Source of the DNA: Caulobacter sp. Root343
GTDB taxonomy: Bacteria; Pseudomonadota; Alphaproteobacteria; Caulobacterales; Caulobacteraceae
Reading direction: 5' to 3'
NCBI RefSeq assembly: GCF_001425745.1
Contig: NZ_LMDF01000005.1
Span: forward strand, 556,472-620,471
DNA: 64,000 bases
The position numbers and the translations under genes were made by a program. A model generated the notes under the pieces. The model searched no databases, was not told where the DNA came from, and worked only from the letters and a program-made list of their open reading frames with translations. Positions 1 to 64,000 of the stretch are shown one piece after another; within the stretch, counting starts at the first letter, position 1; every line of letters starts with the position of its first letter.

Positions 1-286
1 TTTCCTTCATCTTGCCCAGCAGGTCGGTGATGGTGTCGCCGGCGGCCAGCGCGACGTCGATGGTGGACTGACCGCGTTGCAGCGAGTCCTTCACGGCGTT
101 CATGCTGTTGGCGGTGGCGGTCTGGCCCTTGGCCATGGCCCAGATGGCGCCGTTGTCCTTGGCGCTACCGACCTTCTTGCCGGTGTTGATGCGCTGCTGG
201 ACGGTCTGCAGTTCGGCGTTCGTCGCGTTCAGGTTTTGCAGGGCGATCAGGGCCCCGCTGTTCGTGTTGATGCTGTTCAGCGCCAT
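1..286 (-). CDS. Flagellin, N-terminal part (gene runs off the left edge)
   Basis: The reverse strand reads [20 protein letters not shown] and continues with a [11 protein letters not shown] segment and a [17 protein letters not shown] segment. This is the conserved N-terminal D0/D1 helical region of alphaproteobacterial flagellins, close to the Caulobacter Flj proteins. About 95 residues are present and the rest lies outside the window. Flagellin is exported through the flagellar type III apparatus and polymerises into the filament. The start is the ATG at 284-286, preceded by a TAGGAG ribosome-binding site at a rather long distance. Caulobacter has several flagellin paralogues, so I do not assign one. 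A strong hairpin lies in the leader (330-355). I found no clear sigma-54 promoter in the upstream 300 bases. Confidence 0.93.
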
Positions 287-329
287 GACGAAACAACTCC
301 TATTCGAGGTGTTCCGGCGTCATTTTGAC

Positions 330-355
330 GGCCGGTGGGCATTTTACCCACGGCC
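330..355 (-). promoter_or_regulatory. Hairpin in the flagellin 5' leader
   Basis: Bases 330-333 and 335-339 pair with 352-355 and 347-351 (GGCC plus GTGGG against CCCAC plus GGCC). Base 334 is bulged and the loop is 7 nt. The stem sits about 44 nt upstream of the flagellin ATG. In Caulobacter, flagellin mRNA stability and translation are controlled through the 5' leader by FlbT and FlaF, so a leader stem-loop is expected. That it plays this role here is inference. The rest of the gap up to about 650 is comparatively AT-rich (about 365-500) and shows no gene I can support. Confidence 0.5.
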
Positions 356-652
356 AGTATCCAAGCTTTAGCTTTCTACTTCGTTGAGGAAATAATGTCG
401 CATGCTTAAGATTAGGAACTATTTTATTAATGATCAAATGAGCAGAAAGTAAAAACTCGACCTCGAAATGAGTCGAGATTGTCTCAAAATGGCACAACTA
501 ATCTATGACTCTTCGGGCTGGCAGACTCGCTCGATTCAGCTCGATTAAGGCGCGCAGAGTCTAGGCGATTCAGGCGTCCCGGCGCCGGCGCGAGATCCAC
601 GGAATCCTTGTGGGGCGGCTCTTCAGCATGCGTCCGGACGCACCGACGGCGC

Positions 653-769
653 TCAGCGACCGGCCAGGTATAGGCGTCGCGACCGATAGGGTTTGGCGAC
701 CGCGCGCAGGGTCAAGACGAAGACCACGGCCTTCCAGAGCTCGAACAGGAAACTGAACCGACGACGCAT
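653..769 (-). CDS. Small basic membrane-like protein, 38 aa, unknown function
   Basis: An ATG at 767-769 is preceded by a strong AAAAGGAG Shine-Dalgarno at good spacing and opens a 38-codon frame ending in TGA at 653-655. The protein starts MRRRFSFLFELWKAVVFVLT and ends in an Arg-rich tail (PYRSRRLYLAGR). A hydrophobic stretch at about residues 6-21 lies between positively charged ends, so a single membrane-associated helix is possible. I recognise no family. It lies downstream of wrbA on the same strand, separated by a hairpin at 834-857, so it could be co-transcribed by read-through or have its own promoter. The call rests on the ribosome-binding site and composition only. Confidence 0.55.
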   Translation of the reverse strand: MRRRFSFLFELWKAVVFVLTLRAVAKPYRSRRLYLAGR

Positions 770-833
770 CGAGAGACTCCTTTTCCTAACTCAACGAAGA
801 AAAGGCCGACCGGCTCCCGGGAGGGGGAAAGGA

Positions 834-857
834 ACCGGCCGGCCTCCGACGGCCGGT
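834..857 (-). terminator. Perfect 8-bp GC stem downstream of wrbA
   Basis: ACCGGCCG (834-841) and CGGCCGGT (850-857) form a perfect 8-bp stem with an 8-nt loop, 40 nt after the wrbA stop. No U-tract follows on the minus strand. It is either a weak or factor-assisted terminator or a processing hairpin between wrbA and the 38-aa gene. Confidence 0.4.
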
Positions 858-897
858 CGCTGGGAAATGCGGCCGGCCTACAGCGCGGTGACTTGGA

Positions 898-1497
898 TCA
901 GCCGTGCAGCTTGATGGCGGTCTCGGCGATCTTGCGGCCCTGGTAGCGGGCGCCGACCAGTTCGTTCTCGCTGGGCTGACGCGAGCCGTCGCCGCCGGCG
1001 ATGGTGGTCGCGCCGTAGGGGCTGCCGCCGGTGACCTCGTCCAGGGTCATCTGGCCCGCGTGGCCATAGTCCAGGCCCACGATTGTCGTGCCGAAGTGCA
1101 GCAGGTTGGTGATGATCGAGAACAGGGTCGTCTCCTGGCCGCCATGCTGGGTGGCGGTCGAGGTGAAGGCCCCGCCGACCTTGCCGTGCAGCGCGCCGCG
1201 CGCCCACAGGCCGCCGGCGGCGTCAAAGAAGGCGGCCATCTGCGAGGCCATGCGGCCGAAACGGGTCGGGGCGCCGACGACGATGGCGTCGTAATTGGCC
1301 AGGTCCTCGACCGAGGCGATCGGGGCTTCCTGGTCGAGCTTGAAGTGAGCGCCCTTGGCGATGGCTTCCGGAACGGTTTCCGGCACGCGCTTGATGTCGA
1401 CGGTCGCGCCGGTTTCGCGCGCGCCCTCGGCGATGGCCTTGGCCATCGTTTCCAGGTGACCGTAGGACGAATAGTAGAGAACCAGAACCTTGGCCAT
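898..1497 (-). CDS. wrbA: NAD(P)H:quinone oxidoreductase WrbA (type IV, flavodoxin fold)
   Basis: At 199 aa it has the normal WrbA length. The N-terminus [20 protein letters not shown] carries the FMN-phosphate loop (residues 8-15). [12 protein letters not shown] lies at residues 76-87 and the WrbA-typical [19 protein letters not shown] at 159-177. WrbA is an FMN-dependent, tetrameric cytoplasmic enzyme that reduces quinones by two electrons and limits redox cycling. The start is the ATG at 1495-1497. It is divergent from a LysR regulator at 1636, with a 138-bp shared control region holding overlapping palindromes, so LysR-controlled induction by quinones or electrophiles is the natural inference. 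Confidence 0.95.
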
Positions 1498-1584
1498 GAC
1501 GGCCTCCTTGCCTTGAGATCGGAGGCGAGGACGTCGCGTCCCCGTCGTTGAGGGAGGTTTTGGCGCCGGTTGGACTTGCGCGAT

Positions 1585-1625
1585 ATCCGAATAAAATCGT
1601 CTATAACGTTCGGATAATTCGAACG
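1585..1625. promoter_or_regulatory. Overlapping palindromes between wrbA and lysR (likely LysR operator)
   Basis: Two inverted repeats interlock. ATCCGAA (1585-1591) pairs with TTCGGAT (1609-1615). CGTTCG (1607-1612) pairs with CGAACG (1620-1625) across a 7-bp spacer. TATAAC at 1602-1607 could be a -10 element for the LysR gene, and the AT-rich 1583-1605 could hold the wrbA promoter. LysR-type regulators usually bind a recognition site and an activation site in a divergent promoter. Assigning these repeats to the adjacent regulator is inference. Confidence 0.6.
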
Positions 1626-1635
1626 ATGGCGAGCC

Positions 1636-2571
1636 ATGATGAGCGAACCCGGAACCCCGACCCTGGACCAGCTGACCGTCTTTCTGGCGATCGTCGAGAC
1701 GGGCGGTTTCGCGGCCGCCGCGCGGCGGCTGAACCGGGCCAATTCGGTGGTCAGCTACGCGATCGCCAATCTCGAGGCGCAGCTGGGCCTCACCCTGTTC
1801 GACCGCGCCGCGGCCAAGACGCCGGTGCTGACCGAGGCCGGCAAGGTGGTGCTGGCCCAGGCCCGGGTGATCGCCGGCGACGTCGCCGACTTGAAGGCCA
1901 AGGCCAAGGGCCTGCTGCAGGGCCTGGAGGCCGAGGTGCATCTGGTGCTGGACGTCATGCTGCCCACGGCCCGGGTGGTCGACGCGTTGCGGGCCTTCCG
2001 CGAGGCCTTTCCGACCGTGACCCTGCGCCTGCATGTCGAGGGCCTGGGGGCGGTGACCCAGATGGTGCTGGACCGCGGCGCCACCCTGGGCGTGGCCGGG
2101 CCGCTGGACGTGGTCAACGGCGGCGACGAGTTGGTCACCATCGCCATCGGCTCGACCCTGCTGATCCCCGTGGCCGCGCCCAGCCATCCGCTGGCCCAAG
2201 GCGCGAACCTGCCGGGCGCAGGCCGTAGCCACACGCAGTTGGTCCTGACCGACCGCTCCAAGTTGACCGAGGGTCGCGACTTCGCCGTCGCCAGCGCTCA
2301 CACTTGGCGGCTGGGCGACCTGGGGGCCAAGCACATCCTGCTGAAGGAGGGCCTAGGCTGGGGCAACATGCCCGAACCCATGGTCCGCGAGGACCTGGCG
2401 GCCGGCCGCCTGAAGCGGCTGGACATGCCCGAGCTGGTCGAGGCGCACTATCCGCTGCACGCCATCTATCGTGGGGATACGCCGCCGGGGCCGGCGACGG
2501 GGTTCCTGATCGAGCGGCTCAGAGGCCAATCCAACGACCCTTATCCCTCGGGGGAATCTGGCCGTCCTTGA
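1636..2571 (+). CDS. LysR-family transcriptional regulator, divergent from wrbA
   Basis: The N-terminal winged helix-turn-helix is typical of the family. [20 protein letters not shown] is followed by [20 protein letters not shown] and LGLTLFDR (about residues 10-60). A linker helix and a LysR-type effector-binding domain (about 90-295) follow, including HPLAQG and a late GLGWGNMP segment common in this family. Its 311 aa is standard. ATG codons at 1636 and 1639 are both possible starts and neither has a strong ribosome-binding site. It probably controls wrbA and itself from the palindromes at 1585-1625. The inducer is unknown. The recognition helix reads NSVVSYAI rather than the commoner QSAVS form. 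Confidence 0.9.
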
Positions 2572-2657
2572 CGACCAGCCCCCCGCTCGACCTCGTCAAC
2601 GCATATCGGCAAGCCGGATCAACCGCGACCAAGCGGCGACCGGCGAGAACGCGCGAT

Positions 2658-5600
2658 CTAGAAGGCGCCGCGCAGGGAGACCGTCACGGCGCGACCGTCG
2701 TAATCGTTGGCGCGCGGAACCTGCTCGATGTTCTGGTATTGAGTGCGCCGGGCGTTGGTCAGATTGTAAACGTCGACGGCGAGGTTCAGCCACCCGTTGG
2801 CGGCGAAGGCGATCGAAGAGTCGACCTGCCCCCGCGCCTTGACCCGGCTTGTCCCGCCCGTGAACGTGTTCAGCCCCGAGAGGATGTACTCGTCCCGATA
2901 GTTGTAGACGACGCGCACGCCCAGGCGCTTGGTCTCATAGTAGCCGATGACGTTGTAGCTACCCGCTGACACGCCCGGCAGGATGGCTGGCGATCCATCT
3001 GGATTGCGGCCGTCGATCCGGGTCCGGGAATAGTTGACGACGCCGCCGAAGTTCTTCCAGAAGCCGGGCAGGAAATCCAGGTTCTGCTGCAGGCTGAACT
3101 CCAGCCCCGTCACGCGCAGCGGCCGCACCTGGTTGAAGGCGCCCGACGCGGTGATCACCGCGCGTTGTCCGTTGACTAGAATATCGCTGAGGCACTGGTC
3201 GCCGCTGATCGTCAGTCGCCCCAGCCCGAAGGCGGCGGCGTCGGCTGGGCAGAGTTTCTCCAGCCGGTTTTCGATCGTCGCGAGATTGCGGATATTCTTG
3301 CGGTAGAGGTCGAGCGACACCATCCCGCCCGAGCGGTTGTACCACTCCAGGGACACGTCGTGGGACACGGCGGTGAACGGCTTCAAGTCATAGCCGCCAT
3401 AGACGATGTTGAAGCCCTGGTCGGTGGCGGTCACCGAGCTGGCGGGACTGAGGTTGCGCGGCTGCGGCCGGACAAAAGTCTTATAGGACGCCAGCCGCAG
3501 GACGACGGTGTCGCTGAGATCGGCCGCGACCAGCAGGGACGGCAGCCACTCGCCGTAGTCGCTCTCGAAGCGGGCCGGGTCGTAGCGGATGTCGCCTGAC
3601 AGCGCGGTGCTGCGGTTGAGCGTGACGATGGTCTGCTGGGTGTGCTCGTACCGCAGGCCCACGTTTCCTCGGACGGGAACACCAAGGGCGCGGCGGTCGA
3701 AACGGCCCTGGACGTACAGCGCGCTGGTCAGGCCGGACACCCGGAAATTGTTCGCCGAATAGGACTCGTTGGACGGATCGTTGACCCAGCCGGTCTGGGT
3801 GAGGGTGTCGCCCGGCTGAAGGCTGACGGGTTGCAGGCGCGCGACGGCGTAGTCGTAGTCGATGCTGGTGAACGGGTTGAGATAGCCCTTGGCGGCTCCG
3901 CCGAAGAAGTCGGCGGCATAGGCGCTGCTCTTGAGGAAACTGGCGTCGATGTTGTCGGTGCGTATGCCCTTGGCGCTGGCGCGGTAGCCGCGCGAGACGA
4001 ACCGGGTGCGCTCGAGCCTCGCGCCGCCGGAGACGGCCTCGAACAGGCCGCCCGGCGAGGCTTGGTCGAGATCCAGCTGCGCCGCGTCGATCGCGTTGCG
4101 CGTATAGCCGGCCGTCCCGGCGACGATCAGCTGGTCGCCCAGGCTGTTCTGCTGGAAGGCGGGATTGGCCGCGGCCAGCCAGGTCCAAGGACCCGGCGTG
4201 ACCTGCGGGACCGACCGCGGCGACAGGGTCAGGACGTAGTTTCGGATGTCGCCGCCGCCCGAAAAGAAGGTTCCCGACGTGCCGTTGCCACCGGACTTGG
4301 AGACGTTGCGCCAATCGATCTGGGTCTGGGTGTAGTCGTAGGCGCCGCGCGAACTGACCAGTGATCCGGTGGCGGTCCAGGGCCCGTCCGACCACAGGGC
4401 GCGGCCGCTCAGGCTCCAGGCCTCCTGAACGATCGGCTCCGATCGGTAGGAGGTGTTGATCTGGGCGTTGGAAAAGGTCAAGGCGTCGACATAGGCCATG
4501 CCGTCCGACAGTCGACTCACGGGACTGGTCGGCGCGACGATGGTCGTCATCGGTCGCATGTCGACCTCGTTCATCTCGGTGAAGTTCTTCGCCAGGTCGC
4601 GGCGCGTGAAGAACCCGTCGAGGCTGAGCTTGAGGGTCGCCGAGGGGGCGAACTCGACACCGGCGGCGGCCGTGAGCAGCGTGCCTTTGTTCAGCTTGAC
4701 CACCTGGCGGACGTCCGACGGGAACAGCACGCCGGTGCGCGCCAGCCGCCCCGTGCCCATGGCGCTGCAGGCTTCCGCGCGGGCGCAGGTCCCGTCCGGC
4801 GCCGGCGGAGCGAAATAGTCCGCGTAGAGGGCCGCGAACCCCGGCGAGAGGTCGTTCAGCGGCGTGTACTGGTTGAAGTTGATCGAATCCCGCCGAAACC
4901 GCTCCTGCTTGAAGGCCACGACGCCGAATGCCGCCAGGTTGGAGCGAAAGTGATGGGCGGCGGACAGGGTCACGGCGGGCGCGCCCAGCTCGCCCAGGCT
5001 GTCCTTCTCGTAGGAGAGCTTGTAGGCCGCGCCGTCCCGGCGGCTGAGCGCTGGCTGAATCTTCAGGTCGATGTTGCCGCTCAAGCCGCCGGACTGGTCC
5101 GAGGCGGACGGGGACTTGTTGATGGTGATCGCCGAGAAGATGTCGGAGTTGAACGCGCCCAGCGGCGTCGAGGAATCCAGCATAGGCTCGGCGAACGCCT
5201 GGCCGTTGATGGTCGTCCGCGCGAACGTGCCGGGCAGCCCGCGCAGGTTGATCGTCGCGTTGCGGGAGTCGGCTTCGCGGTTGATCTGAACGCCCGTGAT
5301 GCGCTGGATCGCCTCGCCGACATTGAGATCGGGAAACCGCCCGAGACCGTCCGACGAAATGGAATCCGTGATCCCCGGAGCGGCGCGCTTCATGCGGATG
5401 GCGTCGGCGTAGCTCTGGCGGAAGCCCGTGACGACGACGCTCGTCACGATCGTCGGCTCTTCGGCGGCCGCGATGGGCTGTTCGGGCTTCGGCGGCGCGG
5501 CCTTGACGATCAAGACCGTCCCGTTCGGGCGAGGCTGGGCCTCCAGTCCCGTGCCTTGCAGCAGGATCCGTAGCGCCGCGTCGGTCTCGAACGCTCCCGT

Positions 5601-5846
5601 CAGGGCCCGGGTGGAGACGCCCTTGAGGTCGGCGCCGTTGGCCAGGACCTGGAGGCCCGACTGGCGGAAGAAGGCCTGCAGGGTGTCGACCGCCGGCCCC
5701 GCGGCGATGTCGAAACGCTTCGGGCGGGCCTGGGTCGGCGCGGAGGTCGTGGTCTGGGCCTGGGCGTGACCGGAGGCCAGCAGGAGGCAGGTCGCGATCA
5801 CCAGCGACAGCCTCTCACCTCCCCGACCGCGACTGGTCGCCCCCAT
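2658..5846 (-). CDS. TonB-dependent receptor with N-terminal STN signalling domain
   Basis: This 1062-aa outer-membrane receptor has a signal peptide (LVIATCLLLASGHAQAQ, about residues 15-31), then an STN domain at about 43-115 (FDIAAGPAVDTLQAFFRQSG, then LQVLANGADLKG). A TonB-box-like VVVTGF segment, the plug domain (GLGRFPDLNVGEAIQRITGV) and a long beta-barrel ending in VSLRGAF follow. The final Phe is the usual barrel-insertion signal. STN domains let receptors of the FecA type pass a ligand signal to a FecR-like anti-sigma factor, and fecR and an ECF sigma gene lie directly upstream on the same strand. The protein is very similar to the receptor at 9219-12134, which lacks STN. The neighbouring BNR-4 protein points to a polysaccharide-derived ligand, but this is inferred. 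Confidence 0.93.
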   Translation of the reverse strand: MGATSRGRGGERLSLVIATCLLLASGHAQAQTTTSAPTQARPKRFDIAAGPAVDTLQAFFRQSGLQVLANGADLKGVSTRALTGAFETDAALRILLQGTGLEAQPRPNGTVLIVKAAPPKPEQPIAAAEEPTIVTSVVVTGFRQSYADAIRMKRAAPGITDSISSDGLGRFPDLNVGEAIQRITGVQINREADSRNATINLRGLPGTFARTTINGQAFAEPMLDSSTPLGAFNSDIFSAITINKSPSASDQSGGLSGNIDLKIQPALSRRDGAAYKLSYEKDSLGELGAPAVTLSAAHHFRSNLAAFGVVAFKQERFRRDSINFNQYTPLNDLSPGFAALYADYFAPPAPDGTCARAEACSAMGTGRLARTGVLFPSDVRQVVKLNKGTLLTAAAGVEFAPSATLKLSLDGFFTRRDLAKNFTEMNEVDMRPMTTIVAPTSPVSRLSDGMAYVDALTFSNAQINTSYRSEPIVQEAWSLSGRALWSDGPWTATGSLVSSRGAYDYTQTQIDWRNVSKSGGNGTSGTFFSGGGDIRNYVLTLSPRSVPQVTPGPWTWLAAANPAFQQNSLGDQLIVAGTAGYTRNAIDAAQLDLDQASPGGLFEAVSGGARLERTRFVSRGYRASAKGIRTDNIDASFLKSSAYAADFFGGAAKGYLNPFTSIDYDYAVARLQPVSLQPGDTLTQTGWVNDPSNESYSANNFRVSGLTSALYVQGRFDRRALGVPVRGNVGLRYEHTQQTIVTLNRSTALSGDIRYDPARFESDYGEWLPSLLVAADLSDTVVLRLASYKTFVRPQPRNLSPASSVTATDQGFNIVYGGYDLKPFTAVSHDVSLEWYNRSGGMVSLDLYRKNIRNLATIENRLEKLCPADAAAFGLGRLTISGDQCLSDILVNGQRAVITASGAFNQVRPLRVTGLEFSLQQNLDFLPGFWKNFGGVVNYSRTRIDGRNPDGSPAILPGVSAGSYNVIGYYETKRLGVRVVYNYRDEYILSGLNTFTGGTSRVKARGQVDSSIAFAANGWLNLAVDVYNLTNARRTQYQNIEQVPRANDYDGRAVTVSLRGAF

Positions 5847-5914
5847 CCAGCGCTCACCCCTTCGTTCCGGCTTCTTCGACCGCTAGGCGATCGCGAGCCT
5901 TTCTGGCCCTTGGA

Positions 5915-6907
5915 CTAGCTGCGGTCCGAGGGCATGTTCGCGGAGCCTCTTCCGCCGATCGTGAGGTGGTCGCCCACCCTGGCCACGGGGACGCCCAGCA
6001 GGGCCTGGACCGCATCGACGAACTGCTCCGGCTGGTCGGCGCGATACTGTCCGACCAGGCGGTGCGATCCCAGCGCCGGATCGGCGATGACGATCTTCAG
6101 CCTGTTGTAGCGATTGAACTCCAGCGCGGCCTCGGCCAGCGTCTGGTTGTTCAGGATGATGTCGCCTTCACGCCAGGCGAGCTGGCGCTCGATCTCCTGG
6201 GGCGCGGCGCGCACCGAGATCGGCTCGGCGCGATAGGGCACGAAGGCCTGCTCGCCGGCCGAGATGCGCCGGGCGCCGCCCGTCCCGCCAGCGTTCCACG
6301 CCTCGACCACGCCCTCGGTCACCAGGACGTCGGCCCCCGTCGTCCGCCGCCGGACGCTGAACGCCGTCCCGACGGCCCTGACGGAGACCTCGCCGGCCTC
6401 GACGACGAACGGCCTCTCGGGGTTCTTGGCGACTTCGAACAGGGCTTCGCCGCTGACGAGGACGACGCGGCGCAGCTTCGGCGTCATGCTCACCTCGAGG
6501 TGGCTGTCGCTGTTCAAGCTGGCGATCGTCCGGTCCTCGAGCGGAACTTTGCGGACTTCGCCAAGGGTCGTCCTCAGGGTCGCGCCGCCGGTCAGGCGCG
6601 GGCCCAGCACCACCGCGACCAGGCCCGCCGCCGCGCTGGTCGCAACGCCGGCGGCCAGGAGCGCGCGACGAGATGGCCGATGGACGGCGCGCGCCTTGGC
6701 GCTTCTCCGGGTGGCCTCGGGCCGCAGGTCGGCCTGGACGGTGGCCTTGTCGAGGCTGCGCCAGATCGCCTGGGCCCGCAGATAGGCGCCCTGCTGTCGC
6801 GAGCCGGTGTCGTACCAGGCCTCGAACGCAAGTTGAGAGGCCGCGTCGAGCGGGCCCGACGCCTGCCGCACGACCCAGTCCGAGGCTTCTTCGTCGATCG
6901 TCGACAT
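5915..6907 (-). CDS. FecR-like anti-sigma factor / signal transducer
   Basis: This 330-aa protein has the FecR layout. A DUF4880-type cytoplasmic N-terminus spans residues 5-50 (EASDWVVRQASGPLD, then FEAWYDTGSRQQGAYLRAQ). A single membrane span lies at about 83-105 (ALLAAGVATSAAAGLVAVVL) and the periplasmic FecR domain at about 115-215. A C-terminal DUF4974-like segment follows (NNQTLAEAALEFNRYNRLKI). Such proteins hold an ECF sigma factor until a TonB receptor STN domain signals. The start ATG overlaps the sigma-factor stop by one base (TGATG), so the two are translationally coupled. The STN receptor follows after 68 bp. Confidence 0.93.
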   Translation of the reverse strand: MSTIDEEASDWVVRQASGPLDAASQLAFEAWYDTGSRQQGAYLRAQAIWRSLDKATVQADLRPEATRRSAKARAVHRPSRRALLAAGVATSAAAGLVAVVLGPRLTGGATLRTTLGEVRKVPLEDRTIASLNSDSHLEVSMTPKLRRVVLVSGEALFEVAKNPERPFVVEAGEVSVRAVGTAFSVRRRTTGADVLVTEGVVEAWNAGGTGGARRISAGEQAFVPYRAEPISVRAAPQEIERQLAWREGDIILNNQTLAEAALEFNRYNRLKIVIADPALGSHRLVGQYRADQPEQFVDAVQALLGVPVARVGDHLTIGGRGSANMPSDRS

Positions 6908-7518
6908 CAGCGGCCGCTTCGCGCCGGGACGCTCGCGCCACCCGCTTGGCGCCGAGCGTCCTGGTGGCTGGAAACGCTCACCCGCGCGACCGTGTCGGAG
7001 ATGATGTGCATGCCACGCATGGTCTCCTTCTCGACGACATTCTCGCTCAGGCCAAGCTGCTGCGCGGTTTCAGCCTGGGACAGGCCGTAGACCTTGCGCA
7101 TCTGAAAGACCTCCCGGCATCGTTCCGGCAGCTTGGCGATCACGCCCAGAACCCACTTCAGTTCGGCTCGCGCCATCGCCACGCGCTCGGGCGACGGGGC
7201 GCCGTCGAAGACCGCCAGTTCGTCCAGGCTCTGCGCCGCTTCGATATTGACCACCCGCTTGCGGCGAAGGTGGTCGATGACGAGGTTGCGGGCCATCTGG
7301 AAGACGTAGTTCCGTGGATCGTCGATGTGATCGACCGACCGCATCTTGAGGAAGCGATAGTATATTTCCTGCACGAGGTCGTCGACTTCGTGCGCGGTTC
7401 CGCAGATGTGCCGGAGCTTCTGACGCAGATCCGCCTCGAACGGCACCACGTGCGAGCTGACCCAGGCGACGATCTCCGGATCAGCGCCGCGCATGGTGTG
7501 TCCCAAGACGTCCAGCAT
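6907..7518 (-). CDS. ECF RNA polymerase sigma factor, FecI-like
   Basis: With the ATG at 7516-7518 the protein is 203 aa. That start has a GGGAGGG ribosome-binding site (7529-7535) at 10 nt. The open frame extends upstream to 7749, but without better signals. Sigma region 2 is visible as VDDLVQEIYYRFLKM, then NYVFQMARNLVIDHLRRKR. Region 4 is visible as LPERCREVFQMRKVYGLSQA, then ETAQQLGLSENVVE. It forms an operon with fecR and the STN receptor. An AT-rich segment at about 7630-7675, including GTCATATATTGAC, is the probable promoter region. It is expected to direct transcription of the adjacent receptors when released by FecR. Confidence 0.92.
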   Translation of the reverse strand: MLDVLGHTMRGADPEIVAWVSSHVVPFEADLRQKLRHICGTAHEVDDLVQEIYYRFLKMRSVDHIDDPRNYVFQMARNLVIDHLRRKRVVNIEAAQSLDELAVFDGAPSPERVAMARAELKWVLGVIAKLPERCREVFQMRKVYGLSQAETAQQLGLSENVVEKETMRGMHIISDTVARVSVSSHQDARRQAGGASVPARSGR

Positions 7519-7745
7519 CCATGTTCGTCCCTCCCGAGGCCCTGCCCTATTCCAAGGGCTTGAGGGCCGTGTGACGTCCCGGCGGGGCCGGCGGCCGACA
7601 TGGCGTCGGCCTAAACAACCTATGCGTTCCATTATTTGGAACGGAAAGTCATATATTGACATCATCTTTAAGGCGGGCGGAGTCGTCAATCGAATAGCGC
7701 GCCGGGCAGGTAAAACGCCCCGGAAGATCTCTGGCGCGCGAGCCT

Positions 7746-9119
7746 TCAACGTGCCTGGGACCGCAGGGTCATGAACAGCAGGGTGGTCGGGTCCGGGATG
7801 TCCGCGGCCGGCAGGTCCCGATGCGGCGGCCGGGCGTTCCAGACCAGGGCGTAGATCTCGCCATGGTCGCCCTCGACGTTGACGATATTGACCTGCATAT
7901 CGTCAGGCGTCTTGACTGTCTTCTTCAGCTGGTCGGCCAGCGAGAGAACGGGCCGCGCCTCGACCAGGGACAGGTCCGAAGAGCGCACGATGAAGTCGAT
8001 CGACTGGCCAAGCCGGATCACCGGGACCTTCAGCAGCCCGCCGCCGATCGGCTGGGCGCCGCCGACAAAGATCTCGGACTTCAGCGACCCGCCGCCGGAA
8101 AAGTCCCAGCGGTAGTTCGTCCACTGGCTGATCTGGGCCCGTTCCCAGCCCGTCTTCGAGGCCTTGCCCAGGTAGCGCGCCAGGTAGATCTGCGTGTTCC
8201 CGGCGGAATCGAACTTGTGATAGGTGATCGTCGGCCGCCCCTGCTCGTCGAAACCCAGCAGCGTGTTGTTGTTGATCATGCCGCCCCGCTCGGGGACGGG
8301 ATCGACGATCTCGGCGTCCTTCAGCTTGATCGGCAGCGGCAGCGGCGTCCCGTCCGCCTTGAACCAGTGGATCAGGTCCGGGCTCTTGGCGTAGCTGAGA
8401 TCGTGGTTCGTCTCGGCCATCGGCGTCTCGCGCCACACCCAGGCGATGTGGAACCAGTTGTCCGGCCCGATCACCGGACCCATGAAATAGGCGTTGCGCT
8501 GGCCCTCTCCGTCGACGAGCGGCGCGGCCGTGAGGCGCGCCCATTTCCCCGTCTCGGCGTCGAGCACGTCGTAGATTTCGTCGCCATTGCCGCTGGAGCC
8601 GTTGCGGTATTTGAAGATCAGGCGGCCGGCCCGATCGCGCAGAAAGATCGGATAGGTCGCCGCCCGCTCCAGCGCCTCGTCGACCAGCACGGGAACGCGC
8701 TTGAGGGTGCGCACCGCCCCCGAGGTATCCGAGACGAACATGGTCATCGGGCTGGAATGCATGTTGGCCGCCACGTGCAGGCGACCGGCCGGGTCCTCGG
8801 CGATGGCGATGTAGTTGTGGCTGTCCCAGTCGTTCCAGGTGTCCAGCTTCTGGTAGGTCCACCCGCCGCCGGTCTTGCGCCGACGCGCCACGGTCAGCTG
8901 GCGATTGGCGTCGTAGTAGCCGATCACGATGTCGGTCTTGGTCGTCACCAGGGCGAATCGGACGCTGTGTCCCGACCAGACCCGGTCGATCGCCTCGGTG
9001 GAGACGACCTCGGCGCTCATGGTCGGCGAGGCCCCGGGCGACGGGGTGAAGGTCTGGGCGTTCACCCCGCCACACCAGAGCGCAGAAACGACAAGCAAGC
9101 TCGATATGAAACGATTCAT
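7746..9119 (-). CDS. Exported BNR-4 family protein, related to PL24/PL25-type polysaccharide lyases
   Basis: The preferred start is the ATG at 9117-9119, giving 457 aa with a signal peptide (MNRFISSLLVVSALWCGGVN, then AQ). The body resembles BNR-4 seven-bladed propeller proteins. GHSVRFALVT is followed by WDSHNYIAIAEDPAGRLHVA, then NMHSSPMTMF, KYRNGSSGNGDEIYDV, HIAWVWRETP and NHDLSYAKSPDLIHWFK. These His-rich strands are typical of the ulvan-lyase-like families PL24/PL25, but other members of the fold have no known activity. It sits between two paralogous TonB receptors, next to a sigma/anti-sigma pair, which fits a glycan-degradation role. The substrate cannot be read from sequence. An upstream alternative start at 9158 only adds residues before the signal peptide. 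Confidence 0.8.
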   Translation of the reverse strand: MNRFISSLLVVSALWCGGVNAQTFTPSPGASPTMSAEVVSTEAIDRVWSGHSVRFALVTTKTDIVIGYYDANRQLTVARRRKTGGGWTYQKLDTWNDWDSHNYIAIAEDPAGRLHVAANMHSSPMTMFVSDTSGAVRTLKRVPVLVDEALERAATYPIFLRDRAGRLIFKYRNGSSGNGDEIYDVLDAETGKWARLTAAPLVDGEGQRNAYFMGPVIGPDNWFHIAWVWRETPMAETNHDLSYAKSPDLIHWFKADGTPLPLPIKLKDAEIVDPVPERGGMINNNTLLGFDEQGRPTITYHKFDSAGNTQIYLARYLGKASKTGWERAQISQWTNYRWDFSGGGSLKSEIFVGGAQPIGGGLLKVPVIRLGQSIDFIVRSSDLSLVEARPVLSLADQLKKTVKTPDDMQVNIVNVEGDHGEIYALVWNARPPHRDLPAADIPDPTTLLFMTLRSQAR

Positions 9120-9173
9120 CGCGAAGGGACGTCCTGATCTGGTGGCGCGAGCCGGCAAGAGCGGTGGTGAGGC

Positions 9174-9209
9174 AAAAAATCGCCAGGCGGGCGGGACGAC
9201 CCGCCTGGC
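9174..9209 (-). terminator. Intrinsic terminator after the second TonB receptor
   Basis: GCCAGGCGGG (9182-9191) and CCCGCCTGGC (9200-9209) make a perfect 10-bp stem. On the minus strand it is followed by a U-rich tract (A6 at 9174-9179 on the plus strand). It starts 10 nt after the receptor stop and lies upstream of the BNR-4 gene. The lyase-like gene therefore either has its own promoter or is expressed at a lower level by read-through. Confidence 0.85.
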
Positions 9210-9218
9210 GCAGTTAGC

Positions 9219-12134
9219 CTAGAACGAGCCGCGCAGGGTCAAGGTGTAGGTCCTGCCGTCGTAGTCGTTGGCGCGCGGCATGGTCTCGACATTCTGGTAC
9301 TGGGTGCGGCGCTGGTCGGTCATGTTGTAGGCGTCGAACGACAGCGAGAAGCGATCGTTGAGCGTGTAGGACAGCGACGCGTCCAGCTGCCCGCGCGCCT
9401 TCACGCGGCTGGCCCCGCCGGTGAAGGTGTTGCCGCCGGCCAGGATGTACTCGTCGCGATAGTTGTAGACGATGCGCGCGCCGTACTTCGCGGTCTCGTA
9501 GAAGCCGATGAGGTTGAAGGCGTTCTTCGAGACGCCGGGCAGGATCGCCTTGGTCCCGTCGGCATAGGTCCCCGAGATCTTGGCGTACGAGTAGTTGAAC
9601 ACGCCGCCGAAGTTTTTCCAGAAGCCGGGCAGGAAATCGAAGTTCTGCTGGATGCTGATCTCGACGCCGTCGACCTTGATCGGCTTGTCCTGGTTGTAGT
9701 TGCCGCTGATCTGGACGACGGCGGGCTGGCCGTTGACCAGGATGTCGCTCTGGCAGGTCGTGCCGTTCAGCGACAGATGACCCAGGCCATAGGCGGTCGC
9801 GTCGGCCGGGCACAGGCGGCTGAGACGGTTCTCGGCGATCACCAAGTCGTTGATCGTCTTGTGATAGACGTCGACCGACACCAGGCTGTTGGCGCGATTG
9901 TACCACTCCAGCGAAATGTCGTGTGAGATGGCCGTGTAGGGCTTCAGGTCATAGCCGCCATAGGCCAGCTGGAAGCCATTGCCCGTCTTGGTCAGCGAGG
10001 TCGTCGGGCTGAGGTTGCGCGGCTGGGGCCGGACGAAGGTCTTGTACGAGGCTCCGCGCAGCACCAGCGTGTCGGTCAGATCCGCCGCCAGCATGATCGA
10101 CGGCAGCAGGTTGTCGTACTTCTGCTGGTAGATCGTCGGCGTGTAGGTGACGTTGCCGGCCGCGTCGAACGTCTTGTTCAGAGCGTTGATCGTCTGGTCG
10201 GTGGACTCGTAGCGCGCGCCGAAATTGCCGCGCACGCGGACGCCGAGCACCTCGGTGTCGACCTTGCCCATCAGATAGGCCGAGGTGATGTCGTTCTTGA
10301 CCGAGAAATTGAACGCCGAATACGAGCCGTTGGTCGGGTCGTTGATCCAGCCCGATGGCGTGACCAGGTCGCCCGCCGTGGTCGTCACCGGCTGCAGGCG
10401 CGAGACCGCGCGGGCGTAGTCGATGCTGTACCAGTTGCGCGCATAGGCGCCGCCCGAGCCGCCGAAGAAATCATCGGCGTAGGGGCTGAGCTTCAGGAAG
10501 CTGCTGTCGACGTTCTGGCCCTGGACGCCCTTGGCGCTGGTCCGGTAGCCCCGCGACCTGAACTCGGCGCGTTCGGCCCTCAGGCCGGCGACGATGCTGC
10601 TCAGCGGGCCGTTCTCGATGTACCGCTCGATGTCGCCCTGGGCCGAGTTGAGCTCGTTGGTCAGATAGCCCAGGCTGCCGGCCACGATCAGCTGGTCGCC
10701 GGCGGCGTTCTGCGCCGTGGGGCTGTTGCCAGCGCCTTGCCAGACATAGGGGCCCGCCGTGACCGTCGGCGCGCCGCTCGGGTTGAGCGACATCAGGTAT
10801 TTGCCGATATCGCCGTTGCCGGAGAAGAAGCTGCCCGACACGCCGTTACCGGCGGCCTTGGCCAGGTTGCGGACGTCGATCTGGGTCTGGACCAGGTTGT
10901 TCGAGGCCTTGGACGTCACCAGCGTACCGGTCAGGCGCCAGTCGTCGGTGCGGTACTCGGCGTTGGCGCTGACGTCCCAGGTCTTCTGGATGGTCGGCTC
11001 GGACCGGAAGGAGCGGTTCACCTGGGCGTTCGAATAGTCGAAGGCGTTGATGTAGTTGAAGCCGTCCGCCAGCGTGAACACCGACCCAGCCGGATTGACG
11101 GCCGTCGTCGTCGGGCGCGCATCCACCTCCAGCAGGTCGGTGTAGTTCTTGTCGAGGTTTCGCCGCGTGTAGAAGCCGCTCAGCCCGACCTTCAGCGCCT
11201 CGTTGACGCGGTATTCGAGGCCTGCGGCGGCGGTCCACAGGTCGCCTTCGTTGTATTTGACGATCTGGCGATTGTCGGAGGGGAACAGTACGCCGTTGGT
11301 GGCCTTGGCGCCCGTGCCCCACGGACGGCATTGCTGGCCCGAAGGACAGGCCGCGCCGCCCGCTGGCGTCGGCGCGTAGTAGGCGGCGAGATTGGCGTTC
11401 GGCGTCGCGAGCGCGTTCAGCTGGGTATATTGGACGAAGTTGATGGAATCCCGGCGGAACTTCTCCTTCTTGTAGGCGACCACGCCGAAGACGGCCAAGT
11501 CCGAGGTGATGTGCTTGTTGTAGCCCAGCGTCATGGCGGGGCTGTTGAGATTGCCCAGCTCGTTGGCTTCGTAGGCTAGCTTGATCGTGCCGCCGTCCCG
11601 ACGCCCGAGGGCCGGGGCGATCTGCAGGTCGATGATCCCGCTCATGCCGCCCGACTGGTCGGCCGCCGACGGCGACTTGATGATCGAGATGGCCGAGAAG
11701 ATGTCGGAATTGAACGCCCCCAGCGGCGTGGACGAGTCCAGGATCGGCTCGGCGAACGCCTGGCCGTTGATGGTCGTGCGGGCGTAGGTGCCGGGCAGGC
11801 CGCGAAGATTGATCGTGGCGTTGCGGGACTCGGCCTCGCGGTTGATCTGGATGCCCGGCAGGCGCTGGATGGCCTCGCCGACATTAAGATCGGGGAAGCG
11901 GCCCAGGCCGTCGGACGAGATGGAGTCGGTGATGCCGGCGCTGTCGCGCTTCATCCGCACCGCGTCGGCGTAGCTCTTCTTGAAGCCCGTCACGACGACT
12001 TCGGTCACCGTCTCGGAGTCTTTCGCGGCGCTGGCGCCCGCCGTGGCCTGCGCATGGGCCGAAGCCGACAGCGCGATGAAGCTCGTCGACGCGAGCATGA
12101 GCGTCCACGTCGTCCGACCGATCTTGAGAGTCAT
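9219..12134 (-). CDS. TonB-dependent receptor (no STN domain), paralogue of the receptor at 2658
   Basis: The start is the ATG at 12132-12134, preceded by GAGGAAACG. It gives 971 aa with a signal peptide ending in ASAHAQ. A VVVTGF TonB-box-like segment, the plug (GLGRFPDLNVGEAIQRLPGI), a TTINGQAFAEP segment and a barrel ending in LTLRGSF follow. Long stretches of plug and C-terminus are nearly identical to the STN receptor at 2658-5846, so the two arose by duplication and may take the same or a related ligand. This copy lacks the signalling domain and would be the transport copy. A strong terminator follows the gene. Confidence 0.94.
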   Translation of the reverse strand: MTLKIGRTTWTLMLASTSFIALSASAHAQATAGASAAKDSETVTEVVVTGFKKSYADAVRMKRDSAGITDSISSDGLGRFPDLNVGEAIQRLPGIQINREAESRNATINLRGLPGTYARTTINGQAFAEPILDSSTPLGAFNSDIFSAISIIKSPSAADQSGGMSGIIDLQIAPALGRRDGGTIKLAYEANELGNLNSPAMTLGYNKHITSDLAVFGVVAYKKEKFRRDSINFVQYTQLNALATPNANLAAYYAPTPAGGAACPSGQQCRPWGTGAKATNGVLFPSDNRQIVKYNEGDLWTAAAGLEYRVNEALKVGLSGFYTRRNLDKNYTDLLEVDARPTTTAVNPAGSVFTLADGFNYINAFDYSNAQVNRSFRSEPTIQKTWDVSANAEYRTDDWRLTGTLVTSKASNNLVQTQIDVRNLAKAAGNGVSGSFFSGNGDIGKYLMSLNPSGAPTVTAGPYVWQGAGNSPTAQNAAGDQLIVAGSLGYLTNELNSAQGDIERYIENGPLSSIVAGLRAERAEFRSRGYRTSAKGVQGQNVDSSFLKLSPYADDFFGGSGGAYARNWYSIDYARAVSRLQPVTTTAGDLVTPSGWINDPTNGSYSAFNFSVKNDITSAYLMGKVDTEVLGVRVRGNFGARYESTDQTINALNKTFDAAGNVTYTPTIYQQKYDNLLPSIMLAADLTDTLVLRGASYKTFVRPQPRNLSPTTSLTKTGNGFQLAYGGYDLKPYTAISHDISLEWYNRANSLVSVDVYHKTINDLVIAENRLSRLCPADATAYGLGHLSLNGTTCQSDILVNGQPAVVQISGNYNQDKPIKVDGVEISIQQNFDFLPGFWKNFGGVFNYSYAKISGTYADGTKAILPGVSKNAFNLIGFYETAKYGARIVYNYRDEYILAGGNTFTGGASRVKARGQLDASLSYTLNDRFSLSFDAYNMTDQRRTQYQNVETMPRANDYDGRTYTLTLRGSF

Positions 12135-12374
12135 CTGGTTCGTTTCCTCGGATTGCCGTTCAGCATTGTTGTTCGCTGGAGCAAGCCAGGACCCGCCCCC
12201 CGACACCGAGACGAGCGGCCAGATTTTTTCCGCCGAGTTTTTTGAAATGGCGGTTCGAGGCGCCAGACGTGCTGGATCCGAAAGACCGTATGGCTGGCCG
12301 CGGATCGCCCACCGATGGTCCCGCGCGCCTTGGTCTGGCCCAGGTTTCTCCTAAGTCTGATCCGTGGAGGGCGC

Positions 12375-12986
12375 ATGGACTCACCAACACCACACCTGAT
12401 CCTGGCCCACGAGGGTCCGGTCCCGCTCGATATCCTCGAAGCCTTTCAGGCGGCCGTGGCGGTCGATGGCCTGAAGTTCCGCCGCGAGGCGCGAATGGGG
12501 GAACGCGCGTCGGGGTCGATGACGCTCCTGGCGTTCAGCGGGGTCGGTCTTTTCCTGACCAAGGCCTATTTCCACGACCCGCTCGGGGCGTTGGGTCCGG
12601 CCCATGCTCCGGTGCTCGACTCCGCCCTTCGCGAGCTTGGTCGAAGGTTGATGGCGTTGCCGTTCCGGCGCCCGACGGCGCGAGATCCAGTCGAGGTCGC
12701 GGACCGGTATTCTCCCGTCCTTTCGGTATGGACGGAGCGCGACGCCGATAGCCGCTTCAAGATGCTGATCCCGGTCGATCCGTCGCCCGCCAGCCTGGAC
12801 GCCGCGCTCAGCACGTATCTCACCTTCGCCCAGGCCTATCACACCGGCGCGCTCGAGCCCGAGGACCTGGAGATCCTGGCGGGCGTGCGACCGCTCGCCG
12901 GCGTCGCGCTCCTGGCTTACGACGACGCCAGCGGCACCATTCAGCCCGTCGATCCTTTCGAAGGACGGGGTGTCGTGGCGCGGTGA
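12375..12986 (+). CDS. Hypothetical protein, 203 aa
   Basis: The ATG at 12375 has a GTGGAGGG ribosome-binding site 5 nt upstream. The protein begins MDSPTPHLILAHEGPVPLDI and has a central AFSGVGLFLTKAYFHDPLG segment and a mixed alpha/beta composition. There is no signal peptide or membrane span, so it is probably cytoplasmic. I recognise no family. It is monocistronic, divergent from the TonB receptor at 9219-12134 and convergent with the 2HCT transporter, whose stop is 55 bp away. The 240-bp gap upstream (12135-12374) holds A/T tracts near 12228-12245 that may be promoter DNA for either gene. Confidence 0.7.
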   Translation: MDSPTPHLILAHEGPVPLDILEAFQAAVAVDGLKFRREARMGERASGSMTLLAFSGVGLFLTKAYFHDPLGALGPAHAPVLDSALRELGRRLMALPFRRPTARDPVEVADRYSPVLSVWTERDADSRFKMLIPVDPSPASLDAALSTYLTFAQAYHTGALEPEDLEILAGVRPLAGVALLAYDDASGTIQPVDPFEGRGVVAR

Positions 12987-13041
12987 TCGGACGGCGACGC
13001 CGCGTCGACATCGAGGCGGCCCGCTGCTTGAACAGGCTTTT

Positions 13042-14376
13042 TCAACGCCAGCGCGCGAACGCCGCCAGGACGATCGTCACCGTAATCGCCCCGCCGATGC
13101 GGGTGGCGATCTGGGCGAAGGGCATCAGCTGCATGCGGTTGGCCGCGGTCAGTATGGCCACGTCGCCCGTGCCGCCCTGCCCCGAGTGCGTGGCGTTCAC
13201 GATCGCCGCCTCGATCGGATGGAGGCCTACCCAGCGCGAGGTGACGAAACCGGTGGCGATCAGCGAGACCACCGTGACAAAGATCGTCACGAGGGTCGGC
13301 AGGTTGAAAGCCTCGATCAGCTTCTCCCATGGCGTCTTGGCCACCCCGATCGCGAACAGCAGCGGATAGGTCACGCAGGTCGAGAAGAAGCGGTAGTTGG
13401 CGTAGGCCGCCTGCTCCAGGGCCGGCGGCGCCAGGCGGGCCAGCTTGATGACCACCGCCAGGCCCAGCATGACCACTGGTCCCGGCCAGTGGAACAGCGA
13501 CTGGGTCAGGCCGCCCAGCAGATAGAGCACCGCCACCATCAGAAGGGCGGCGCCGAGGGTCTGCGGCGACGAGGCGCCGCCGACCGACGCATGGGCGGCC
13601 GGGGACACGGTCTCCTCGCCCGGCTGCAGCCGCCCCTCGCCGGTCAGCTTGGGAAAGCGACGGCCCAGGAAGTTCAAACCACCCGCCAGGACGATGGCGC
13701 TGAGACTGCCCAGCATGACCGGCGGCAACACCTCGGCGAAAGCCTCGCCCTGGGGCTGGCCCGAGAAGTGGGCGTAGCCGATCGACAGCGGGATCGCCCC
13801 CTCTCCCACGCCGCCGGCCATGATCGGCGCGACGACCTTGAACAGGGTGTGCTTGAAGCCCAGGCCCAGCGCCACGCCGGTCGAGCAGCCGACCGCGAAG
13901 GCGACGATCGAGCCCAGGATCAGCGGGATGAAGGTCTTGCCGAAGCCCGTGATCAGCGACCTGCGGTCCATGCCCAGGATGCTGCCGACCACGATCGAGG
14001 CGATGAACAGATAGAGGAAGTTCGAGCTTTCGGTGAAGTCCGAGATCGACGTGACCAGCACCTTGGGCAGCAGGCCGGCATATTCCAGGTAGGACGGGGC
14101 GAAGGTCGCGAAGATCGCCGCGAAACCCAGGCGATTGAGGATCGGGATCCGCTTGCCGATCTCGGCGCAGACGAAGCCGCCGGTGATCAGGAAGGCGATG
14201 TTGGCCAGGATGTCGGACGGGGCCTTGCCCATGGCGACATAGGCGCTGGCCAGTCCCAAGACGATCAGCAGCAGCGGCAGCGGCGCCACGCCCAATCGCG
14301 TCTCCATCAGCCTCCACCAGCGGGTAAGGATCGGCCCGGGCGGGTCGGCGAGGTGGGGTTCGGCCGACGGGGTCAT
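13042..14376 (-). CDS. 2-hydroxycarboxylate transporter (2HCT/CitS family)
   Basis: This 444-aa polytopic inner-membrane protein has about 11 hydrophobic segments. The family-typical GGVGEGAIPLSIGYAHFSG occurs in the first half, and a matching AAIVNATHSGQGGTGDVAIL re-entrant segment in the second. CitS-like carriers have such a pair of GGxG loops. Members import citrate, malate or other 2-hydroxycarboxylates with Na+ or H+, or by exchange. The ATG at 14374-14376 overlaps the upstream hydrolase stop (ATGA), so the two are translationally coupled. The context suggests uptake of a carboxylate released by that hydrolase. Substrate specificity cannot be read. Confidence 0.88.
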   Translation of the reverse strand: MTPSAEPHLADPPGPILTRWWRLMETRLGVAPLPLLLIVLGLASAYVAMGKAPSDILANIAFLITGGFVCAEIGKRIPILNRLGFAAIFATFAPSYLEYAGLLPKVLVTSISDFTESSNFLYLFIASIVVGSILGMDRRSLITGFGKTFIPLILGSIVAFAVGCSTGVALGLGFKHTLFKVVAPIMAGGVGEGAIPLSIGYAHFSGQPQGEAFAEVLPPVMLGSLSAIVLAGGLNFLGRRFPKLTGEGRLQPGEETVSPAAHASVGGASSPQTLGAALLMVAVLYLLGGLTQSLFHWPGPVVMLGLAVVIKLARLAPPALEQAAYANYRFFSTCVTYPLLFAIGVAKTPWEKLIEAFNLPTLVTIFVTVVSLIATGFVTSRWVGLHPIEAAIVNATHSGQGGTGDVAILTAANRMQLMPFAQIATRIGGAITVTIVLAAFARWR

Positions 14377-16322
14377 GCGCGCCTCGGGATGATTGGCAGC
14401 ACCACGTGCGAAGGCCGCGCGGCGTCGAGGTGGAGGGTGTTGCGGGCTACCTCGCGGGTCAGCCCCACGCCTTCCGGCGCGCCGGTGTTGGGATTGACGT
14501 CGAACTTGGGGAAGTTGCTGGACGACACGTCCAACCGGATCCGGTGGCCCTTCTTGAACAGGTTCGAGGTCGGGAACGCCTCGACCTTGATCCGGTAGAC
14601 CTGGCCAAGCGTCATCAGCTCGGGCTTTTCCCAGCTGTCTCGATAGCGGCAGCGCAGGATCCCGTCGGTCAGGTTCAGGGCGTAGCCGGCGGGATAGTCC
14701 TCGCTGGGCGGATAGAGGTCGATCAGCTTGACGACGAAATCGGTGTCGACCGCGTCCGACGAGACCCACAGCTCGGCGGTGATCGCCCCCGTGATCTCGA
14801 CGTCGTCCTTCAACGGCTCGGTCTGGAAGACCAGCACGTCCGGCCGGGCCTCCAGCGGCAGAAAGGGTTCGCGGGCGCCATAGACGTCCGCCGTCTCGCG
14901 TTGGTCGAAGCCGCCGCCCCGCATCAGCGGCTCGCCCGAGGTGACCGCGCCGCCGATCGTCGGGACGGGATCGGACGGGTCGAAGTCATAGCTTAGCGAC
15001 GCCGCGTCGGCGGTCGGCTGGTCGGTCCGCAGGCCGCCATCGGCGCCCAGATAGAAGGCCGTCTCGCGCCGGTCCGGGATCGGCCAGGCCGTCTCGCTGC
15101 GCCAAGCGCCGCCGTGGTTCAAACGCTCCTCGGCGGTCTTGCGGCCATCGCCGCCGCCCATGACGAACAGGCGCACCGACGGCTCGGCGGCCTTGGCCGG
15201 CAAGCCCTTCAGGTGGCGATCGAACCAGGTCAGCCGCTGGGTGAAGAAGTCGGCGCCGCCGTCGGCGTCGATCGTCGAGGCCGGACCGAACTCGACATCG
15301 CCCGCGTGCGAGGTCGAGCGCCCGCCGTGGGTCCAGGGCCCCATGATCAGCCGCTGGACACGGCCGGCTCCGTTCAGCCCCGCGAAATTGTCCGTGGCCG
15401 TGCGCGAATAGGGATCGTACCAGCCCGACATGTGGACGAGGTCGACCTTCGGGAAGGTCGCGTAGTAGCCCTCGGCATAGATTCCGGCCTGCTTCCAGAA
15501 CCCGTCGAAGTTTCCGTGCTCCCACTGCTCGTAGACATAGGCCTCGTAGTCCGGCTGCAGGCTGATCGGCGTATGGCCCCGCTTCCAGGGCATGCTGGCG
15601 AACCAGGCCTTGAGGTCGACGGTCTTCAGCGCGGCCAGCAGGCGCGGATCGTTCTGCGCCGCCCGGCTCTCCAGGCCGAGATTGTAGGCCCAGGTCACCT
15701 GCTTCAGCTCGAACGCCCCGCCCTGCCGGATGCCGCCCTGATAGGCGTTGGAGAAGCCGCCGCAATCCAGGAACATGGCCTTCAGGCCCGGCGCGTTCAG
15801 ACAGCCCAGCGCCATCTGGGTATGGGCGGCGTAGGACAGGCCCATCGTCCCGATCCGGCCGTCGCTCCACGGCTGGCGGACGACCCAGGCGCAGGTGTCG
15901 TAGCCGTCCGCGCCCTCGCTCAGATACTTGATGAACTCGCCCTCGGAGTCGTAGCGCCCCCGGCAGTCCTGGAAGATCACCACATAGCCCCGCGAGACAT
16001 AGACCCGGGCCACGTCGGCGCGGCTCCGGGGCGTCTTGTCGGTGGCGGTGATGTCGCGGAAACTCGCGACGTTCCGGCCATAGGGCGTGCGCTCCATGAT
16101 CACCGGGAAGCGGCCGGCCACGGCCTTGCCGTTGCGCGCGGGCCGGTAGATGTCGGTCGCCAGCCGCACGCCGTCGCGCGTCTTCACGCCGACATCGCTC
16201 TCCAGCACCATGTCGAAAGGCTCTTCGGGGGTCGGCGCGGCCAGCGCGCCGGCCGAGCCGAACAGCCCGAGAAGGGCCGCCGCGCCCCCGAAGGCGCGGC
16301 GGGTGATCGGCGAGGTCGCCAT
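14373..16322 (-). CDS. Exported CocE/NonD-type alpha/beta hydrolase (X-Pro dipeptidyl-peptidase S15-like)
   Basis: At 649 aa it has the standard length for the family. The N-terminus SPITRRAFGGAAALLGLF is a twin-arginine-type signal, although the second hydrophobic residue after RR is atypical. The S15 acyl hydrolase core starts at about residue 40 (GVKTRDGVRLATDIYRP). The nucleophile Ser163 is in GTMGLSYAAH, and MSGWYDPYSR and a later THGGRSTSHAG segment probably supply the Asp/His partners. The C-terminal jelly-roll domain ends near DVSSSNFPKFDVN. Enzymes of this family cleave esters, amides or X-Pro peptides. It follows the TonB receptor by 19 bp and overlaps the 2HCT transporter gene, forming one operon. 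Confidence 0.9.
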   Translation of the reverse strand: MATSPITRRAFGGAAALLGLFGSAGALAAPTPEEPFDMVLESDVGVKTRDGVRLATDIYRPARNGKAVAGRFPVIMERTPYGRNVASFRDITATDKTPRSRADVARVYVSRGYVVIFQDCRGRYDSEGEFIKYLSEGADGYDTCAWVVRQPWSDGRIGTMGLSYAAHTQMALGCLNAPGLKAMFLDCGGFSNAYQGGIRQGGAFELKQVTWAYNLGLESRAAQNDPRLLAALKTVDLKAWFASMPWKRGHTPISLQPDYEAYVYEQWEHGNFDGFWKQAGIYAEGYYATFPKVDLVHMSGWYDPYSRTATDNFAGLNGAGRVQRLIMGPWTHGGRSTSHAGDVEFGPASTIDADGGADFFTQRLTWFDRHLKGLPAKAAEPSVRLFVMGGGDGRKTAEERLNHGGAWRSETAWPIPDRRETAFYLGADGGLRTDQPTADAASLSYDFDPSDPVPTIGGAVTSGEPLMRGGGFDQRETADVYGAREPFLPLEARPDVLVFQTEPLKDDVEITGAITAELWVSSDAVDTDFVVKLIDLYPPSEDYPAGYALNLTDGILRCRYRDSWEKPELMTLGQVYRIKVEAFPTSNLFKKGHRIRLDVSSSNFPKFDVNPNTGAPEGVGLTREVARNTLHLDAARPSHVVLPIIPRRA

Positions 16323-16341
16323 GGACGCGAACTCCGACCGA

Positions 16342-19197
16342 CTAGAACGACTTGCCGAAGCGGACGTAATAGTACCGCCCCATGACGTCGTAGGTGTAGA
16401 TGTCGAAGTTGATCGGCGCGTTGGCGTAGGACAGTGGCGGCGAGGTGTCGAAGAGGTTGTTGACGCCCACCGTCACATGGGTTCGCACCGTCTCGAACGC
16501 CTTCTCCAGCTGCAGGTCCTGGTAGGTCACCGTCTTGACGCGGTCGCCCTTGATCGGCGTCGTCGGCAGGGCTGGCGCGGCGCCGTCCTTGGTCGAGCCG
16601 ATATAGCGGCCGCGCCACGTCACCGCCCAGTCGTCGTTCGACCAGCGCAGCGAGGCCAGGCCCTTCCAGCGCGGATAGGTGGCGCGGGCCGTGGCCGGGG
16701 TGGTGCCGCCGGTCGAGGTCCCGACGGCGTGGGTGATCAGCGGCGCGCCGCCGGCCGGGTTCGGCGAGGTGACGTCGAACTTCTGCAGGCGCGTGCCCGA
16801 GACCGAGGCGTCCCAGATCCCGAAGTCCGTGGCGCGGTGATAGCGCACCGCTACGTCGTAACCGGCCGTCTTGATCTGGTTGAGGTTCATGAACGACGAG
16901 CTGAAGTTCAGCACCTGGCCCGTCGTCGCATCGCGGGTCAGGGCGCCGCAGAAGTCCCCGGCCTGGACCGCGCACAGCTGCAGGGCGTTGGCCACCGACG
17001 GCGTCGAGATCGCGTTCTTGATGGTGATCTCGTAGCCGTCCAGCGTCAGGCTCAGCCCCGGCGCGAAGGCTGGCTGCAGGGCCACGCCGTAGCTCCAGGT
17101 CTCGGCCGTTTCGGGATCGAGCTTGCCGTTGCCGGAGACCGTCAGCGGCAGCAGGCCGCCGTTGTACGAGCTCTGGTTATAGGTCGACGGCACGCCCGCG
17201 CAGCCGGGGAGATTGGGGTGCGCCGCCGCGCCGCCGTTGCAGGGGTCGGTATTGCTGCCCGCGAGGTTGGACTGACGCGAGCCGGTGTAGAGCTCGATCA
17301 GCGAGGGCGCGCGGAAGCCTTGCGACCACGTGCCCCGGAAGAGGACGCCGTCGATCGGGCGATAGCCGACGCCGACCTTGGAGGTCAGCTTGGAGCCGGC
17401 CGTGTCGTAGTCCGAATAGCGGGTGGCGACGTCCAGCTCGAGCTTCTTGACCAGCGGCAGGTCGGCCAGGATCGGCGCGGTGAACTCCAGGAACGCTTCC
17501 TTGACGTTGTACGAGCCGTTGGCGGTCGGCGTGCGCATCACGTTGCTGGTGGTGGCCGTGGTCGAGGGCAGCGGCAGGGCGCCGGTCCCGGTCGAGACGG
17601 TGTTCACATAGGCGTCGGGATGGTCCTCGCCGACGTTCTTGCGCCACTCGAAGCCGAACGCCACGGCCAGCGGCCCGCCCGGCAGCCGCATCAGCTCACC
17701 GTTCACGTCGAAAGTCAGGTCGTAGAGCTTGGTGAGGTTGGTCTCACGCGCCGTGGAATTGATGTAGGCGGCCTGCTGCGGCGTCATCTGGCCGAAGATG
17801 TTGATCGGGATGCAGCCCGCCTGCGCGGCGCAGACCGACGGGGCCGACAGGCCCAGCGCCAGGTGCTCCAGGTCGATGCCGCCCGGCGAGGAGAACTTCA
17901 TCTGGTTCTGCGAGGCCGAGCCGAACAGCGACCAGTTCCAGTTGCGCGACAAGAGGTCGGCGTCGCCGGCCAGCTCGCCCGACACGCGGTAGGTGTCGAC
18001 CTGCTGGTTGCTGATCCGATTGCCGACCTGAGGCGTGAAGATCTGGATGTTCCAGGCCTGGTTGGCCGCGAAGCCCGCGCCGAACGGGTTATAGGGCTGG
18101 TTGGCCGCGATCGAGAAGCCGCGATAGGTGCCCGCCGTGCCGCCGATCGACAGATTGGTCGGCGAGAACACCTGTTGGCTGCTGCGGCGGTTCCACATCA
18201 CGTCCATGGTCAGCTTGACGTGATCGGTCAGGTCCTGATCGACGCGCGCGAAGATGCCGTAACGCTCGCTGGGGCCGACGGCGTAAACGCCCTGGGCCAT
18301 GGTGTTGTAATAGTCGTCCGGCAGGGCGGCGCGGTGATAGCTGCCGACGCCCGTGGCGACCGTCACCCCGACATTCTGGGTCAGCGGCGCGGCGGTCGTG
18401 GAGAAGCCCGGCAGGATATAGAGGCCGCGTGGGCTGGACGGGGCGGCGCTGAGGTTGTTCGGCCCGGCGGTCAGAGACACTCGGGTGAGGTCGCGATCCT
18501 TGGTCTCGACCGGATCCTCGTTGACGTAGCTCAGCGACACGAAGACCGAGCCACGCTCGAACTTCTTGCCCCAGTTGGTCTGCAGGCTGAACGACTCGCC
18601 GTCGCCGCGCGAGGACACGCCGTATTTGCTCTCGACCTGGAAGCCGTCGAGGTTGCGTTTGGTCTTCAGGTTCACGACCCCGGCGATGGCGTCGGCGCCG
18701 TAGATGGCCGAGGCGCCGTCCTGCAGAACCTCCATGCTGCCGACCATGCCGATCGGCACGGTGTTGAGGTCGACGAAGTCGCGGATGCCGCGCGCGCCGA
18801 CGCCGTCCACCCAGCGGTGGCCATCCACCAGCACCAGGGTGCGGTCGGCCGCGCCGTCGGTGTTGGCCAGGTAGCGCAGGCTGATCGAGCTGCCGCCGTA
18901 CGAGGTGCCCTGGGTGCCGTTCGAATTGTAGCTGACGCCGGCGCTGGGCAGCTTCTGCAGCAGTTCGCCGACCGAGGCGACGGCCGCTCGCTGCAGGTCC
19001 TCCTCGGTGATGCTGGTCAGCTGACCGACCGAGTCGGCGTCGCGGCGGCGGGTCTTCGAACCCGTGACGATCACGGCGTCGAGCGTGGTGGCCTCGGCGG
19101 CCGGCCCGGCTGGAGCGGTCTGCGCCATGGCCTCGCCCGCGCCGAACACGAGGGCCAGAACCGAAACGCTCACGAAAGCAGACGAAATTCTGTTCAC
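16342..19197 (-). CDS. TonB-dependent receptor of the hydrolase/2HCT operon
   Basis: The GTG at 19195-19197 is the best start. An AGGAGGGGG ribosome-binding site (19205-19213) lies 7 nt away and a signal peptide follows directly (VLALVFGAGEAMAQ). The open frame continues to 19233, but that part has no ribosome-binding site. The 951-aa protein has a plug with LQKLPSAGVSYNSNGTQG and VLVDGHRWVDGVGARGI, then QDGASAIYGADAIAGVVNLK, and a barrel ending in YYYVRFGKSF. It is of the iron-siderophore/oligosaccharide type that lacks STN. Its neighbours (hydroxycarboxylate carrier, exported hydrolase, TctDE-like kinase) suggest a carboxylate-containing ligand, possibly an ester, amide or ferric chelate. 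Confidence 0.92.
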   Translation of the reverse strand: MNRISSAFVSVSVLALVFGAGEAMAQTAPAGPAAEATTLDAVIVTGSKTRRRDADSVGQLTSITEEDLQRAAVASVGELLQKLPSAGVSYNSNGTQGTSYGGSSISLRYLANTDGAADRTLVLVDGHRWVDGVGARGIRDFVDLNTVPIGMVGSMEVLQDGASAIYGADAIAGVVNLKTKRNLDGFQVESKYGVSSRGDGESFSLQTNWGKKFERGSVFVSLSYVNEDPVETKDRDLTRVSLTAGPNNLSAAPSSPRGLYILPGFSTTAAPLTQNVGVTVATGVGSYHRAALPDDYYNTMAQGVYAVGPSERYGIFARVDQDLTDHVKLTMDVMWNRRSSQQVFSPTNLSIGGTAGTYRGFSIAANQPYNPFGAGFAANQAWNIQIFTPQVGNRISNQQVDTYRVSGELAGDADLLSRNWNWSLFGSASQNQMKFSSPGGIDLEHLALGLSAPSVCAAQAGCIPINIFGQMTPQQAAYINSTARETNLTKLYDLTFDVNGELMRLPGGPLAVAFGFEWRKNVGEDHPDAYVNTVSTGTGALPLPSTTATTSNVMRTPTANGSYNVKEAFLEFTAPILADLPLVKKLELDVATRYSDYDTAGSKLTSKVGVGYRPIDGVLFRGTWSQGFRAPSLIELYTGSRQSNLAGSNTDPCNGGAAAHPNLPGCAGVPSTYNQSSYNGGLLPLTVSGNGKLDPETAETWSYGVALQPAFAPGLSLTLDGYEITIKNAISTPSVANALQLCAVQAGDFCGALTRDATTGQVLNFSSSFMNLNQIKTAGYDVAVRYHRATDFGIWDASVSGTRLQKFDVTSPNPAGGAPLITHAVGTSTGGTTPATARATYPRWKGLASLRWSNDDWAVTWRGRYIGSTKDGAAPALPTTPIKGDRVKTVTYQDLQLEKAFETVRTHVTVGVNNLFDTSPPLSYANAPINFDIYTYDVMGRYYYVRFGKSF

Positions 19198-19265
19198 CGG
19201 AGATCCCCCTCCTACCGGCGATTCCGCCGGCATTGTTGCGCGGCTCCCCGCCGCTTGACCGGAGG

Positions 19266-20387
19266 CTAGGGTCGGTTACCTGTCACCAGACTGTCGCGAA
19301 CACGACGGTAGTCGTCGATGTGGTTGGGGCCGAGGGCGTCGCGCCAGTCGGCGACCAGCCGCCGCCGCCGCATCTGGTCGAGATTGGCCAGCAGGGACGG
19401 GCCCACCTCGATCGGCCGCGCCGAGGCCGCCGGCGCCTTCCCCACGCCGCCCGGCACGTCGGTGCGCACGGGCGTCAGGTTGCGCTCGGCCAGCAGCCTT
19501 TGGCCTTTCACCGAGAGCAGGAAGTCCAGGAACAGCTTCGCGGCGTTGGGCCGGCGGGCGCTGGCCGAGATGAAGGCGATCCGCGACATCACGAGGGTGT
19601 AGTCTTCGGGAAAGATCAGGCCGAGGTTCGGGTCCTCGCCCAGGCGCTCCAACGCGTAGGAGCCGATGACGTTGTAGCCCAGCACGATCTGCTGAGCGGT
19701 GACCGCCTCCAGCAGCGTGAACGTGGATTCGTAGAGGTGCGGCGTGGTCTTTCCGATCGCCCGCGTCAGGGCCAGCGTGTCGGCCGAGGCGAGACGATCC
19801 TGGGAATAGTAGAGGAAGCCCACCCCCGACCGGCCGGTGTCGAACAGGCCCACCGAGCCTTTCAGGTCGCCCGCCTCGAGCATCTGGCGCAAGGCCGCGT
19901 GGCTTCGGGGCGCCTTGTCGTCGGGCAGCCGGCGACGGTCGTAGACGAAGACGATCGGCTCGGCCGTCACGCCGAAGCCCTGGCTTTTCCAGATTGTCCA
20001 CGGCGGCAGCATGGCGCGGGCCGGAGTGTCGAATGTTTGGGCGTAGCCGTCGTTGATCAGCTTGATCTGCAGGTCCATCGCCGAGCTCCAGACCAGGTCC
20101 GCGCTGGGTTGGCCGGCCCGGCGTTCGGCCAGGTAGCGCTGATAGAGCTCGGCCGAGTTCTGCCGCTGGAAGTCGACGCGCACCTTCGGATGGTCGGCGT
20201 GAAAGGCGTCCAGCACCGGACCGATCTCCGTGTCGCCGGTGTTGGCATAGACGGTCAGCCCCCCTTCCCGCTCAGCGGCGCGGAGGCGCGCGGCGCGCTC
20301 CAGGCCGCTCAGGATCGGGATGTCGGTCCGCCCGCAGCCAGTCAGCAGAGCGGCCGCCGGGGCGAGGAGAAGCTGTCGTCGAAGCAT
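19266..20387 (-). CDS. Fbp-like periplasmic solute-binding lipoprotein (no permease nearby)
   Basis: The ATG at 20385-20387 gives 373 aa with a lipobox AALLTGC (Cys18). A GTG at 20402 is a less supported alternative. The fold is the type 2 periplasmic binding protein of the Fe(III)/phosphonate-type group: GGLTVYANTGDTEIGPVLDA near the start, then SADLVWSSAMDLQ, a central LGYNVIGSYALER and the late AKLFLDFLLS. No ABC permease or ATPase lies in the window. It is divergent from a TctDE-like two-component system and upstream of the TonB receptor on the same strand. A sensory co-receptor role is therefore as likely as transport, which is inference from position. Confidence 0.85.
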   Translation of the reverse strand: MLRRQLLLAPAAALLTGCGRTDIPILSGLERAARLRAAEREGGLTVYANTGDTEIGPVLDAFHADHPKVRVDFQRQNSAELYQRYLAERRAGQPSADLVWSSAMDLQIKLINDGYAQTFDTPARAMLPPWTIWKSQGFGVTAEPIVFVYDRRRLPDDKAPRSHAALRQMLEAGDLKGSVGLFDTGRSGVGFLYYSQDRLASADTLALTRAIGKTTPHLYESTFTLLEAVTAQQIVLGYNVIGSYALERLGEDPNLGLIFPEDYTLVMSRIAFISASARRPNAAKLFLDFLLSVKGQRLLAERNLTPVRTDVPGGVGKAPAASARPIEVGPSLLANLDQMRRRRLVADWRDALGPNHIDDYRRVRDSLVTGNRP

Positions 20388-20458
20388 GGCCGCCCTGTTC
20401 ACTTCGAACGACGTTGCATGATAGGGGCGGAGTCGTCCAACCCCGGGGGGTCGACCGC

Positions 20459-21118
20459 ATGCGGCTGTTGTTCGTGGAGGACGACGAAGCGTTGGGACGC
20501 GGCGTCGTGGCCTTCCTCAGGTCCGAGACCTTCACGGTCGACTGGGTCACCGACGGCGAAACCGCGCTGGAACAGCTGGCCGAACCCTATTCCGTCATCG
20601 TGCTGGACCTGGGCCTGCCCGACATCGGAGGCCTGGAGGTGCTGGTGCGTCTGCGTCGGGCCGGCAACCGCACGCCGCTGCTGATCCTGACCGCCCGCGA
20701 CGCCCTGAAGGACCGCGTCAGCGGCCTGGATCTCGGGGCCGACGACTACATGCTCAAGCCTTTCGAGCCCGAAGAGCTGGCGGCGCGGATTCGCGCCCTG
20801 GCCCGCCGGCGAGGCGGCGATCCCTCGCCCACGCTTTCGGTGGGCAGCCTGACGATCGACCGCAACGGCGCCCGGGCCTATGTCGACGGCCGCGACCTGG
20901 AGCTGCGCCGGCGCGAGCACACGGTGCTGCTGGTGCTGGCCGCCAGCGCTGGCAAGGTGGTATCGCGCCAGCGGCTGATCGGCGAAGTCTTCGGCCATGA
21001 CGACGAGGCCGGGCCCAACGCCCTGGACGTCTATGTCGGCCGGGTTCGCCGCAAGCTGGAGCCGAACGGCCCCAGGATCACGACCTTGCGCGGCCAGGGC
21101 TATCTGCTCGAGCCGTGA
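20459..21118 (+). CDS. OmpR-family response regulator, TctD-like
   Basis: The 219-aa protein has a receiver domain with acidic pair FVEDDE, phosphoacceptor Asp50 (VIVLDLGLPD) and the conserved Lys in LKPFEP. A winged-helix output domain follows, ending NALDVYVGRVRRKLEPNG and GQGYLLEP. The start is the ATG at 20459 with a G-rich ribosome-binding site 7 nt upstream. Its stop overlaps the kinase ATG by one base (TGATG). The gene is divergent from the solute-binding protein/TBDR/hydrolase/2HCT genes with only 71 bp between starts. That operon is its likely target. Confidence 0.94.
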   Translation: MRLLFVEDDEALGRGVVAFLRSETFTVDWVTDGETALEQLAEPYSVIVLDLGLPDIGGLEVLVRLRRAGNRTPLLILTARDALKDRVSGLDLGADDYMLKPFEPEELAARIRALARRRGGDPSPTLSVGSLTIDRNGARAYVDGRDLELRRREHTVLLVLAASAGKVVSRQRLIGEVFGHDDEAGPNALDVYVGRVRRKLEPNGPRITTLRGQGYLLEP

Positions 21119-22497
21119 TGGTCCGGATCCAGTCCCTCACCGCCCGCCTGCTGGTCGCCCTCGTGGCGCCCCTGGTCGTGTCGGCCGTGCTGATCGGGAT
21201 TGGCGACGCCTGGATCACCCAGCGGGTCGTGGACTACACCTCCGACCGCCTGCTGGCCGGCTCGGTCCGCGCGATCGCCGAGTCCGTCACGCTCAAGAAC
21301 GATCACGTCGAGGTCGACCTGCCGCCCTGGGCCTTCGGCCTGCTGGACAGCCCGCAACGCGACAGCGTGTTCTACAATGTTCGCCAGTCGGGGCGGGTGC
21401 TGACCGGCTACGACGACCTTCCCGACTTCGACGCCGACGCGATCGGCGCCAATGGCGAGCCGGTGTTCCGGACCCTGGTTTATCAGGCCCGCCGCGTACG
21501 CCAGTCCGCCGTCGCTATCCGCATCCCCGGCGCGCCCGGGCCGGTCGTGATCTCGGTGGCCCAGACGCTGGAGTCCCGCGCCGCCGTCCGCAAGACCCTG
21601 ATGGCCACCGTCGGGGCGATCGAGGCGGGGCTGGTCGGGCTGGTCGCCCTGCTGATCTGGCCGGCGGCGACCTGGAGCCTCAGCCCGCTGGACGGCCTGC
21701 GTCGCCGCCTGGCCGAGCGTTCGGACGCCCGCGATCCCGACTTCGCGCCGGTGGCGGTCGGCGACGTGCCGCGGGAGCTGCGACCGGTCGTCGTGGCCTT
21801 CAACAGCCTGCTGGGCCAGTTGGAACGGTCCGTCGACGGCGTCCGTCGCTTCACCGCCGACGCCTCCCACCAGATCCGGACCCCTCTGGCGATCGTCAAG
21901 ACCCACCTGGCCGTGCTTGCGCGCGGCAAGCGCTCGGCGGCGGATCAGGCGTCGCTGGCCGATGCTCTGGAAGCGGTCGATCGATTGCAGCGCCTGATCG
22001 AGCAGCTTCTGGCCCTTGCCCGCGCCGAGGCGATGGAGAGCGACGGACATCAGGCGGCGGATCTGGCCGCCTGCGCGCGCAGTCTCGTCGACCGATGGAC
22101 GCCCCGCGCGGCCGCCGAAGGCGCGCGCCTGAGCCTTCAGGTCGAGATCGCGCCCGCCATGGCGCCCCTGGCCGCGCCGCTGGTCGACCAGATGCTGGAA
22201 AACCTCGTCGACAACGCCTTGAGATACGGCGGGCGCGGCATTGTCATAGGTGTACGGCAGGCCGATGGGCGATCGGTCCTCTGGGTGTCCGATGACGGTC
22301 CGGGCCTGCCCGCCAATCTCAAGCCGCGGCCGTTCGAGCGATTCACGCGCGGCCCGCAAAGCTCCGGGCACGGCAGCGGCCTGGGCCTCTCCATCGTCAA
22401 GGCGTTGGCGATGCGCGCCGGGGGCGATGCGTTTCTGGACGACGTGGCTGGAAGCGGCCTGACCGTCAGCGTCATCTTCCCGCCCGACACCGCCTAG
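21118..22497 (+). CDS. TctE-like sensor histidine kinase
   Basis: The 459-aa protein has two membrane spans (about residues 7-28 and 160-182). They flank a periplasmic sensor of about 130 residues with the 2CSK_N pattern (SDRLLAGSVRAIAESV, GEPVFRTLVYQARRV). A HAMP-like linker, a HisKA domain with His251 in DASHQIRTPL, and an HATPase with LVDNALRYGG, DDGPGL and GSGLGLSIV boxes follow. TctE relatives often sense tricarboxylates. It is coupled to the response regulator. A weak ACCGCC/GGCGGT hairpin at 22502-22525 may terminate the operon against the convergent ABC-F gene. Confidence 0.94.
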   Translation: MVRIQSLTARLLVALVAPLVVSAVLIGIGDAWITQRVVDYTSDRLLAGSVRAIAESVTLKNDHVEVDLPPWAFGLLDSPQRDSVFYNVRQSGRVLTGYDDLPDFDADAIGANGEPVFRTLVYQARRVRQSAVAIRIPGAPGPVVISVAQTLESRAAVRKTLMATVGAIEAGLVGLVALLIWPAATWSLSPLDGLRRRLAERSDARDPDFAPVAVGDVPRELRPVVVAFNSLLGQLERSVDGVRRFTADASHQIRTPLAIVKTHLAVLARGKRSAADQASLADALEAVDRLQRLIEQLLALARAEAMESDGHQAADLAACARSLVDRWTPRAAAEGARLSLQVEIAPAMAPLAAPLVDQMLENLVDNALRYGGRGIVIGVRQADGRSVLWVSDDGPGLPANLKPRPFERFTRGPQSSGHGSGLGLSIVKALAMRAGGDAFLDDVAGSGLTVSVIFPPDTA

Positions 22498-22532
22498 CCC
22501 GACCGCCGAAAGGGATTTGGGCGGTTTGAACG

Positions 22533-24161
22533 CTACCCGCCCGGATGCAGCCCCGGCGCTTCCTGGCCCGTGCGGGCGACATATTCCGTATAGCCACCGC
22601 CGTACTGGTGGACGCCCTCGGGCGTCAGTTCCAGCACGCGGTTCGACAGCGCCCCCAGGAAATGGCGGTCGTGCGAGACGAAGAGCATGGTGCCCTCGAA
22701 GTCCGCCAGGGCCGTGACCAGCATCTCCTTGGTCGCCATGTCGAGGTGGTTGGTCGGCTCGTCGAGCACCAGCAGGTTCGGCGGATCGAACAGCATCTTG
22801 GCCATGACCAGGCGCGCCTTCTCGCCGCCGGACAAGACGCGGCAGGGCTTTTCGACATCGTCGCCGGAGAAGCCGAAGCAGCCCGCCAGGGTGCGCAGCG
22901 CGCCCTGGCCCGCCTGCGGGAACGAGCGCTCCAGAGACTCGAAGATCGTCTCTTCGCCGTCCAGCAGGTCCATCGAGTGCTGGGCGAAATAGCCCATCTT
23001 GACGCTGGCGCCGATGCTGACCAGGCCCTGGTCGGGCTTGGTGTCGCCGGCCACCAGTTTCAGCAGCGTCGACTTGCCGGCGCCGTTGGCGCCGAGAACG
23101 CACCAGCGTTCCTTGCGGCGCACCAGGAAATCGAGGCCTTCATAGATCCGCTGGGCGCCATAGCCCTTGTGGACATTGCGCAGGTTGATCACGTCTTCGC
23201 CCGACCGCGGCGGACTCTGGAAGTCGAACTGGACCGACTGGCGACGGCGCGGCGCCTCGACGCGTTCGATCTTGTCGAGCTTCTTGACCCGGCTCTGGAC
23301 CTGGGCGGCGTGCGAAGCGCGCGCCTTGAACTTCTCGATGAACTTGATTTCCTTGGCCAGCATGGCCTGCTGGCGCTCGTACTGCGCCTGCCGCTGCTGT
23401 TCGCCCAGCGCGCGCTGTTGGTCGTAGAAGTCGAGATCGCCCGAATAGGTAATCAGCGAGCCGCCGTCGATCTCCACCACCTTGCCGATGATGCGGTTCA
23501 TGAACGCGCGGTCGTGCGAGGTCATCAACAGGGCGCCGTCGTAATTCTTGAGGAAGGCCTCGAGCCAGATCAGGCTTTCCAGGTCGAGGTGGTTGCTGGG
23601 TTCGTCCAGCAGCATGCCGTCGGGCCGCATCAGCAGGATGCGGGCCAGCGCCACGCGCATCTTCCAGCCGCCGGACAGCATTCCGACATCGCCGTCCATG
23701 CGCTCCTGGCTGAAGCTCAGGCCGGCCAGCACCTCGCGCGCCCGCGCTTCCAGCGCATAGCCGTCCAGTTCCTGGAAACGCTCCAGCACCTCGCCGTAGC
23801 GCTCCATGATGGCGTCCAGCTTTTCCGCCTGATCAGGATCGACCATGGCCGCCTCGAGCGTAGCCATTTCGGCGGCCAACGCGCTGACCGGACCGACGCC
23901 GTCCATCACCGCCGCGACCGCGCTCTGGCCCGACATCTCGCCGACATCCTGGCTGAAATAGCCGATCCTCATGCCGGGATCGATCACGACCAGGCCGTCG
24001 TCCGGTTGCTCCTGACCGGTGATCATGCGGAACAGCGTCGTCTTGCCGGCGCCATTCGGGCCGACGAGCCCGACCTTTTCACCCTTCTGGATGCCCATCG
24101 AGGCTTCGATGAACAGGATCTGGTGGCCGTTCTGCTTGGAGATATTGTCGAGGCGGATCAT
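22533..24161 (-). CDS. ABC-F ATPase (YbiT-like translation factor)
   Basis: This 542-aa protein has two ABC domains and no membrane segment. Domain 1 has GPNGAGKT (about residue 35), signature LSGGWKMR and Walker B LLLDEPSNHLD. Domain 2 has GANGAGKS, LSGGEKAR and LLVLDEPTNHLD. The linker of about 80 residues between them contains YDQQRALGEQQRQAQYERQQ. ABC-F proteins bind the ribosomal E site and relieve stalled or aberrant translation complexes. The length and the SNHLD/TNHLD pair fit the YbiT subgroup better than EttA. The start is the ATG at 24159-24161. It is unrelated to the glycan genes and preceded by a terminator. Confidence 0.9.
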   Translation of the reverse strand: MIRLDNISKQNGHQILFIEASMGIQKGEKVGLVGPNGAGKTTLFRMITGQEQPDDGLVVIDPGMRIGYFSQDVGEMSGQSAVAAVMDGVGPVSALAAEMATLEAAMVDPDQAEKLDAIMERYGEVLERFQELDGYALEARAREVLAGLSFSQERMDGDVGMLSGGWKMRVALARILLMRPDGMLLDEPSNHLDLESLIWLEAFLKNYDGALLMTSHDRAFMNRIIGKVVEIDGGSLITYSGDLDFYDQQRALGEQQRQAQYERQQAMLAKEIKFIEKFKARASHAAQVQSRVKKLDKIERVEAPRRRQSVQFDFQSPPRSGEDVINLRNVHKGYGAQRIYEGLDFLVRRKERWCVLGANGAGKSTLLKLVAGDTKPDQGLVSIGASVKMGYFAQHSMDLLDGEETIFESLERSFPQAGQGALRTLAGCFGFSGDDVEKPCRVLSGGEKARLVMAKMLFDPPNLLVLDEPTNHLDMATKEMLVTALADFEGTMLFVSHDRHFLGALSNRVLELTPEGVHQYGGGYTEYVARTGQEAPGLHPGG

Positions 24162-24232
24162 GGGGCGGTCTGCTAACGCGGGCGGACGGAGAACGCCAGC
24201 CTTAGAGTCCCGTCAATTCCAGACCACGAACA

Positions 24233-24272
24233 GAAACGCCGCGATTGGCCGATGGGCTTGTCGCGGCGTTTC
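24233..24272 (-). terminator. Terminator of the GH35-GH31 operon
   Basis: GAAACGCCGCGA (24233-24244) pairs perfectly with TCGCGGCGTTTC (24261-24272), giving a 12-bp stem with a 16-nt loop, about 50 nt after the GH31 stop. The minus strand continues UGUUCG after the stem, a weak U-tract. It separates GH31 from the ABC-F gene. Confidence 0.7.
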
Positions 24273-24320
24273 CGTCTTCAGCGCTTCATCCGTCCCGCAA
24301 GGGAGAAGGAAGAAAGGCCC

Positions 24321-27158
24321 CTACTTCTTCCGCGTCACCACCACCGGCTCGCCGGCGTAGTCCACGGTGGCGTCGGCCGCCGCGTCGAAGTCGGTCGGCT
24401 TGGCGCCCGCCCCGATGAAGCGAATCTTGAACACGCGCTTGTCGACCATGCCGTCGAACTTGCCCGAACGAGCGCCGATCGTGACCCGGCCGGCGGCGTT
24501 GTCGAAAGCGATCGGGATGCGGCTGTAGGCGCCGCGCTTGTAGGCCATCGACAGGCCGTCATCCTCGTACAGCTCGAACTTGCCGTCCTTGCCCGTGTAG
24601 ATCACCAGGGTGATCGGCAGGTCGGGCTTTTCGCCGACATATTGCTGGACGTCCGTAGTCGGCACGATCGCGCCGGCCTTCACGAACAGCGGCATCCGCG
24701 ACAGCGGCGCGTCGGCCTTGATGGTTTGGCCGCCGGCGTGGGCCTTGCCGGTCTCGAAGTCGTACCAGGTGGCGCCGGCGGGCAGATAGACCTCGCGCGA
24801 GCGGGCCTTGAAGCTGGTCACCGGGGCGACCAGGAAGGCCGAGCCGTACAGGTACTCGTCGTTGACGTCCCGCGCCTTCAGGTCGTTCGGGAAGTCCATC
24901 ACCAGGCCGCGCATGATGCTGCCGTCGTGGTGATAGGTCTCGCCCGCCAGGGTCAAGGTGTAGGGCATCAGCCGGTAGCGAAGCTCGTCGTACCAGGCCA
25001 GGCTGTCATAGACCTCGGTTCCCTTGTCCGCGAGGTTCCAGATCTCGCGGAAGGGCTCCTCGCCATGGCTGCGGAACAGCGGGCTGAAGGCGCCGAACTG
25101 GAACCAGCGCAGGTTCAGCTCCTGCCACTCGGGCCAGTGGGCCGCCTCACGGTTCAGGTAGCGGTCCTCGACCGAGAAGCCGCCGATGTCGGTGGTCCAG
25201 TTGGGCACGCCGGCCATCGACAGGTTCACCCCGGCCGAGATCTGGTCCTTCAGGTCATCCCAGCGGGCCACGACGTCGCCGCTCCACAGGGCCACGCCGT
25301 TACGCTGGATGCCGCCGAAGCCCGAGCGCGACAGGATGAAGCTGCGCTTGTTCGGGTTCAGTTCATGCTCGCCCTCGAACACGCCCGAGGTATGGATCAG
25401 CGGATACGAGTTGAAGAATTCCGCGCCCGGGCCCATCGCGGTCGGGCCCATGCGCAGAGTGCGTTCGGGGATGTCGAGATTGGAGTGCATGTCCGGCTCG
25501 TCGCTGTCCATCCACCAGGCGTCGACGCCATAGACCTTCAGGCTCTCCTTGACCTGGCGCCAGTAGATGTCGCGCGCCTCCTTCGAATAGGGGTCGTAGA
25601 ACGAGTTCAGATAACCGGGGCCGACCCAGTCCAGCGCGCCCTGCTCGATGTTGCGCTTGTACATGTGGCCCTTGGCGTCGAGCTCCTTGAAGTGCTCGGT
25701 CGTCGGATAGAACTTGGCCCAGATCGAGATCATGAAGTGGCCGTTCATCCCGTGGATGTCGTCCAGCATCTTCTTCGGATCGGGGAAGCGGGTCTCGTCG
25801 AACTTGTGGCTGCCCCAGCTGTCGTCTTTCCAGTAGCGCCAGTCCATCACCACGTTGTCGATCGGCAGCTTGCGGTCGCGATACTCCTTCAGCACCCCGA
25901 CGATCTGGTCCTGGGTCTCGTAGCGCTGGCGGCTCTGCCAGAAACCGTAGGCCCAGCGCGGCATCGCCTCGGCCTTGCCGGTCAGTTCGCGATAGCCGCT
26001 GACCACCTGGTCCAGGTTGTCGCCAGAGACGAAATAGTAGTCGATGGCGTGGGCCACGTCCGAGGTCAGGGTCAGCGACTTCTGCTGCGCGGCCGGGATC
26101 GGATCGTTGTGCAGCAGGGCGACGTAGCCGTCGTTGGGCTCCCACTCGACGCGGACCTTGTGACGGGTCCCGGCCTTCATCGGGGCGGTGAAGTTGTGGA
26201 ACCACGGGTTCCAGTTCTGCCGCCAGCGGTCGATCTTCAACTGGCCGTCGACATAGAGCTTGGCGTAGCTGGAGGAGTAAAGCTTGAACTTCTGGACGCC
26301 GCTGGTCTTGGGCTCGACGAAGCCTTCCCAGACCACGGTCGCGCCCTTGACCGGCTTCTTGTCGGCGCCGGTCAGCTCGGCCGGCCAGCTCGGCAGGTCC
26401 TTCAGATAGCGGTAGTTGATGTCCGCCTCGGTGCGCGTCAGCTTCAGCTCGCCCTTGACGTAGTACTTGGCCGTGAAGCCGCCGGCCTTGCCCTTCTCGT
26501 CGAAGATCTTCAGGTCGCGCGAGGCCAGGTCGTAGGGCGTCGGGTCGCCGAAGCGGGTGATGCCGTTGTTGTCCCACAGCAGGCCGTAGTTGCGGGTCGA
26601 CAGCACGAACGGGACGGCGATGTCGCGATTGTACTGGGCCAGCTCGACGTCCTGACCGTTGTAGTTCATCTGGCCGTTCTGGTGCTGGCCCAGGCCGTAG
26701 AAGGCTTCATCCGTGGACGGATTGAATCGCTGACTGACGGCGTAGAAGCCCTTTCCGTCGATGGTCAGCGGCTTGAAGGCCTGGCGGCCCTGCTCGGCCA
26801 GGACCGTCTTGCCGGCCGCGTCCTTGAACGACACCGCGCCGGTGGCCAGGGCGACTTCGGCCGTGGCCTTGCCGGCCTTCAGCACCACCTTGCCGGCCGC
26901 CTGCTCGACGGTGAAGCCGGAGGTCTTCGGCGGGGCGACGACCTGCAGGCTGGGCGGGACGTCGATCGCGTCGGTGGGCGAGGCCGTGACGTGGATCGTC
27001 CGGTCGTTCATCACCTGCAGGCGGATCTTCTTGGCCGGGCCCGAGGCTGGGGTGACGACCACGCCGTCGGCGGTCTTCTCGAAAGCGCCGTCGAGGGCGA
27101 GCGCCGAGGTGGAAGCCAGCAGAGCAAGGCTGAAAGCGGAGAGGGCGAGAATACGCAT
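24321..27158 (-). CDS. GH31 alpha-xylosidase with PA14 insert (xyloglucan type)
   Basis: This 945-aa exported enzyme has a signal peptide (MRILALSAFSLALLASTSAL). Its domains run in order: N-terminal beta-sandwich (25-225), a PA14-like insert at about 235-360 (WEGFVEPKTSGVQKFKLYSS), the GH31 barrel (385-730) and C-terminal sandwich domains with a DUF5110-type end. The nucleophile is Asp551 in AWWMDSDEP and the acid/base is probably Asp628 in LWSGDVVARW. A PA14 insert at this place is known from the Cellvibrio japonicus xyloglucan alpha-xylosidase, which has similar length and residue numbering. It would remove alpha-1,6-xylose from the non-reducing end of xyloglucan oligosaccharides after degalactosylation by the GH35 enzyme, whose gene lies 13 bp upstream. 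Confidence 0.92.
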   Translation of the reverse strand: MRILALSAFSLALLASTSALALDGAFEKTADGVVVTPASGPAKKIRLQVMNDRTIHVTASPTDAIDVPPSLQVVAPPKTSGFTVEQAAGKVVLKAGKATAEVALATGAVSFKDAAGKTVLAEQGRQAFKPLTIDGKGFYAVSQRFNPSTDEAFYGLGQHQNGQMNYNGQDVELAQYNRDIAVPFVLSTRNYGLLWDNNGITRFGDPTPYDLASRDLKIFDEKGKAGGFTAKYYVKGELKLTRTEADINYRYLKDLPSWPAELTGADKKPVKGATVVWEGFVEPKTSGVQKFKLYSSSYAKLYVDGQLKIDRWRQNWNPWFHNFTAPMKAGTRHKVRVEWEPNDGYVALLHNDPIPAAQQKSLTLTSDVAHAIDYYFVSGDNLDQVVSGYRELTGKAEAMPRWAYGFWQSRQRYETQDQIVGVLKEYRDRKLPIDNVVMDWRYWKDDSWGSHKFDETRFPDPKKMLDDIHGMNGHFMISIWAKFYPTTEHFKELDAKGHMYKRNIEQGALDWVGPGYLNSFYDPYSKEARDIYWRQVKESLKVYGVDAWWMDSDEPDMHSNLDIPERTLRMGPTAMGPGAEFFNSYPLIHTSGVFEGEHELNPNKRSFILSRSGFGGIQRNGVALWSGDVVARWDDLKDQISAGVNLSMAGVPNWTTDIGGFSVEDRYLNREAAHWPEWQELNLRWFQFGAFSPLFRSHGEEPFREIWNLADKGTEVYDSLAWYDELRYRLMPYTLTLAGETYHHDGSIMRGLVMDFPNDLKARDVNDEYLYGSAFLVAPVTSFKARSREVYLPAGATWYDFETGKAHAGGQTIKADAPLSRMPLFVKAGAIVPTTDVQQYVGEKPDLPITLVIYTGKDGKFELYEDDGLSMAYKRGAYSRIPIAFDNAAGRVTIGARSGKFDGMVDKRVFKIRFIGAGAKPTDFDAAADATVDYAGEPVVVTRKK

Positions 27159-27171
27159 TGGCGAGCTTCCG

Positions 27172-28812
27172 TCAGTAGGTGGCGAGCTTGACCCGCAGGA
27201 TCTGCGAGCCGCCGGTGAAGTTGAGGCCGTAGTCTGTCTGGTCGCCGTTCCACAGGCGGTCGAAAACCCACTGGCCGTTCTCGAAGTGACCTTCCTCGAC
27301 GCGGGCCACCATCATCGGCTTGGCGTCTTGAGCGGCGCGGCCGAATTCGATGCGGACGTTGCGGCCGGTGACCAGGAATTCGTCGGGCGACAGCTGGGCG
27401 ACGACGCCGCCGCCGTCGGGACCTTGCGGGCCGGGCGGGCGGTCCTTCAGCCAGGCCCAGTCCGACGCCCCGAACTGCCACTTGCCGTAACGCAGGGTCA
27501 CGGTCCAGGCGCCCAGGGTCGCGGACTGGGGCGCGCGGTCGTCGGGCTCGGCACCGCCGAACACCTTGCCCTCGAACGACAGCTTGGCCCACTCGCGAGC
27601 CATGCCGCCCAGCAGGCGGTAGTTGGCGGCAAAGGCCTCGACCGTGGCGTCGTCCAGCTTGGCCGCGCCGAGCGGGAAGTTGGCGTAGCCGGTATAGTCC
27701 ATGCCGAACGGCGAGAAGCCGATGGCCTGCTTGCCCAGCGCCTCGAACACGTAGCGGGCATAGACCTGATCATTGCCGGTCTCGGCCACCAGCAGGGCGT
27801 TGTCGGGCCGCTTGTAGTGCTTGAGCGCCGCCTCGTACTTGACCGACTCCTTCATGTAGATGTCGGGCGCGATCAGGTCGACCGAGGGGGCGGCGGCCTT
27901 CCAGACGTCCAGCACGTTGTCGGTCGGGCCGCCGGCCGAATAGCTCTTGGGCTCTCCCGGCTTGATCGGGTCGCGCAGGGCGGCGTTGACGTACATCGGC
28001 AGCGGATAGACCGCCTTGCCGGCCGCCGCCACCTGGTCGACGAAGCGGCCGATGTGCCAGGCGTGGAAGTATTCGTCGGCGTCCTTGCCGAAGGCTTGGC
28101 TCCAGGTCCCGGGCTTGGCGCCCACGGCCTTGACCAGCGTCGCGGGCGCGGGACCGTCGAACAGTTTCTGGGCGGCGGGGCCGAAGTCGCGGACCGTGCC
28201 GTAGGTGCCGGTCTCATTCTCGACCTGGACCATGATCACCGTCCGATCGGCCGAGTCCTTGGCCTTCAGGTGGGTCATCATGGCCACGAAGGCCTTGCGG
28301 TCGGCGTCCAAGGTCGATTGAGCCAACGGCGACATCGAGTACGAGCGCTCGCCGGTCTCCTTCTTCAGCCGCGGGAAGCGCTTGTCGTCCAGCTTGACCC
28401 ATTCGGGGGCATAGGACGGCGAAGAGTTCTTCCAGGTGCCGAACCACAGCAGGACCAGGCGGACGTTGTGCTCGCGGGCCTGGGTCAGCAGCAGGTCGAG
28501 ATACGAGAAGTCGAACTTGCCCTCGACCGGCTCGATCTGCTCCCAGGCGATCGGGACCATCACGGTGTTGGCGGCCATCTTCTCGACGGCCGGCCAGACC
28601 TTGGGCATCTGCGAGGGCCAGGCGCTGGAATTGTTGACCTGGGCGCCCAGCAGCAGCCAGGGCGCGCCATCGACCATCAGGGCGTGGCGGCCATCCTTGG
28701 CGACCAGGCGCGGCGTCTCGCGGTCGGCCGCGACGGCGCCCGTCGCGCTGATGGCGAGAATCGAGGCCGCTCCGAGGGCCGCCCCAAAAGCCGTAGTGAA
28801 GCGTGAAATCAC
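27172..28812 (-). CDS. GH35 beta-galactosidase with DUF5597-type C-terminus (xyloglucan type)
   Basis: The start is GTG at 28810-28812 with a GGGAGGAGGCGG ribosome-binding region. The protein has 546 aa including a signal peptide ending ATGAVAA. The TIM barrel carries the acid/base Glu200 (VQVENETGTYG) and the nucleophile Glu344 (LLVAETGND). The C-terminus (LRYGKWQFG onwards) matches the DUF5597-type extension of Cellvibrio japonicus Bgl35A, which strips beta-galactose from xyloglucan side chains. The catalytic positions lie within five residues of that enzyme as I recall it. It heads an operon with GH31. A perfect LacI-type operator is 35 bp upstream. Confidence 0.92.
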   Translation of the reverse strand: MISRFTTAFGAALGAASILAISATGAVAADRETPRLVAKDGRHALMVDGAPWLLLGAQVNNSSAWPSQMPKVWPAVEKMAANTVMVPIAWEQIEPVEGKFDFSYLDLLLTQAREHNVRLVLLWFGTWKNSSPSYAPEWVKLDDKRFPRLKKETGERSYSMSPLAQSTLDADRKAFVAMMTHLKAKDSADRTVIMVQVENETGTYGTVRDFGPAAQKLFDGPAPATLVKAVGAKPGTWSQAFGKDADEYFHAWHIGRFVDQVAAAGKAVYPLPMYVNAALRDPIKPGEPKSYSAGGPTDNVLDVWKAAAPSVDLIAPDIYMKESVKYEAALKHYKRPDNALLVAETGNDQVYARYVFEALGKQAIGFSPFGMDYTGYANFPLGAAKLDDATVEAFAANYRLLGGMAREWAKLSFEGKVFGGAEPDDRAPQSATLGAWTVTLRYGKWQFGASDWAWLKDRPPGPQGPDGGGVVAQLSPDEFLVTGRNVRIEFGRAAQDAKPMMVARVEEGHFENGQWVFDRLWNGDQTDYGLNFTGGSQILRVKLATY

Positions 28813-28846
28813 CGTTCCGCCTCCTCCCGTTTGTCGAGCGCTATTG

Positions 28847-28860
28847 TGGTAGCGCTACCA
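28847..28860. promoter_or_regulatory. LacI-type operator TGGTAGCGCTACCA in front of GH35
   Basis: The 14-bp perfect palindrome is centred 41 bp upstream of the GH35 GTG. Its AGCGCT core matches LacI/GalR-family operators, and a similar palindrome is associated with xylose control in Caulobacter. No LacI gene is in the window, so the repressor is encoded elsewhere. Confidence 0.75.
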
Positions 28861-28929
28861 GTTTTATTTGTCGGACCATTGTCCCGCTGAGCGGCGATGA
28901 CAAGCCCAGATCCACGGTTCTCATCGGTC

Positions 28930-28967
28930 AAAAAAATCCGCGCATCGCCGCAGGTGACGATGCGCGG
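28930..28967 (-). terminator. Strong intrinsic terminator between halogenase and GH35
   Basis: CCGCGCATCG (28938-28947) and CGATGCGCGG (28958-28967) form a perfect 10-bp stem with a 10-nt loop. On the minus strand a run of seven U follows (28936-28930) after a 1-nt gap. It lies downstream of a promoter candidate at 29083-29110 and upstream of the GH35 operator. Confidence 0.88.
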
Positions 28968-29076
28968 GAAAAGACGCCGCGCGGCCTCGGGGAGAGGTTG
29001 CCGCGCGAAGCACGGAAAGGGCGATGAGGCCCGCTCCATGCCGCCGATCCGGTAATGGCCCCGGCCCGGCTGAGCT
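28930..29076 (-). ncRNA. Candidate regulated small RNA or attenuator leader
   Basis: On the minus strand a promoter (TTGCTG, 16-bp spacer, TATACT) would start RNA near 29076. The RNA would run through a stem-loop CGCGCGGC/GCCGCGCG (28978-29007) and end at the U7 terminator (28930-28967), about 147 nt. No open frame with a ribosome-binding site is visible inside. The same promoter architecture with the same operator type precedes the TonB receptor at 30821. The alternative is that this is the long leader of GH35-GH31 and the terminator is an attenuator. The 336-bp gap 28813-29148 is fully taken up by this, the operators and the GH35 promoter region. Confidence 0.5.
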
Positions 29077-29082
29077 TGTCTG

Positions 29083-29131
29083 AGTATAATCATATTATTC
29101 AGACCAGCAAGCGGATTTGATAGCGTTGTCA
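29083..29131 (-). promoter_or_regulatory. Promoter with AT-rich palindrome and LacI-type operator
   Basis: Minus strand: -35 TTGCTG (29110-29105), 16-bp spacer, -10 TATACT (29088-29083). ATAATCATATTAT (29086-29098), a near-palindrome, overlaps the -10 region. TGATAGCGTTGTCA (29118-29131), an imperfect LacI-type palindrome, lies just upstream of the -35. Spacing and order repeat those at 33847-33896. Confidence 0.6.
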
Positions 29132-29148
29132 TTTGCGCTGAGGCGGTC

Positions 29149-30666
29149 CTAGGAGGCTAGCGGATCGGCCTTGCAGGTGGCCGCGATGAAGGCGTCGTGG
29201 CTGGGCAAACCCGAGGCGATGCCGGCGATTTTCTGACCCACGCCGCGCAGCCGGCTGGCCACCACCGCGTAGTCCGGGACGTCGGCCAGATGGTCGTAGT
29301 CGCGCGGCGCGATCCCCTGCCCCAGAAACACCGCCAGCCAGCTGGGCTCGGCGAACAGTTGGTCGTCGAAGCGCGCGATCTTGGCCCGGTTGCGGAACAG
29401 CTCGATCTTGTGGGCCAGGCTGTCGGGGATGGCCATCGTCCGGCAGTGGTTCCACAGCGGCGAGTCTGTCCGCTCGGTGGCGTGGTAGTGCAGGATGATG
29501 AAGTCCCGGATCTGCTCGTATTCGATCTGGGTGAGGCGGTTATATTCCAGCTCGGCCGCCGGGTCGTAGCCGCCAAAGGGCAACAGCGACAGCAGGCGCA
29601 TCGCGCCGGTCTGCACCAGGTGGATGCTGGTCGATTCCAGCGGCTCCATGAACCCGCCGGCCAGGCCCAGGGCGACGACGTTCTTGCTCCAGCTCTTCTT
29701 GCGGCGGCCGGCGGTGAAGCGCAGCGGGCGCGGGTCGGCCTGCGGCTTGCCGTCAAGATTGGCCAGCAGGGTGGCGGCGGCCTCGTCGTCGCTGATGAAG
29801 CTGCTGCAATAGACGTGGCCGTTGCCGATCCGGTGCTGCAGCGGGATGCGCCATTGCCAGCCGCCCGCCCGCGCCGTCGCCCGAGTGTAGGGCGTCATCG
29901 GCGAGACGCTCTCGCATGGCACGGCCAGGGCCCGGTCGCAGGGCAGCCAGTGCGACCAATCCTCGAACCCGGCCTCCAGGGCCTGTTCGATCAGCAGGCC
30001 GCGGAACCCCGAACAGTCGACGAAGAAGTCGCCCTCGACCCGGCGGCCGTCGGCCAGGGTCAGGCCCGAGACGAAGCCGTCCTCGGGGCGCAGCTCGACC
30101 TTGGCGATCTTGCCCTCGGTGCGCTTGACGCCCCGCGCCTCGGCATAGGCCCGCAGGTACTTGGCGTAGAGCCCAGCGTCGAAATGGTAGGCGTAGCCCA
30201 GGCCCGGCACGCCCGGCGGCAGCTCCTTGGGCGGCACCGCGAACTTGCCCATCCGCGCGGTGACGGTGGCCATGGCGTAGTCGTCCAGCGAGCCGCCCTC
30301 GCCCTGGGCCCTCAGCCGCAGCCAGTAATGGTGGAAGCCGACGCCCTCGAACGGTTCGCCATAGGGGCCGAACGGATGGAAGTACTGGTCGCCCAGCTTG
30401 CCCCAGTCGCGGAACTGGATGCCCAGCTTGAACGTGGCCTGGGTCTTCTTGATGAAGTCGAACTCGTCGATGCCCAGCAAGCCGTTGAGAAACTGGATCG
30501 GCGGGATGGTGGCCTCGCCGACCCCGACCGTGCCGATCTCGTCGGACTCGATCAGCTCGACCTCGCCGACCTTGCCCTTGAGGGCCTGGATCAGGGTCGC
30601 CGCCGCGATCCAGCCGGCCGTGCCGCCGCCGACCACCACGAACTTGCGATAGGGTTGGTCGGCCAT
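29149..30666 (-). CDS. Flavin-dependent tryptophan-halogenase-like protein
   Basis: All signatures of the family are visible in this 505-aa protein. GGGTAGW (residues 13-19) binds FAD. Lys80 lies in ATFKLGI, WQWRIP blocks the monooxygenase route, and the Glu in FMEPLESTSIHL is the second catalytic residue. Such enzymes use FADH2, O2 and halide to halogenate aromatics. Genes of this family are frequent beside TonB receptors in Caulobacterales, Sphingomonadales and Xanthomonas, where the natural substrate is mostly unknown. The gene follows the TBDR with 154 bp between them, most of it a palindromic repeat. No flavin reductase is nearby. Whether it halogenates or modifies the receptor's ligand is open. 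Confidence 0.9.
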   Translation of the reverse strand: MADQPYRKFVVVGGGTAGWIAAATLIQALKGKVGEVELIESDEIGTVGVGEATIPPIQFLNGLLGIDEFDFIKKTQATFKLGIQFRDWGKLGDQYFHPFGPYGEPFEGVGFHHYWLRLRAQGEGGSLDDYAMATVTARMGKFAVPPKELPPGVPGLGYAYHFDAGLYAKYLRAYAEARGVKRTEGKIAKVELRPEDGFVSGLTLADGRRVEGDFFVDCSGFRGLLIEQALEAGFEDWSHWLPCDRALAVPCESVSPMTPYTRATARAGGWQWRIPLQHRIGNGHVYCSSFISDDEAAATLLANLDGKPQADPRPLRFTAGRRKKSWSKNVVALGLAGGFMEPLESTSIHLVQTGAMRLLSLLPFGGYDPAAELEYNRLTQIEYEQIRDFIILHYHATERTDSPLWNHCRTMAIPDSLAHKIELFRNRAKIARFDDQLFAEPSWLAVFLGQGIAPRDYDHLADVPDYAVVASRLRGVGQKIAGIASGLPSHDAFIAATCKADPLAS

Positions 30667-30693
30667 GGATGTCTCGTCACGACTTTTGAGGCG

Positions 30694-30795
30694 CTGTCAT
30701 CCCGGCCGGAGCGAAGCGGAGAGCCGGGACCTCGGGAAGCTCTGCGCTTCCGGCGGTCCCGGCTCGGCGCGCTGCGCGCTTGGCCGGGATGACAG
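30694..30795. repeat. Palindromic intergenic repeat, family A, copy 1
   Basis: A 102-bp imperfect palindrome opens with CTGTCATCCCGGCC and closes with GGCCGGGATGACAG. Internal GGGACC/GGTCCC blocks match the copies at 39908, 57039 and 61636. It lies between the TBDR and halogenase genes and could fold as a long RNA hairpin, lowering downstream expression. Confidence 0.85.
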
Positions 30796-30820
30796 GTGTA
30801 GGGGTGTCTGAAGCCGTCGC

Positions 30821-33751
30821 CTAGAACGTCCCGCGCAGCACCACCGAGTAGCGGCGGTCGGCCACCACCCAGTTGTGCTTGGTCAGGCCCTCTTCCGGAC
30901 GGCCCGGATAGCTGACCAGGATCTTGGTCCGGGTATTGGTCAGGTTCACGGCCTGGAAGCCGATCTTCAGCTTGTCGTTGACGGTGTAGAACACCGAACC
31001 GTCCAGCTGACCGTAATCGCCGTACCAGGCGGGGATGTTGATGTTCGCCGCCGTCGTGGTCAGCAGGTAGCGCTCACGCCAGTTGTAGGCCAGGCGAGCC
31101 GACACCTTGCCCTGGTCGTAGAGGGCGGCGACGTTGTAGCTCTTCTTCGACAGGCCCTCGAGCGGCAGCTCGTCGCCGTTGTTGCGGATATTGCCGACCT
31201 GCGTGCTGTCGTACGGGTTGGACGCCGCGTTGCGCGTGCCCTCGCTGTCGACATAGGTGAAGTTGGCCTGGGCGCCGAAGCCCTTCAGCAGGCCCGGCAG
31301 GAAGTCGTAGTACTGCTGATAGGCGAGCTCGAAGCCTTTGATCTTGCCGTGGCCGGCGTTGTACGGCTGCACCACCTGGACCGTGCGCGTGACCCCGTTG
31401 TTGACGAAGGTCTGGTTCTGCGCGCCGTTGGTGATGAAGTTGTAGATGTCCTTGTAGAACACCGTCGCCGTCAGGCTGCCGGTCGGGGCGAAGTACCACT
31501 CATAGGCCAGGTCGTACTGGGTCGAGCGGGTCGGCTTCAGGTCCGGGTTACCCGCATTGGCCGTGTACTGATAGACGCAGTTGGCCTGGAGACCGCCGGG
31601 GATCGAGTTGGCGCAGACCCCGCCCGTCAGATAGCCGTTGGTGGCGCTGATCGCGTAGTTCGGCTGCAGCTGCGAGAAGTCCGGACGCACCACCGCCTTG
31701 GCCGCCGCGAAGCGGATGAACATGTCCGGCGTGACCTTCAGCCTGGCGTTGAAGCTGGGCAGGATGTTCACGTAGTCGCGACCGCCGACATAGGCGCTGC
31801 GGGCGCCGTTGGCGAAGGCCAGGTCGGCCGCCGGGACGGTGTTCTGGGTATTGGCGTTGAAGACCTGGATGCCTTGGCTGTCGGTCTCGGTCTTGACGAT
31901 CCGCACGCCGATGTTGCCGTCGAGGTCGCGATCCTCGCCGCCCAGCGACAGCTCGTGGCCGAACCGCAGCAGGGCGTAACCCGCGAGGGTCTTTTCCTTC
32001 TGGTGGTTGGTGCTGCCCCGGCCGCCCGTCTGGCCCTGGCTTTCGAAGTCGCCCGCGAACGGACGCCAGCCGCCGCCGTTGGCCGCCGCGATCGGGCCGA
32101 TGATGCTGGCGAAGGAAGCGTAGTCGTGCACGAACTCGGCGTTCGGCATGACGAAGGTCGCCGGCAGGTGGGCCGCGCCGCGGAAGTAGTTGTCGAACGG
32201 ATAGAGACCGTAGTGACCCTGATAGGTCGGCAGCTTGTCGATCGACGGCGCCGACCAGCTGGGGGCGACCGTATCCCAACGATAGGTCGTCTCGCGGGTC
32301 GTGGCCTGGCGATAGGTGCTGCGCAGACCGAACTTCAGCGACTTCAGCCAGCCGCCGTCATCGAACTCGTAGGCGCCGTCGACGCGCGTGGCCAGCTCGC
32401 TGCCCTCGTTGCGGTCGTGGTGATCCATCACGGCCTGCAGGTAGTAGCTGGCCGGGTTGGACGTATACGCCTTGTCGTTGTTCATCGTGATGACCGGCAG
32501 GCTGCCCGTGAGGTCCAGGCTGGCCGGCGAGGCGTCGCCGCTGAGGGCGTTGAACGCGGTCGTGTCGACGGTCTTGGTCTTGGCGTAGATGTACTGGACG
32601 TCGCCGCTGAACGACCACTTGTCGTTCGGATTGTACTTCAGGTTCAGCGAGTAGTCCGACGTCACCGAGCTGCGCTCGGCGTAGCGGGTGTCGATGGTCG
32701 ACGAGCCCAGGCTCGTGCCGCCCGGCGAACCGGCCAGCGTGCCCTTCACGAAGTGGCCGTCCGAGTCGTAGGTGAAGGTCGTGCCGGCGGCGGGGCCATT
32801 GCCCGAGCCGGGATTGAAGCCGACGGCGTGTTCCGACGAGGCCTGCAGGGCCGACGAGCGCAGGAACTGCAGCGTCGCTTCCCACTGGTCGTTGGGACGC
32901 CATTGCACGGCCGCGTCGATACCCTTGCGCTCGCGGTCGAAGTCCAGGCTGCGGTAGCCGAAGCCGCCGGGGACATAGACCGTCTTGCCCGGAACCAGGT
33001 TGGTGCGCGCGTTGAAGGGGTCAACCGAGATCGTGTCGGTGCGGCTCTTCAGCTTGGAGTCGGACAGGTCGACCAGGAAGCCGATCTCGCCGATGCCGGT
33101 CTGGAAGCGGTCGCTGTAGAGGATCGAGCCGCCGGGCTTCCACTTTTTCGACATGTCGCCGTAGCTGGCGTCGATCGAATAGGCGATCTGGCGCTTGGCG
33201 CTGTCGAACGGCAGGCGCGTGCGCAGGTTGACGGTGCCGCCGATGCCGCCTTCGACGATGTCGGCCGAGGGGTTCTTGTAGACGTCGACGCCGGCCATCA
33301 GCTCGGGCGGGATGTCCTCGAAGCTCAGCGTGCGGCCGCTCTTGGCCGAGAAGCTGTCGCGGCCGTTCAGTTCGCCGCGCACCCACGACAGGCCGCGCAC
33401 CTGGACGCCCGAGCCTTCGACGGACAGGCGGTCGGCGTCGCGACCGTCTGAGGTCCGACCAATGGTGACGCCGGCGACCCGCTGCAGGGCCTCGGTCACC
33501 GAACGGTCCGGCAGGGCGCCGATGTCGGTCGAGGTGATCGAATCGACCAGCTGTTCGGCGTTCTGCTTGATCTTCTGGGCCGACTGGATCGAAGCGCGCT
33601 GGCCGGTGACCACCACCTCTTCGACGACGTCGGCGTCCTTAGGCGCGGTCTGCGCCTGAGCCTGCGCCATGGCTGGCGCGGCGGCGCAGAGCACGAGCGC
33701 CGAAGCGCCGGCGAGCATGAATTTGCGATGAGACGAATTGAGGCGCTGCAT
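30821..33751 (-). CDS. TonB-dependent receptor of the xyloglucan/galactose locus
   Basis: This 976-aa protein has a signal peptide ending in APAMAQ, a VVVTGQRASIQSAQ segment and a plug with ALPDRSVTEALQRVAGVTIG and FEDIPPELMAGVDVYKNPSA. DIVEGGIGGTVNLRTRLPF follows, and the barrel ends SVVLRGTF. This is the Caulobacter/Xanthomonas oligosaccharide-type receptor class. The ATG at 33749-33751 has an AAGGGAA ribosome-binding site. It is divergent from the galactonate operon, with operators on both sides of the 330-bp gap. By position it should import galactosylated xyloglucan oligosaccharides for the periplasmic GH35/GH31 enzymes. Ligand identity is inferred. Confidence 0.93.
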   Translation of the reverse strand: MQRLNSSHRKFMLAGASALVLCAAAPAMAQAQAQTAPKDADVVEEVVVTGQRASIQSAQKIKQNAEQLVDSITSTDIGALPDRSVTEALQRVAGVTIGRTSDGRDADRLSVEGSGVQVRGLSWVRGELNGRDSFSAKSGRTLSFEDIPPELMAGVDVYKNPSADIVEGGIGGTVNLRTRLPFDSAKRQIAYSIDASYGDMSKKWKPGGSILYSDRFQTGIGEIGFLVDLSDSKLKSRTDTISVDPFNARTNLVPGKTVYVPGGFGYRSLDFDRERKGIDAAVQWRPNDQWEATLQFLRSSALQASSEHAVGFNPGSGNGPAAGTTFTYDSDGHFVKGTLAGSPGGTSLGSSTIDTRYAERSSVTSDYSLNLKYNPNDKWSFSGDVQYIYAKTKTVDTTAFNALSGDASPASLDLTGSLPVITMNNDKAYTSNPASYYLQAVMDHHDRNEGSELATRVDGAYEFDDGGWLKSLKFGLRSTYRQATTRETTYRWDTVAPSWSAPSIDKLPTYQGHYGLYPFDNYFRGAAHLPATFVMPNAEFVHDYASFASIIGPIAAANGGGWRPFAGDFESQGQTGGRGSTNHQKEKTLAGYALLRFGHELSLGGEDRDLDGNIGVRIVKTETDSQGIQVFNANTQNTVPAADLAFANGARSAYVGGRDYVNILPSFNARLKVTPDMFIRFAAAKAVVRPDFSQLQPNYAISATNGYLTGGVCANSIPGGLQANCVYQYTANAGNPDLKPTRSTQYDLAYEWYFAPTGSLTATVFYKDIYNFITNGAQNQTFVNNGVTRTVQVVQPYNAGHGKIKGFELAYQQYYDFLPGLLKGFGAQANFTYVDSEGTRNAASNPYDSTQVGNIRNNGDELPLEGLSKKSYNVAALYDQGKVSARLAYNWRERYLLTTTAANINIPAWYGDYGQLDGSVFYTVNDKLKIGFQAVNLTNTRTKILVSYPGRPEEGLTKHNWVVADRRYSVVLRGTF

Positions 33752-33846
33752 GGCCGGTTCCCTTCCCCCTGTTTGAGAGCCGTCCCGGTCCGTTCTAGGG
33801 CGTCCGGTGACGTGCGGCGTTTGGCGCCGCGTGCTCCATGTCGGTA

Positions 33847-33896
33847 GCTATAATCGTATAATTGCGACCTTCAAGGCGAAATTGATAGCGCTATCA
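33847..33896 (-). promoter_or_regulatory. TonB receptor promoter with TGATAGCGCTATCA operator
   Basis: Minus strand: -35 TTGAAG (33874-33869), 16-bp spacer, -10 TATAGC (33852-33847), so transcription would start near 33840 with a leader of about 90 nt. ATAATCGTATAAT (33850-33862) overlaps the -10 region. The perfect palindrome TGATAGCGCTATCA (33883-33896) is 8 bp upstream of the -35. Confidence 0.65.
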
Positions 33897-33975
33897 TTTC
33901 ACCGGCGAAACGCGATTTTTCCGCCACACCCCTAAGCTACGGTTGCAAATTGGCGGTTTCGCGCGTGGGAAAACC

Positions 33976-34030
33976 GGAAGCGCTTCCATCTTTCCCCCGA
34001 CATTGCGTCGATCATTATTATATTATAAAT
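33976..34030 (+). promoter_or_regulatory. Control region of the galactonate operon
   Basis: GGAAGCGCTTCC (33976-33987) is a perfect palindrome with a LacI/GalR-type core. Downstream lie TTGCGT (34003-34008) and TATAAA (34024-34029), spaced 15 bp, inside the AT-rich run ATTATTATATTATAAAT (34014-34030). That run resembles the boxes at 29086 and 33850. The dehydratase ATG is 52 bp further on. Confidence 0.5.
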
Positions 34031-34081
34031 GGCGACCAACAGGATGCGGATCGGTCCCTGCGGCCGGCGTTAGGGACGGAT

Positions 34082-35817
<1,736 letters not shown>

Positions 35818-35818
<1 letters not shown>

Positions 35819-36732
35819 TGGACCAGGACGTCGTGATCGTCGGCGACTGGGGCACCTCGCGCCTGCGACTCTGGCTGCGCCAGGGCAAGAGCGTGATCCA
35901 TCGCCGCGACGGCCCGGGGGTCTCGGCCCTGACCGACACGCCGGAGAAGACCTTCCTCGACCTGGTCGGCGACTGGCGCGAGGCCGGCCCGACCGGCGCC
36001 CTACTGTGCGGCATGGTCGGCTCGCGCATCGGCTGGGTGGAAGCGCCCTACGCCACCTGCCCGGCTGCCCCCGCCGATGTCGCCGACAAGACCATCCGCA
36101 TTGAAGCCGGCGGCCTGTCGGTGACGATCGTTCCCGGCCTCTCGTGCACGAACCCGCTGGGCGGTCCCGACGTGATGCGCGGCGAGGAGACCCAGGTGTT
36201 CGGGGCCCTGGCCCTGGACGAGGCCTTGCGGACCGGCCGCCACCTGCTCGTTTTGCCCGGCACCCACAACAAGTGGACCGTGGTCGAGGACGGCAAGATC
36301 ATGGGCTTCGTCACCGCCCCGGTCGGCGAGACCTTCGCCCTCTTGAAGCAGCACTCGACGCTGGCCGCCGGCGGCGGGTCCCAGGCCGACGGCTCGGCCG
36401 AGGGCTTCGCCAGGGGCCTGTCCCGCATCGCCGAGCACGGCGCGGCGCGCCTGACCCACCTGATGTTCGAGACCCGCTCGCGCCAGCTGCTGGACGGCCT
36501 CTCGCCCGCCGATGCCATGGGCTACCTGTCGGGCCTGCTGGTCGGGGCCGACGTGGCCGCCGCCCGCGACTGGTTCGGCCCCATGGACGCCGTGACCGTG
36601 ATCGGCGCCGGCGCCCTCAGCGACCTCTATGTCCAGGCCCTGGCCAGGATCGACGTCGGCGCGACCGTCGTCGATGGCGACGCGGCCGTCCTTGCCGGCC
36701 TATCGGCGATTTCCAGATCTCAACAGAAGTGA
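35818..36732 (+). CDS. dgoK: 2-keto-3-deoxygalactonokinase
   Basis: The 304-aa ASKHA-fold kinase has an N-terminal phosphate loop VGDWGTSRLRLWL, a MVGSRIGW motif, MRGEETQVFGAL, LPGTHNKWTVVEDG and TAPVGETFALL. All are typical of DgoK. It phosphorylates 2-keto-3-deoxygalactonate at C6 with ATP. Start and stop overlap or nearly abut the neighbours (TGATG with the dehydratase, 5 bp to dgoA), so the three form a tightly coupled operon of the De Ley-Doudoroff pathway. Together they convert galactonate to pyruvate and glyceraldehyde 3-phosphate in the cytoplasm. Confidence 0.95.
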
Positions 36733-36737
36733 CGCTT

Positions 36738-37349
36738 ATGACCGACGCCGCCCCGCCCCCCATCGTGGCCATCCTGCGCGGCGTGAAGCCGGACGAGATC
36801 GTCGACATCGCCGCCGCCCTGGTCGCCGCCGGGATCAAGGGCATCGAGGTGCCGCTGAACTCGCCCGACCCGCTGGAGAGCATCAAGCGCCTCTGCGACG
36901 CGTTCGGCGATCAGGCCCTGTGCGGGGCCGGCACGGTGCTGACGCCCCAGGCCGTCGACGACGTCGCCGGGGTCGGCGGCAAGCTGATCGTCACGCCCAA
37001 CACCGATCCCGAGGTCATCGCCCGCGCCGTGGCGCTGGGCCTGACCGCCATGCCCGGCTTCGCCACGCCGTCGGAGGCCTTCGCCGCCGTCAAGGCCGGG
37101 GCCAAGGCGCTGAAGCTCTATCCGGCCGGCTCGTTCGGCCCGGGTCACATCAAGGCCGTCAAGGACGTGCTGCCCAAGCATGTGCTGGTCTACGCCGTCG
37201 GCGGCGTCGGCGCGGCCAATCTCGAACCATGGCGCGCCGCCGGCGCCGCCGGCATCGGCGTCGGCGGCGAGCTCTATCGGCCGGGCTACACCGCCCAGGA
37301 GGTCGGCCAGCGCGCCGCCGCCCTGGTCGCGGCCTGGAACGCCGGCTAG
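36738..37349 (+). CDS. dgoA: 2-keto-3-deoxy-6-phosphogalactonate aldolase
   Basis: The 203-aa class I aldolase has catalytic Glu37 in GIEVPLNSPDP and Schiff-base Lys126 in ALKLYPAGSFGP. EVPLNSP distinguishes KDPGal aldolases from KDPG aldolases. GAGTVLTP and PNTDPEVIARAV also fit. It splits KDPGal into pyruvate and D-glyceraldehyde 3-phosphate. It follows dgoK by 5 bp and precedes the sodium symporter by 49 bp, within the galactonate operon. Confidence 0.95.
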   Translation: MTDAAPPPIVAILRGVKPDEIVDIAAALVAAGIKGIEVPLNSPDPLESIKRLCDAFGDQALCGAGTVLTPQAVDDVAGVGGKLIVTPNTDPEVIARAVALGLTAMPGFATPSEAFAAVKAGAKALKLYPAGSFGPGHIKAVKDVLPKHVLVYAVGGVGAANLEPWRAAGAAGIGVGGELYRPGYTAQEVGQRAAALVAAWNAG

Positions 37350-37398
37350 CCGGACCAGACCGGCCGCCAACGATAAAAGCCCATAAGGGGGAGGAACA

Positions 37399-38970
37399 AT
37401 GAACCTAGCAGCCATCGATATCGCGGTGCTCGCGGTCTACGCGGTCGCCATCTTCGGCCTCGCCCAGTGGGTGTCGCGCGACAAGGGCGGTCACCAGAAG
37501 GACTCGACCGACTACTTCCTGGCCGGCAAGGCCCTGCCCTGGTGGGCGATCGGCGCCTCGCTGATCGCCGCCAACATCTCGGCCGAGCAGATCATCGGCA
37601 TGAGCGGCTCGGGCTACGCCATCGGCCTGGCCATCGCCTCGTACGAATGGATGGCGGCCCTGACCCTGCTGATCGTCGGCAAGTTCTTCCTGCCGGTGTT
37701 CCTGAAGAACGGCGTCTACACCATGCCGCAATTCCTGGAGCAGCGGTACGGGCCCAGCGTGCGGACCCTGATGGCCGTGTTCTGGCTGGGCCTCTACGTC
37801 TTCGTGAACCTGACCTCGATCCTTTGGCTGGGCTCGATCGCCATCCACACCGTCACGGGCCTGGACCAGATGTGGGCCCTGGCCGCCATCGGCGCCTTCG
37901 CCCTGGCCTATCAGATCTGGGGCGGGCTGAAGGCCGTGGCCCTGACCGACATCGTCCAGGTGGCCCTGCTGGTCACCGGCGGCCTGATCATCGCCTGGCT
38001 GTCGCTGGGCAAGATCGGCGGCGGCGACGTGCTGGCCGGCTTCCATCAGCTGACCACCCAGTTCCCCGACAAGTTCGACATGATCCTGAGCAAGGACAAT
38101 CCGCACTACAAGGACCTGCCCGGCATCGCGGTGCTGGTCGGCGGCCTGTGGATCATGAACATCAGCTACTGGGGCTTCAACCAGTACATCATCCAGCGCG
38201 CCCTCGGGGCCAAGGACCTGAAGGAAGCCCAGAAGGGCATCGCCATGGCGGCCTACCTGAAGCTGCTGATGCCGGTGATCGTGGTGCTGCCGGGCATCGC
38301 CGCCCTCGTGCTCGCCCCGCAAGGCATCAAGCCCGACCAGGCCTATCCGGAGATGATGAAGCTGCTGCCGCCCGGCCTGCTGGGCCTGGTGTTCGCGGCC
38401 CTAGTGGCGGCGATCGTCGCCTCGCTGGCGGCCAAGATCAACTCGATCGCCACCATCTTCACCCTCGACGTATACGCCAAGGCCCGGCCGGGCCAAAGCG
38501 AGCGGCGGCTGGTCGCGGTCGGGCGCATCACCGCGATCGTCGCGGTGATCATCGGCATCCTGACCGCCAAGCCGCTGCTGGGCGGGGCCGAGCAGGCGTT
38601 CCAGTTCATCCAGGAGTTCACCGGCTTCTTCACGCCGGGCATCGTGGTGATCTTCATCCTGGGCATGTTCTGGAAGAAGGCGACCACCGCCGGCGCCCTG
38701 ACCGCCGCCATCGGCTCGGCCGTGCTGTCGGCGCTGTTCTGGTGGCTGCAGAAGGAGGCGATCTACACCATGCCGTTCATGAACCGCGTGGGCGTGGTCT
38801 TCCTGCTGTCGCTGGCCGGCGCCGTGCTGGTCTCGCTGGTCGCGCCGCAGAAGACGCCGGTCAGCGTCGTGACGCTGGAAGGGGTCAGCTACAAGACCTC
38901 GACCGGCTTCAACATCGCCGGCGTCGGGGTCATCCTGATCCTGATCGCGCTCTACGCCACCTGGTGGTGA
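37399..38970 (+). CDS. Na+/galactose-type symporter (SSS family, vSGLT-like)
   Basis: The 523-aa inner-membrane protein has about 14 hydrophobic helices. Several blocks match Vibrio vSGLT closely: STDYFLAGKALPWWAIGASL, ANISAEQIIGMSGSGYAIGL, YWGFNQYIIQRALGAKDL and AAIVASLAAKINSIATIF. This group imports galactose or glucose with Na+. The ATG at 37399 has GGGGGAGG 7 nt upstream. As the last gene of the operon it would bring in the galactose released in the periplasm by the GH35 enzyme. A textbook terminator follows. Confidence 0.93.
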   Translation: MNLAAIDIAVLAVYAVAIFGLAQWVSRDKGGHQKDSTDYFLAGKALPWWAIGASLIAANISAEQIIGMSGSGYAIGLAIASYEWMAALTLLIVGKFFLPVFLKNGVYTMPQFLEQRYGPSVRTLMAVFWLGLYVFVNLTSILWLGSIAIHTVTGLDQMWALAAIGAFALAYQIWGGLKAVALTDIVQVALLVTGGLIIAWLSLGKIGGGDVLAGFHQLTTQFPDKFDMILSKDNPHYKDLPGIAVLVGGLWIMNISYWGFNQYIIQRALGAKDLKEAQKGIAMAAYLKLLMPVIVVLPGIAALVLAPQGIKPDQAYPEMMKLLPPGLLGLVFAALVAAIVASLAAKINSIATIFTLDVYAKARPGQSERRLVAVGRITAIVAVIIGILTAKPLLGGAEQAFQFIQEFTGFFTPGIVVIFILGMFWKKATTAGALTAAIGSAVLSALFWWLQKEAIYTMPFMNRVGVVFLLSLAGAVLVSLVAPQKTPVSVVTLEGVSYKTSTGFNIAGVGVILILIALYATWW

Positions 38971-38976
38971 GCAAGG

Positions 38977-39006
38977 ATGGGCGGCTTCCGAGTCGCCCAT
39001 TTTTTC
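38977..39006 (+). terminator. Terminator of the galactonate operon
   Basis: ATGGGCG (38977-38983) pairs with CGCCCAT (38994-39000), loop 10 nt, followed by six T. It starts 6 nt after the symporter stop. Confidence 0.9.
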
Positions 39007-39011
39007 CGTTT

Positions 39012-39031
39012 TGGTCAGACCACATGTCTGA
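39012..39031 (+). promoter_or_regulatory. FadR-type GntR operator upstream of the FCD regulator
   Basis: TGGTCAGACCA (39012-39022) fits the FadR-subfamily consensus TNGTNNNACNA exactly. It overlaps the perfect inverted repeat TCAGAC-N5-GTCTGA (39015-39031). It is about 130 bp upstream of the GntR ATG, directly after the operon terminator, so autoregulation is plausible. Confidence 0.6.
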
Positions 39032-39158
39032 ACACTCTTGCCGAAACCGCGCCGCGCGGCTGTATTCAACCGCAACCGTCGCGTTCGCGAACGGCGCGAA
39101 CCAAGGTACACAGCGGCGAAACCCTTTGTTTCGTTGTCGCAGGAAAGAAGAGTAGCCG

Positions 39159-39887
39159 ATGCGCACCCAGCCCGGCCTGAGTTTGACCTACGGTCTGGTC
39201 GAGCAACTTGGTCAGGCCATCGTGACCGGCGAGTACGTCGAGGTGGGCTTCCCGACCGAGGGCGAGCTGTCCAAACAGTTCGGGGCCAGCCGCACGGTGA
39301 CCCGCGAAGCGGTCAAGATGCTGACCGCCAAGGGCCTGCTCAGCGCCCGCCCGCGCCACGGCACCGTGGTCGAGCCCGAGGCCGAGTGGAACATGCTCGA
39401 CCCCGACGTGCTGCGCTGGCTGCTGGAGCGCAAGTTCTCGCTGCGCCTGCTGGCCGACTTCACCGAGATGCGGCTGGGCATCGAGCCGGCCGCCGCCGCC
39501 CTGGCCGCCCGCAACGCCGACGAGGCGGGGCTGGAGGAGATCCGCAAGGGCCTGCGCCGCATGAAGTCCGCCGCCGAGGGCGAGGACGACCCGTTGTCGG
39601 CCGACATCGCCTTCCACATCGCCATCCTCAGCGCGACCAAGAACCCGTTCTATCGCGAGCTGCACGAGCTGGTGAACACCGCCCTGCGCATCTCGATCCG
39701 CTTCACCAACCGCATCAAGGGCCGCACCGCCTCGATCCCCTCGCACGAGGACGTGGCCGAGGCGATCATCGCCCGCGACGCCGACAAGGCCTCGTCGGCC
39801 ATGCGCGAGATCATCGTCGACGTGCTGGAGCTGATCCGCGCCGCCTCGCCGTCGACCGAGAGCGAAGCGGCCCGCCGCGAGGCTTAG
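39159..39887 (+). CDS. GntR-family regulator, FadR/FCD subfamily (DgoR-like)
   Basis: The 242-aa protein has an N-terminal winged HTH (LVEQLGQAIVTGEYVEVGF, then ELSKQFGASRTVTREAVKML and RPRHGTVV). A helical FCD effector domain spans about residues 90-225 (DFTEMRLGIEPAAAALAA, DIAFHIAILSATKNPFY). The Asp/His residues in DIAFHIA and later SHEDVAEAI suggest metal-assisted sugar-acid binding, as in FCD proteins. Position after the galactonate operon suggests that it responds to galactonate or a keto-deoxy intermediate. It has its own promoter region after the terminator. Its probable operator is at 39012-39031. Confidence 0.92.
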   Translation: MRTQPGLSLTYGLVEQLGQAIVTGEYVEVGFPTEGELSKQFGASRTVTREAVKMLTAKGLLSARPRHGTVVEPEAEWNMLDPDVLRWLLERKFSLRLLADFTEMRLGIEPAAAALAARNADEAGLEEIRKGLRRMKSAAEGEDDPLSADIAFHIAILSATKNPFYRELHELVNTALRISIRFTNRIKGRTASIPSHEDVAEAIIARDADKASSAMREIIVDVLELIRAASPSTESEAARREA

Positions 39888-39907
39888 GCCGTTAAAACGT
39901 AATAGAT

Positions 39908-40007
39908 TGTCATCCCGGCCGCAGCGAAGCGGAGAGCCGGGACCGCCACGAACGCCGAGCTTGCCGCGGTCCCGGATCTTCGCGCTTCGCGCTCGTCCGG
40001 GATGACA
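39908..40007. repeat. Palindromic intergenic repeat, family A, copy 2
   Basis: A 100-bp element opens TGTCATCCCGGCC and closes CCGGGATGACA. Internal GCGAAGCGGAGAGCCGGGAC is shared with copy 1. It fills the gap between the GntR and aldo/keto reductase genes and ends 19 bp before the reductase ATG. Confidence 0.85.
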
Positions 40008-40026
40008 GCTTTGAAGGACCCTCCCC

Positions 40027-41064
40027 ATGCAGATCCCCTACGTCGCCGCCGCCGACCGCTACGCGTCCATGCCCTACCGCCGCACCGGCCGCAGCGGCCT
40101 GGACCTGCCGGCGATCTCGCTGGGCCTGTGGCAGAACTTCGGCGGCGCCGACGTGTTCGAGACCGGCCGGGCTATCCTGCGCCGGGCCTTCGACCTGGGG
40201 GTCACCCACTTCGACCTCGCCAATAACTACGGCCCGCCCTACGGCTCGGCCGAGGAGAACTTCGGCAAGGTGCTGGCCACCGACTTCAAGGCCCATCGCG
40301 ACGAGCTGGTGATCTCGACCAAGGCCGGCTGGGACATGTGGCCGGGCCCCTATGGCGGCGTCGGAGGGTCGCGAAAGTACCTGATCGCCAGCTGCGACCA
40401 GAGCCTCAAGCGGATGGGCGTCGACTATGTCGACATCTTCTACTCCCACCGCGTCGATCCCACGACGCCGCTCGAGGAGACCATGGGCGCCCTGGCCCAC
40501 CTGCACCGCCAGGGCAAGGCGCTGTACGTCGGCATCTCGTCCTATTCGCCCGAACTGACCCGTCAGGCCCACGCGATCCTGAAGAGCGAGGGCGTGCCGC
40601 TGCTGATCCACCAGCCGTCGTATTCGATGCTCAACCGCTGGATCGAGGACGAGCTGCTGGGCGCGCTGGATGACCTGGGCGTCGGCTGCATCGCCTTCTC
40701 GCCGCTGGCCCAGGGCCTGCTGACCAGCAAGTACCTGAACGGCGCGCCCGCGGACTCACGCGCCGCCAAGAACGGCTCGTTCGGCGGCCACCTGCTGAGC
40801 CAGGACAATCTCGACCGCATCAAGGCCCTGAACGCGATCGCCCAGCGGCGCGGCCAGACCCTGGCCCAGCTGGCCCTGGCCTGGGTGCTGCGCGATCCGC
40901 GCGTCACCTCGGCCCTGATCGGGGCCCGCACGGTGGCCCAGCTGGAGGATTCCCTGGCGGCGCTGAACGGTCTTTCGTTCTCGCCCGAGGAGTTGGCCGA
41001 GATCGACCGCCATGCCTCCGAAGGCGGCGTCGACCTCTGGAAGGTGTCGTCGGAGCTCACCTGA
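40027..41064 (+). CDS. Aldo/keto reductase, YghZ/Kv-beta-like
   Basis: The 345-aa TIM-barrel oxidoreductase has the tetrad Asp63 and Tyr68 (HFDLANNYGP), Lys99 (ISTKAGW) and His141 (FYSHRVD). The NADP-binding C-terminus contains VTSALIGARTVAQLEDSL. The PPYGSAEENFG and WPGPYG segments match the YghZ group, which reduces L-glyceraldehyde 3-phosphate and related aldehydes. It lies at the end of the galactose locus, and no galactose dehydrogenase is otherwise present. An aldose-oxidising role is possible but unproven. The ATG at 40027 lies directly after the repeat element. Confidence 0.88.
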   Translation: MQIPYVAAADRYASMPYRRTGRSGLDLPAISLGLWQNFGGADVFETGRAILRRAFDLGVTHFDLANNYGPPYGSAEENFGKVLATDFKAHRDELVISTKAGWDMWPGPYGGVGGSRKYLIASCDQSLKRMGVDYVDIFYSHRVDPTTPLEETMGALAHLHRQGKALYVGISSYSPELTRQAHAILKSEGVPLLIHQPSYSMLNRWIEDELLGALDDLGVGCIAFSPLAQGLLTSKYLNGAPADSRAAKNGSFGGHLLSQDNLDRIKALNAIAQRRGQTLAQLALAWVLRDPRVTSALIGARTVAQLEDSLAALNGLSFSPEELAEIDRHASEGGVDLWKVSSELT

Positions 41065-41149
41065 ACGTGTCGACCGTAACCATAATAGCAAAGGTTTAAT
41101 GTTCCGGCGGCTTGCCGAACCGAAACGTTCGCCTAAAGTTCCCCTCGCG

Positions 41150-41971
41150 ATGGACAAGGGTGACCCTTCCCTTTCTGACCAGGTCGATGGCCTCGACCGC
41201 CTCACCGAGCGTGAGCGGGAGTGTCTTCGACTCGTCGACCGCCACATGAGCTCCAAGGAGATCGCCCGCGAGCTGGGCCTCTCCAAGCACACCGTCGACT
41301 GGCATCTGGACAAGGCGCGCCGCCGGCTCGGGGCGGCCGACCGCTACGACGCCGCGCGCCGGGTCTTCGACCGAGCGCATCAAGGGGCGCACCAGGGGAT
41401 CCATCAGGGGGGCGCCCCCCCTGTCACCCCCCCTCCTACCGCGTCGGGGTCCGATCCGTCCCGGCTAGGCGAACGCCCTTCCTCGAGGTCAGTTGACCGC
41501 ATCGAGGAAGGAGTTCCCAGTGAACGAGTTGACCCCCCATCAGAAAGACGCGATTGGCCGCGCCACTCATCTGCGCCAGGAAGTGACGAGCTTCCGGGAC
41601 ACGTGGCCCCGGCTGAATTCGGCCGAGATGCTGCCGCCGATCACCTGGAGCGAACTCGAGCGCCAGCTCCAGAGCCTCTCGGCCAGCCCGGCCGGTTCGG
41701 CGATGGTCCACGATCTGGTGGCGGCCACGCGCAAGCAGGCTTCGTTCAAGCCCAACGAACTGGTGATGCGGGAGATCCTGTGCATCGCCAGCGCGGTGAT
41801 GGACGAGACGTTCCTGTCGGACTCCTCCTCATCGGACTTGGAGGAGCAAGACCCAATCATCTGAGTCTGCCCCTGAGGCTGGCCTTCATCGCGGCCGTGA
41901 TGATCGTGACCGCTTTCGCGTTCGGTTCGATCCTGGCGGGGCTCCACGCCCTGGAAAGCCTCTTCCCCTAA
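41150..41971 (+). CDS. LuxR-type HTH protein with possible C-terminal membrane helix; frame uncertain after about 41400
   Basis: The open frame encodes 273 aa. Residues 14-75 are a clear LuxR-type HTH (LTERERECLRLVDRHMSSKE, IARELGLSKHTVDWHLDKAR). There is no receiver or autoinducer domain. The last 36 residues form a hydrophobic helix (LAFIAAVMIVTAFAFGSILA), as in small membrane-anchored LuxR-HTH proteins of this class. The middle (41520-41864) overlaps a well-supported gene in another frame and has the low-complexity look of a shadow. Runs of G6 (41407-41412) and C7 (41415-41421, 41427-41433) precede it. The true product may be the HTH alone, with the membrane tail a separate small gene. Confidence 0.6.
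   Translation: MDKGDPSLSDQVDGLDRLTERERECLRLVDRHMSSKEIARELGLSKHTVDWHLDKARRRLGAADRYDAARRVFDRAHQGAHQGIHQGGAPPVTPPPTASGSDPSRLGERPSSRSVDRIEEGVPSERVDPPSERRDWPRHSSAPGSDELPGHVAPAEFGRDAAADHLERTRAPAPEPLGQPGRFGDGPRSGGGHAQAGFVQAQRTGDAGDPVHRQRGDGRDVPVGLLLIGLGGARPNHLSLPLRLAFIAAVMIVTAFAFGSILAGLHALESLFP
41520..41864 (+). CDS. Hypothetical helical protein, 114 aa, nested in the LuxR frame
   Basis: The GTG at 41520 has an AAGGAG ribosome-binding site 6 nt upstream. The protein begins VNELTPHQKDAIGRATHLRQ and continues with a SELERQLQSLSASPAGSAMV segment and an acidic SSSSDLEEQDPII tail. Codon third positions are strongly G/C-rich, as expected for a real gene here, in contrast to the LuxR frame over the same bases. 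No membrane span or known family. It is probably co-transcribed with the HTH gene. Confidence 0.65.
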   Translation: MNELTPHQKDAIGRATHLRQEVTSFRDTWPRLNSAEMLPPITWSELERQLQSLSASPAGSAMVHDLVAATRKQASFKPNELVMREILCIASAVMDETFLSDSSSSDLEEQDPII

Positions 41972-42061
41972 GACGGCGTCGCCCGCGGAACCGGGCGAGC
42001 AATCCGACCATCATCAACATCTGGCAACGCGCCGACACCGTCGGCGTGAGGGAGACTTCGT

Positions 42062-42418
42062 ATGCTCAAGCAACGCCGTGCGGCCGCCGAAACCGTGGCC
42101 GAAGCCCTGTTCGCCGCCGAAAAGGCCATCGACGCCGCCATCGCCACGACCGCCACCCTCGCCGCCCTGATGCCCAGCAGCCGCCAGGCCGCCAACCTGT
42201 CGGCCCTGATCGGCCAGGACGCCATCATGTCGGCCATCACCACCATGCAGGCCCTGGGCGTGGCGCGCGAAGGCATCGTCACCACCCACAAGCACCTGAC
42301 GGTCGCCCAGCACGACATCGGCCTCTCGGCCGTGACCTTCGACGACGGCTTCGGCGAAGCGCCCGTCAAGCCGGTGGGCACGATCAAGACCAACGGTCGC
42401 CTGACCATCGCCGCCTAG
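42062..42418 (+). CDS. Hypothetical Ala-rich protein, 118 aa
   Basis: The ATG at 42062 has a GGGAGA ribosome-binding site 7 nt upstream. The protein (MLKQRRAAAETVAEALFAAE at the start) is mostly amphipathic helix with a polar C-terminal strand region (VGTIKTNGRLTIAA). It has no Cys, signal peptide or recognised family. It stands alone between the HTH gene pair and a small membrane protein, all rightward. Confidence 0.65.
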   Translation: MLKQRRAAAETVAEALFAAEKAIDAAIATTATLAALMPSSRQAANLSALIGQDAIMSAITTMQALGVAREGIVTTHKHLTVAQHDIGLSAVTFDDGFGEAPVKPVGTIKTNGRLTIAA

Positions 42419-42513
42419 AGGCCGCCGCGCTCGAAGGCGCAACGCCCCGATCCTCGCCGATCCCGATCAGCGAGGATCGTTGCAATCTGGCGGAAAGACG
42501 CCACCCTGGCGCG

Positions 42514-42972
42514 ATGTCGCCACTTAGCTACCTCTACCAGTGGGCCAGCCTCGCCGCGTTGCTGATCGCGACCGGCGTGGCGCTATGGCGTGGCGGCTGG
42601 CCTGAGCGCCTGGCCGGCGCCGCCATGATCGTCGCCTGGTTCGCCACCGGCTTTCTCTACAACAGCCATCAGCGGTTCGGGCCGCAGACCGCGGTGTTCC
42701 TGGTGGACGTGGCCCTGATGCTGGTGCTGCTGTTCATCGCCATGCGATCGAACCGCTGGTGGCCGATGTGGGCTTGCGGCTTTCACGGCCTGACCCTGAC
42801 CCTGATGCTGGCGACCCTGGTCGATCCCAAGATTCCCAATCGCGCCAGCCTGATCGCCGGCGGCGGCGTCTTCAGCTACCTGACCATGGCCGCGCTGTTC
42901 TGCGGCGCGCTGCCGGGCCGGCGCCTGGCTCCGAAGTCCCCACACCCTGAAGCCGCGCCACCTCTGGCATAG
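42514..42972 (+). CDS. Small polytopic membrane protein, 152 aa, unknown function
   Basis: The ATG at 42514 begins MSPLSYLYQWASLAALLIAT. Four or five hydrophobic helices follow, with short loops including LYNSHQRFGPQT and DPKIPNRASLIAGGG. I recognise no family. It has no clear ribosome-binding site; an AAAG at 42494-42497 is distant. The gap after it, 42973-43131, contains only an AT-rich stretch near 43050-43080 that may hold the promoter of the RND pair. Confidence 0.65.
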   Translation: MSPLSYLYQWASLAALLIATGVALWRGGWPERLAGAAMIVAWFATGFLYNSHQRFGPQTAVFLVDVALMLVLLFIAMRSNRWWPMWACGFHGLTLTLMLATLVDPKIPNRASLIAGGGVFSYLTMAALFCGALPGRRLAPKSPHPEAAPPLA

Positions 42973-43131
42973 CTTCGAACCTGTCTCACTTCCCCCGACG
43001 GACGGCCCGGGGCGCTCCCCTCTCTCGCAAGGGAATGGGCAGCGCCTCGATTTTTATCGTCTTACGGCAAATTAACTCAGCAACCGTGGGTTTGTCGGCT
43101 AGAAGGCCACGGGCTTTCAACAGTGCTGGGG

Positions 43132-44271
43132 ATGATCGTGCTTTACCGGATCAATGGGCGCCGCCCGAACTTGAGCGCGCTGGTCTTGGTCCTGGGCGTG
43201 AGCGCGATCGCGCTGGCAGGCTGCGGCGACAAGAAGCCGAAGACGGAGAAGGCCTCTCCGACCGCCTCGGCCACCGTCAGCGTCGCCCCGGTCTCCAGCC
43301 AGCCGATCTCGCGCCAGATCAACGCCACCGGCACCATCTCGCCGTGGGAAGAGGTGCCGGTCGGCGCCGAGACCGGCGGCCTGACCGCCGTGTCGGTCAA
43401 TGCCGAGGAAGGCCAGATCGTCAGAGCCGGCCAGGTGCTGGTGCAGCTCAACGACAGCGTCATCTCCGCCCAGCTGCGCCAGCAGCAGGCCAGCGTCGCC
43501 AGCGCCAGGGCCACCCTGGCCGAGGCCCAGGCCGCCCTGGGCCGCGCCCGCGAGCTGCAGGCCAAGGGCTATCTGAGCCAGGCCTCGCTGGACACCGCCA
43601 CCGCCAAGCAGGCCACCGCCGCCGCCAACCTGGCCGCCGCCGAGGCGTCCCGGGGCGAGACCGCCGCGCGCCTGGGCCAGACCTCGATCCGCGCCCCGGT
43701 CGGCGGCCTGATCAGCCGCCGCAGCGTCACCAAGGGCCAGATCGTCACATCCGGCAGCGAGCTGTTCCGCATCGTCCGCGACGGCCGCCTGGAGCTGGAC
43801 GCCGAGATCCCCGAAACCGACCTGGCCTCGGTCAAGGCCGGCATGCCCGCCAAGATCTATTCCGAGAAGGTCGGCGAGATGACCGGCCATGTCCGCATCG
43901 TCACCTCCGAGGTCAACGCCACCAACCGCCTGGGCGTGGCCCGCGTGGCCCTGTCGGCGATGGGCGGCTTCCGCCCGGGCATGTTCGCCCGCGCCACGAT
44001 CGACGCCGGCGACCAGCCCGCCCTGGTCGTGCCCAGCGCCGCGGTGCTCTATCGCGAGAACCGGCCCGGCGTGTTCGTCATTGACTCGGCCAAGAAGGTC
44101 CACTTCCGTCGCATCACCATCCTGGCCAACACCGGCGACCGCGTCGCCGCCACCGGCCTGACCGCCGGCGAGCGGGTCGTGGTCGATGGGGCCGGCTTCC
44201 TGGGCGAGGGCGACCTGGTCCGCGTGGGCCTCGCGCCCGCGCCCTCGTCGCCTTCCAAGCCCGCTCGCTGA
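43132..44271 (+). CDS. RND efflux periplasmic adaptor (membrane fusion lipoprotein)
   Basis: With the ATG at 43132 (GTG at 43123 also possible) the protein has 379 aa and a lipobox AIALAGC (Cys31). The HlyD/MdtA layout is visible: a barrel-lipoyl half GAETGGLTAVSVNAEEGQIV, an alpha-hairpin rich in Ala/Gln (about 110-190), a second lipoyl half TSIRAPVGGLISRRSVTKGQ and a beta-barrel with PSAAVLYRENRPGVFVID. It bridges the RND pump to an outer-membrane channel. No outer-membrane factor gene is present here. It lies 10 bp upstream of the RND gene, so both form an operon. Confidence 0.93.
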   Translation: MIVLYRINGRRPNLSALVLVLGVSAIALAGCGDKKPKTEKASPTASATVSVAPVSSQPISRQINATGTISPWEEVPVGAETGGLTAVSVNAEEGQIVRAGQVLVQLNDSVISAQLRQQQASVASARATLAEAQAALGRARELQAKGYLSQASLDTATAKQATAAANLAAAEASRGETAARLGQTSIRAPVGGLISRRSVTKGQIVTSGSELFRIVRDGRLELDAEIPETDLASVKAGMPAKIYSEKVGEMTGHVRIVTSEVNATNRLGVARVALSAMGGFRPGMFARATIDAGDQPALVVPSAAVLYRENRPGVFVIDSAKKVHFRRITILANTGDRVAATGLTAGERVVVDGAGFLGEGDLVRVGLAPAPSSPSKPAR

Positions 44272-44281
44272 GGACGCGCCC

Positions 44282-47200
44282 ATGCGCAACATTTCTTCCT
44301 GGGCGATCAAGAACCCGATCCCCGTCATCCTGCTGTTCATCCTGCTGACCATCGCGGGCGTGGCCGGCTTCAAGGGGATGCGGATCAACAACAACCCCGA
44401 CGTCGACCTGCCGTTCGTCGTCGTCACGGCCGTGCGCCCCGGCGCCGCGCCCAGCGAGCTGGAGACCCAGGTCACCCGCCTGATCGAGGACTCGATCGCG
44501 GGCCTGGGCCAGGTGCGCCACATCAACTCCACCGTCGTCGACGGCGCCTCGACCACCTTCATCGAGTTCGAGCTGGGCGTGGACCACGAGCGCGTCACCA
44601 ACGACGTGCGCAACGCCATGTCCAACCTGCGCGGCTCGCTGCCGCAGGACATGCAGGAGCCGATCGTCACCCGGATCGACATCTCCGGCGACCCGCTGAT
44701 CACCTATGTCGTCAAGGCCCCGACCCTGACGCCCGAGCAACGCAGCTGGTTCGTCGACAATGACATCAGCCGGGCTCTGCTGGCGCTGAAGGGCGTCGGC
44801 GAGGTCAACCGCCAAGGCGGCGTCAGTCGCGAGATCGAGGTCGCCCTCAATCCCGACCGCCTGGCCGCCCAGGGCGTCACCGCCGCCTCGGTCAGCCAGG
44901 CCCTGGTCTCGTCGAACGCCGACCTGCCCGGCGGCCGGGTGACCATCTCCGGCGCCGAGCGCGCCATCCGCACCCTGGGCGCGGCCGGCTCGGTCGAGCA
45001 GCTGCGCGAGACCCGCGTGCCCCTGCCCTCGGGCGGCACGGTGCGCCTGGCCGACCTCGGCGCGGTCACCGACCACTGGGCCGAGCCCCGCTCGCTGGCG
45101 CGCTACGACGGCCAGGAAGTCGTGACCTTCAACATGGTCCGCTCGCGCGGCGCCTCCGAGGTCCAGACCGCCGAGAAGGTCCGCAAGACCATCGAGAAGC
45201 TCGACAAAGAACACCCCGAGCTGCAGATCGAGGAGATCACCTCGAACGTGAAATACATCGAGGAGAGCTATATCGCCTCGATGGAAGCCCTGATCATCGG
45301 GGCCGTGCTGGCCGTTCTCGTCGTGCTGCTGTTCCTGCGCGACTGGCGCGCCACCCTGCTGTCGGCCGTCGCCATCCCGATGTCGCTGCTGCCGACCTTC
45401 GCGGTGCTGGCGCCGATGAACCAGTCGCTGAACGGCGTCACCCTGCTGGCCCTGTCGCTGACCGTCGGCATTCTCGTCGACGACGCCATCGTCGAGATCG
45501 AGAACATGGTCCGCCACATGCGCGGGGGCAAAAGCCCATACGCGGCGGCCATGGAGGCGGCCGACGAGATCGGCCTGGCGGTCGTGGCCACCACCTTCAC
45601 CATCGTGGCGGTGTTCGCCCCCGTCGGCTTCATGCCCGGCATCATCGGCCAGTTCTTCAAGGCCTTCGCCCTGGCCGCCTGTATCTCGGTGCTGTTCTCG
45701 CTGGTGGTCGCCCGCCTGCTGACGCCGCTGATGGGCGCCTACATGCTGAAGGCCGACCACAAGCACGAGGACAAGGACCCCGCCTGGATGGGTCCCTACC
45801 TCAAGAGCCTGAACTGGGGCCTGCGCAATCGCTGGAAGGTGCTGGCGATGGGCATCCCGATGTTCGCGTTCTCGATCTTCCTGGCCACGCGGCTGCCGTT
45901 CGAGTTCCAGCCCCAGGCCGACCGCGGCCGGGCCGAGTTCTCGGTCGAGCTGCCGCCGGGCGCGACGCTGGACGAGACCGACCGTGTCGTGCAGCGCGTC
46001 ACCCGCGAACTGCGCGCCCGTCCCGAGGTGATCAGCGTCTACGCCTCGGTCGGCGGCAACGCCGTCAACAAGGGCCAGATCACCGCCGACCTGACCGAGA
46101 AGGGCAAGCGGATCAGCCAGCAGGCGTTCAGCCGCCAGATGGTCGACCAGTTCGCCCAGATCCCGGGCGCGCGGATCGGCGCGGGCAGCAACAATGGCGG
46201 CGGCCCGTCCAGCGGCGGCAGCTACACCCTGCGCCTACTCAGCGACAACGGTCCGGCCCTGGAGGCCGCGGCCCGCAAGGTCGAGGCCGAGATGCGCGCC
46301 GTGCCGGGCCTGGCCCACGTGGTCAACACCGCCGCCATCGCCCGTCCCGAGATCGTCGTGACGCCCAAGCCCGACCAGGCCGCCCGCGCCGGCGTCTCGG
46401 CCGGGGCCATCTCGCAGGCGGTTCGCGTCGCCACGATCGGCGACGTCGACCAGAACCTGCCCAAGTACAATCTGGGCGACCGCCAGGTGCCGATCCGCCT
46501 GCGCCTGGACCAGAGCGCCCGCGAGGACATCGCCGTCCTGCAGACCCTGCAGGTGCCGTCGGCGACCGGTTCGGTGCCGCTGAATGCGGTGGCCGACGTG
46601 CGCTTCGGCGCCGGTCCCTCGCAGATCGACCGCCAGGACCGCTCGCGCGTGGCCACCATCACGGCCGAGCTGGACGGCATCGTCGTCGGCGAGGCGGCCA
46701 AGCGCGTCCACGCCCTGCCCTCGGTCAAGAACCTGCCGAACGGCGTCAAGGAAGTGGCGGCCGGCGACGCCGAGTTCATCGCCGAAATGGTCAGCGGCTT
46801 CGTCGGCGCGCTGATCACCGGCATCCTCCTGATGTACGTCGTGCTGGTGCTGCTGTTCCGCAGCTTCGCCCACCCGATCACCATCATGGTGGCCCTGCCC
46901 CTGGCCATCGGCGGCGCCTTCGGCCTGCTGGTGATCGCCCACTCCAGCTTCTCGATCTCGACCCTGATCGGGATCCTGATGCTGATGGGCATCGCGGCCA
47001 AGAACTCGATCCTGCTGGTCGAGTACGCGATCATGGCGATGAAGGAACACGGCATGGACAAGCGCACGGCGATCATCGACGCCGCGCACAAGCGAGCCAG
47101 GCCGATCCTGATGACCACCGTGGCCATGGGCGCGGGCATGCTGCCCACCGCGATCGGCCTTGGCGCCGAAGTCGAGTTCCGGGCTCCGATGGCCATCGCG

Positions 47201-47371
47201 GTCATCGGCGGCCTGATCACCTCGACCCTGCTGTCGCTGCTCTACATCCCGGTGGTCTTCATCCTGATGGACGGCCTGAAGACCCGCTCGGAACGCCTGA
47301 TGCGCCGCATCTTCGGCGGCCACCACCACGTGGCGGTCAAGAAACCGGAACTGAAGGAAGCGGCGGAGTAG
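44282..47371 (+). CDS. RND multidrug efflux transporter (HAE-1, AcrB/MdtB-like)
   Basis: The 1029-aa inner-membrane pump has about 12 spans and two large periplasmic loops. Proton-relay aspartates are in VGILVDDAIVEIENM (TM4). The TM10 lysine is in GIAAKNSILLVEYA. The start MRNISSWAIKNPIPVILL and the NNNPDVDLPFVVVTAVRPGA segment are typical of the alphaproteobacterial HAE-1 group. It exports amphiphilic compounds in exchange for protons together with the adaptor upstream. Cargo cannot be inferred. No local regulator is adjacent. Confidence 0.94.
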   Translation: MRNISSWAIKNPIPVILLFILLTIAGVAGFKGMRINNNPDVDLPFVVVTAVRPGAAPSELETQVTRLIEDSIAGLGQVRHINSTVVDGASTTFIEFELGVDHERVTNDVRNAMSNLRGSLPQDMQEPIVTRIDISGDPLITYVVKAPTLTPEQRSWFVDNDISRALLALKGVGEVNRQGGVSREIEVALNPDRLAAQGVTAASVSQALVSSNADLPGGRVTISGAERAIRTLGAAGSVEQLRETRVPLPSGGTVRLADLGAVTDHWAEPRSLARYDGQEVVTFNMVRSRGASEVQTAEKVRKTIEKLDKEHPELQIEEITSNVKYIEESYIASMEALIIGAVLAVLVVLLFLRDWRATLLSAVAIPMSLLPTFAVLAPMNQSLNGVTLLALSLTVGILVDDAIVEIENMVRHMRGGKSPYAAAMEAADEIGLAVVATTFTIVAVFAPVGFMPGIIGQFFKAFALAACISVLFSLVVARLLTPLMGAYMLKADHKHEDKDPAWMGPYLKSLNWGLRNRWKVLAMGIPMFAFSIFLATRLPFEFQPQADRGRAEFSVELPPGATLDETDRVVQRVTRELRARPEVISVYASVGGNAVNKGQITADLTEKGKRISQQAFSRQMVDQFAQIPGARIGAGSNNGGGPSSGGSYTLRLLSDNGPALEAAARKVEAEMRAVPGLAHVVNTAAIARPEIVVTPKPDQAARAGVSAGAISQAVRVATIGDVDQNLPKYNLGDRQVPIRLRLDQSAREDIAVLQTLQVPSATGSVPLNAVADVRFGAGPSQIDRQDRSRVATITAELDGIVVGEAAKRVHALPSVKNLPNGVKEVAAGDAEFIAEMVSGFVGALITGILLMYVVLVLLFRSFAHPITIMVALPLAIGGAFGLLVIAHSSFSISTLIGILMLMGIAAKNSILLVEYAIMAMKEHGMDKRTAIIDAAHKRARPILMTTVAMGAGMLPTAIGLGAEVEFRAPMAIAVIGGLITSTLLSLLYIPVVFILMDGLKTRSERLMRRIFGGHHHVAVKKPELKEAAE

Positions 47372-47380
47372 GCGTACGAA

Positions 47381-47619
47381 CTCCCTCTCTCATGGAGAGA
47401 GGGAGGGGCCCGCCGCGAAGCGGTGGGAGGGTGAGAGGTTTCACTCTCACCGAATAGGGCTCTGACGAAGACGCCGGACGTTGCCGGCTGGCCGCGGCGG
47501 GAGTCGAAATCAGCTTGGGCTCGATGGAGCGCCTGGGATTTTCCGGCTGACGGTGAAACCTCTCACCCTCCCATCGCCATGGGCGATGGGCCCCTCCCTC
47601 TCTCTATGAGAGAGGGAAC
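47381..47619. repeat. Inverted repeat pair of intergenic family C
   Basis: The arms at 47381-47444 and 47553-47619 are inverted copies. Each has the CCCTCTCTCAT-type outer end, a GGAGGGGCC block and a GGTGAGAGGTTTCAC-type inner end. They are separated by about 108 bp with no gene. The whole lies between the RND gene and the convergent SGNH esterase gene and may act as a bidirectional transcription stop. Confidence 0.75.
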
Positions 47620-47628
47620 TTAGCTAGC

Positions 47629-48294
47629 TCACCCCCGCAGCGCCTGGGCCACCACCGGCGCAAGCCGTTCGGCGATGATCCTCGCGCCCTCGGCGTTCGG
47701 GTGGATGCCGTCGCGCTGCATGTAGCGCGAGACGCCGATCACCCCGGTGAAGAAGTCCGGCGCGTAGAACACGCCCTGTTCGCGCGCCAGCTCCGGATAG
47801 AGGGCGGTGAAGCGGCGGGCGTAGTCGACGCCCAGCAGGGCCGGCGCCCTGACCCCGGCCAGCACCACTCGGATGTTCCGCTCCTTCAGCCGCTGGACGA
47901 TGGCCCGCAGGTTGGCGCGGGTCCACGACGGCTCGGCGCCCTGCAGCAGGTCGTTGCCGCCCAGGGCCACGACGCAGACCGAGGTTCCGGCCGGCACCCG
48001 CTCGACCCGGGACAAGCCGCCCAAGGTGGTGTCGCCCAGCGCGCCGAAGCCGAAGACCCGCGCATGCACGCTCATCTGGCCGAGCACCGATTGAAGCCGC
48101 GCGGGCAAGGCGAGGTCGCTGGCCACGCCCAGGCCCGCCGTGATCGAATCGCCCAGCAGGGTGACCAGCGGCGGAGACGGCGGCTTGAGAGCCTTTCCGT
48201 GCGGTGACGCGAGGGCGGCGCTCGGCGCGCCCAGGGCCAGAAAGCCGGCCAGAAGACGACGACGATTAATGGTGTTGGATTGGAACTTCACCAT
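47629..48294 (-). CDS. SGNH-family esterase (TesA/arylesterase-like), probably exported
   Basis: The ATG at 48292-48294 gives 221 aa. The N-terminus NRRRLLAGFLALGAPSAALA looks like an export signal of twin-arginine type without a full motif. Block I is LLGDSITAGLG (Ser50), block III VVALGGNDLLQG, and block V DGIHPNAEGA supplies Asp/His. TesA-like enzymes hydrolyse thioesters, arylesters or lysophospholipids in the periplasm. The open frame extends to 48372, but that would overlap the divergent gene start at 48371. The shared 76-bp promoter region suggests divergent control. Confidence 0.88.
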   Translation of the reverse strand: MVKFQSNTINRRRLLAGFLALGAPSAALASPHGKALKPPSPPLVTLLGDSITAGLGVASDLALPARLQSVLGQMSVHARVFGFGALGDTTLGGLSRVERVPAGTSVCVVALGGNDLLQGAEPSWTRANLRAIVQRLKERNIRVVLAGVRAPALLGVDYARRFTALYPELAREQGVFYAPDFFTGVIGVSRYMQRDGIHPNAEGARIIAERLAPVVAQALRG

Positions 48295-48370
48295 GGTCGA
48301 ATCCGTATCAACTACCAGCACCGAGTAGACCCGCCTTGCGTTGAACGCTGGATGAAGAAGGAAAGCGGCC

Positions 48371-49699
48371 ATGCGTCGCAGGCTTCGCGAAATCTTGATC
48401 GTCGGCGGCGTGGTCGCGGCCCTCGCCGCCTGCGGCCAAAGCCAAGGCCAGCAAGGCGGTTCCGTCGGCTACGGCCCTAACCCGGCCCTGCCCAAGCCCA
48501 ATCGCACGCTCTTGCCCACTGTTAAGGTTTCCGAGGTGGTCGGCTGGCCGGCGGGCGTGACGCCTCGGGTCCCGGCGGGCTTCCGGGCGCAGCCGTTCGC
48601 GACTGGCCTCGATCATCCGCGCTGGCTGCTGGTCCTGCCCAACGGCGACGTGCTGGTCGCCGAGAGCAACAAGCCGGCGGGCAACGACAAGCCGAAGGGG
48701 ATCAAGGGCTTCTTCGAGACGCGGCTGATGAAGAAGGCCGGGGCCGGCGTGCCCAGCGCCGACCGCATCACCCTGCTGCGCGACGCCGACCACGACGGCG
48801 CCGCCGAGCTGAAGACGCCGTTCCTGACCAGCCTCCACTCGCCGTTCGGCATGGCCCTGGTCGGCGGGACGCTGTACGTGGCCAATGCCGACGCGATCGT
48901 CGCCTTCCCGTACACGGAGGGACAGACCCGCATCACCGCCGCGCCGCGCAAGGTCACCGACCTGCCGGGCGGACCGATCAACCACCACTGGACCAAGAAC
49001 ATCCTGGCCAGCCAGGACGGGACCAAGCTGTTCGCCACCGTCGGCTCCAACAGCAATGTCGGCGAGAACGGCATCGACGCCGAGACCGATCGGGCCGCGA
49101 TCCTCGAGGTCGACCTGGCGACCGGGACCAAGCGCGTCTTCGCCTCGGGCCTGCGCAATCCCAATGGCCTCGGCTGGAACCCGGCTAATGGCGAGCTGTG
49201 GACCGCGGTCAACGAACGCGACGAGCTGGGCAACGACCTGGTGCCCGACTACATGACCGCGGTGCGCGAGGGCGGCTTCTACGGCTGGCCCTACAGCTAT
49301 TTCGGCCGCCACGTCGACAAGCGGGTCAAGGACAAGGACCGCCGCCCCGACCTGGTCGAGCGGGCCATCGTCCCCGACTACGCCCTGGGCGCCCACACCG
49401 CCTCGCTGGGCCTGACCTTCTACGAGGGGACCAGCTTTCCGGCCCGCTATCGCGGCGGCGTGTTCGTGGGCCAGCACGGCTCGTGGAACCGCAAGCCGCA
49501 GGCCGGCTACAAGGTGGTGTTCGTGCCGTTCAGCGGCGGCAAGCCGGCCGGCGAGGTCGAGGACTTCCTGACGGGGTTCCTCGACGCCAACGGCAAGGCC
49601 CAAGGGCGGCCGGTGGGCGTGACGGTGGATGCGTCGGGCGCGCTGCTGGTGGCCGACGACGTGGGCAACGCGGTGTGGAGAGTTAGCGCGGCCCGCTAG
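48371..49699 (+). CDS. Sorbosone-dehydrogenase-like PQQ-type beta-propeller lipoprotein
   Basis: The 442-aa protein has a lipobox VAALAACG (Cys21) and a six-bladed propeller of the soluble aldose/L-sorbosone dehydrogenase type. Blade motifs include GLDHPRWLLVLPNGDVLVAE, SLHSPFGMALVGGTLYVANA, ASGLRNPNGLGWNP and VGQHGSWNRKPQAGYKVVFV, then LLVADDVGNAVWRVS. Members use PQQ to oxidise sugars or aldehydes in the periplasm, though many are untested. The ATG at 48371 has AAGGAAAG upstream. It overlaps the convergent TetR gene by 17 bp at its 3' end. Confidence 0.88.
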   Translation: MRRRLREILIVGGVVAALAACGQSQGQQGGSVGYGPNPALPKPNRTLLPTVKVSEVVGWPAGVTPRVPAGFRAQPFATGLDHPRWLLVLPNGDVLVAESNKPAGNDKPKGIKGFFETRLMKKAGAGVPSADRITLLRDADHDGAAELKTPFLTSLHSPFGMALVGGTLYVANADAIVAFPYTEGQTRITAAPRKVTDLPGGPINHHWTKNILASQDGTKLFATVGSNSNVGENGIDAETDRAAILEVDLATGTKRVFASGLRNPNGLGWNPANGELWTAVNERDELGNDLVPDYMTAVREGGFYGWPYSYFGRHVDKRVKDKDRRPDLVERAIVPDYALGAHTASLGLTFYEGTSFPARYRGGVFVGQHGSWNRKPQAGYKVVFVPFSGGKPAGEVEDFLTGFLDANGKAQGRPVGVTVDASGALLVADDVGNAVWRVSAAR

Positions 49700-50306
49700 C
49701 CAGCTCCGCCTCCGCGCCCCGCACCATCAGCTCCAGGCCGCGCTCGAACAGCCCCGCGTGGCCGCTCTCGCGGTAGTGGGCCATGGCCTCGGCCAGGATC
49801 GGATAGGCCTGGGCGGCTTCGTCGAGCCGGGCCTGCTCGGCCGAACCGGTCGCGGGCGAGGCCTGCTCCTCCAGCACGCAGCCGACCACGTAGCGGCTGA
49901 CCGCGATGAACAGCTGCATGGCCTGGGCCGGCGAGAACCCTGCCCGCACCAGGACCATCGCCTGGGCCTCGACATGGTCCAGGTCGTCGGGCTCGGCCTC
50001 GGTGCCGGCATGGACCCGCGCCCCGTCGCGATAGGCCAGCAGGGCGGCCCGGAAGCTCCTGCCATTGCGGCGCAGGAAGTCCTGCCAAGTCTCGCCGGGC
50101 CGGGGAACGCGCGCCTCGTGGGCCCGCGCAAGGATCTCGCCGTTCATGGCGTCCAGCAGGGCCCGCTTGTTCTTGAAGTGCCAGTAGAGCGCCGGCTGGC
50201 GCACGCCCAGGCGCTCGGCGATCAGCCGGGTCGACAGGGCGTCGACCCCGACCTCGTTCAGGAGCTCCAGCGCCGCCTCCAGGATTCGCCGACGATCGAC
50301 CTTCAT
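49683..50306 (-). CDS. TetR-family repressor, tetracycline-repressor type
   Basis: The 207-aa protein starts MKVDRRRILEAALELLNEVG, with the HTH ending RQPALYWHFKNKRALLDAM. This is the signature of the true TetR class (PALYWHVKNK). The C-terminal domain contains HVEAQAMVLVRAGFSPAQAM, similar to TetR_C. It is divergent from an MFS exporter, and two TTATC-N3-GATAA operators lie between them, the classical tetR/tetA layout. Chromosomal pairs of this kind do not always confer tetracycline resistance, so the ligand is uncertain. Confidence 0.92.
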   Translation of the reverse strand: MKVDRRRILEAALELLNEVGVDALSTRLIAERLGVRQPALYWHFKNKRALLDAMNGEILARAHEARVPRPGETWQDFLRRNGRSFRAALLAYRDGARVHAGTEAEPDDLDHVEAQAMVLVRAGFSPAQAMQLFIAVSRYVVGCVLEEQASPATGSAEQARLDEAAQAYPILAEAMAHYRESGHAGLFERGLELMVRGAEAELASGPR

Positions 50307-50353
50307 TTAGCGCCCTCGTAGGAATCGGCTTGACCGCGCGGCCGATCCGGACT

Positions 50354-50385
50354 TTATCGCCGATAAGGAACTTTATCGATGATAA
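50354..50385. promoter_or_regulatory. Two tet-type operators between tetR and the MFS gene
   Basis: TTATCGCCGATAA (50354-50366) and TTATCGATGATAA (50373-50385) are tandem palindromes with centres 19 bp apart. The second overlaps the likely start codon of the exporter (50379), so bound repressor would cover the translation start region as well as the promoter. Confidence 0.8.
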
Positions 50386-51620
50386 ATTTACATATGCGCC
50401 CTTTGGGTAACCGCTCGAAACTCGCCTTCCCCCTGATCCTGGCCACCGTGGCCCTGGACGTCGCCGGCATCGGCCTGGTCATGCCGATCATCCCGCGCCT
50501 GCTGCGCGAGGTCGGCCATACTGGCGACCTGGGCTGGCGGTTCGGGGCGTTCCTGGGCCTGTACGCCCTGATGCAGTTCCTGTGTTCGCCGGTGCTGGGG
50601 GCGATCAGCGACAAGGTCGGCCGCCGGCCGGTGCTCCTGGTCTCGCTGGCCGGGGCGGCGATCGACTATGTGTTCATGGCCCTGGCGCCGAGCCTGGCCT
50701 GGCTGTTCGTCGGCCGCGCCATCGCCGGGATCACCGGGGCCAACATGGCCGTGGCCCAGGCCTATATCGCCGACATCACGCCGGAAGAGCAGCGGGCCCG
50801 GCGCTTTGGCCTGTTCAGCGCGATGTTCGGGATCGGCTTCATCCTGGGCCCGGTGCTGGGCGGCTTCCTGGGCGGGTACTGGGTGCGCGCGCCGTTCCTG
50901 GCGGCGGCCGCCCTGAACGGTCTGAACTTCCTGATGGCCCTGTTCGTCCTGCCGGAGTCGCACAAGACCCTGGGCAAGACCGAGGGTCAGCCCATCGGCC
51001 GCGCCGCTTTCAGCCCGTTCGCGTCGCTGCGCTGGGCGGCGGCCTTCCCGGCCCTGCTGCCGCTGATGGTCGCCTATGCGGCGCTGAACATCGTCGGCGA
51101 GGTCGGCGGCACGATCTGGGTGCTGTACGGCGAGGACAAGTTCGCCTGGGATCCGTGGACCATCGGCTTCTCCCTGGCCGGCTTTGGCGTCTTCCAGGCC
51201 CTGACCCAGGGCTTCGTCGCCGGCCCGATCTCGGAACGGTTCGGCGAGCGGCGGGCCCTGGTCATCGGCATCGTGTCCGACGCCTTCGCCTATGTCGCCA
51301 TCGCCCTGGCCACCAAGGGTTGGATGGCCTTCCTGCTGCTGCCGATGTTCTGCCTGGGCGGCGTGGGCCAGCCGGCCCTGCAGTCGCTGCTGTCGCGCCA
51401 GGTCGACGAGGACCAGCAGGGTCGCCTGCAGGGGGTGCTGGCCAGCCTGGCCAGCCTGGCCTCGGTGATCGGCCCGGTAGTCATCGCCCAGGCCTATTTC
51501 GCCAGCCGAGCCTGGTTCCCGGGCCTGGTCTGGACTCTCGGCGCGGTGCTGGGGCTGATGTGCCTGCCGATCTTCCTGGCCAAGCCGCCGGCGAGGGACG
51601 GAATCGACGCTTCGGCTTGA
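50379..51620 (+). CDS. MFS drug exporter, TetA-like
   Basis: The 413-aa, 12-helix protein has the TetA hallmark [20 protein letters not shown] in helix 1 and motif [15 protein letters not shown] between helices 2 and 3. [20 protein letters not shown] follows, with GPVLGG (motif C) in helix 5. The start at ATG 50379 has TAAGGAA 8 nt upstream. ATG 50394 is an alternative without a ribosome-binding site. It is controlled by the divergent TetR through the operators at 50354-50385. It probably exports tetracycline-like or related compounds by proton antiport, but substrate range is unknown. Confidence 0.92.
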
Positions 51621-51693
51621 TCGCCCGCCCCTAATCCCGGAACCGCCGCGAGGCCGTGGCTTTTGCTCTACGACAACAGCCGGGAGCTCTATC

Positions 51694-52332
51694 GTGGTCG
51701 AGGATTCCAACGTCGCCCTGAGCGCCGAGGTCGCCGCGCTTCGTCGGCAGATGGCGCAACTGCGCGCCGCCTTGGTGGCGGTCGTCGCCGGCGGCCTGCT
51801 GGTCGGCGCGGTCGGCGCGCCGGAGGTGGTGCGCGCTCGCCGGATCGTGCTCGAGGACGCCGAAGGACGCGAGCGCATCATCCTGGACGCGTCCGGCGCC
51901 GACACTCGCCCGTCGCTGCGGTTTCGTTCGCAAAGCGGCGCGACGCGGCTCAGCCTCGGGGAACAGCCGGACCCCGTCATCGACGGGAAGGCCTATCCGC
52001 GCCTGTCGCCGGCCTGGGGCATGCTGATCTACGATCCGGCGGGCGACGAACGCGGCGGCTTCACCTACCTGGATACGGGCCGCTCGGTCATCTCCCTGGA
52101 TCGCCGCCATGGCGAGGGCGTCTACATGACCGTCAACGAGAAGAGCGGCTTCGCGGGCGTGGTCGCCAACTACGACACAGGCAAGGTCGGCGACTATGCC
52201 GAAGGCCTGCGGATCGGGACGCTCGGGAACCAAGCCTTCGCGCAGGCTTCGAACCGAGACGCGACACCAGCCGGAGCGATCGTCGCCGGCCCGGGCGGCA
52301 AGGTCCGGCTTACCGACGTGGTTCAGAAGTAG
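51694..52332 (+). CDS. Hypothetical membrane-anchored protein, 212 aa
   Basis: GTG at 51694 with CGGGAG upstream. The N-terminus (residues 8-25, SAEVAALRRQMAQLRAAL) is a short coiled coil running into one membrane helix (VAVVAGGLLVGAVGA). A repetitive beta-rich domain follows (ARRIVLEDAEGRERIILDAS, then LSLGEQPD, GMLIYDPAGDERGGFTYLDT). The alternation of short strands with D/G turns suggests a beta-helix or beta-roll. I know similar alphaproteobacterial proteins only as hypotheticals. No operon partner is evident. Confidence 0.7.
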   Translation: MVEDSNVALSAEVAALRRQMAQLRAALVAVVAGGLLVGAVGAPEVVRARRIVLEDAEGRERIILDASGADTRPSLRFRSQSGATRLSLGEQPDPVIDGKAYPRLSPAWGMLIYDPAGDERGGFTYLDTGRSVISLDRRHGEGVYMTVNEKSGFAGVVANYDTGKVGDYAEGLRIGTLGNQAFAQASNRDATPAGAIVAGPGGKVRLTDVVQK

Positions 52333-52400
52333 AGGCGCGCGAGGGACCGCACGGAAACATGGTTAATCGGCCTTTTACCATAGGGTCGTAATCTCTCCCC

Positions 52401-52727
52401 ATGCGCCGCGCCCTGCTCGTCCTGCTGATCCTCGCCGTGGCCGGTCCGGCCGTCGGCGGTCAGGCGACGATCCCGGCCCAGCCCAAGCCCAGGAAGCTGG
52501 CCGCCCCGGTCCAGGCCCCGATCGCCGCGCCCAGCTTCGTCCTGCCCGCGCCGATCCCGCTGGCCAGCGCCCGGCCGGCCGGCGACACCCAGCAGTGCAA
52601 GGCGACCTGCTCCAAGACCCTCTACTTCTGCCAGTCCGGCGGCGACGACGACGGCTGCGCCGGCCGCTGGGCCCAGTGCAGCGCCAGCTGCGCGGCGACC
52701 TACGCGCCGGTGCGCTTCGGGCGGTGA
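52401..52727 (+). CDS. Small exported Cys-rich protein, 108 aa
   Basis: The ATG at 52401 opens a protein with a signal peptide (MRRALLVLLILAVAGPAVGG). A Pro/Ala-rich linker follows, then a C-terminal domain with six Cys (QQCKATCSKTLYFCQSGG, then DGCAGRWAQCSASCAATY). Even Cys number and spacing fit disulphide-bonded packing in the periplasm. I recognise no family. It precedes two further small Cys-rich exported proteins on the same strand. Confidence 0.7.
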   Translation: MRRALLVLLILAVAGPAVGGQATIPAQPKPRKLAAPVQAPIAAPSFVLPAPIPLASARPAGDTQQCKATCSKTLYFCQSGGDDDGCAGRWAQCSASCAATYAPVRFGR

Positions 52728-52784
52728 ACCCCGTAAGGGGCCAAGGCGGCTTGCCGCCGGCCCGCTGGCGGCTATCGTAGCCTC

Positions 52785-53093
52785 ATGACCGCCCCGGCGA
52801 TCCGTGTCCGCGTCCTCGCGCGACTGCTGTCCCTGCTGGCGGCGGTGCTGCTGGTCGTGTCGCCCCTGGCGCCGGCCATGGCCACGCCGATGGACTGCTG
52901 TCCGGACGCGCCGTGTCACGACCTCGACAAGTCGATGTGTCCGCAGGTCTGCGTCACCGCCTGCGTGGTGGTTGCCGCGCCGGTCGAGACCCTGGCCGAA
53001 CCGGTCCGTCTCGAGATCGCGTCGCCCGAACCGCGTCCCATGCCCCGCCTGGTCGGCCGGAGCATCACGCCGGAGCCGCCCCCGCCCCGTTGA
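52785..53093 (+). CDS. Small exported Cys-rich protein, 102 aa, possible metal-related (CopL-like)
   Basis: The ATG at 52785 is followed by a signal peptide (LARLLSLLAAVLLVVSPLAP, then AMA). A Cys/His cluster follows (CCPDAPCHDLDKSMCPQVCV, then TAC; six Cys, one His), and a Pro-rich C-terminus. The arrangement recalls small CopL-like or DUF2946-like exported proteins tied to copper handling, but the resemblance is general. It is 53 bp upstream of a 48-aa Cys-rich peptide gene and probably co-transcribed with it. Confidence 0.65.
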   Translation: MTAPAIRVRVLARLLSLLAAVLLVVSPLAPAMATPMDCCPDAPCHDLDKSMCPQVCVTACVVVAAPVETLAEPVRLEIASPEPRPMPRLVGRSITPEPPPPR

Positions 53094-53146
53094 GACCCGC
53101 ATTCCAGGACGAATTTCCATCAACCTGAAAATCGGACTCTCAAATC

Positions 53147-53293
53147 ATGAAACGCATCGTCTCGATCGCGGCGTTCGCGCTGCTCGCCTCCGCCTCGGCC
53201 GCCTACGCCGCCGCGCCGGACGCCGTCCACAAGGCCGTCGAAGCCTGCTGCGCCCTCGGCGCGGCCTGCTGCAACGGCGGCCCCTGCTGCTAG
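53147..53293 (+). CDS. 48-aa exported peptide with three CC pairs
   Basis: ATG 53147 to TAG 53293 encodes a signal peptide (MKRIVSIAAFALLASASAAY, then AA). A mature part of about 26 residues follows, ending CCALGAACCNGGPCC. Six Cys in three vicinal pairs at fixed intervals suggest thiolate metal binding or a modified peptide. There is no clear AGGAGG ribosome-binding site. A strong GC hairpin follows 24 nt after the stop. Function is unknown; a copper or heavy-metal role is an inference from composition and the neighbouring gene. Confidence 0.7.
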   Translation: MKRIVSIAAFALLASASAAYAAAPDAVHKAVEACCALGAACCNGGPCC

Positions 53294-53316
53294 GCTAGGC
53301 GACAGCTGAAAGCCGG

Positions 53317-53344
53317 AGCGCCCGTCTCGCGAGAGGCGGGCGCT
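53317..53344 (+). terminator. GC-rich hairpin after the Cys-rich peptide genes
   Basis: AGCGCCCG-T-CTC (53317-53328) pairs with GAG-G-CGGGCGCT (53333-53344) around a GCGA tetraloop, with one mismatch, and is followed by TT. Good hairpin but short U-tract. Confidence 0.7.
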
Positions 53345-53437
53345 TTGCATTCCAAGCCTTCCCCAACGGCCGCTTGCCGGGCCGGATAACGCCGGTATGC
53401 TCACCTGAACAATGATAAGTCGGGATGGGCGGCCAAG

Positions 53438-54832
53438 ATGGGCGGAACAGCCGAAAAGCTCCCCAAGGCGTGCGTCATCGGCGCCGGCTGCAGCGGCTTC
53501 ACCACGATCAAGCGGCTGAAGGACCTCGGCGTCCCCTACGACTGCTTCGAGATGTCCGACGAGATCGGCGGCAACTGGTACTACAAGAACCCCAACGGGA
53601 TGTCGGCCTGCTACGAGAGCCTGCACATCGACACCTCGAAATGGCGGCTGGCCTTCGAGGACTTTCCAGTCCCGGCGGGCTGGCCCGACTTCCCGCACCA
53701 CGCCCAGCTGTTCCAGTACTTCAAGGATTACGTCGACCACTTCGGCCTGCGCGAGACGATCACCTTCAACACCCGGGTCGAACGCGCTCAGCGCACGGAT
53801 GAGGGTCTGTGGTCGGTGACCCTGTCGACCGGCGAGACGCGGCTCTACGACGTGCTGTTCGTCTGCAACGGCCACCACTGGGATCCGCGCATCCCCGACT
53901 ATCCCGGCGAGTTCGACGGCCCCGCCTTCCACGCCCACGCCTATAGCGACCCGTTCGATCCCGTGGACATGCGCGGCAAGAACGTCGTCGTGGTCGGCAT
54001 GGGCAATTCGGCCATGGACATCGCCAGCGAGCTTTCCCAGCGGCCGATCGCCAAGACCCTGTGGGTCTCGGCCCGGCGCGGGGTCTGGGTGTTCCCCAAG
54101 TACCTGAACGGCAAGCCGGCGGACAAAAGCGCCATGCCGGCCTGGATGCCGCGCAAGCTGGGCCTGTCCATCGCCCGCCAGGTGATCAAGCAAGCTATTG
54201 GTAAAATGGAGGACTACGGCCTGCCCAAGCCCGACCACCAGCCGCTGGAGGCCCACCCGTCGGTCTCAGGCGAGTTCCTGACCCGGGCCGGCTGCGGCGA
54301 CATCAAGTTCAAGCCGGCGATCAAGGCGCTGGAGGGCAAGCGCGTGCGCTTCGCCGACGACAGCGTCGAGGACGTCGACGCCATCGTCTTCGCCACCGGC
54401 TACAGGATCAGCTTCCCGTTCTTCGACGATCCGGCGCTGAAGCCCGACGCCGACCACCGCTTCCCGCTGTTCAAGCGGATGATGAAGCCGGGCGTCCGGA
54501 ACCTGTTCTTCATGGGCTTGGCCCAGCCGCTGCCGACCCTGGTGAACTTCGCCGAGCAGCAGGCGAAACTGGCGGCGGCCTATCTGGTCGGCGCCTACGC
54601 GCCGCCGCCGGAGACCGAGATGGTCCGGATCATCGCCAGGGACGAGGCGCGGCACACCAGCCAGTTCTACAAGTCGGACCGCCACACCATCCAGGTCGAC
54701 TTCAACGTCTATTGCGCCGACCTGAAGACGGAGATCGCCAGGGGCGCGGTGCGGGCGCGGAGGAACGGCGGCAAGCTGCCGGTGCCGGCGCTGGCGGAGA
54801 TCAAGATGGAGCCGCTGCTGGCCCCCACCTGA
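53438..54832 (+). CDS. Flavin-containing monooxygenase (FMO family)
   Basis: The 464-aa protein has an FAD-binding GAGCSG (residues 15-20), EIGGNWYY, the FMO-identifying FDGPAFHAHAY and an NADP-binding VVGMGNSAMDIASEL. A late ATGYRISFPFF segment is also typical. FMOs and Baeyer-Villiger enzymes of this group insert oxygen at N, S or next to a ketone. The ATG at 53438 is the only start consistent with the N-terminal FAD motif. It is preceded by the hairpin terminator and followed by a repeat, so it is probably monocistronic. The substrate is unknown. Confidence 0.92.
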   Translation: MGGTAEKLPKACVIGAGCSGFTTIKRLKDLGVPYDCFEMSDEIGGNWYYKNPNGMSACYESLHIDTSKWRLAFEDFPVPAGWPDFPHHAQLFQYFKDYVDHFGLRETITFNTRVERAQRTDEGLWSVTLSTGETRLYDVLFVCNGHHWDPRIPDYPGEFDGPAFHAHAYSDPFDPVDMRGKNVVVVGMGNSAMDIASELSQRPIAKTLWVSARRGVWVFPKYLNGKPADKSAMPAWMPRKLGLSIARQVIKQAIGKMEDYGLPKPDHQPLEAHPSVSGEFLTRAGCGDIKFKPAIKALEGKRVRFADDSVEDVDAIVFATGYRISFPFFDDPALKPDADHRFPLFKRMMKPGVRNLFFMGLAQPLPTLVNFAEQQAKLAAAYLVGAYAPPPETEMVRIIARDEARHTSQFYKSDRHTIQVDFNVYCADLKTEIARGAVRARRNGGKLPVPALAEIKMEPLLAPT

Positions 54833-54837
54833 CCATG

Positions 54838-54930
54838 CTCCGCATGGTCGTCCGCCCCCGGAGGGAGCGGAAGGGGATCACCTTCTTCCCCCTCCGGGGG
54901 AGGAGCGCCGTAGGCGCGGAGGGGGCAAGT
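54838..54930. repeat. Intergenic repeat family B, copy 1
   Basis: Two inverted GC-rich arms contain CCCCCGGAGG, CTTCTTCCCCCTCCGGGGG and GGAGCGC, ending GGAGGGGGCAAGT. The same modules in the same inverted order are found at 58154-58264. It lies between the FMO and DUF2164 genes. Confidence 0.75.
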
Positions 54931-54958
54931 GCGGTAGCTCTCCCTAAAAGGAGCCCCC

Positions 54959-55210
54959 ATGCCCAAGATCACCTTCGACAAGGACACCCGCGCCAAGCTA
55001 GTCGGCGGCCTCTCGGACTATCTGAAGTCCGAGCTGGACCTGGACGTGAAGGGCTTCGACGCCGAGTTCCTGCTCGACTTCGTCAGCGAACGGCTGGGTC
55101 CCTACTACTACAACCAGGGCCTCCACGACGCCTCGGCGCTGTACCGCGAGAAGCTGGAGGCGATCAGCGAGGCGGTCTGCGACATCGAGCAGCCGGTGAA
55201 GCCGCTGTAA
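54959..55210 (+). CDS. DUF2164-family protein, 83 aa
   Basis: The ATG at 54959 has AAAAGGAG 6 nt upstream. The sequence (KITFDKDTRAKLVGGLSDYL, then ELDLDVKGFDAEFLLDFV and GPYYYNQGLHDA) matches the DUF2164 pattern of short cytoplasmic acidic proteins with a YYYNQGLxDA motif. Function of the family is not established. It is monocistronic, between a repeat and a TetR gene. Confidence 0.85.
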   Translation: MPKITFDKDTRAKLVGGLSDYLKSELDLDVKGFDAEFLLDFVSERLGPYYYNQGLHDASALYREKLEAISEAVCDIEQPVKPL

Positions 55211-55302
55211 CCGTCCCAAACCAAGCCCCTTGCCACCTGCCCCAGAGTAAGGCTGTGATCCTGACGGGGCGTCACCATCGTCCCGCCTTCGAGTCGCGGT
55301 CC

Positions 55303-55938
55303 ATGTCGAATGTCGCCTACTTCCCCAAGCCCCATGTCGATCAACGGCCGGGCAAGCGGGAACGCACCAAGGTCGCCAACCGCCAGGCGATCCTGGACGC
55401 TGCGCGCGAGGTGTTCGGCGAGCTGGGCTACGACGCCGCCACGGTGCGCGACATCATCCGCCGCACGGGTTTGGCCTCGGGCACCTTCTACAACTACTAC
55501 AAGTCCAAGGAGGAGGTGTTCGACGCCCTGGCCGACGACGGCGCCCGCCGCTTCCGGCCCCTGCTGCGCGAACAGTCCGAGAAGGCGACCGACTTCGAGT
55601 CGTTCGTGCGCGGCGCGATCCTGGCCTATTTCAACTTCGTGGCCGTCGAGCAGGAGAGCTGGCGTCTGAACCGGCCGGCCGGCGAGCAGATCCCGCACGC
55701 CCGCCTGACGCCCGAGGTGGCGGCGGTGTTCGACGAGGTTCGCGAGGCCTTCGCCCGGGTGCTGGAGCGCGAGCACGCCCCGCCGGTGGACCTGGATTAC
55801 CTGACCTCGGCCTGCATCGCCGTGGCCCGCGAGATCGGCGACAAGATGCTGGAGCGCCGGCCGGTCGACACCGAGGGCGCCGCCGACTTCGCCGTCAAGC
55901 TGATCCTGGGCGGCCTGCCCGCCTTGCCTAGGCTATAG
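55303..55938 (+). CDS. TetR/AcrR-family transcriptional regulator
   Basis: ATG at 55303 gives 211 aa. The HTH is complete (RQAILDAAREVFGELGYDAA, TVRDIIRRTGLASGTFYNYY, KSKEEVF). The ligand-binding domain is unassigned. The N-terminal extension MSNVAYFPKPHVDQRPGKRE precedes it. It lies 40 bp upstream of the HSL-type hydrolase gene on the same strand and may regulate it. No palindromic operator was obvious in the short gap. Confidence 0.9.
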   Translation: MSNVAYFPKPHVDQRPGKRERTKVANRQAILDAAREVFGELGYDAATVRDIIRRTGLASGTFYNYYKSKEEVFDALADDGARRFRPLLREQSEKATDFESFVRGAILAYFNFVAVEQESWRLNRPAGEQIPHARLTPEVAAVFDEVREAFARVLEREHAPPVDLDYLTSACIAVAREIGDKMLERRPVDTEGAADFAVKLILGGLPALPRL

Positions 55939-55978
55939 AAGAACAACAACGACAAGAACGCAGAGAGTGGGGGAAACC

Positions 55979-57025
55979 ATGGCCTCGGACGCCGCCCAGA
56001 AGACCATACTGAAGCTGATCCTTTCGCTGCCCAGCCCGATCCTGCGGGCGATGTCGGGCGGCGGGGTCGTCTACAAGGGCGGCCGCACGCTGGACCCGCG
56101 CTTCCAGTTCTTCGCCCACGCCGGCAAGAAGATGCCGCCGATGGAAAGCCTGTCGCCGGCCGAGGCCGTGGCCGGCAGCGCCAAGGCCTTCGCCGCCGTC
56201 CAGGGACCGCTGGAGCCGGGCGTGCGCACCGAAAGCCTGTCGATCGAGGGCCCCAATGGCCCGGTTCCGTGCCGCGCCTATCGCCCCGAGAACCAGGACG
56301 CCGACGCGCCGCTGATCGTCTACGCCCACATGGGCGGCGGGGTGATCGGCGACCTGGAGGCCTGCCACGCCTTCTGCGGGATCCTAGCGAGCATCGCCCG
56401 CACGGTGGTGATCTCGGTCGACTACCGCCTGGCGCCGGATCACAAGTTCCCGGCCGGCCTGGAAGACGTGCTGGCCGCCTATCGCTGGGCGCGGGACAAC
56501 ACCAACCGCTTCGGCGCGCCGCCTGTCGCTCCGGCCATCGGCGGCGACAGCATGGGCGGCAACTTCTCGGCCGTCGTCGCCCAGGAGATGAAGCGCAAGG
56601 GCGAGCCGACGCCGGCCCTGCAGTTGCTGATCTATCCCGCCGTCGACGTGGCCAGCGAGACGCCGTCGATGACCACCTATGCCGACGCCTATCCGCTGAC
56701 CCGCAGCGTGATGGACTGGTTCATGGGCCATTACATGGGCGCCGACGCCGATCCGGCCGACCCGCGCCTGTCGCCGGACAAGACAGCCGACCTGTCGGGC
56801 CTGGCGCCGGCCGTGATCGCCACCGCCGGCTTCGATCCCCTGGTCGACCAAGGCCAGGCCTACGCCCAGCGCCTGCAGGCGGCGGGCGTGCCGGTGCTGT
56901 ACCGCTGCTACGACAGCCTGGCCCACGGCTTCACCGCCTTCACCGGCGCGATCCCGGCGGCCGATGGCGCGTGCCGCGAGATCGCGGGGCTGGTGCGGGA
57001 GATGTTCGACCGGCGGGCGGCTTAA
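55979..57025 (+). CDS. HSL-type alpha/beta hydrolase (carboxylesterase) with variant oxyanion motif
   Basis: ATG 55979 with GGGGGAAA upstream gives 348 aa. The nucleophile Ser191 is in GGDSMGGNF. The Asp is in TAGFDPLVDQG and the His in SLAHGFTAF. The oxyanion region reads YAHMGGGVIGD, where the family normally has HGGG, i.e. a Met is inserted or substituted after the His. DYRLAPDHKFPAG is otherwise canonical. HSL-type enzymes hydrolyse short-chain esters. It follows a TetR gene. The changed loop could alter acyl-chain preference, which is inference. Confidence 0.9.
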   Translation: MASDAAQKTILKLILSLPSPILRAMSGGGVVYKGGRTLDPRFQFFAHAGKKMPPMESLSPAEAVAGSAKAFAAVQGPLEPGVRTESLSIEGPNGPVPCRAYRPENQDADAPLIVYAHMGGGVIGDLEACHAFCGILASIARTVVISVDYRLAPDHKFPAGLEDVLAAYRWARDNTNRFGAPPVAPAIGGDSMGGNFSAVVAQEMKRKGEPTPALQLLIYPAVDVASETPSMTTYADAYPLTRSVMDWFMGHYMGADADPADPRLSPDKTADLSGLAPAVIATAGFDPLVDQGQAYAQRLQAAGVPVLYRCYDSLAHGFTAFTGAIPAADGACREIAGLVREMFDRRAA

Positions 57026-57038
57026 CGCACCCAATCCG

Positions 57039-57138
57039 TGTCATCCCGGACAAGCGCGCAGCGCGCCGATCCGGGACCGCCGGAAGCGCGGCGTTTCCGG
57101 CGGTCCCGGCTCTCCGCTTCGCTGCGGCCGGGATGACA
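57039..57138. repeat. Palindromic intergenic repeat, family A, copy 3
   Basis: A 100-bp element opens TGTCATCCCGG and closes GGCCGGGATGACA. The centre GGACCGCCGGAAGCGC is shared with copy 4. It starts 13 bp after the hydrolase stop and ends 18 bp before the quinone oxidoreductase ATG. Confidence 0.87.
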
Positions 57139-57156
57139 AGCTTTTTGGGATTGAGG

Positions 57157-58152
57157 ATGACCCTTCCCCCCACCATGCGCGCCCTCGTCGTCGAGGCGCT
57201 GGCCGCCGACTTCGCCGGCTGCGCCGTCCGCGAGGTCGCCACGCCATCACCCGGTCCCGGTGAAGTCCTGGTCCGGGTCCGCGCCGCCAGCGTCAACTTC
57301 CCCGACCTGCTGATGACGCGCGGCGAGTACCAGTTCAGACCGCCCCTGCCCTTCACCCCCGGCCTGGACCTCTGCGGCGAGGTCGCGGCGTTGGGCGAGG
57401 GCGTGACGGCTTTCCAGGTCGGCGACGCCGTGGTCGGCGGGGCGCGGCTGGGCGGGTTCGCGCAATACGCGGTGCTGGCCGCCGAGAGCCTGAAGCCCAA
57501 GCCCGCGCGGCTGTCGTTCGCGGAAGGCGCCGCCTATGGCGCGGCCTACCTCACCGCCTATGTCGCCCTGGTCCGCCGGGCGCGGCTGGAGCCGGGCGAG
57601 TGGGTGCTGGTCCACGGCGCGGCGGGCGGGGTCGGCCTGGCCGCCGTCGACCTGGCCAAGGCCCTGGGCGCGCGAGTGATCGCCGCCTCGGCCTCGGACG
57701 CGAAGCTGGAGCGGGTGCAGGCGCTCTACGCCCCCGATGCCGTGGTCAACGTCACCGGCGGCTTCCGCGAGCGCGTGAAAGAGATCACCGGCGGCCGCGG
57801 GGCCGACGTGATCTACGACCCCGTGGGCGGCGACGTGTTCGACGAGAGCGTCCGCTGCATCGCCTTCGACGGGCGGCTGCTGGCGGTCGGCTTCACCTCG
57901 GGGCGGATCCCGACGCTCTCGGTCAACATGCCGCTGATCAAGGGCTTCTCGGTGATGGGCGTGCGGGCCGGCGAGTACGGCCGCCAGTTCCCGGACAAGG
58001 GCCGCGAGAACGCCGAGGCGGTGTGGCGGATGGCCGACGAGGGGGTGATCCGGCCGCATGTCCATGCGGAGCTGCCGCTGGACCGCTGGCGCGAGGCGTT
58101 CGCGCTGCTGGCGGGGCGGAAGGTGGTGGGCAAGGCGGTGATTGTTCCGTAG
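57157..58152 (+). CDS. NADPH:quinone oxidoreductase, zinc-less MDR (zeta-crystallin) family
   Basis: The 331-aa protein has the GroES-like N-terminal domain (VRVRAASVNFPDLLMTRGEY, then PFTPGLDLCGEV). The Rossmann domain has HGAAGGVGLAAVDLAK, GGRGADVIYDPVGGDVF and a C-terminal GKAVIVP. Zinc-binding Cys/His residues are absent, which fits the quinone reductase group. These cytosolic enzymes reduce quinones or activated enones with NADPH. ATG 57157 is chosen, with GGGA 6 nt upstream. ATG 57175 would also work. Family B repeats follow. Confidence 0.9.
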   Translation: MTLPPTMRALVVEALAADFAGCAVREVATPSPGPGEVLVRVRAASVNFPDLLMTRGEYQFRPPLPFTPGLDLCGEVAALGEGVTAFQVGDAVVGGARLGGFAQYAVLAAESLKPKPARLSFAEGAAYGAAYLTAYVALVRRARLEPGEWVLVHGAAGGVGLAAVDLAKALGARVIAASASDAKLERVQALYAPDAVVNVTGGFRERVKEITGGRGADVIYDPVGGDVFDESVRCIAFDGRLLAVGFTSGRIPTLSVNMPLIKGFSVMGVRAGEYGRQFPDKGRENAEAVWRMADEGVIRPHVHAELPLDRWREAFALLAGRKVVGKAVIVP

Positions 58153-58153
58153 G

Positions 58154-58264
58154 ACTTGCCCCCTCCGGATGCTGCGCATCCTCCTCCCCCGGAGGGGGAA
58201 GAAGATCGCGCGATATCCTTCTTCCCCCTTCGGGGGAGGAGCGCGAAGCGCGGAGGGGGCAAGT
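58154..58264. repeat. Intergenic repeat family B, copy 2 (large palindrome)
   Basis: The element opens ACTTGCCCCCTCCG and closes CGGAGGGGGCAAGT. Inside, CCCCCGGAGGGGGAAGAAG faces CTTCTTCCCCCTTCGGGGG around an ATCGCGCGATATC centre. This is an almost symmetric 111-bp palindrome. The remainder of the gap up to rpmH (58265-58380) probably holds the rpmH promoter. Confidence 0.82.
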
Positions 58265-58380
58265 TCGTAAGTCCCTGAACCGACTCAGGTTGACATCCCC
58301 GCCTCGTTCTTCTATCCACCGCCCCTCACTCGCGGGGACCTGGTCACCGCGTTCAACGTTTTGCATTTCGGAGCCACGTC

Positions 58381-58515
58381 GTGAAGCGCACCTTCCAGCC
58401 GTCGAAGCTCGTGCGTGCCCGCCGTCACGGCTACCGCGCGCGTATGGCCACCAAGAACGGTCAAAAGATCGTCGCGCGCCGCCGCGCCAAGGGCCGCAAG
58501 CGCCTGACCGCCTAA
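58381..58515 (+). CDS. rpmH: 50S ribosomal protein L34
   Basis: GTG at 58381 with a GGAG ribosome-binding site. The 44-aa product starts [20 protein letters not shown] and ends [11 protein letters not shown], a full-length L34 with the conserved KRTxQPS start and basic body. It heads the conserved rpmH-rnpA-yidC-engB order. Confidence 0.97.
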
Positions 58516-58544
58516 TTGCTCCTCCTCCTTCGGGAGGCGAGACC

Positions 58545-58616
58545 ATGATCAAAGCCGCCTTTTCCAAGAACCTGTCCTCAGGTTTGCGCCGGAAAGGCGG
58601 CTTTTTTCATGTCTGA
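58545..58616 (+). CDS. Candidate 23-aa leader peptide overlapping the rnpA start
   Basis: ATG 58545 has a GGGAGG Shine-Dalgarno (58532-58537) at 7 nt spacing. It opens a 23-codon frame beginning MIKAAFSKNLSS and ending GGFFHV. Its TGA (58614-58616) lies inside rnpA, whose ATG is at 58609. The frame runs through the long hairpin at 58551-58607. Translating ribosomes would melt that hairpin. Existence of the peptide is inferred from the ribosome-binding site and overlap only. Confidence 0.45.
   Translation: MIKAAFSKNLSSGLRRKGGFFHV
58551..58607 (+). promoter_or_regulatory. Long hairpin with T-tract that buries the rnpA ribosome-binding site
   Basis: AAAGCCGCCTTTTCC (58551-58565) pairs with GGAAAGGCGGCTTT (58591-58604) with one bulge, and T's continue to 58607. 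An inner stem AACCTG/CAGGTT (58569-58574, 58579-58584) closes a TCCT loop. The shape is that of an intrinsic terminator. The 3' arm also contains the only Shine-Dalgarno candidate (GGAAAGG) for rnpA. A smaller CCTCC-TTCG-GGAGG hairpin (58524-58537) precedes it. Confidence 0.7.
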
Positions 58617-59070
58617 AGTCCAGGCTCTAAAGTTCGAGCGCCTACGCAAGCGCCCCGACTTCCTGCTGGCGGCCAAGGCCCCGGCCCTGTCGCGCGGCGC
58701 GGTCTTCGTCCAGATGCGCAAGCGCCCCGACGAGGATCCGACCGTTCGGGTCGGCTTCACCGCCACCAAGAAGATCGGCGGCGCCGTCGAGCGCAACCGC
58801 GCCAAGCGCCGCCTGCGCGAGGCCGCCCGCCTCGTCCTGCCCCTTCATGCGCGGCCTTCGCACGACTATGTGTTCATAGCGCGCGGCGGTACGACCGCCC
58901 GCGAATGGGGGCGTTTGCTTGACGATGTCAAAACCGCGCTGATAAGCCTCGCCGCCGAGCACGATCGGGCGGGAGCCAAAGTCCCGCAACCGTCGTCCGG
59001 CGCCCCATCCAAAGACGTCACGTCCGAAGTCGCCTCTTCCCAACAACCCGATCTCAAAGTTTCCGGTTAA
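58609..59070 (+). CDS. rnpA: Ribonuclease P protein component
   Basis: The 153-aa basic protein has the family signature [14 protein letters not shown] and the preceding [22 protein letters not shown] follows later. It binds the RNase P RNA for tRNA 5' maturation. The C-terminus (about residues 120-153, rich in Ser, Pro and Glu) is a non-conserved extension. The start ATG lies directly after a U-tract hairpin, and yidC follows after 7 bp. No yidD homologue lies between them, unlike in many bacteria. Confidence 0.95.
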
Positions 59071-59077
59071 GCGCTCC

Positions 59078-60937
59078 ATGCAGAACGACAACAAAAACAC
59101 GCTGATGTTCATCGTCAGCGCGTTCGTGATCCTGATCGGGTACCAGTTCTTCATCCTGGGTCCGCAGCAGAAGAAGGCCGAGGCCGAGCTTCAGGCCAAG
59201 AAGGCGGCCAACGCCAAGCTGGCGACCCAGCCGGGCGTGACGCTGGACGCCAACGGCAATCCGGCCCCGCTGCGCCTGTCGCGCGATCAGGCCAAGGCCC
59301 AGAGCCCGCGGATCGTGGTCGACACCCCGGCCCTGTCGGGCTCGATCGCCCTGAAGGGCGGCCGCATCGACGACCTGCTGCTGCGCAAGTACGCCGAGAC
59401 CGTCGACAAGAACTCGCCGCCGGTCGAGCTCTTCCGCCCCGAGGGCGCCGAGCACGCCTGGTTCGCCGATTTCGGCTGGGCCGGCGCCAACCTGCCGGGC
59501 CTGCCCGACAGCCGCACCGTCTGGACCGCCGCGCCGGGCCAGGTGCTGCGCCCCAACTCGCCCGTCACCCTGACCTATGACAACGGCATCGGCCTCAACT
59601 TCACCCGCGTGATCTCCGTCGACGACCAGGCGATGTTCACGGTCACCGACAGCGTCCGCAACGTCGGGACCCAGGGCCTGCAGCTGGCCCCCTACGCCAC
59701 CGTCCAGCGCCAGGGCATCACCGACAAGCTGGGCAAGACCCAGATCGTCCACGAAGGCGCCATCGGCGTGTTGGGCTCGGGCAAGGACCAGAAGCTGGAG
59801 CTGAACAAGTACGGCAAGTGGAAGAAGGACAAGCCGCTGAGCACCTTCGACTCGGTCGGCGGCTGGGCGGGCATCACCGACAAGTACTGGCTGGCGGCCC
59901 TGATCCCCGGTCAGGACCAGACCATCAAGGCCCAATACCGCGTCACCCAGGCCGGCGGCACCGACATCTACGACGTCAACTTCGTCGGCCCGACCCAAGC
60001 CCTGAACCCGGGCGCGACCCTGACCCAGAAGACCCGCCTGTTCGCCGGCGCCAAGACCGTGCCGCTGCTGCGCAAGTACGAGTACGGCGCGACGACCCCG
60101 CCGGCCATCTGGGAGTTCTGGAGCACCGCCAAGGCCGAGATCCCGCGTTTCGACGACGCCGTGGACTGGGGCATGTTCCGCTTCTTCACCCGCCCGATCT
60201 TCAACATCCTGGAGATCTTCTACAAGCTGGTCGGCAACTTCGGCCTGGCCATCATGCTGCTGACCGTGCTGCTCAAGCTCATCCTCTATCCGATGGCGGA
60301 CAAGAGCTATGAGAGCATGGCCAAGATCAAGAAGATCTCCCCCGAGGTCGAGAAGCTGAAGGCCAAGCACAAGGACGACCCCGCCAAACAGCAGCAGGAG
60401 ATGATGGCTCTGTACGCCAAGGAGAAGATCAACCCGATGATGGGTTGCCTTCCGATGCTGGTGCAGATCCCGGTCTTCTACTCGCTGTACAAGGTGCTGA
60501 CCGTCACCATCGAAATGCGCCACGCGCCGTTCTTCGGCTGGATCCACGACCTGTCGGACCGCGATCCGACGTCGATCTTCACGCTGTTTGGCCTGATCCA
60601 CTGGGATCCGGCGACCGCGCCGCTGATCGGCTCGTTCCTGGGCGGTCCGCTGCACATCGGCGTCTGGCCGCTGCTGTACGGCTTCACCATGTGGCTGACC
60701 ACGGCGATGAACCCGCCGGCCGGCGATCCGGTCCAGCAGCGCATCTTCCAGCTGTTCCCGCTGATCTTCACCTTCACCCTGTCGCAGTTCGCGGTGGGCC
60801 TGGTGATCTACTGGTGCTGGAGCAACATCCTGACCATCGTCCAGCAGTACGTGATGATGCGCCGCTACGGCGTCGAGAACCCGATCGACAAGATCATCGC
60901 CCGATTGCAGGGCAAGACCGTCGGCGCGACCGGATGA
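59078..60937 (+). CDS. yidC: Membrane protein insertase YidC/Oxa1
   Basis: The 619-aa protein has the Gram-negative layout. TM1 is [19 protein letters not shown] near the N-terminus. A large periplasmic beta-supersandwich domain spans about 80-370. The conserved insertase core (TM2-TM6) includes [40 protein letters not shown] and [19 protein letters not shown], then [13 protein letters not shown]. It inserts and folds inner-membrane proteins, alone or with SecYEG. Its stop overlaps the engB start by four bases (ATGA). Confidence 0.97.
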
Positions 60938-61617
60938 GCGAGGACCTCACTCCCAAGCTTCCCACCGTGCTCCCGGGCGCGCCCGGGTTCACGGAAGACG
61001 AGATCGAGGCGGCGCGGGTGTTCTTCGCCCAGCCGGTCTCGTTCATGATGGGCGCGGTGCGCATGGACACCATGCCGCCGTCCGACCTGCCCGAAGTGGC
61101 CTTCGCCGGCCGCTCCAACGTCGGCAAGTCCAGCCTGATCAACGGCCTCGTCGGCCAGAAGTACCTGGCCCGCGCCTCGAACGAGCCGGGCCGCACGCGG
61201 GAGATCAACTTCTTCCTGCTGGCCGAACAGGTGCGGCTGGTCGACCTGCCCGGCTACGGCTTCGCCCGCGTCTCGCGCTCGATCGCCGACAAGTTCCAGG
61301 ACCTGGGCCGGGCCTATCTGCGCGGGCGTCCCAACCTGAAGCGCGTCTACGTGCTGATCGACGCCCGTCACGGCCTGAAGAAGGTCGACCTGGAGGCGCT
61401 GGACGCCCTGGACGTGGCGGCGGTCAGCTACCAGATCGTCCTGACCAAGGCCGACAAGATCAAGCCGGCGGAAGTCGACAAGGTCGTGGCCGAGAGCCAG
61501 AAGGCCATCGCCAAGCGCGCCGCGGCCTTCCCGCGCGTGCTGGCCACCTCGTCCGAAAAGGGCCTGGGCATGCCGGAACTGCGGGCCGAGATCGTCCGGC
61601 TCTGCATCGACGAGTAG
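60934..61617 (+). CDS. engB: Ribosome-biogenesis GTPase EngB (YihA/YsxC)
   Basis: The 227-aa TRAFAC GTPase has G1 GRSNVGKSS (residues 59-67), G2 around [11 protein letters not shown]3 [11 protein letters not shown] and G4 LTKADKI. It has an extended N-terminus of about 50 residues, common in alphaproteobacteria. It acts in 50S subunit assembly. It is translationally coupled to yidC. A family A repeat follows 18 bp after the stop. Confidence 0.96.
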
Positions 61618-61635
61618 AGCTGACCGCCCCAACCG

Positions 61636-61732
61636 TGTCATCCCGGAAGCCTCGCAGAGGCTATCCGGGACCGCCGGAAGCGCTGAGCTTCTTGCGGTCC
61701 CGGCTCTTCGCTTCGCTACGGCCGGGATGACA
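61636..61732. repeat. Palindromic intergenic repeat, family A, copy 4
   Basis: A 97-bp element opens TGTCATCCCGG and closes GGCCGGGATGACA, sharing GGGACCGCCGGAAGCGC with copy 3. The rest of the 230-bp gap to the DUF3850 gene (61733-61847) shows no gene. Confidence 0.87.
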
Positions 61733-61847
61733 CGAGAGTATTGGATCACGAGGCTATCCACAGCCCTCTTGCCGTCCATTAACCCTGCGCTAGGTTCCGA
61801 CCGTCAGAACCGCCCGCTTCCGCTTTCCTAGAAAAGTCCGCCGCCCC

Positions 61848-62324
61848 ATGACCCGCCACGAACTCAAGACCTGGCCCAAATATTTCGCCGCCGTCCGCTC
61901 GGGCCAGAAGCGTTTCGAGATCCGCCGCAACGACCGCGAGTTCAAGGTCGGCGACATCCTGGTGCTGCGCGAGTTCGATCCCGAGGACGACGCCTATACC
62001 GGCCAGGTCGAGGAGCGTCAGATCACCTTCCTGCTGTCGGAAGAGGATTACGGCGTCATCCACGGCTTCGTGGCCATCGGCTTCGGCGAGGTGGCGCCGC
62101 ATCCGGACGCGGCCGCCGAGGTCACCGCCGACAGCCTGGCGCAATGGCACGAGACCGCCGCCTCCAACGCCGCCCTGCGCGCCCAGGAGGCCCGCAAGGT
62201 CTCGGAGAGCTACGCCAAGAGCAATATGAGCGTCGCCAGCGACCGCCACGGCGCGGTGGCCGACCTGGCCGCGACCGAAGCCGGCTTCCACGCGGCGGCG
62301 GCGCGGATCGTGCGCAAGGGATGA
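61848..62324 (+). CDS. DUF3850/ASCH-like (PUA-fold) protein, 158 aa
   Basis: The N-terminal 85 residues (RHELKTWPKYFAAVRSGQKR, then FEIRRNDREFKVGDILVLRE) match the DUF3850 pattern of small PUA/ASCH-like folds that probably bind RNA or modified nucleotides. The C-terminal part is an Ala/Glu-rich helix region specific to this protein. ATG at 61848 has no strong ribosome-binding site (an AGAAA lies 11-15 nt upstream). Genes of this family often lie in phages, but no other phage gene is near. Confidence 0.85.
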   Translation: MTRHELKTWPKYFAAVRSGQKRFEIRRNDREFKVGDILVLREFDPEDDAYTGQVEERQITFLLSEEDYGVIHGFVAIGFGEVAPHPDAAAEVTADSLAQWHETAASNAALRAQEARKVSESYAKSNMSVASDRHGAVADLAATEAGFHAAAARIVRKG

Positions 62325-62335
62325 TTTGAGTTTGT

Positions 62336-62478
62336 TCTCCTCCCCCTCTGGGGGAGGGGGACCGGCGAACGCCGGTGGAGGGGCCCATGGGCGGCGGCTA
62401 ACGCACGACCCCTTCGCGGACCCCCTCCGTCTCGCCGCGTATTCGCGGCGATCCACCTCCCCCTAATGGGGAGGAGAG
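62336..62478. repeat. GC-rich inverted repeats between DUF3850 and cheW (family C-like)
   Basis: The left side holds CTCCCCCTCTGGGGGAGGGG and a CGGCGAACGCCGG hairpin. The right side holds CCACCTCCCCCTAATGGGGA and GGAGAGG. The GGAGGGGCCCATGGGC segment resembles the block in the repeat at 47381-47619. It lies between convergent genes and could terminate both. Confidence 0.6.
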
Positions 62479-62491
62479 GTCTCCGTGGGCC

Positions 62492-62944
62492 TTAAGCCGC
62501 TTCGCTGATGACCGTCGGGAAGACGTCGTCCATGCGCAGATAGGTGATCAGGCGGTTTTCCATCGAGATGATCGCCTGGATGTAGCGCAGCTCTTCGACG
62601 CCGACGTCCGGGGCCGGCTGCAGGCTGTCGCGCGGCACGGTGAAGGTTTCCGACACGGCGTCGACCAAGATGCCGGCCAGGCGGTCGCGGCACTCGACGA
62701 CGACGATCACGTGGCGGGTCTCGGGGATGGTGACGCCCAGGCCCAGGCGGTTGCGCAGGTCGATGACCGGCATGATCGCGCCGCGCAGGTTGATGACGCC
62801 GCGCATGTAGGACGGGGCGTGCGGGATCGGGGTGGCCGGGGTCCAGCCGCGGATTTCACGCACCGTCTTCACGTCGATGCAGAATTCCTGCTCGCCGATG
62901 CAGAACGAGATCAGCTCCAGCGCGGGCGCGGTGGTGTCGGTCAT
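62492..62944 (-). CDS. cheW: Chemotaxis coupling protein CheW
   Basis: The 150-aa single-domain CheW has ELISFCIGEQEFCIDVKTVR, then EIRGWTPATPIPHAPSYMRG, VINLRGAIMPVIDLRNRLGL and VDAVSETFTV, all classical. It links chemoreceptors to CheA. It is isolated here: no cheA, mcp or cheY lies in the window, so it may serve a receptor array encoded elsewhere. ATG at 62942-62944. The 142-bp gap to cydX upstream holds nothing I can assign. Confidence 0.95.
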   Translation of the reverse strand: MTDTTAPALELISFCIGEQEFCIDVKTVREIRGWTPATPIPHAPSYMRGVINLRGAIMPVIDLRNRLGLGVTIPETRHVIVVVECRDRLAGILVDAVSETFTVPRDSLQPAPDVGVEELRYIQAIISMENRLITYLRMDDVFPTVISEAA

Positions 62945-63086
62945 GGCGAAAAAATCCCCGGTAGAATGAGCCGGTCAAGGCCGCGTCGTCGCGCTTCGAC
63001 CGATCCCTACAAGAGCCCGCGCCCCCTTTAACAAGCGTTAAGGCTGAGGTTGGAAGGGCGCGGTCGAATGTCGCGGCCGCCGGTCC

Positions 63087-63206
63087 CTAAGGCTCCGACA
63101 GCCCCTCGTCCCCGTCGTCGGACAGGTTGAACTCGTACCAGACGCCGTTCAGCACGCCGAAGGCGACGGCCAGGCCCAGGCCCAGGATCCAGGTGAAGTA
63201 CCACAT
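63087..63206 (-). CDS. cydX: Cytochrome bd oxidase small subunit CydX/CbdX, 39 aa
   Basis: ATG at 63204-63206 opens MWYFTWILGLGLAVAFGVLN, then GVWYEFN and an acidic tail. The MWYFxWILG start, single membrane helix and position directly after cydB (14 bp) identify CydX, which stabilises the haem centres of the bd quinol oxidase. Confidence 0.93.
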   Translation of the reverse strand: MWYFTWILGLGLAVAFGVLNGVWYEFNLSDDGDEGLSEP

Positions 63207-63220
63207 GGCGCTCTCGCTCC

Positions 63221-64000
63221 TCAGTACAGGTCGGGGTTGGTGGTCAGGGCGCCGGTGGTGCTGCGGCCCCACAGCACCCGGTAGACGAAGGCCGTGTACA
63301 GCAGGATCAGCGGCAGGAAGACCACCGTCACGATCAGCATGACGAACAGGGTCAGATGGGTCGACGAGGCGTTCCAGACCGTCAGGCTGGAGCGCGGGTC
63401 GAAGCTGCTGGGCAGGATGAACGGGAACATCGACAGGCCCACGGTCCCGACGATCCCGGCCGTCGAGATCGACGAGCCGCCGAACGCCATCCAGGCCTTG
63501 TTCCAGCGCATGCCGGCCAGGGCCAAGCCGGCGCCGACGAAGCCCATGACGGGCGCGAGGATCATCCAGCCGTGGCGGCCGTAGTTGTCGAGCCAGGCGC
63601 CCGGCGCGTGCACCGCCGGCGTGCCGCGCAGGGGATTGGAAGGCCCCGCCGCGTCGGCCAGGCCCTCGATCCGGAAGCCCAGCCCCCCGAACGCCACCCA
63701 GAAGCCGCCGGCCGCGAACAGCACGATGCTGGCCAGGCCGGCGATCTCGCCGATGCGGCGGGCGCGCTCGGTGACCGGGCCCTCCTCGGCCTTGACCGTC
63801 AGCCAGGCCGCGCCGTGCAGCACCAGCATGGCCACGGACAACAAGCCGCACAGCAGGGCGAACGGCGAGAAGAGGCCGATGAAGCTGCCCTCGTAGAAGG
63901 CGCGCAGGTCGCTATCCAGCCGGAACGGCGCGCCCTGCAGCACATTGCCGATGGCCACGCCGAAGCACAGCACCGGCACGAAGCCGCCGACGAACAGGCC
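63221..64000 (-). CDS. cydB: Cytochrome bd quinol oxidase subunit II, C-terminal part
   Basis: About 260 residues are present and the gene runs off the right edge. Hydrophobic helices with GLFVGGFVPVLCFGVAIGNV, SFIGLFSPFALLCGLLSVAM, GLSMFPFILPSS and LYTAFVYRVLWGR fit CydB. The stop TGA is at 63221-63223, followed by cydX. With CydA, upstream and outside the window, it forms the high-affinity, oxygen-scavenging terminal oxidase of the inner membrane. Confidence 0.95.
   Translation of the reverse strand, partial: GLFVGGFVPVLCFGVAIGNVLQGAPFRLDSDLRAFYEGSFIGLFSPFALLCGLLSVAMLVLHGAAWLTVKAEEGPVTERARRIGEIAGLASIVLFAAGGFWVAFGGLGFRIEGLADAAGPSNPLRGTPAVHAPGAWLDNYGRHGWMILAPVMGFVGAGLALAGMRWNKAWMAFGGSSISTAGIVGTVGLSMFPFILPSSFDPRSSLTVWNASSTHLTLFVMLIVTVVFLPLILLYTAFVYRVLWGRSTTGALTTNPDLY

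What the first reader, a model, noticed from the sequence alone, without database searches (positions are those of the whole stretch)
28930..29131. Carbohydrate-controlled small RNA or attenuator in the xyloglucan locus
A minus-strand promoter (TTGCTG-N16-TATACT) under a LacI-type site lies only about 150 nt before a perfect 10-bp, U7 intrinsic terminator. A second 8-bp stem-loop lies between and no reading frame is visible. The GH35 gene has a different operator after the terminator. The unit therefore looks like a free-standing structured RNA of about 147 nt, co-regulated with the TonB receptor, or an attenuator ahead of GH35-GH31. Either would be a new RNA layer in xyloglucan/galactose control.
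Basis: partly seen in the sequence, partly recalled or inferred. Interest (0 to 1): 0.72.

Follow-up and report, generated by a model that had tools for sequence, protein, structure and literature searches.

The report
Sugar-controlled small RNA beside receptor operon
Between a TonB sugar-receptor operon and a beta-galactosidase gene lies a short unit with a receptor-type promoter, a hairpin with a C-rich loop and a strong terminator, conserved in 21 of 75 Caulobacter genomes searched; it likely makes a small RNA of about 147 bases that would block translation of other mRNAs when the receptor is switched on.

Summary
In detail: a minus-strand unit (operator 29131-29118, promoter 29110-29083, C-loop hairpin 29007-28978, terminator 28967-28930) lies between a TonB-receptor/halogenase-like operon and GH35-GH31. 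It is conserved: 21 of 75 genus genomes carry it, with exact operator in 19, promoter core and C-rich loop in 21. The operator pattern has only three exact places in the 5.36-Mb genome; one is the neighbouring receptor's promoter, which has the same layout. GH35 has its own operator after the terminator, so the attenuator reading is not supported; a free-standing small RNA is. Unexpectedly, 24 of 29 weaker family hits lie directly behind stop codons of other TonB-receptor genes (about five receptor lineages), 0 of 24 with the promoter core. In two species such a 3'-end copy and the promoter-driven copy stand in tandem. Best reading: a receptor 3'-end RNA module with its own receptor-type promoter, likely acting in trans through an anti-Shine-Dalgarno loop. 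Transcription, targets and regulator are untested. It is below the cut-offs of Rfam alpha-r7 and sX13 and lacks the alpha-R8 core.

The parts
29118..29131 (-). LacI-type operator TGACAACGCTATCA upstream of the small-RNA promoter
   Evidence: exact pattern in 19 of 21 homologous loci
29083..29110 (-). promoter TTGCTG-N16-TATACT (predicted start near 29076)
   Evidence: core present in 21 of 21 loci; same layout as the receptor promoter; not listed by the consensus scan
29012..29076 (-). 5' part of the predicted RNA; hairpins, sequence variable between species
28978..29007 (-). hairpin with C-rich loop (AACCTCTCCCCGAG, 28999-28986)
   Evidence: loop motif in 21 of 21 loci
28930..28967 (-). intrinsic terminator with T7; loop TCACCTGCGG
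28847..28860 (-). operator TGGTAGCGCTACCA of GH35, after the terminator (not part of the RNA)
33883..33896 (-). operator TGATAGCGCTATCA of the TonB-receptor promoter
30821..33751 (-). TonB-dependent receptor (TIGR01782)
29149..30666 (-). tryptophan-halogenase-like gene (PF04820)
27172..28812 (-). GH35 beta-galactosidase family gene
   Evidence: NF051902, 516.8 bits, cut-off 500
24321..27158 (-). GH31 gene

Best explanation
The stretch 28930-29131 (minus strand) carries a promoter with the operator and layout of the neighbouring TonB-receptor promoter, a hairpin with a C-rich loop and an intrinsic terminator, conserved together in most of 21 Caulobacter loci, and it is most likely a free-standing small-RNA gene that would be switched on together with the receptor and would act in trans by pairing its C-rich loop with ribosome-binding sites of other mRNAs. 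Shown by sequence: the parts, their conservation, the shared rare operator, the separate GH35 operator, and the relatives behind stop codons of other TonB-receptor genes. Inferred: that RNA is made; that a LacI-family regulator controls it; that it stems from a receptor 3'-end module which has a receptor-type promoter of its own; that it lowers translation of competing transporter or sugar-use mRNAs. No other terminator was noted between the halogenase-like gene and the unit (they are 18 nt apart from operator to stop codon), so the same terminator would also end the receptor-halogenase mRNA and the RNA could come from two transcripts.
For: Position and parts; stable fold; 21 of 75 genus genomes at 63 bits or more, 21 of 21 of these loci between the halogenase-like gene or receptor and GH35 or a GH35 remnant; operator 19 of 21, promoter core 21 of 21, C-rich loop 21 of 21; operator pattern at 3 exact places in the genome, one before the receptor; matching promoter layouts; GH35 with its own operator-like site in 21 of 23 loci; in L007 and L009 the unit is flanked by terminators on both sides, so the RNA there would come from its own promoter; 24 of 29 weaker family hits behind TonB-receptor genes, 0 of 24 with the promoter core in 250 nt. 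Analogy: C-rich loops of sX13 and the anti-Shine-Dalgarno core of SisA repress mRNAs, receptors among them.
Against: No transcript evidence. The -35 is weak by consensus. Orthologues alone show a change on both sides in only 1 of 18 pairs. Duplex energies of the loop with nine local start regions are no better than shuffles. The operator is missing in L007 and L009. 54 of 75 genus genomes lack the RNA at this score, and four relatives with the GH35 gene lack it by model search (L039-L042). No LacI gene lies in the window. The 5' part alone is clearly structured (z below -2) in only 9 of 18 loci.
Confidence: 0.55

Rival explanations
1. It is only the 3' end of the receptor-halogenase operon: hairpin and terminator stabilise and end that mRNA, with no trans role, and the relatives behind other receptor genes do the same.
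For: 24 of 29 weaker family hits lie directly behind receptor stop codons without the promoter core; the terminator follows the halogenase-like gene by about 180 nt.
Against: The own operator and promoter are conserved in place with the RNA; in L007 and L009 a separate terminator ends the receptor mRNA before the unit; the loop sequence, not only the stem, is conserved.
Confidence: 0.25
2. Attenuator or leader ahead of GH35-GH31: transcription from the operator promoter runs through or stops at the terminator depending on sugar state.
For: Same strand, directly ahead of GH35; the terminator is strong.
Against: GH35 has its own operator-like site after the terminator in 21 of 23 loci; the RNA persists beside a GH35 remnant (L016); no conserved leader peptide. 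An antiterminator fold was not searched for.
Confidence: 0.08
3. A sponge or decoy: the C-rich loop mainly captures another small RNA with a G/A-rich loop, such as CrfA, rather than mRNAs.
For: CrfA of C. crescentus pairs through a G/A-rich loop with the C-rich core of SisA-D (PMC12559287, part 1 of Results).
Against: No CrfA homologue was looked for here; in that paper the C-rich RNAs repress mRNAs themselves.
Confidence: 0.07

Closest known systems
sX13 of Xanthomonas (RF02232; PMC3771888, abstract and passages seen)
   Same: Hairpins with C-rich apical loops; pairing with G-rich motifs near start codons is the proposed mode; a TonB-receptor mRNA is among the repressed ones.
   Different: 19.1 of 50 bits; other lineage; three C-rich loops there; operator-controlled promoter and receptor locus here.
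SisA-D (alpha-R8 family) of Caulobacter crescentus (PMC12559287, abstract, parts of Results and Discussion, passages seen)
   Same: Anti-Shine-Dalgarno-type motif; represses TonB-receptor mRNAs; sibling copies in one genome.
   Different: Core UUUCCUCCCU is absent here; SisA lies beside an N-formylglutamate amidohydrolase gene; in SisA-D the motif is single-stranded behind a weak hairpin, here it is in a hairpin loop.
ChvR and RusT of Caulobacter crescentus (PMC6237742 passages; PMC11005374 one section and passages seen)
   Same: Structured small RNAs that repress TonB-receptor mRNAs.
   Different: Other loci (upstream of recF/gyrB; between lolA and xth) and other controls (ChvIG; NtrYX and iron).
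alpha-r7 (RF02342)
   Same: Similar order of hairpins with C-rich loops.
   Different: 27.1 of 60 bits; no match over the cut-off in 61 genus genomes.
Small RNAs with an own promoter in mRNA 3' regions (reported for C. crescentus in PMC4117421, passages seen)
   Same: Own promoter near the end of an operon, terminator shared with the operon.
   Different: Here relatives recur behind several TonB-receptor lineages and the promoter is of the receptor's own type.

Membership tests
alpha-r7 (RF02342) | score over Rfam's gathering cut-off (60 bits) | tested here: not met
   27.1 bits
sX13 (RF02232) | score over Rfam's gathering cut-off (50 bits) | tested here: not met
   19.1 bits
sX13 (RF02232) | C-rich apical loops | tested here: met
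   loop CCUCUCCCC; resemblance only
alpha-R8 / SisA-D | core 5'-UUUCCUCCCU-3' | tested here: not met
   absent from the sequence of 28926-29081; core as given in PMC12559287
Small RNA with own promoter in an mRNA 3' region | promoter of its own | tested here: inconclusive
   conserved promoter core in 21 of 21 loci; no transcript data
Small RNA with own promoter in an mRNA 3' region | terminator at the end of the upstream operon | tested here: met
Trans-acting, Hfq-dependent small RNA | transcript, Hfq binding, mRNA regulation | not testable with these tools
   needs bench work
Transcription attenuator | downstream gene depends on the leader promoter | tested here: inconclusive
   GH35 has its own operator-like site in 21 of 23 loci, which speaks against it
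Transcription attenuator | conserved leader peptide | tested here: not met
Transcription attenuator | alternative antiterminator fold | not tested
   no search for alternative pairings was made
LacI-family regulon with the receptor | same palindromic operator at receptor and RNA promoters | tested here: met
   the binding protein is not identified

The most novel reading that the evidence does not exclude
TonB-receptor genes of Caulobacter carry a recurring 3'-end RNA module with an anti-Shine-Dalgarno loop, so an induced receptor operon emits an RNA that silences competing receptors; in the xyloglucan-type locus this module has broken free as a sugar-operator-controlled small-RNA gene. With 113 receptor-domain hits in this one genome, that would be an RNA code for choosing receptors.
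Probability: 0.2. Interest if true: 0.8.

Novelty: new variant of a known kind. Interest (0 to 1): 0.55.

Why it matters
This genome has 113 TonB-receptor-domain hits, and how such bacteria choose which receptors to make is largely open. A small RNA tied to a receptor by the same rare operator, with relatives on the 3' ends of other receptor genes, makes one answer directly testable: receptor operons regulating each other by RNA. It would also add a sugar-operator-controlled small RNA to the envelope-stress-, iron- and starvation-controlled ones described in C. crescentus.

Tried and rejected
Attenuator ahead of GH35-GH31: set aside for the reasons under rivals. Membership in Rfam alpha-r7, sX13 or tfoR: below cut-off. 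Small protein: the 107-codon frame starts in the operator and is not conserved. Covariation in orthologues alone: almost no variation to judge by. Target prediction by duplex energy on nine local start regions: nothing clearly beyond shuffles; best GH35, 14% of shuffles as good. General claim that receptor 3' ends of this genome carry CU-rich motifs: 21 of 44 receptor tails with a terminator have one before the terminator against 4 of 44 with the complementary motif, but the non-receptor control gave 3 of 13 (Fisher p = 0.20), so it is suggestive only. For that count 107 tails came from the 113 receptor-domain matches (the others lie in the window or in L157, at a contig end, or are a second piece of one gene); 94 passed a length and reading-frame filter; 44 of these had a terminator. 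A first control with 30 MFS transporters was useless (2 with a terminator). Regulator gene near the locus: none found. Literature: searches listed no report of this RNA; only listings, abstracts, parts or passages were seen, supplements could not be read, and the library lacks most subscription papers. Whether C. crescentus NA1000 has an orthologue was not settled.

Full report
Observation. The stretch 28926-29081 folds at -84.2 kcal/mol, z = -4.4, 0 of 200 shuffles as stable. Upstream lie a TonB-dependent receptor (TIGR01782) and a tryptophan-halogenase-like gene; downstream GH35 and GH31.

Conservation. A DNA search of 199 family genomes gave 16 strong hits (E <= 2.1e-11), the window's own included. 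A covariance model of the last 82 nt (R1, built from ten loci) found 21 of 75 genus genomes at 63 bits or more. In a sample of 299 family genomes 26 had a hit at E <= 1e-6; 2 of the 26 lie outside the genus, at 38-39 bits, and were not looked at. In 21 of 21 loci the RNA lies between the halogenase-like gene or the receptor and GH35, or in L016 a GH35 remnant followed by GH31. Neighbouring proteins fall to 33-64% identity while the 3' domain of the RNA stays at about 82-86% over about 80 nt. The operator is exact in 19 of 21 loci (missing in L007 and L009), the promoter core and the C-rich loop motif are present in 21 of 21. One further orthologue, L034, keeps operator and promoter but has lost the loop. 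The picture is: operator and promoter conserved, 5' hairpin region variable, 3' domain conserved. 54 of 75 genus genomes lack a hit at this level, and four GH35-bearing relatives have none even at E <= 1 (L039-L042).

Fold. Full-length z-scores are -2.6 to -6.4 in 18 of 19 loci and -0.84 in L034; the 5' part alone is below -2 in 9 of 18.

Co-regulation. The pattern TGAYARCGCTATCA has three exact places in the 5.36-Mb genome: this unit, the receptor promoter (33883-33896), and a site before a GH39 gene that follows another TonB receptor (L311). The receptor promoter reads TGATAGCGCTATCA-N8-TTGAAG-N16-TATAGC and the RNA promoter TGACAACGCTATCA-N7-TTGCTG-N16-TATACT, so the two are of one design. 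In both, the operator lies upstream of the -35; before GH35 and GH39 it appears to lie just after the presumed -10. No LacI-family gene lies in the window; 15 are in the genome, and the only one on this contig is about 45 kb from the window's edge. The regulator is unknown, and whether it represses or activates this promoter cannot be said.

Not an attenuator. After the terminator, an operator-like site lies before GH35 in 21 of 23 loci printed (11 marked by the script, 10 by eye; none clear in L036 and L166). Similar sites stand before GH35 in L039, L040 and L042, where the model finds no RNA. The RNA persists in L016, where GH35 is a remnant. No start codon and frame is shared by the 19 loci compared.

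Relatives at receptor 3' ends. Besides the 21, one search listed 29 full-length hits with E <= 1e-4 (the degenerate orthologue of G106, which is L034's locus, set aside). All 29 were looked at. 24 begin -5 to 90 nt after the stop codon of a long reading frame with a TonB-receptor C-terminus. PF00593 confirms 23; L330 has no Pfam match and is assigned by its C-terminal similarity to confirmed ones. Five are not behind receptors (L138, L140, L141, L323, L333). By C-terminal sequence, judged by eye, the 24 belong to about five receptor lineages, so they are far from 24 independent cases. Many of their loops are C-rich (CCTTCCCA, CTCCTCCC, TTCCTCCCCGA and similar), and 0 of 24 have the promoter core or operator in the 250 nt upstream. 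In L007 and L009 such a copy, with its terminator, stands about 200 nt before the promoter-driven copy. The window's own genome has one such relative behind a receptor, just outside the cut (G000:C7:1225971, E 1.5e-4, L143/L157). In an alignment of 31 matches (30 distinct rows; orthologues and receptor 3' ends) 15 of 18 pairs show a change on both sides and 98% of cells pair, above all 500 shuffles and all slid versions. That alignment was fitted to the structure; the orthologues alone (15 distinct rows) show 1 of 18.

Mechanism. The loop CCUCUCCCC, and the terminator loop CUCCUG of many homologues, are complementary to Shine-Dalgarno-like sites. C-rich loops of sX13 are needed to repress mRNAs with G-rich motifs near the start codon (PMC3771888, abstract and passages). 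SisA of C. crescentus represses TonB-receptor and other mRNAs, likely through an anti-Shine-Dalgarno core (PMC12559287, part 1 of Results, part 1 of Discussion, passages). By analogy, this RNA would be induced with its receptor and lower translation of other transporter or sugar-use mRNAs. Targets are not shown: duplex energies with nine local start regions were not clearly better than shuffled ones.

Known families. alpha-r7 27.1 of 60 bits, sX13 19.1 of 50, tfoR 19 of 70; no alpha-r7 match over the cut-off in 61 genus genomes. The alpha-R8 core is absent from the sequence. ChvR and RusT lie at other loci by PMC6237742 (passages) and PMC11005374 (one section, passages). Small RNAs that start in the 3' end of a coding region are reported for C. 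crescentus (PMC4117421, passages).

Verdict. A genus-restricted small-RNA gene candidate, sound as a unit, with a surprising link to TonB-receptor 3' ends; transcription and function remain to be shown.

Noticed in passing
L311 (G000:C6:599712-599725): The third exact copy of the operator stands before a GH39 gene that follows another TonB-receptor gene, a likely regulon partner.
   Followed up: partly
window 29118-29131 and 33883-33896 against 28847-28860: Operators of the RNA and the receptor lie upstream of the -35, those of GH35 and GH39 near the start site; unusual for a simple LacI-type repressor and unexplained.
   Followed up: no
L007/L159 (G056:C29:225937-226011) and L009/L167 (G146:C52:46863-46937): A promoterless copy right after the receptor stop codon stands in tandem with the promoter-driven copy.
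   Followed up: partly
G000, 113 PF00593 matches: Receptor 3' tails with a terminator carry a CU-rich motif before it in 21 of 44 cases against 4 of 44 for the complement; control too small (3 of 13) to settle it.
   Followed up: partly
L143/L157 (G000:C7:1225971-1226057): A 3'-end relative of the RNA behind another TonB-receptor gene in the window's own genome.
   Followed up: partly
L016: GH35 is reduced to a C-terminal remnant while RNA, halogenase-like gene and GH31 remain.
   Followed up: no
window 33950-39887, plus strand: Divergent operon with a sugar-acid dehydratase-like gene, 2-dehydro-3-deoxy-6-phosphogalactonate aldolase, sodium/solute symporter and a GntR/FCD regulator, fitting galactose use.
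   Followed up: no
window 29149-30666: A tryptophan-halogenase-like flavoprotein gene (PF04820, 671 bits) sits in the receptor operon here and in many homologous loci; its role in a sugar locus is unexplained.
   Followed up: no
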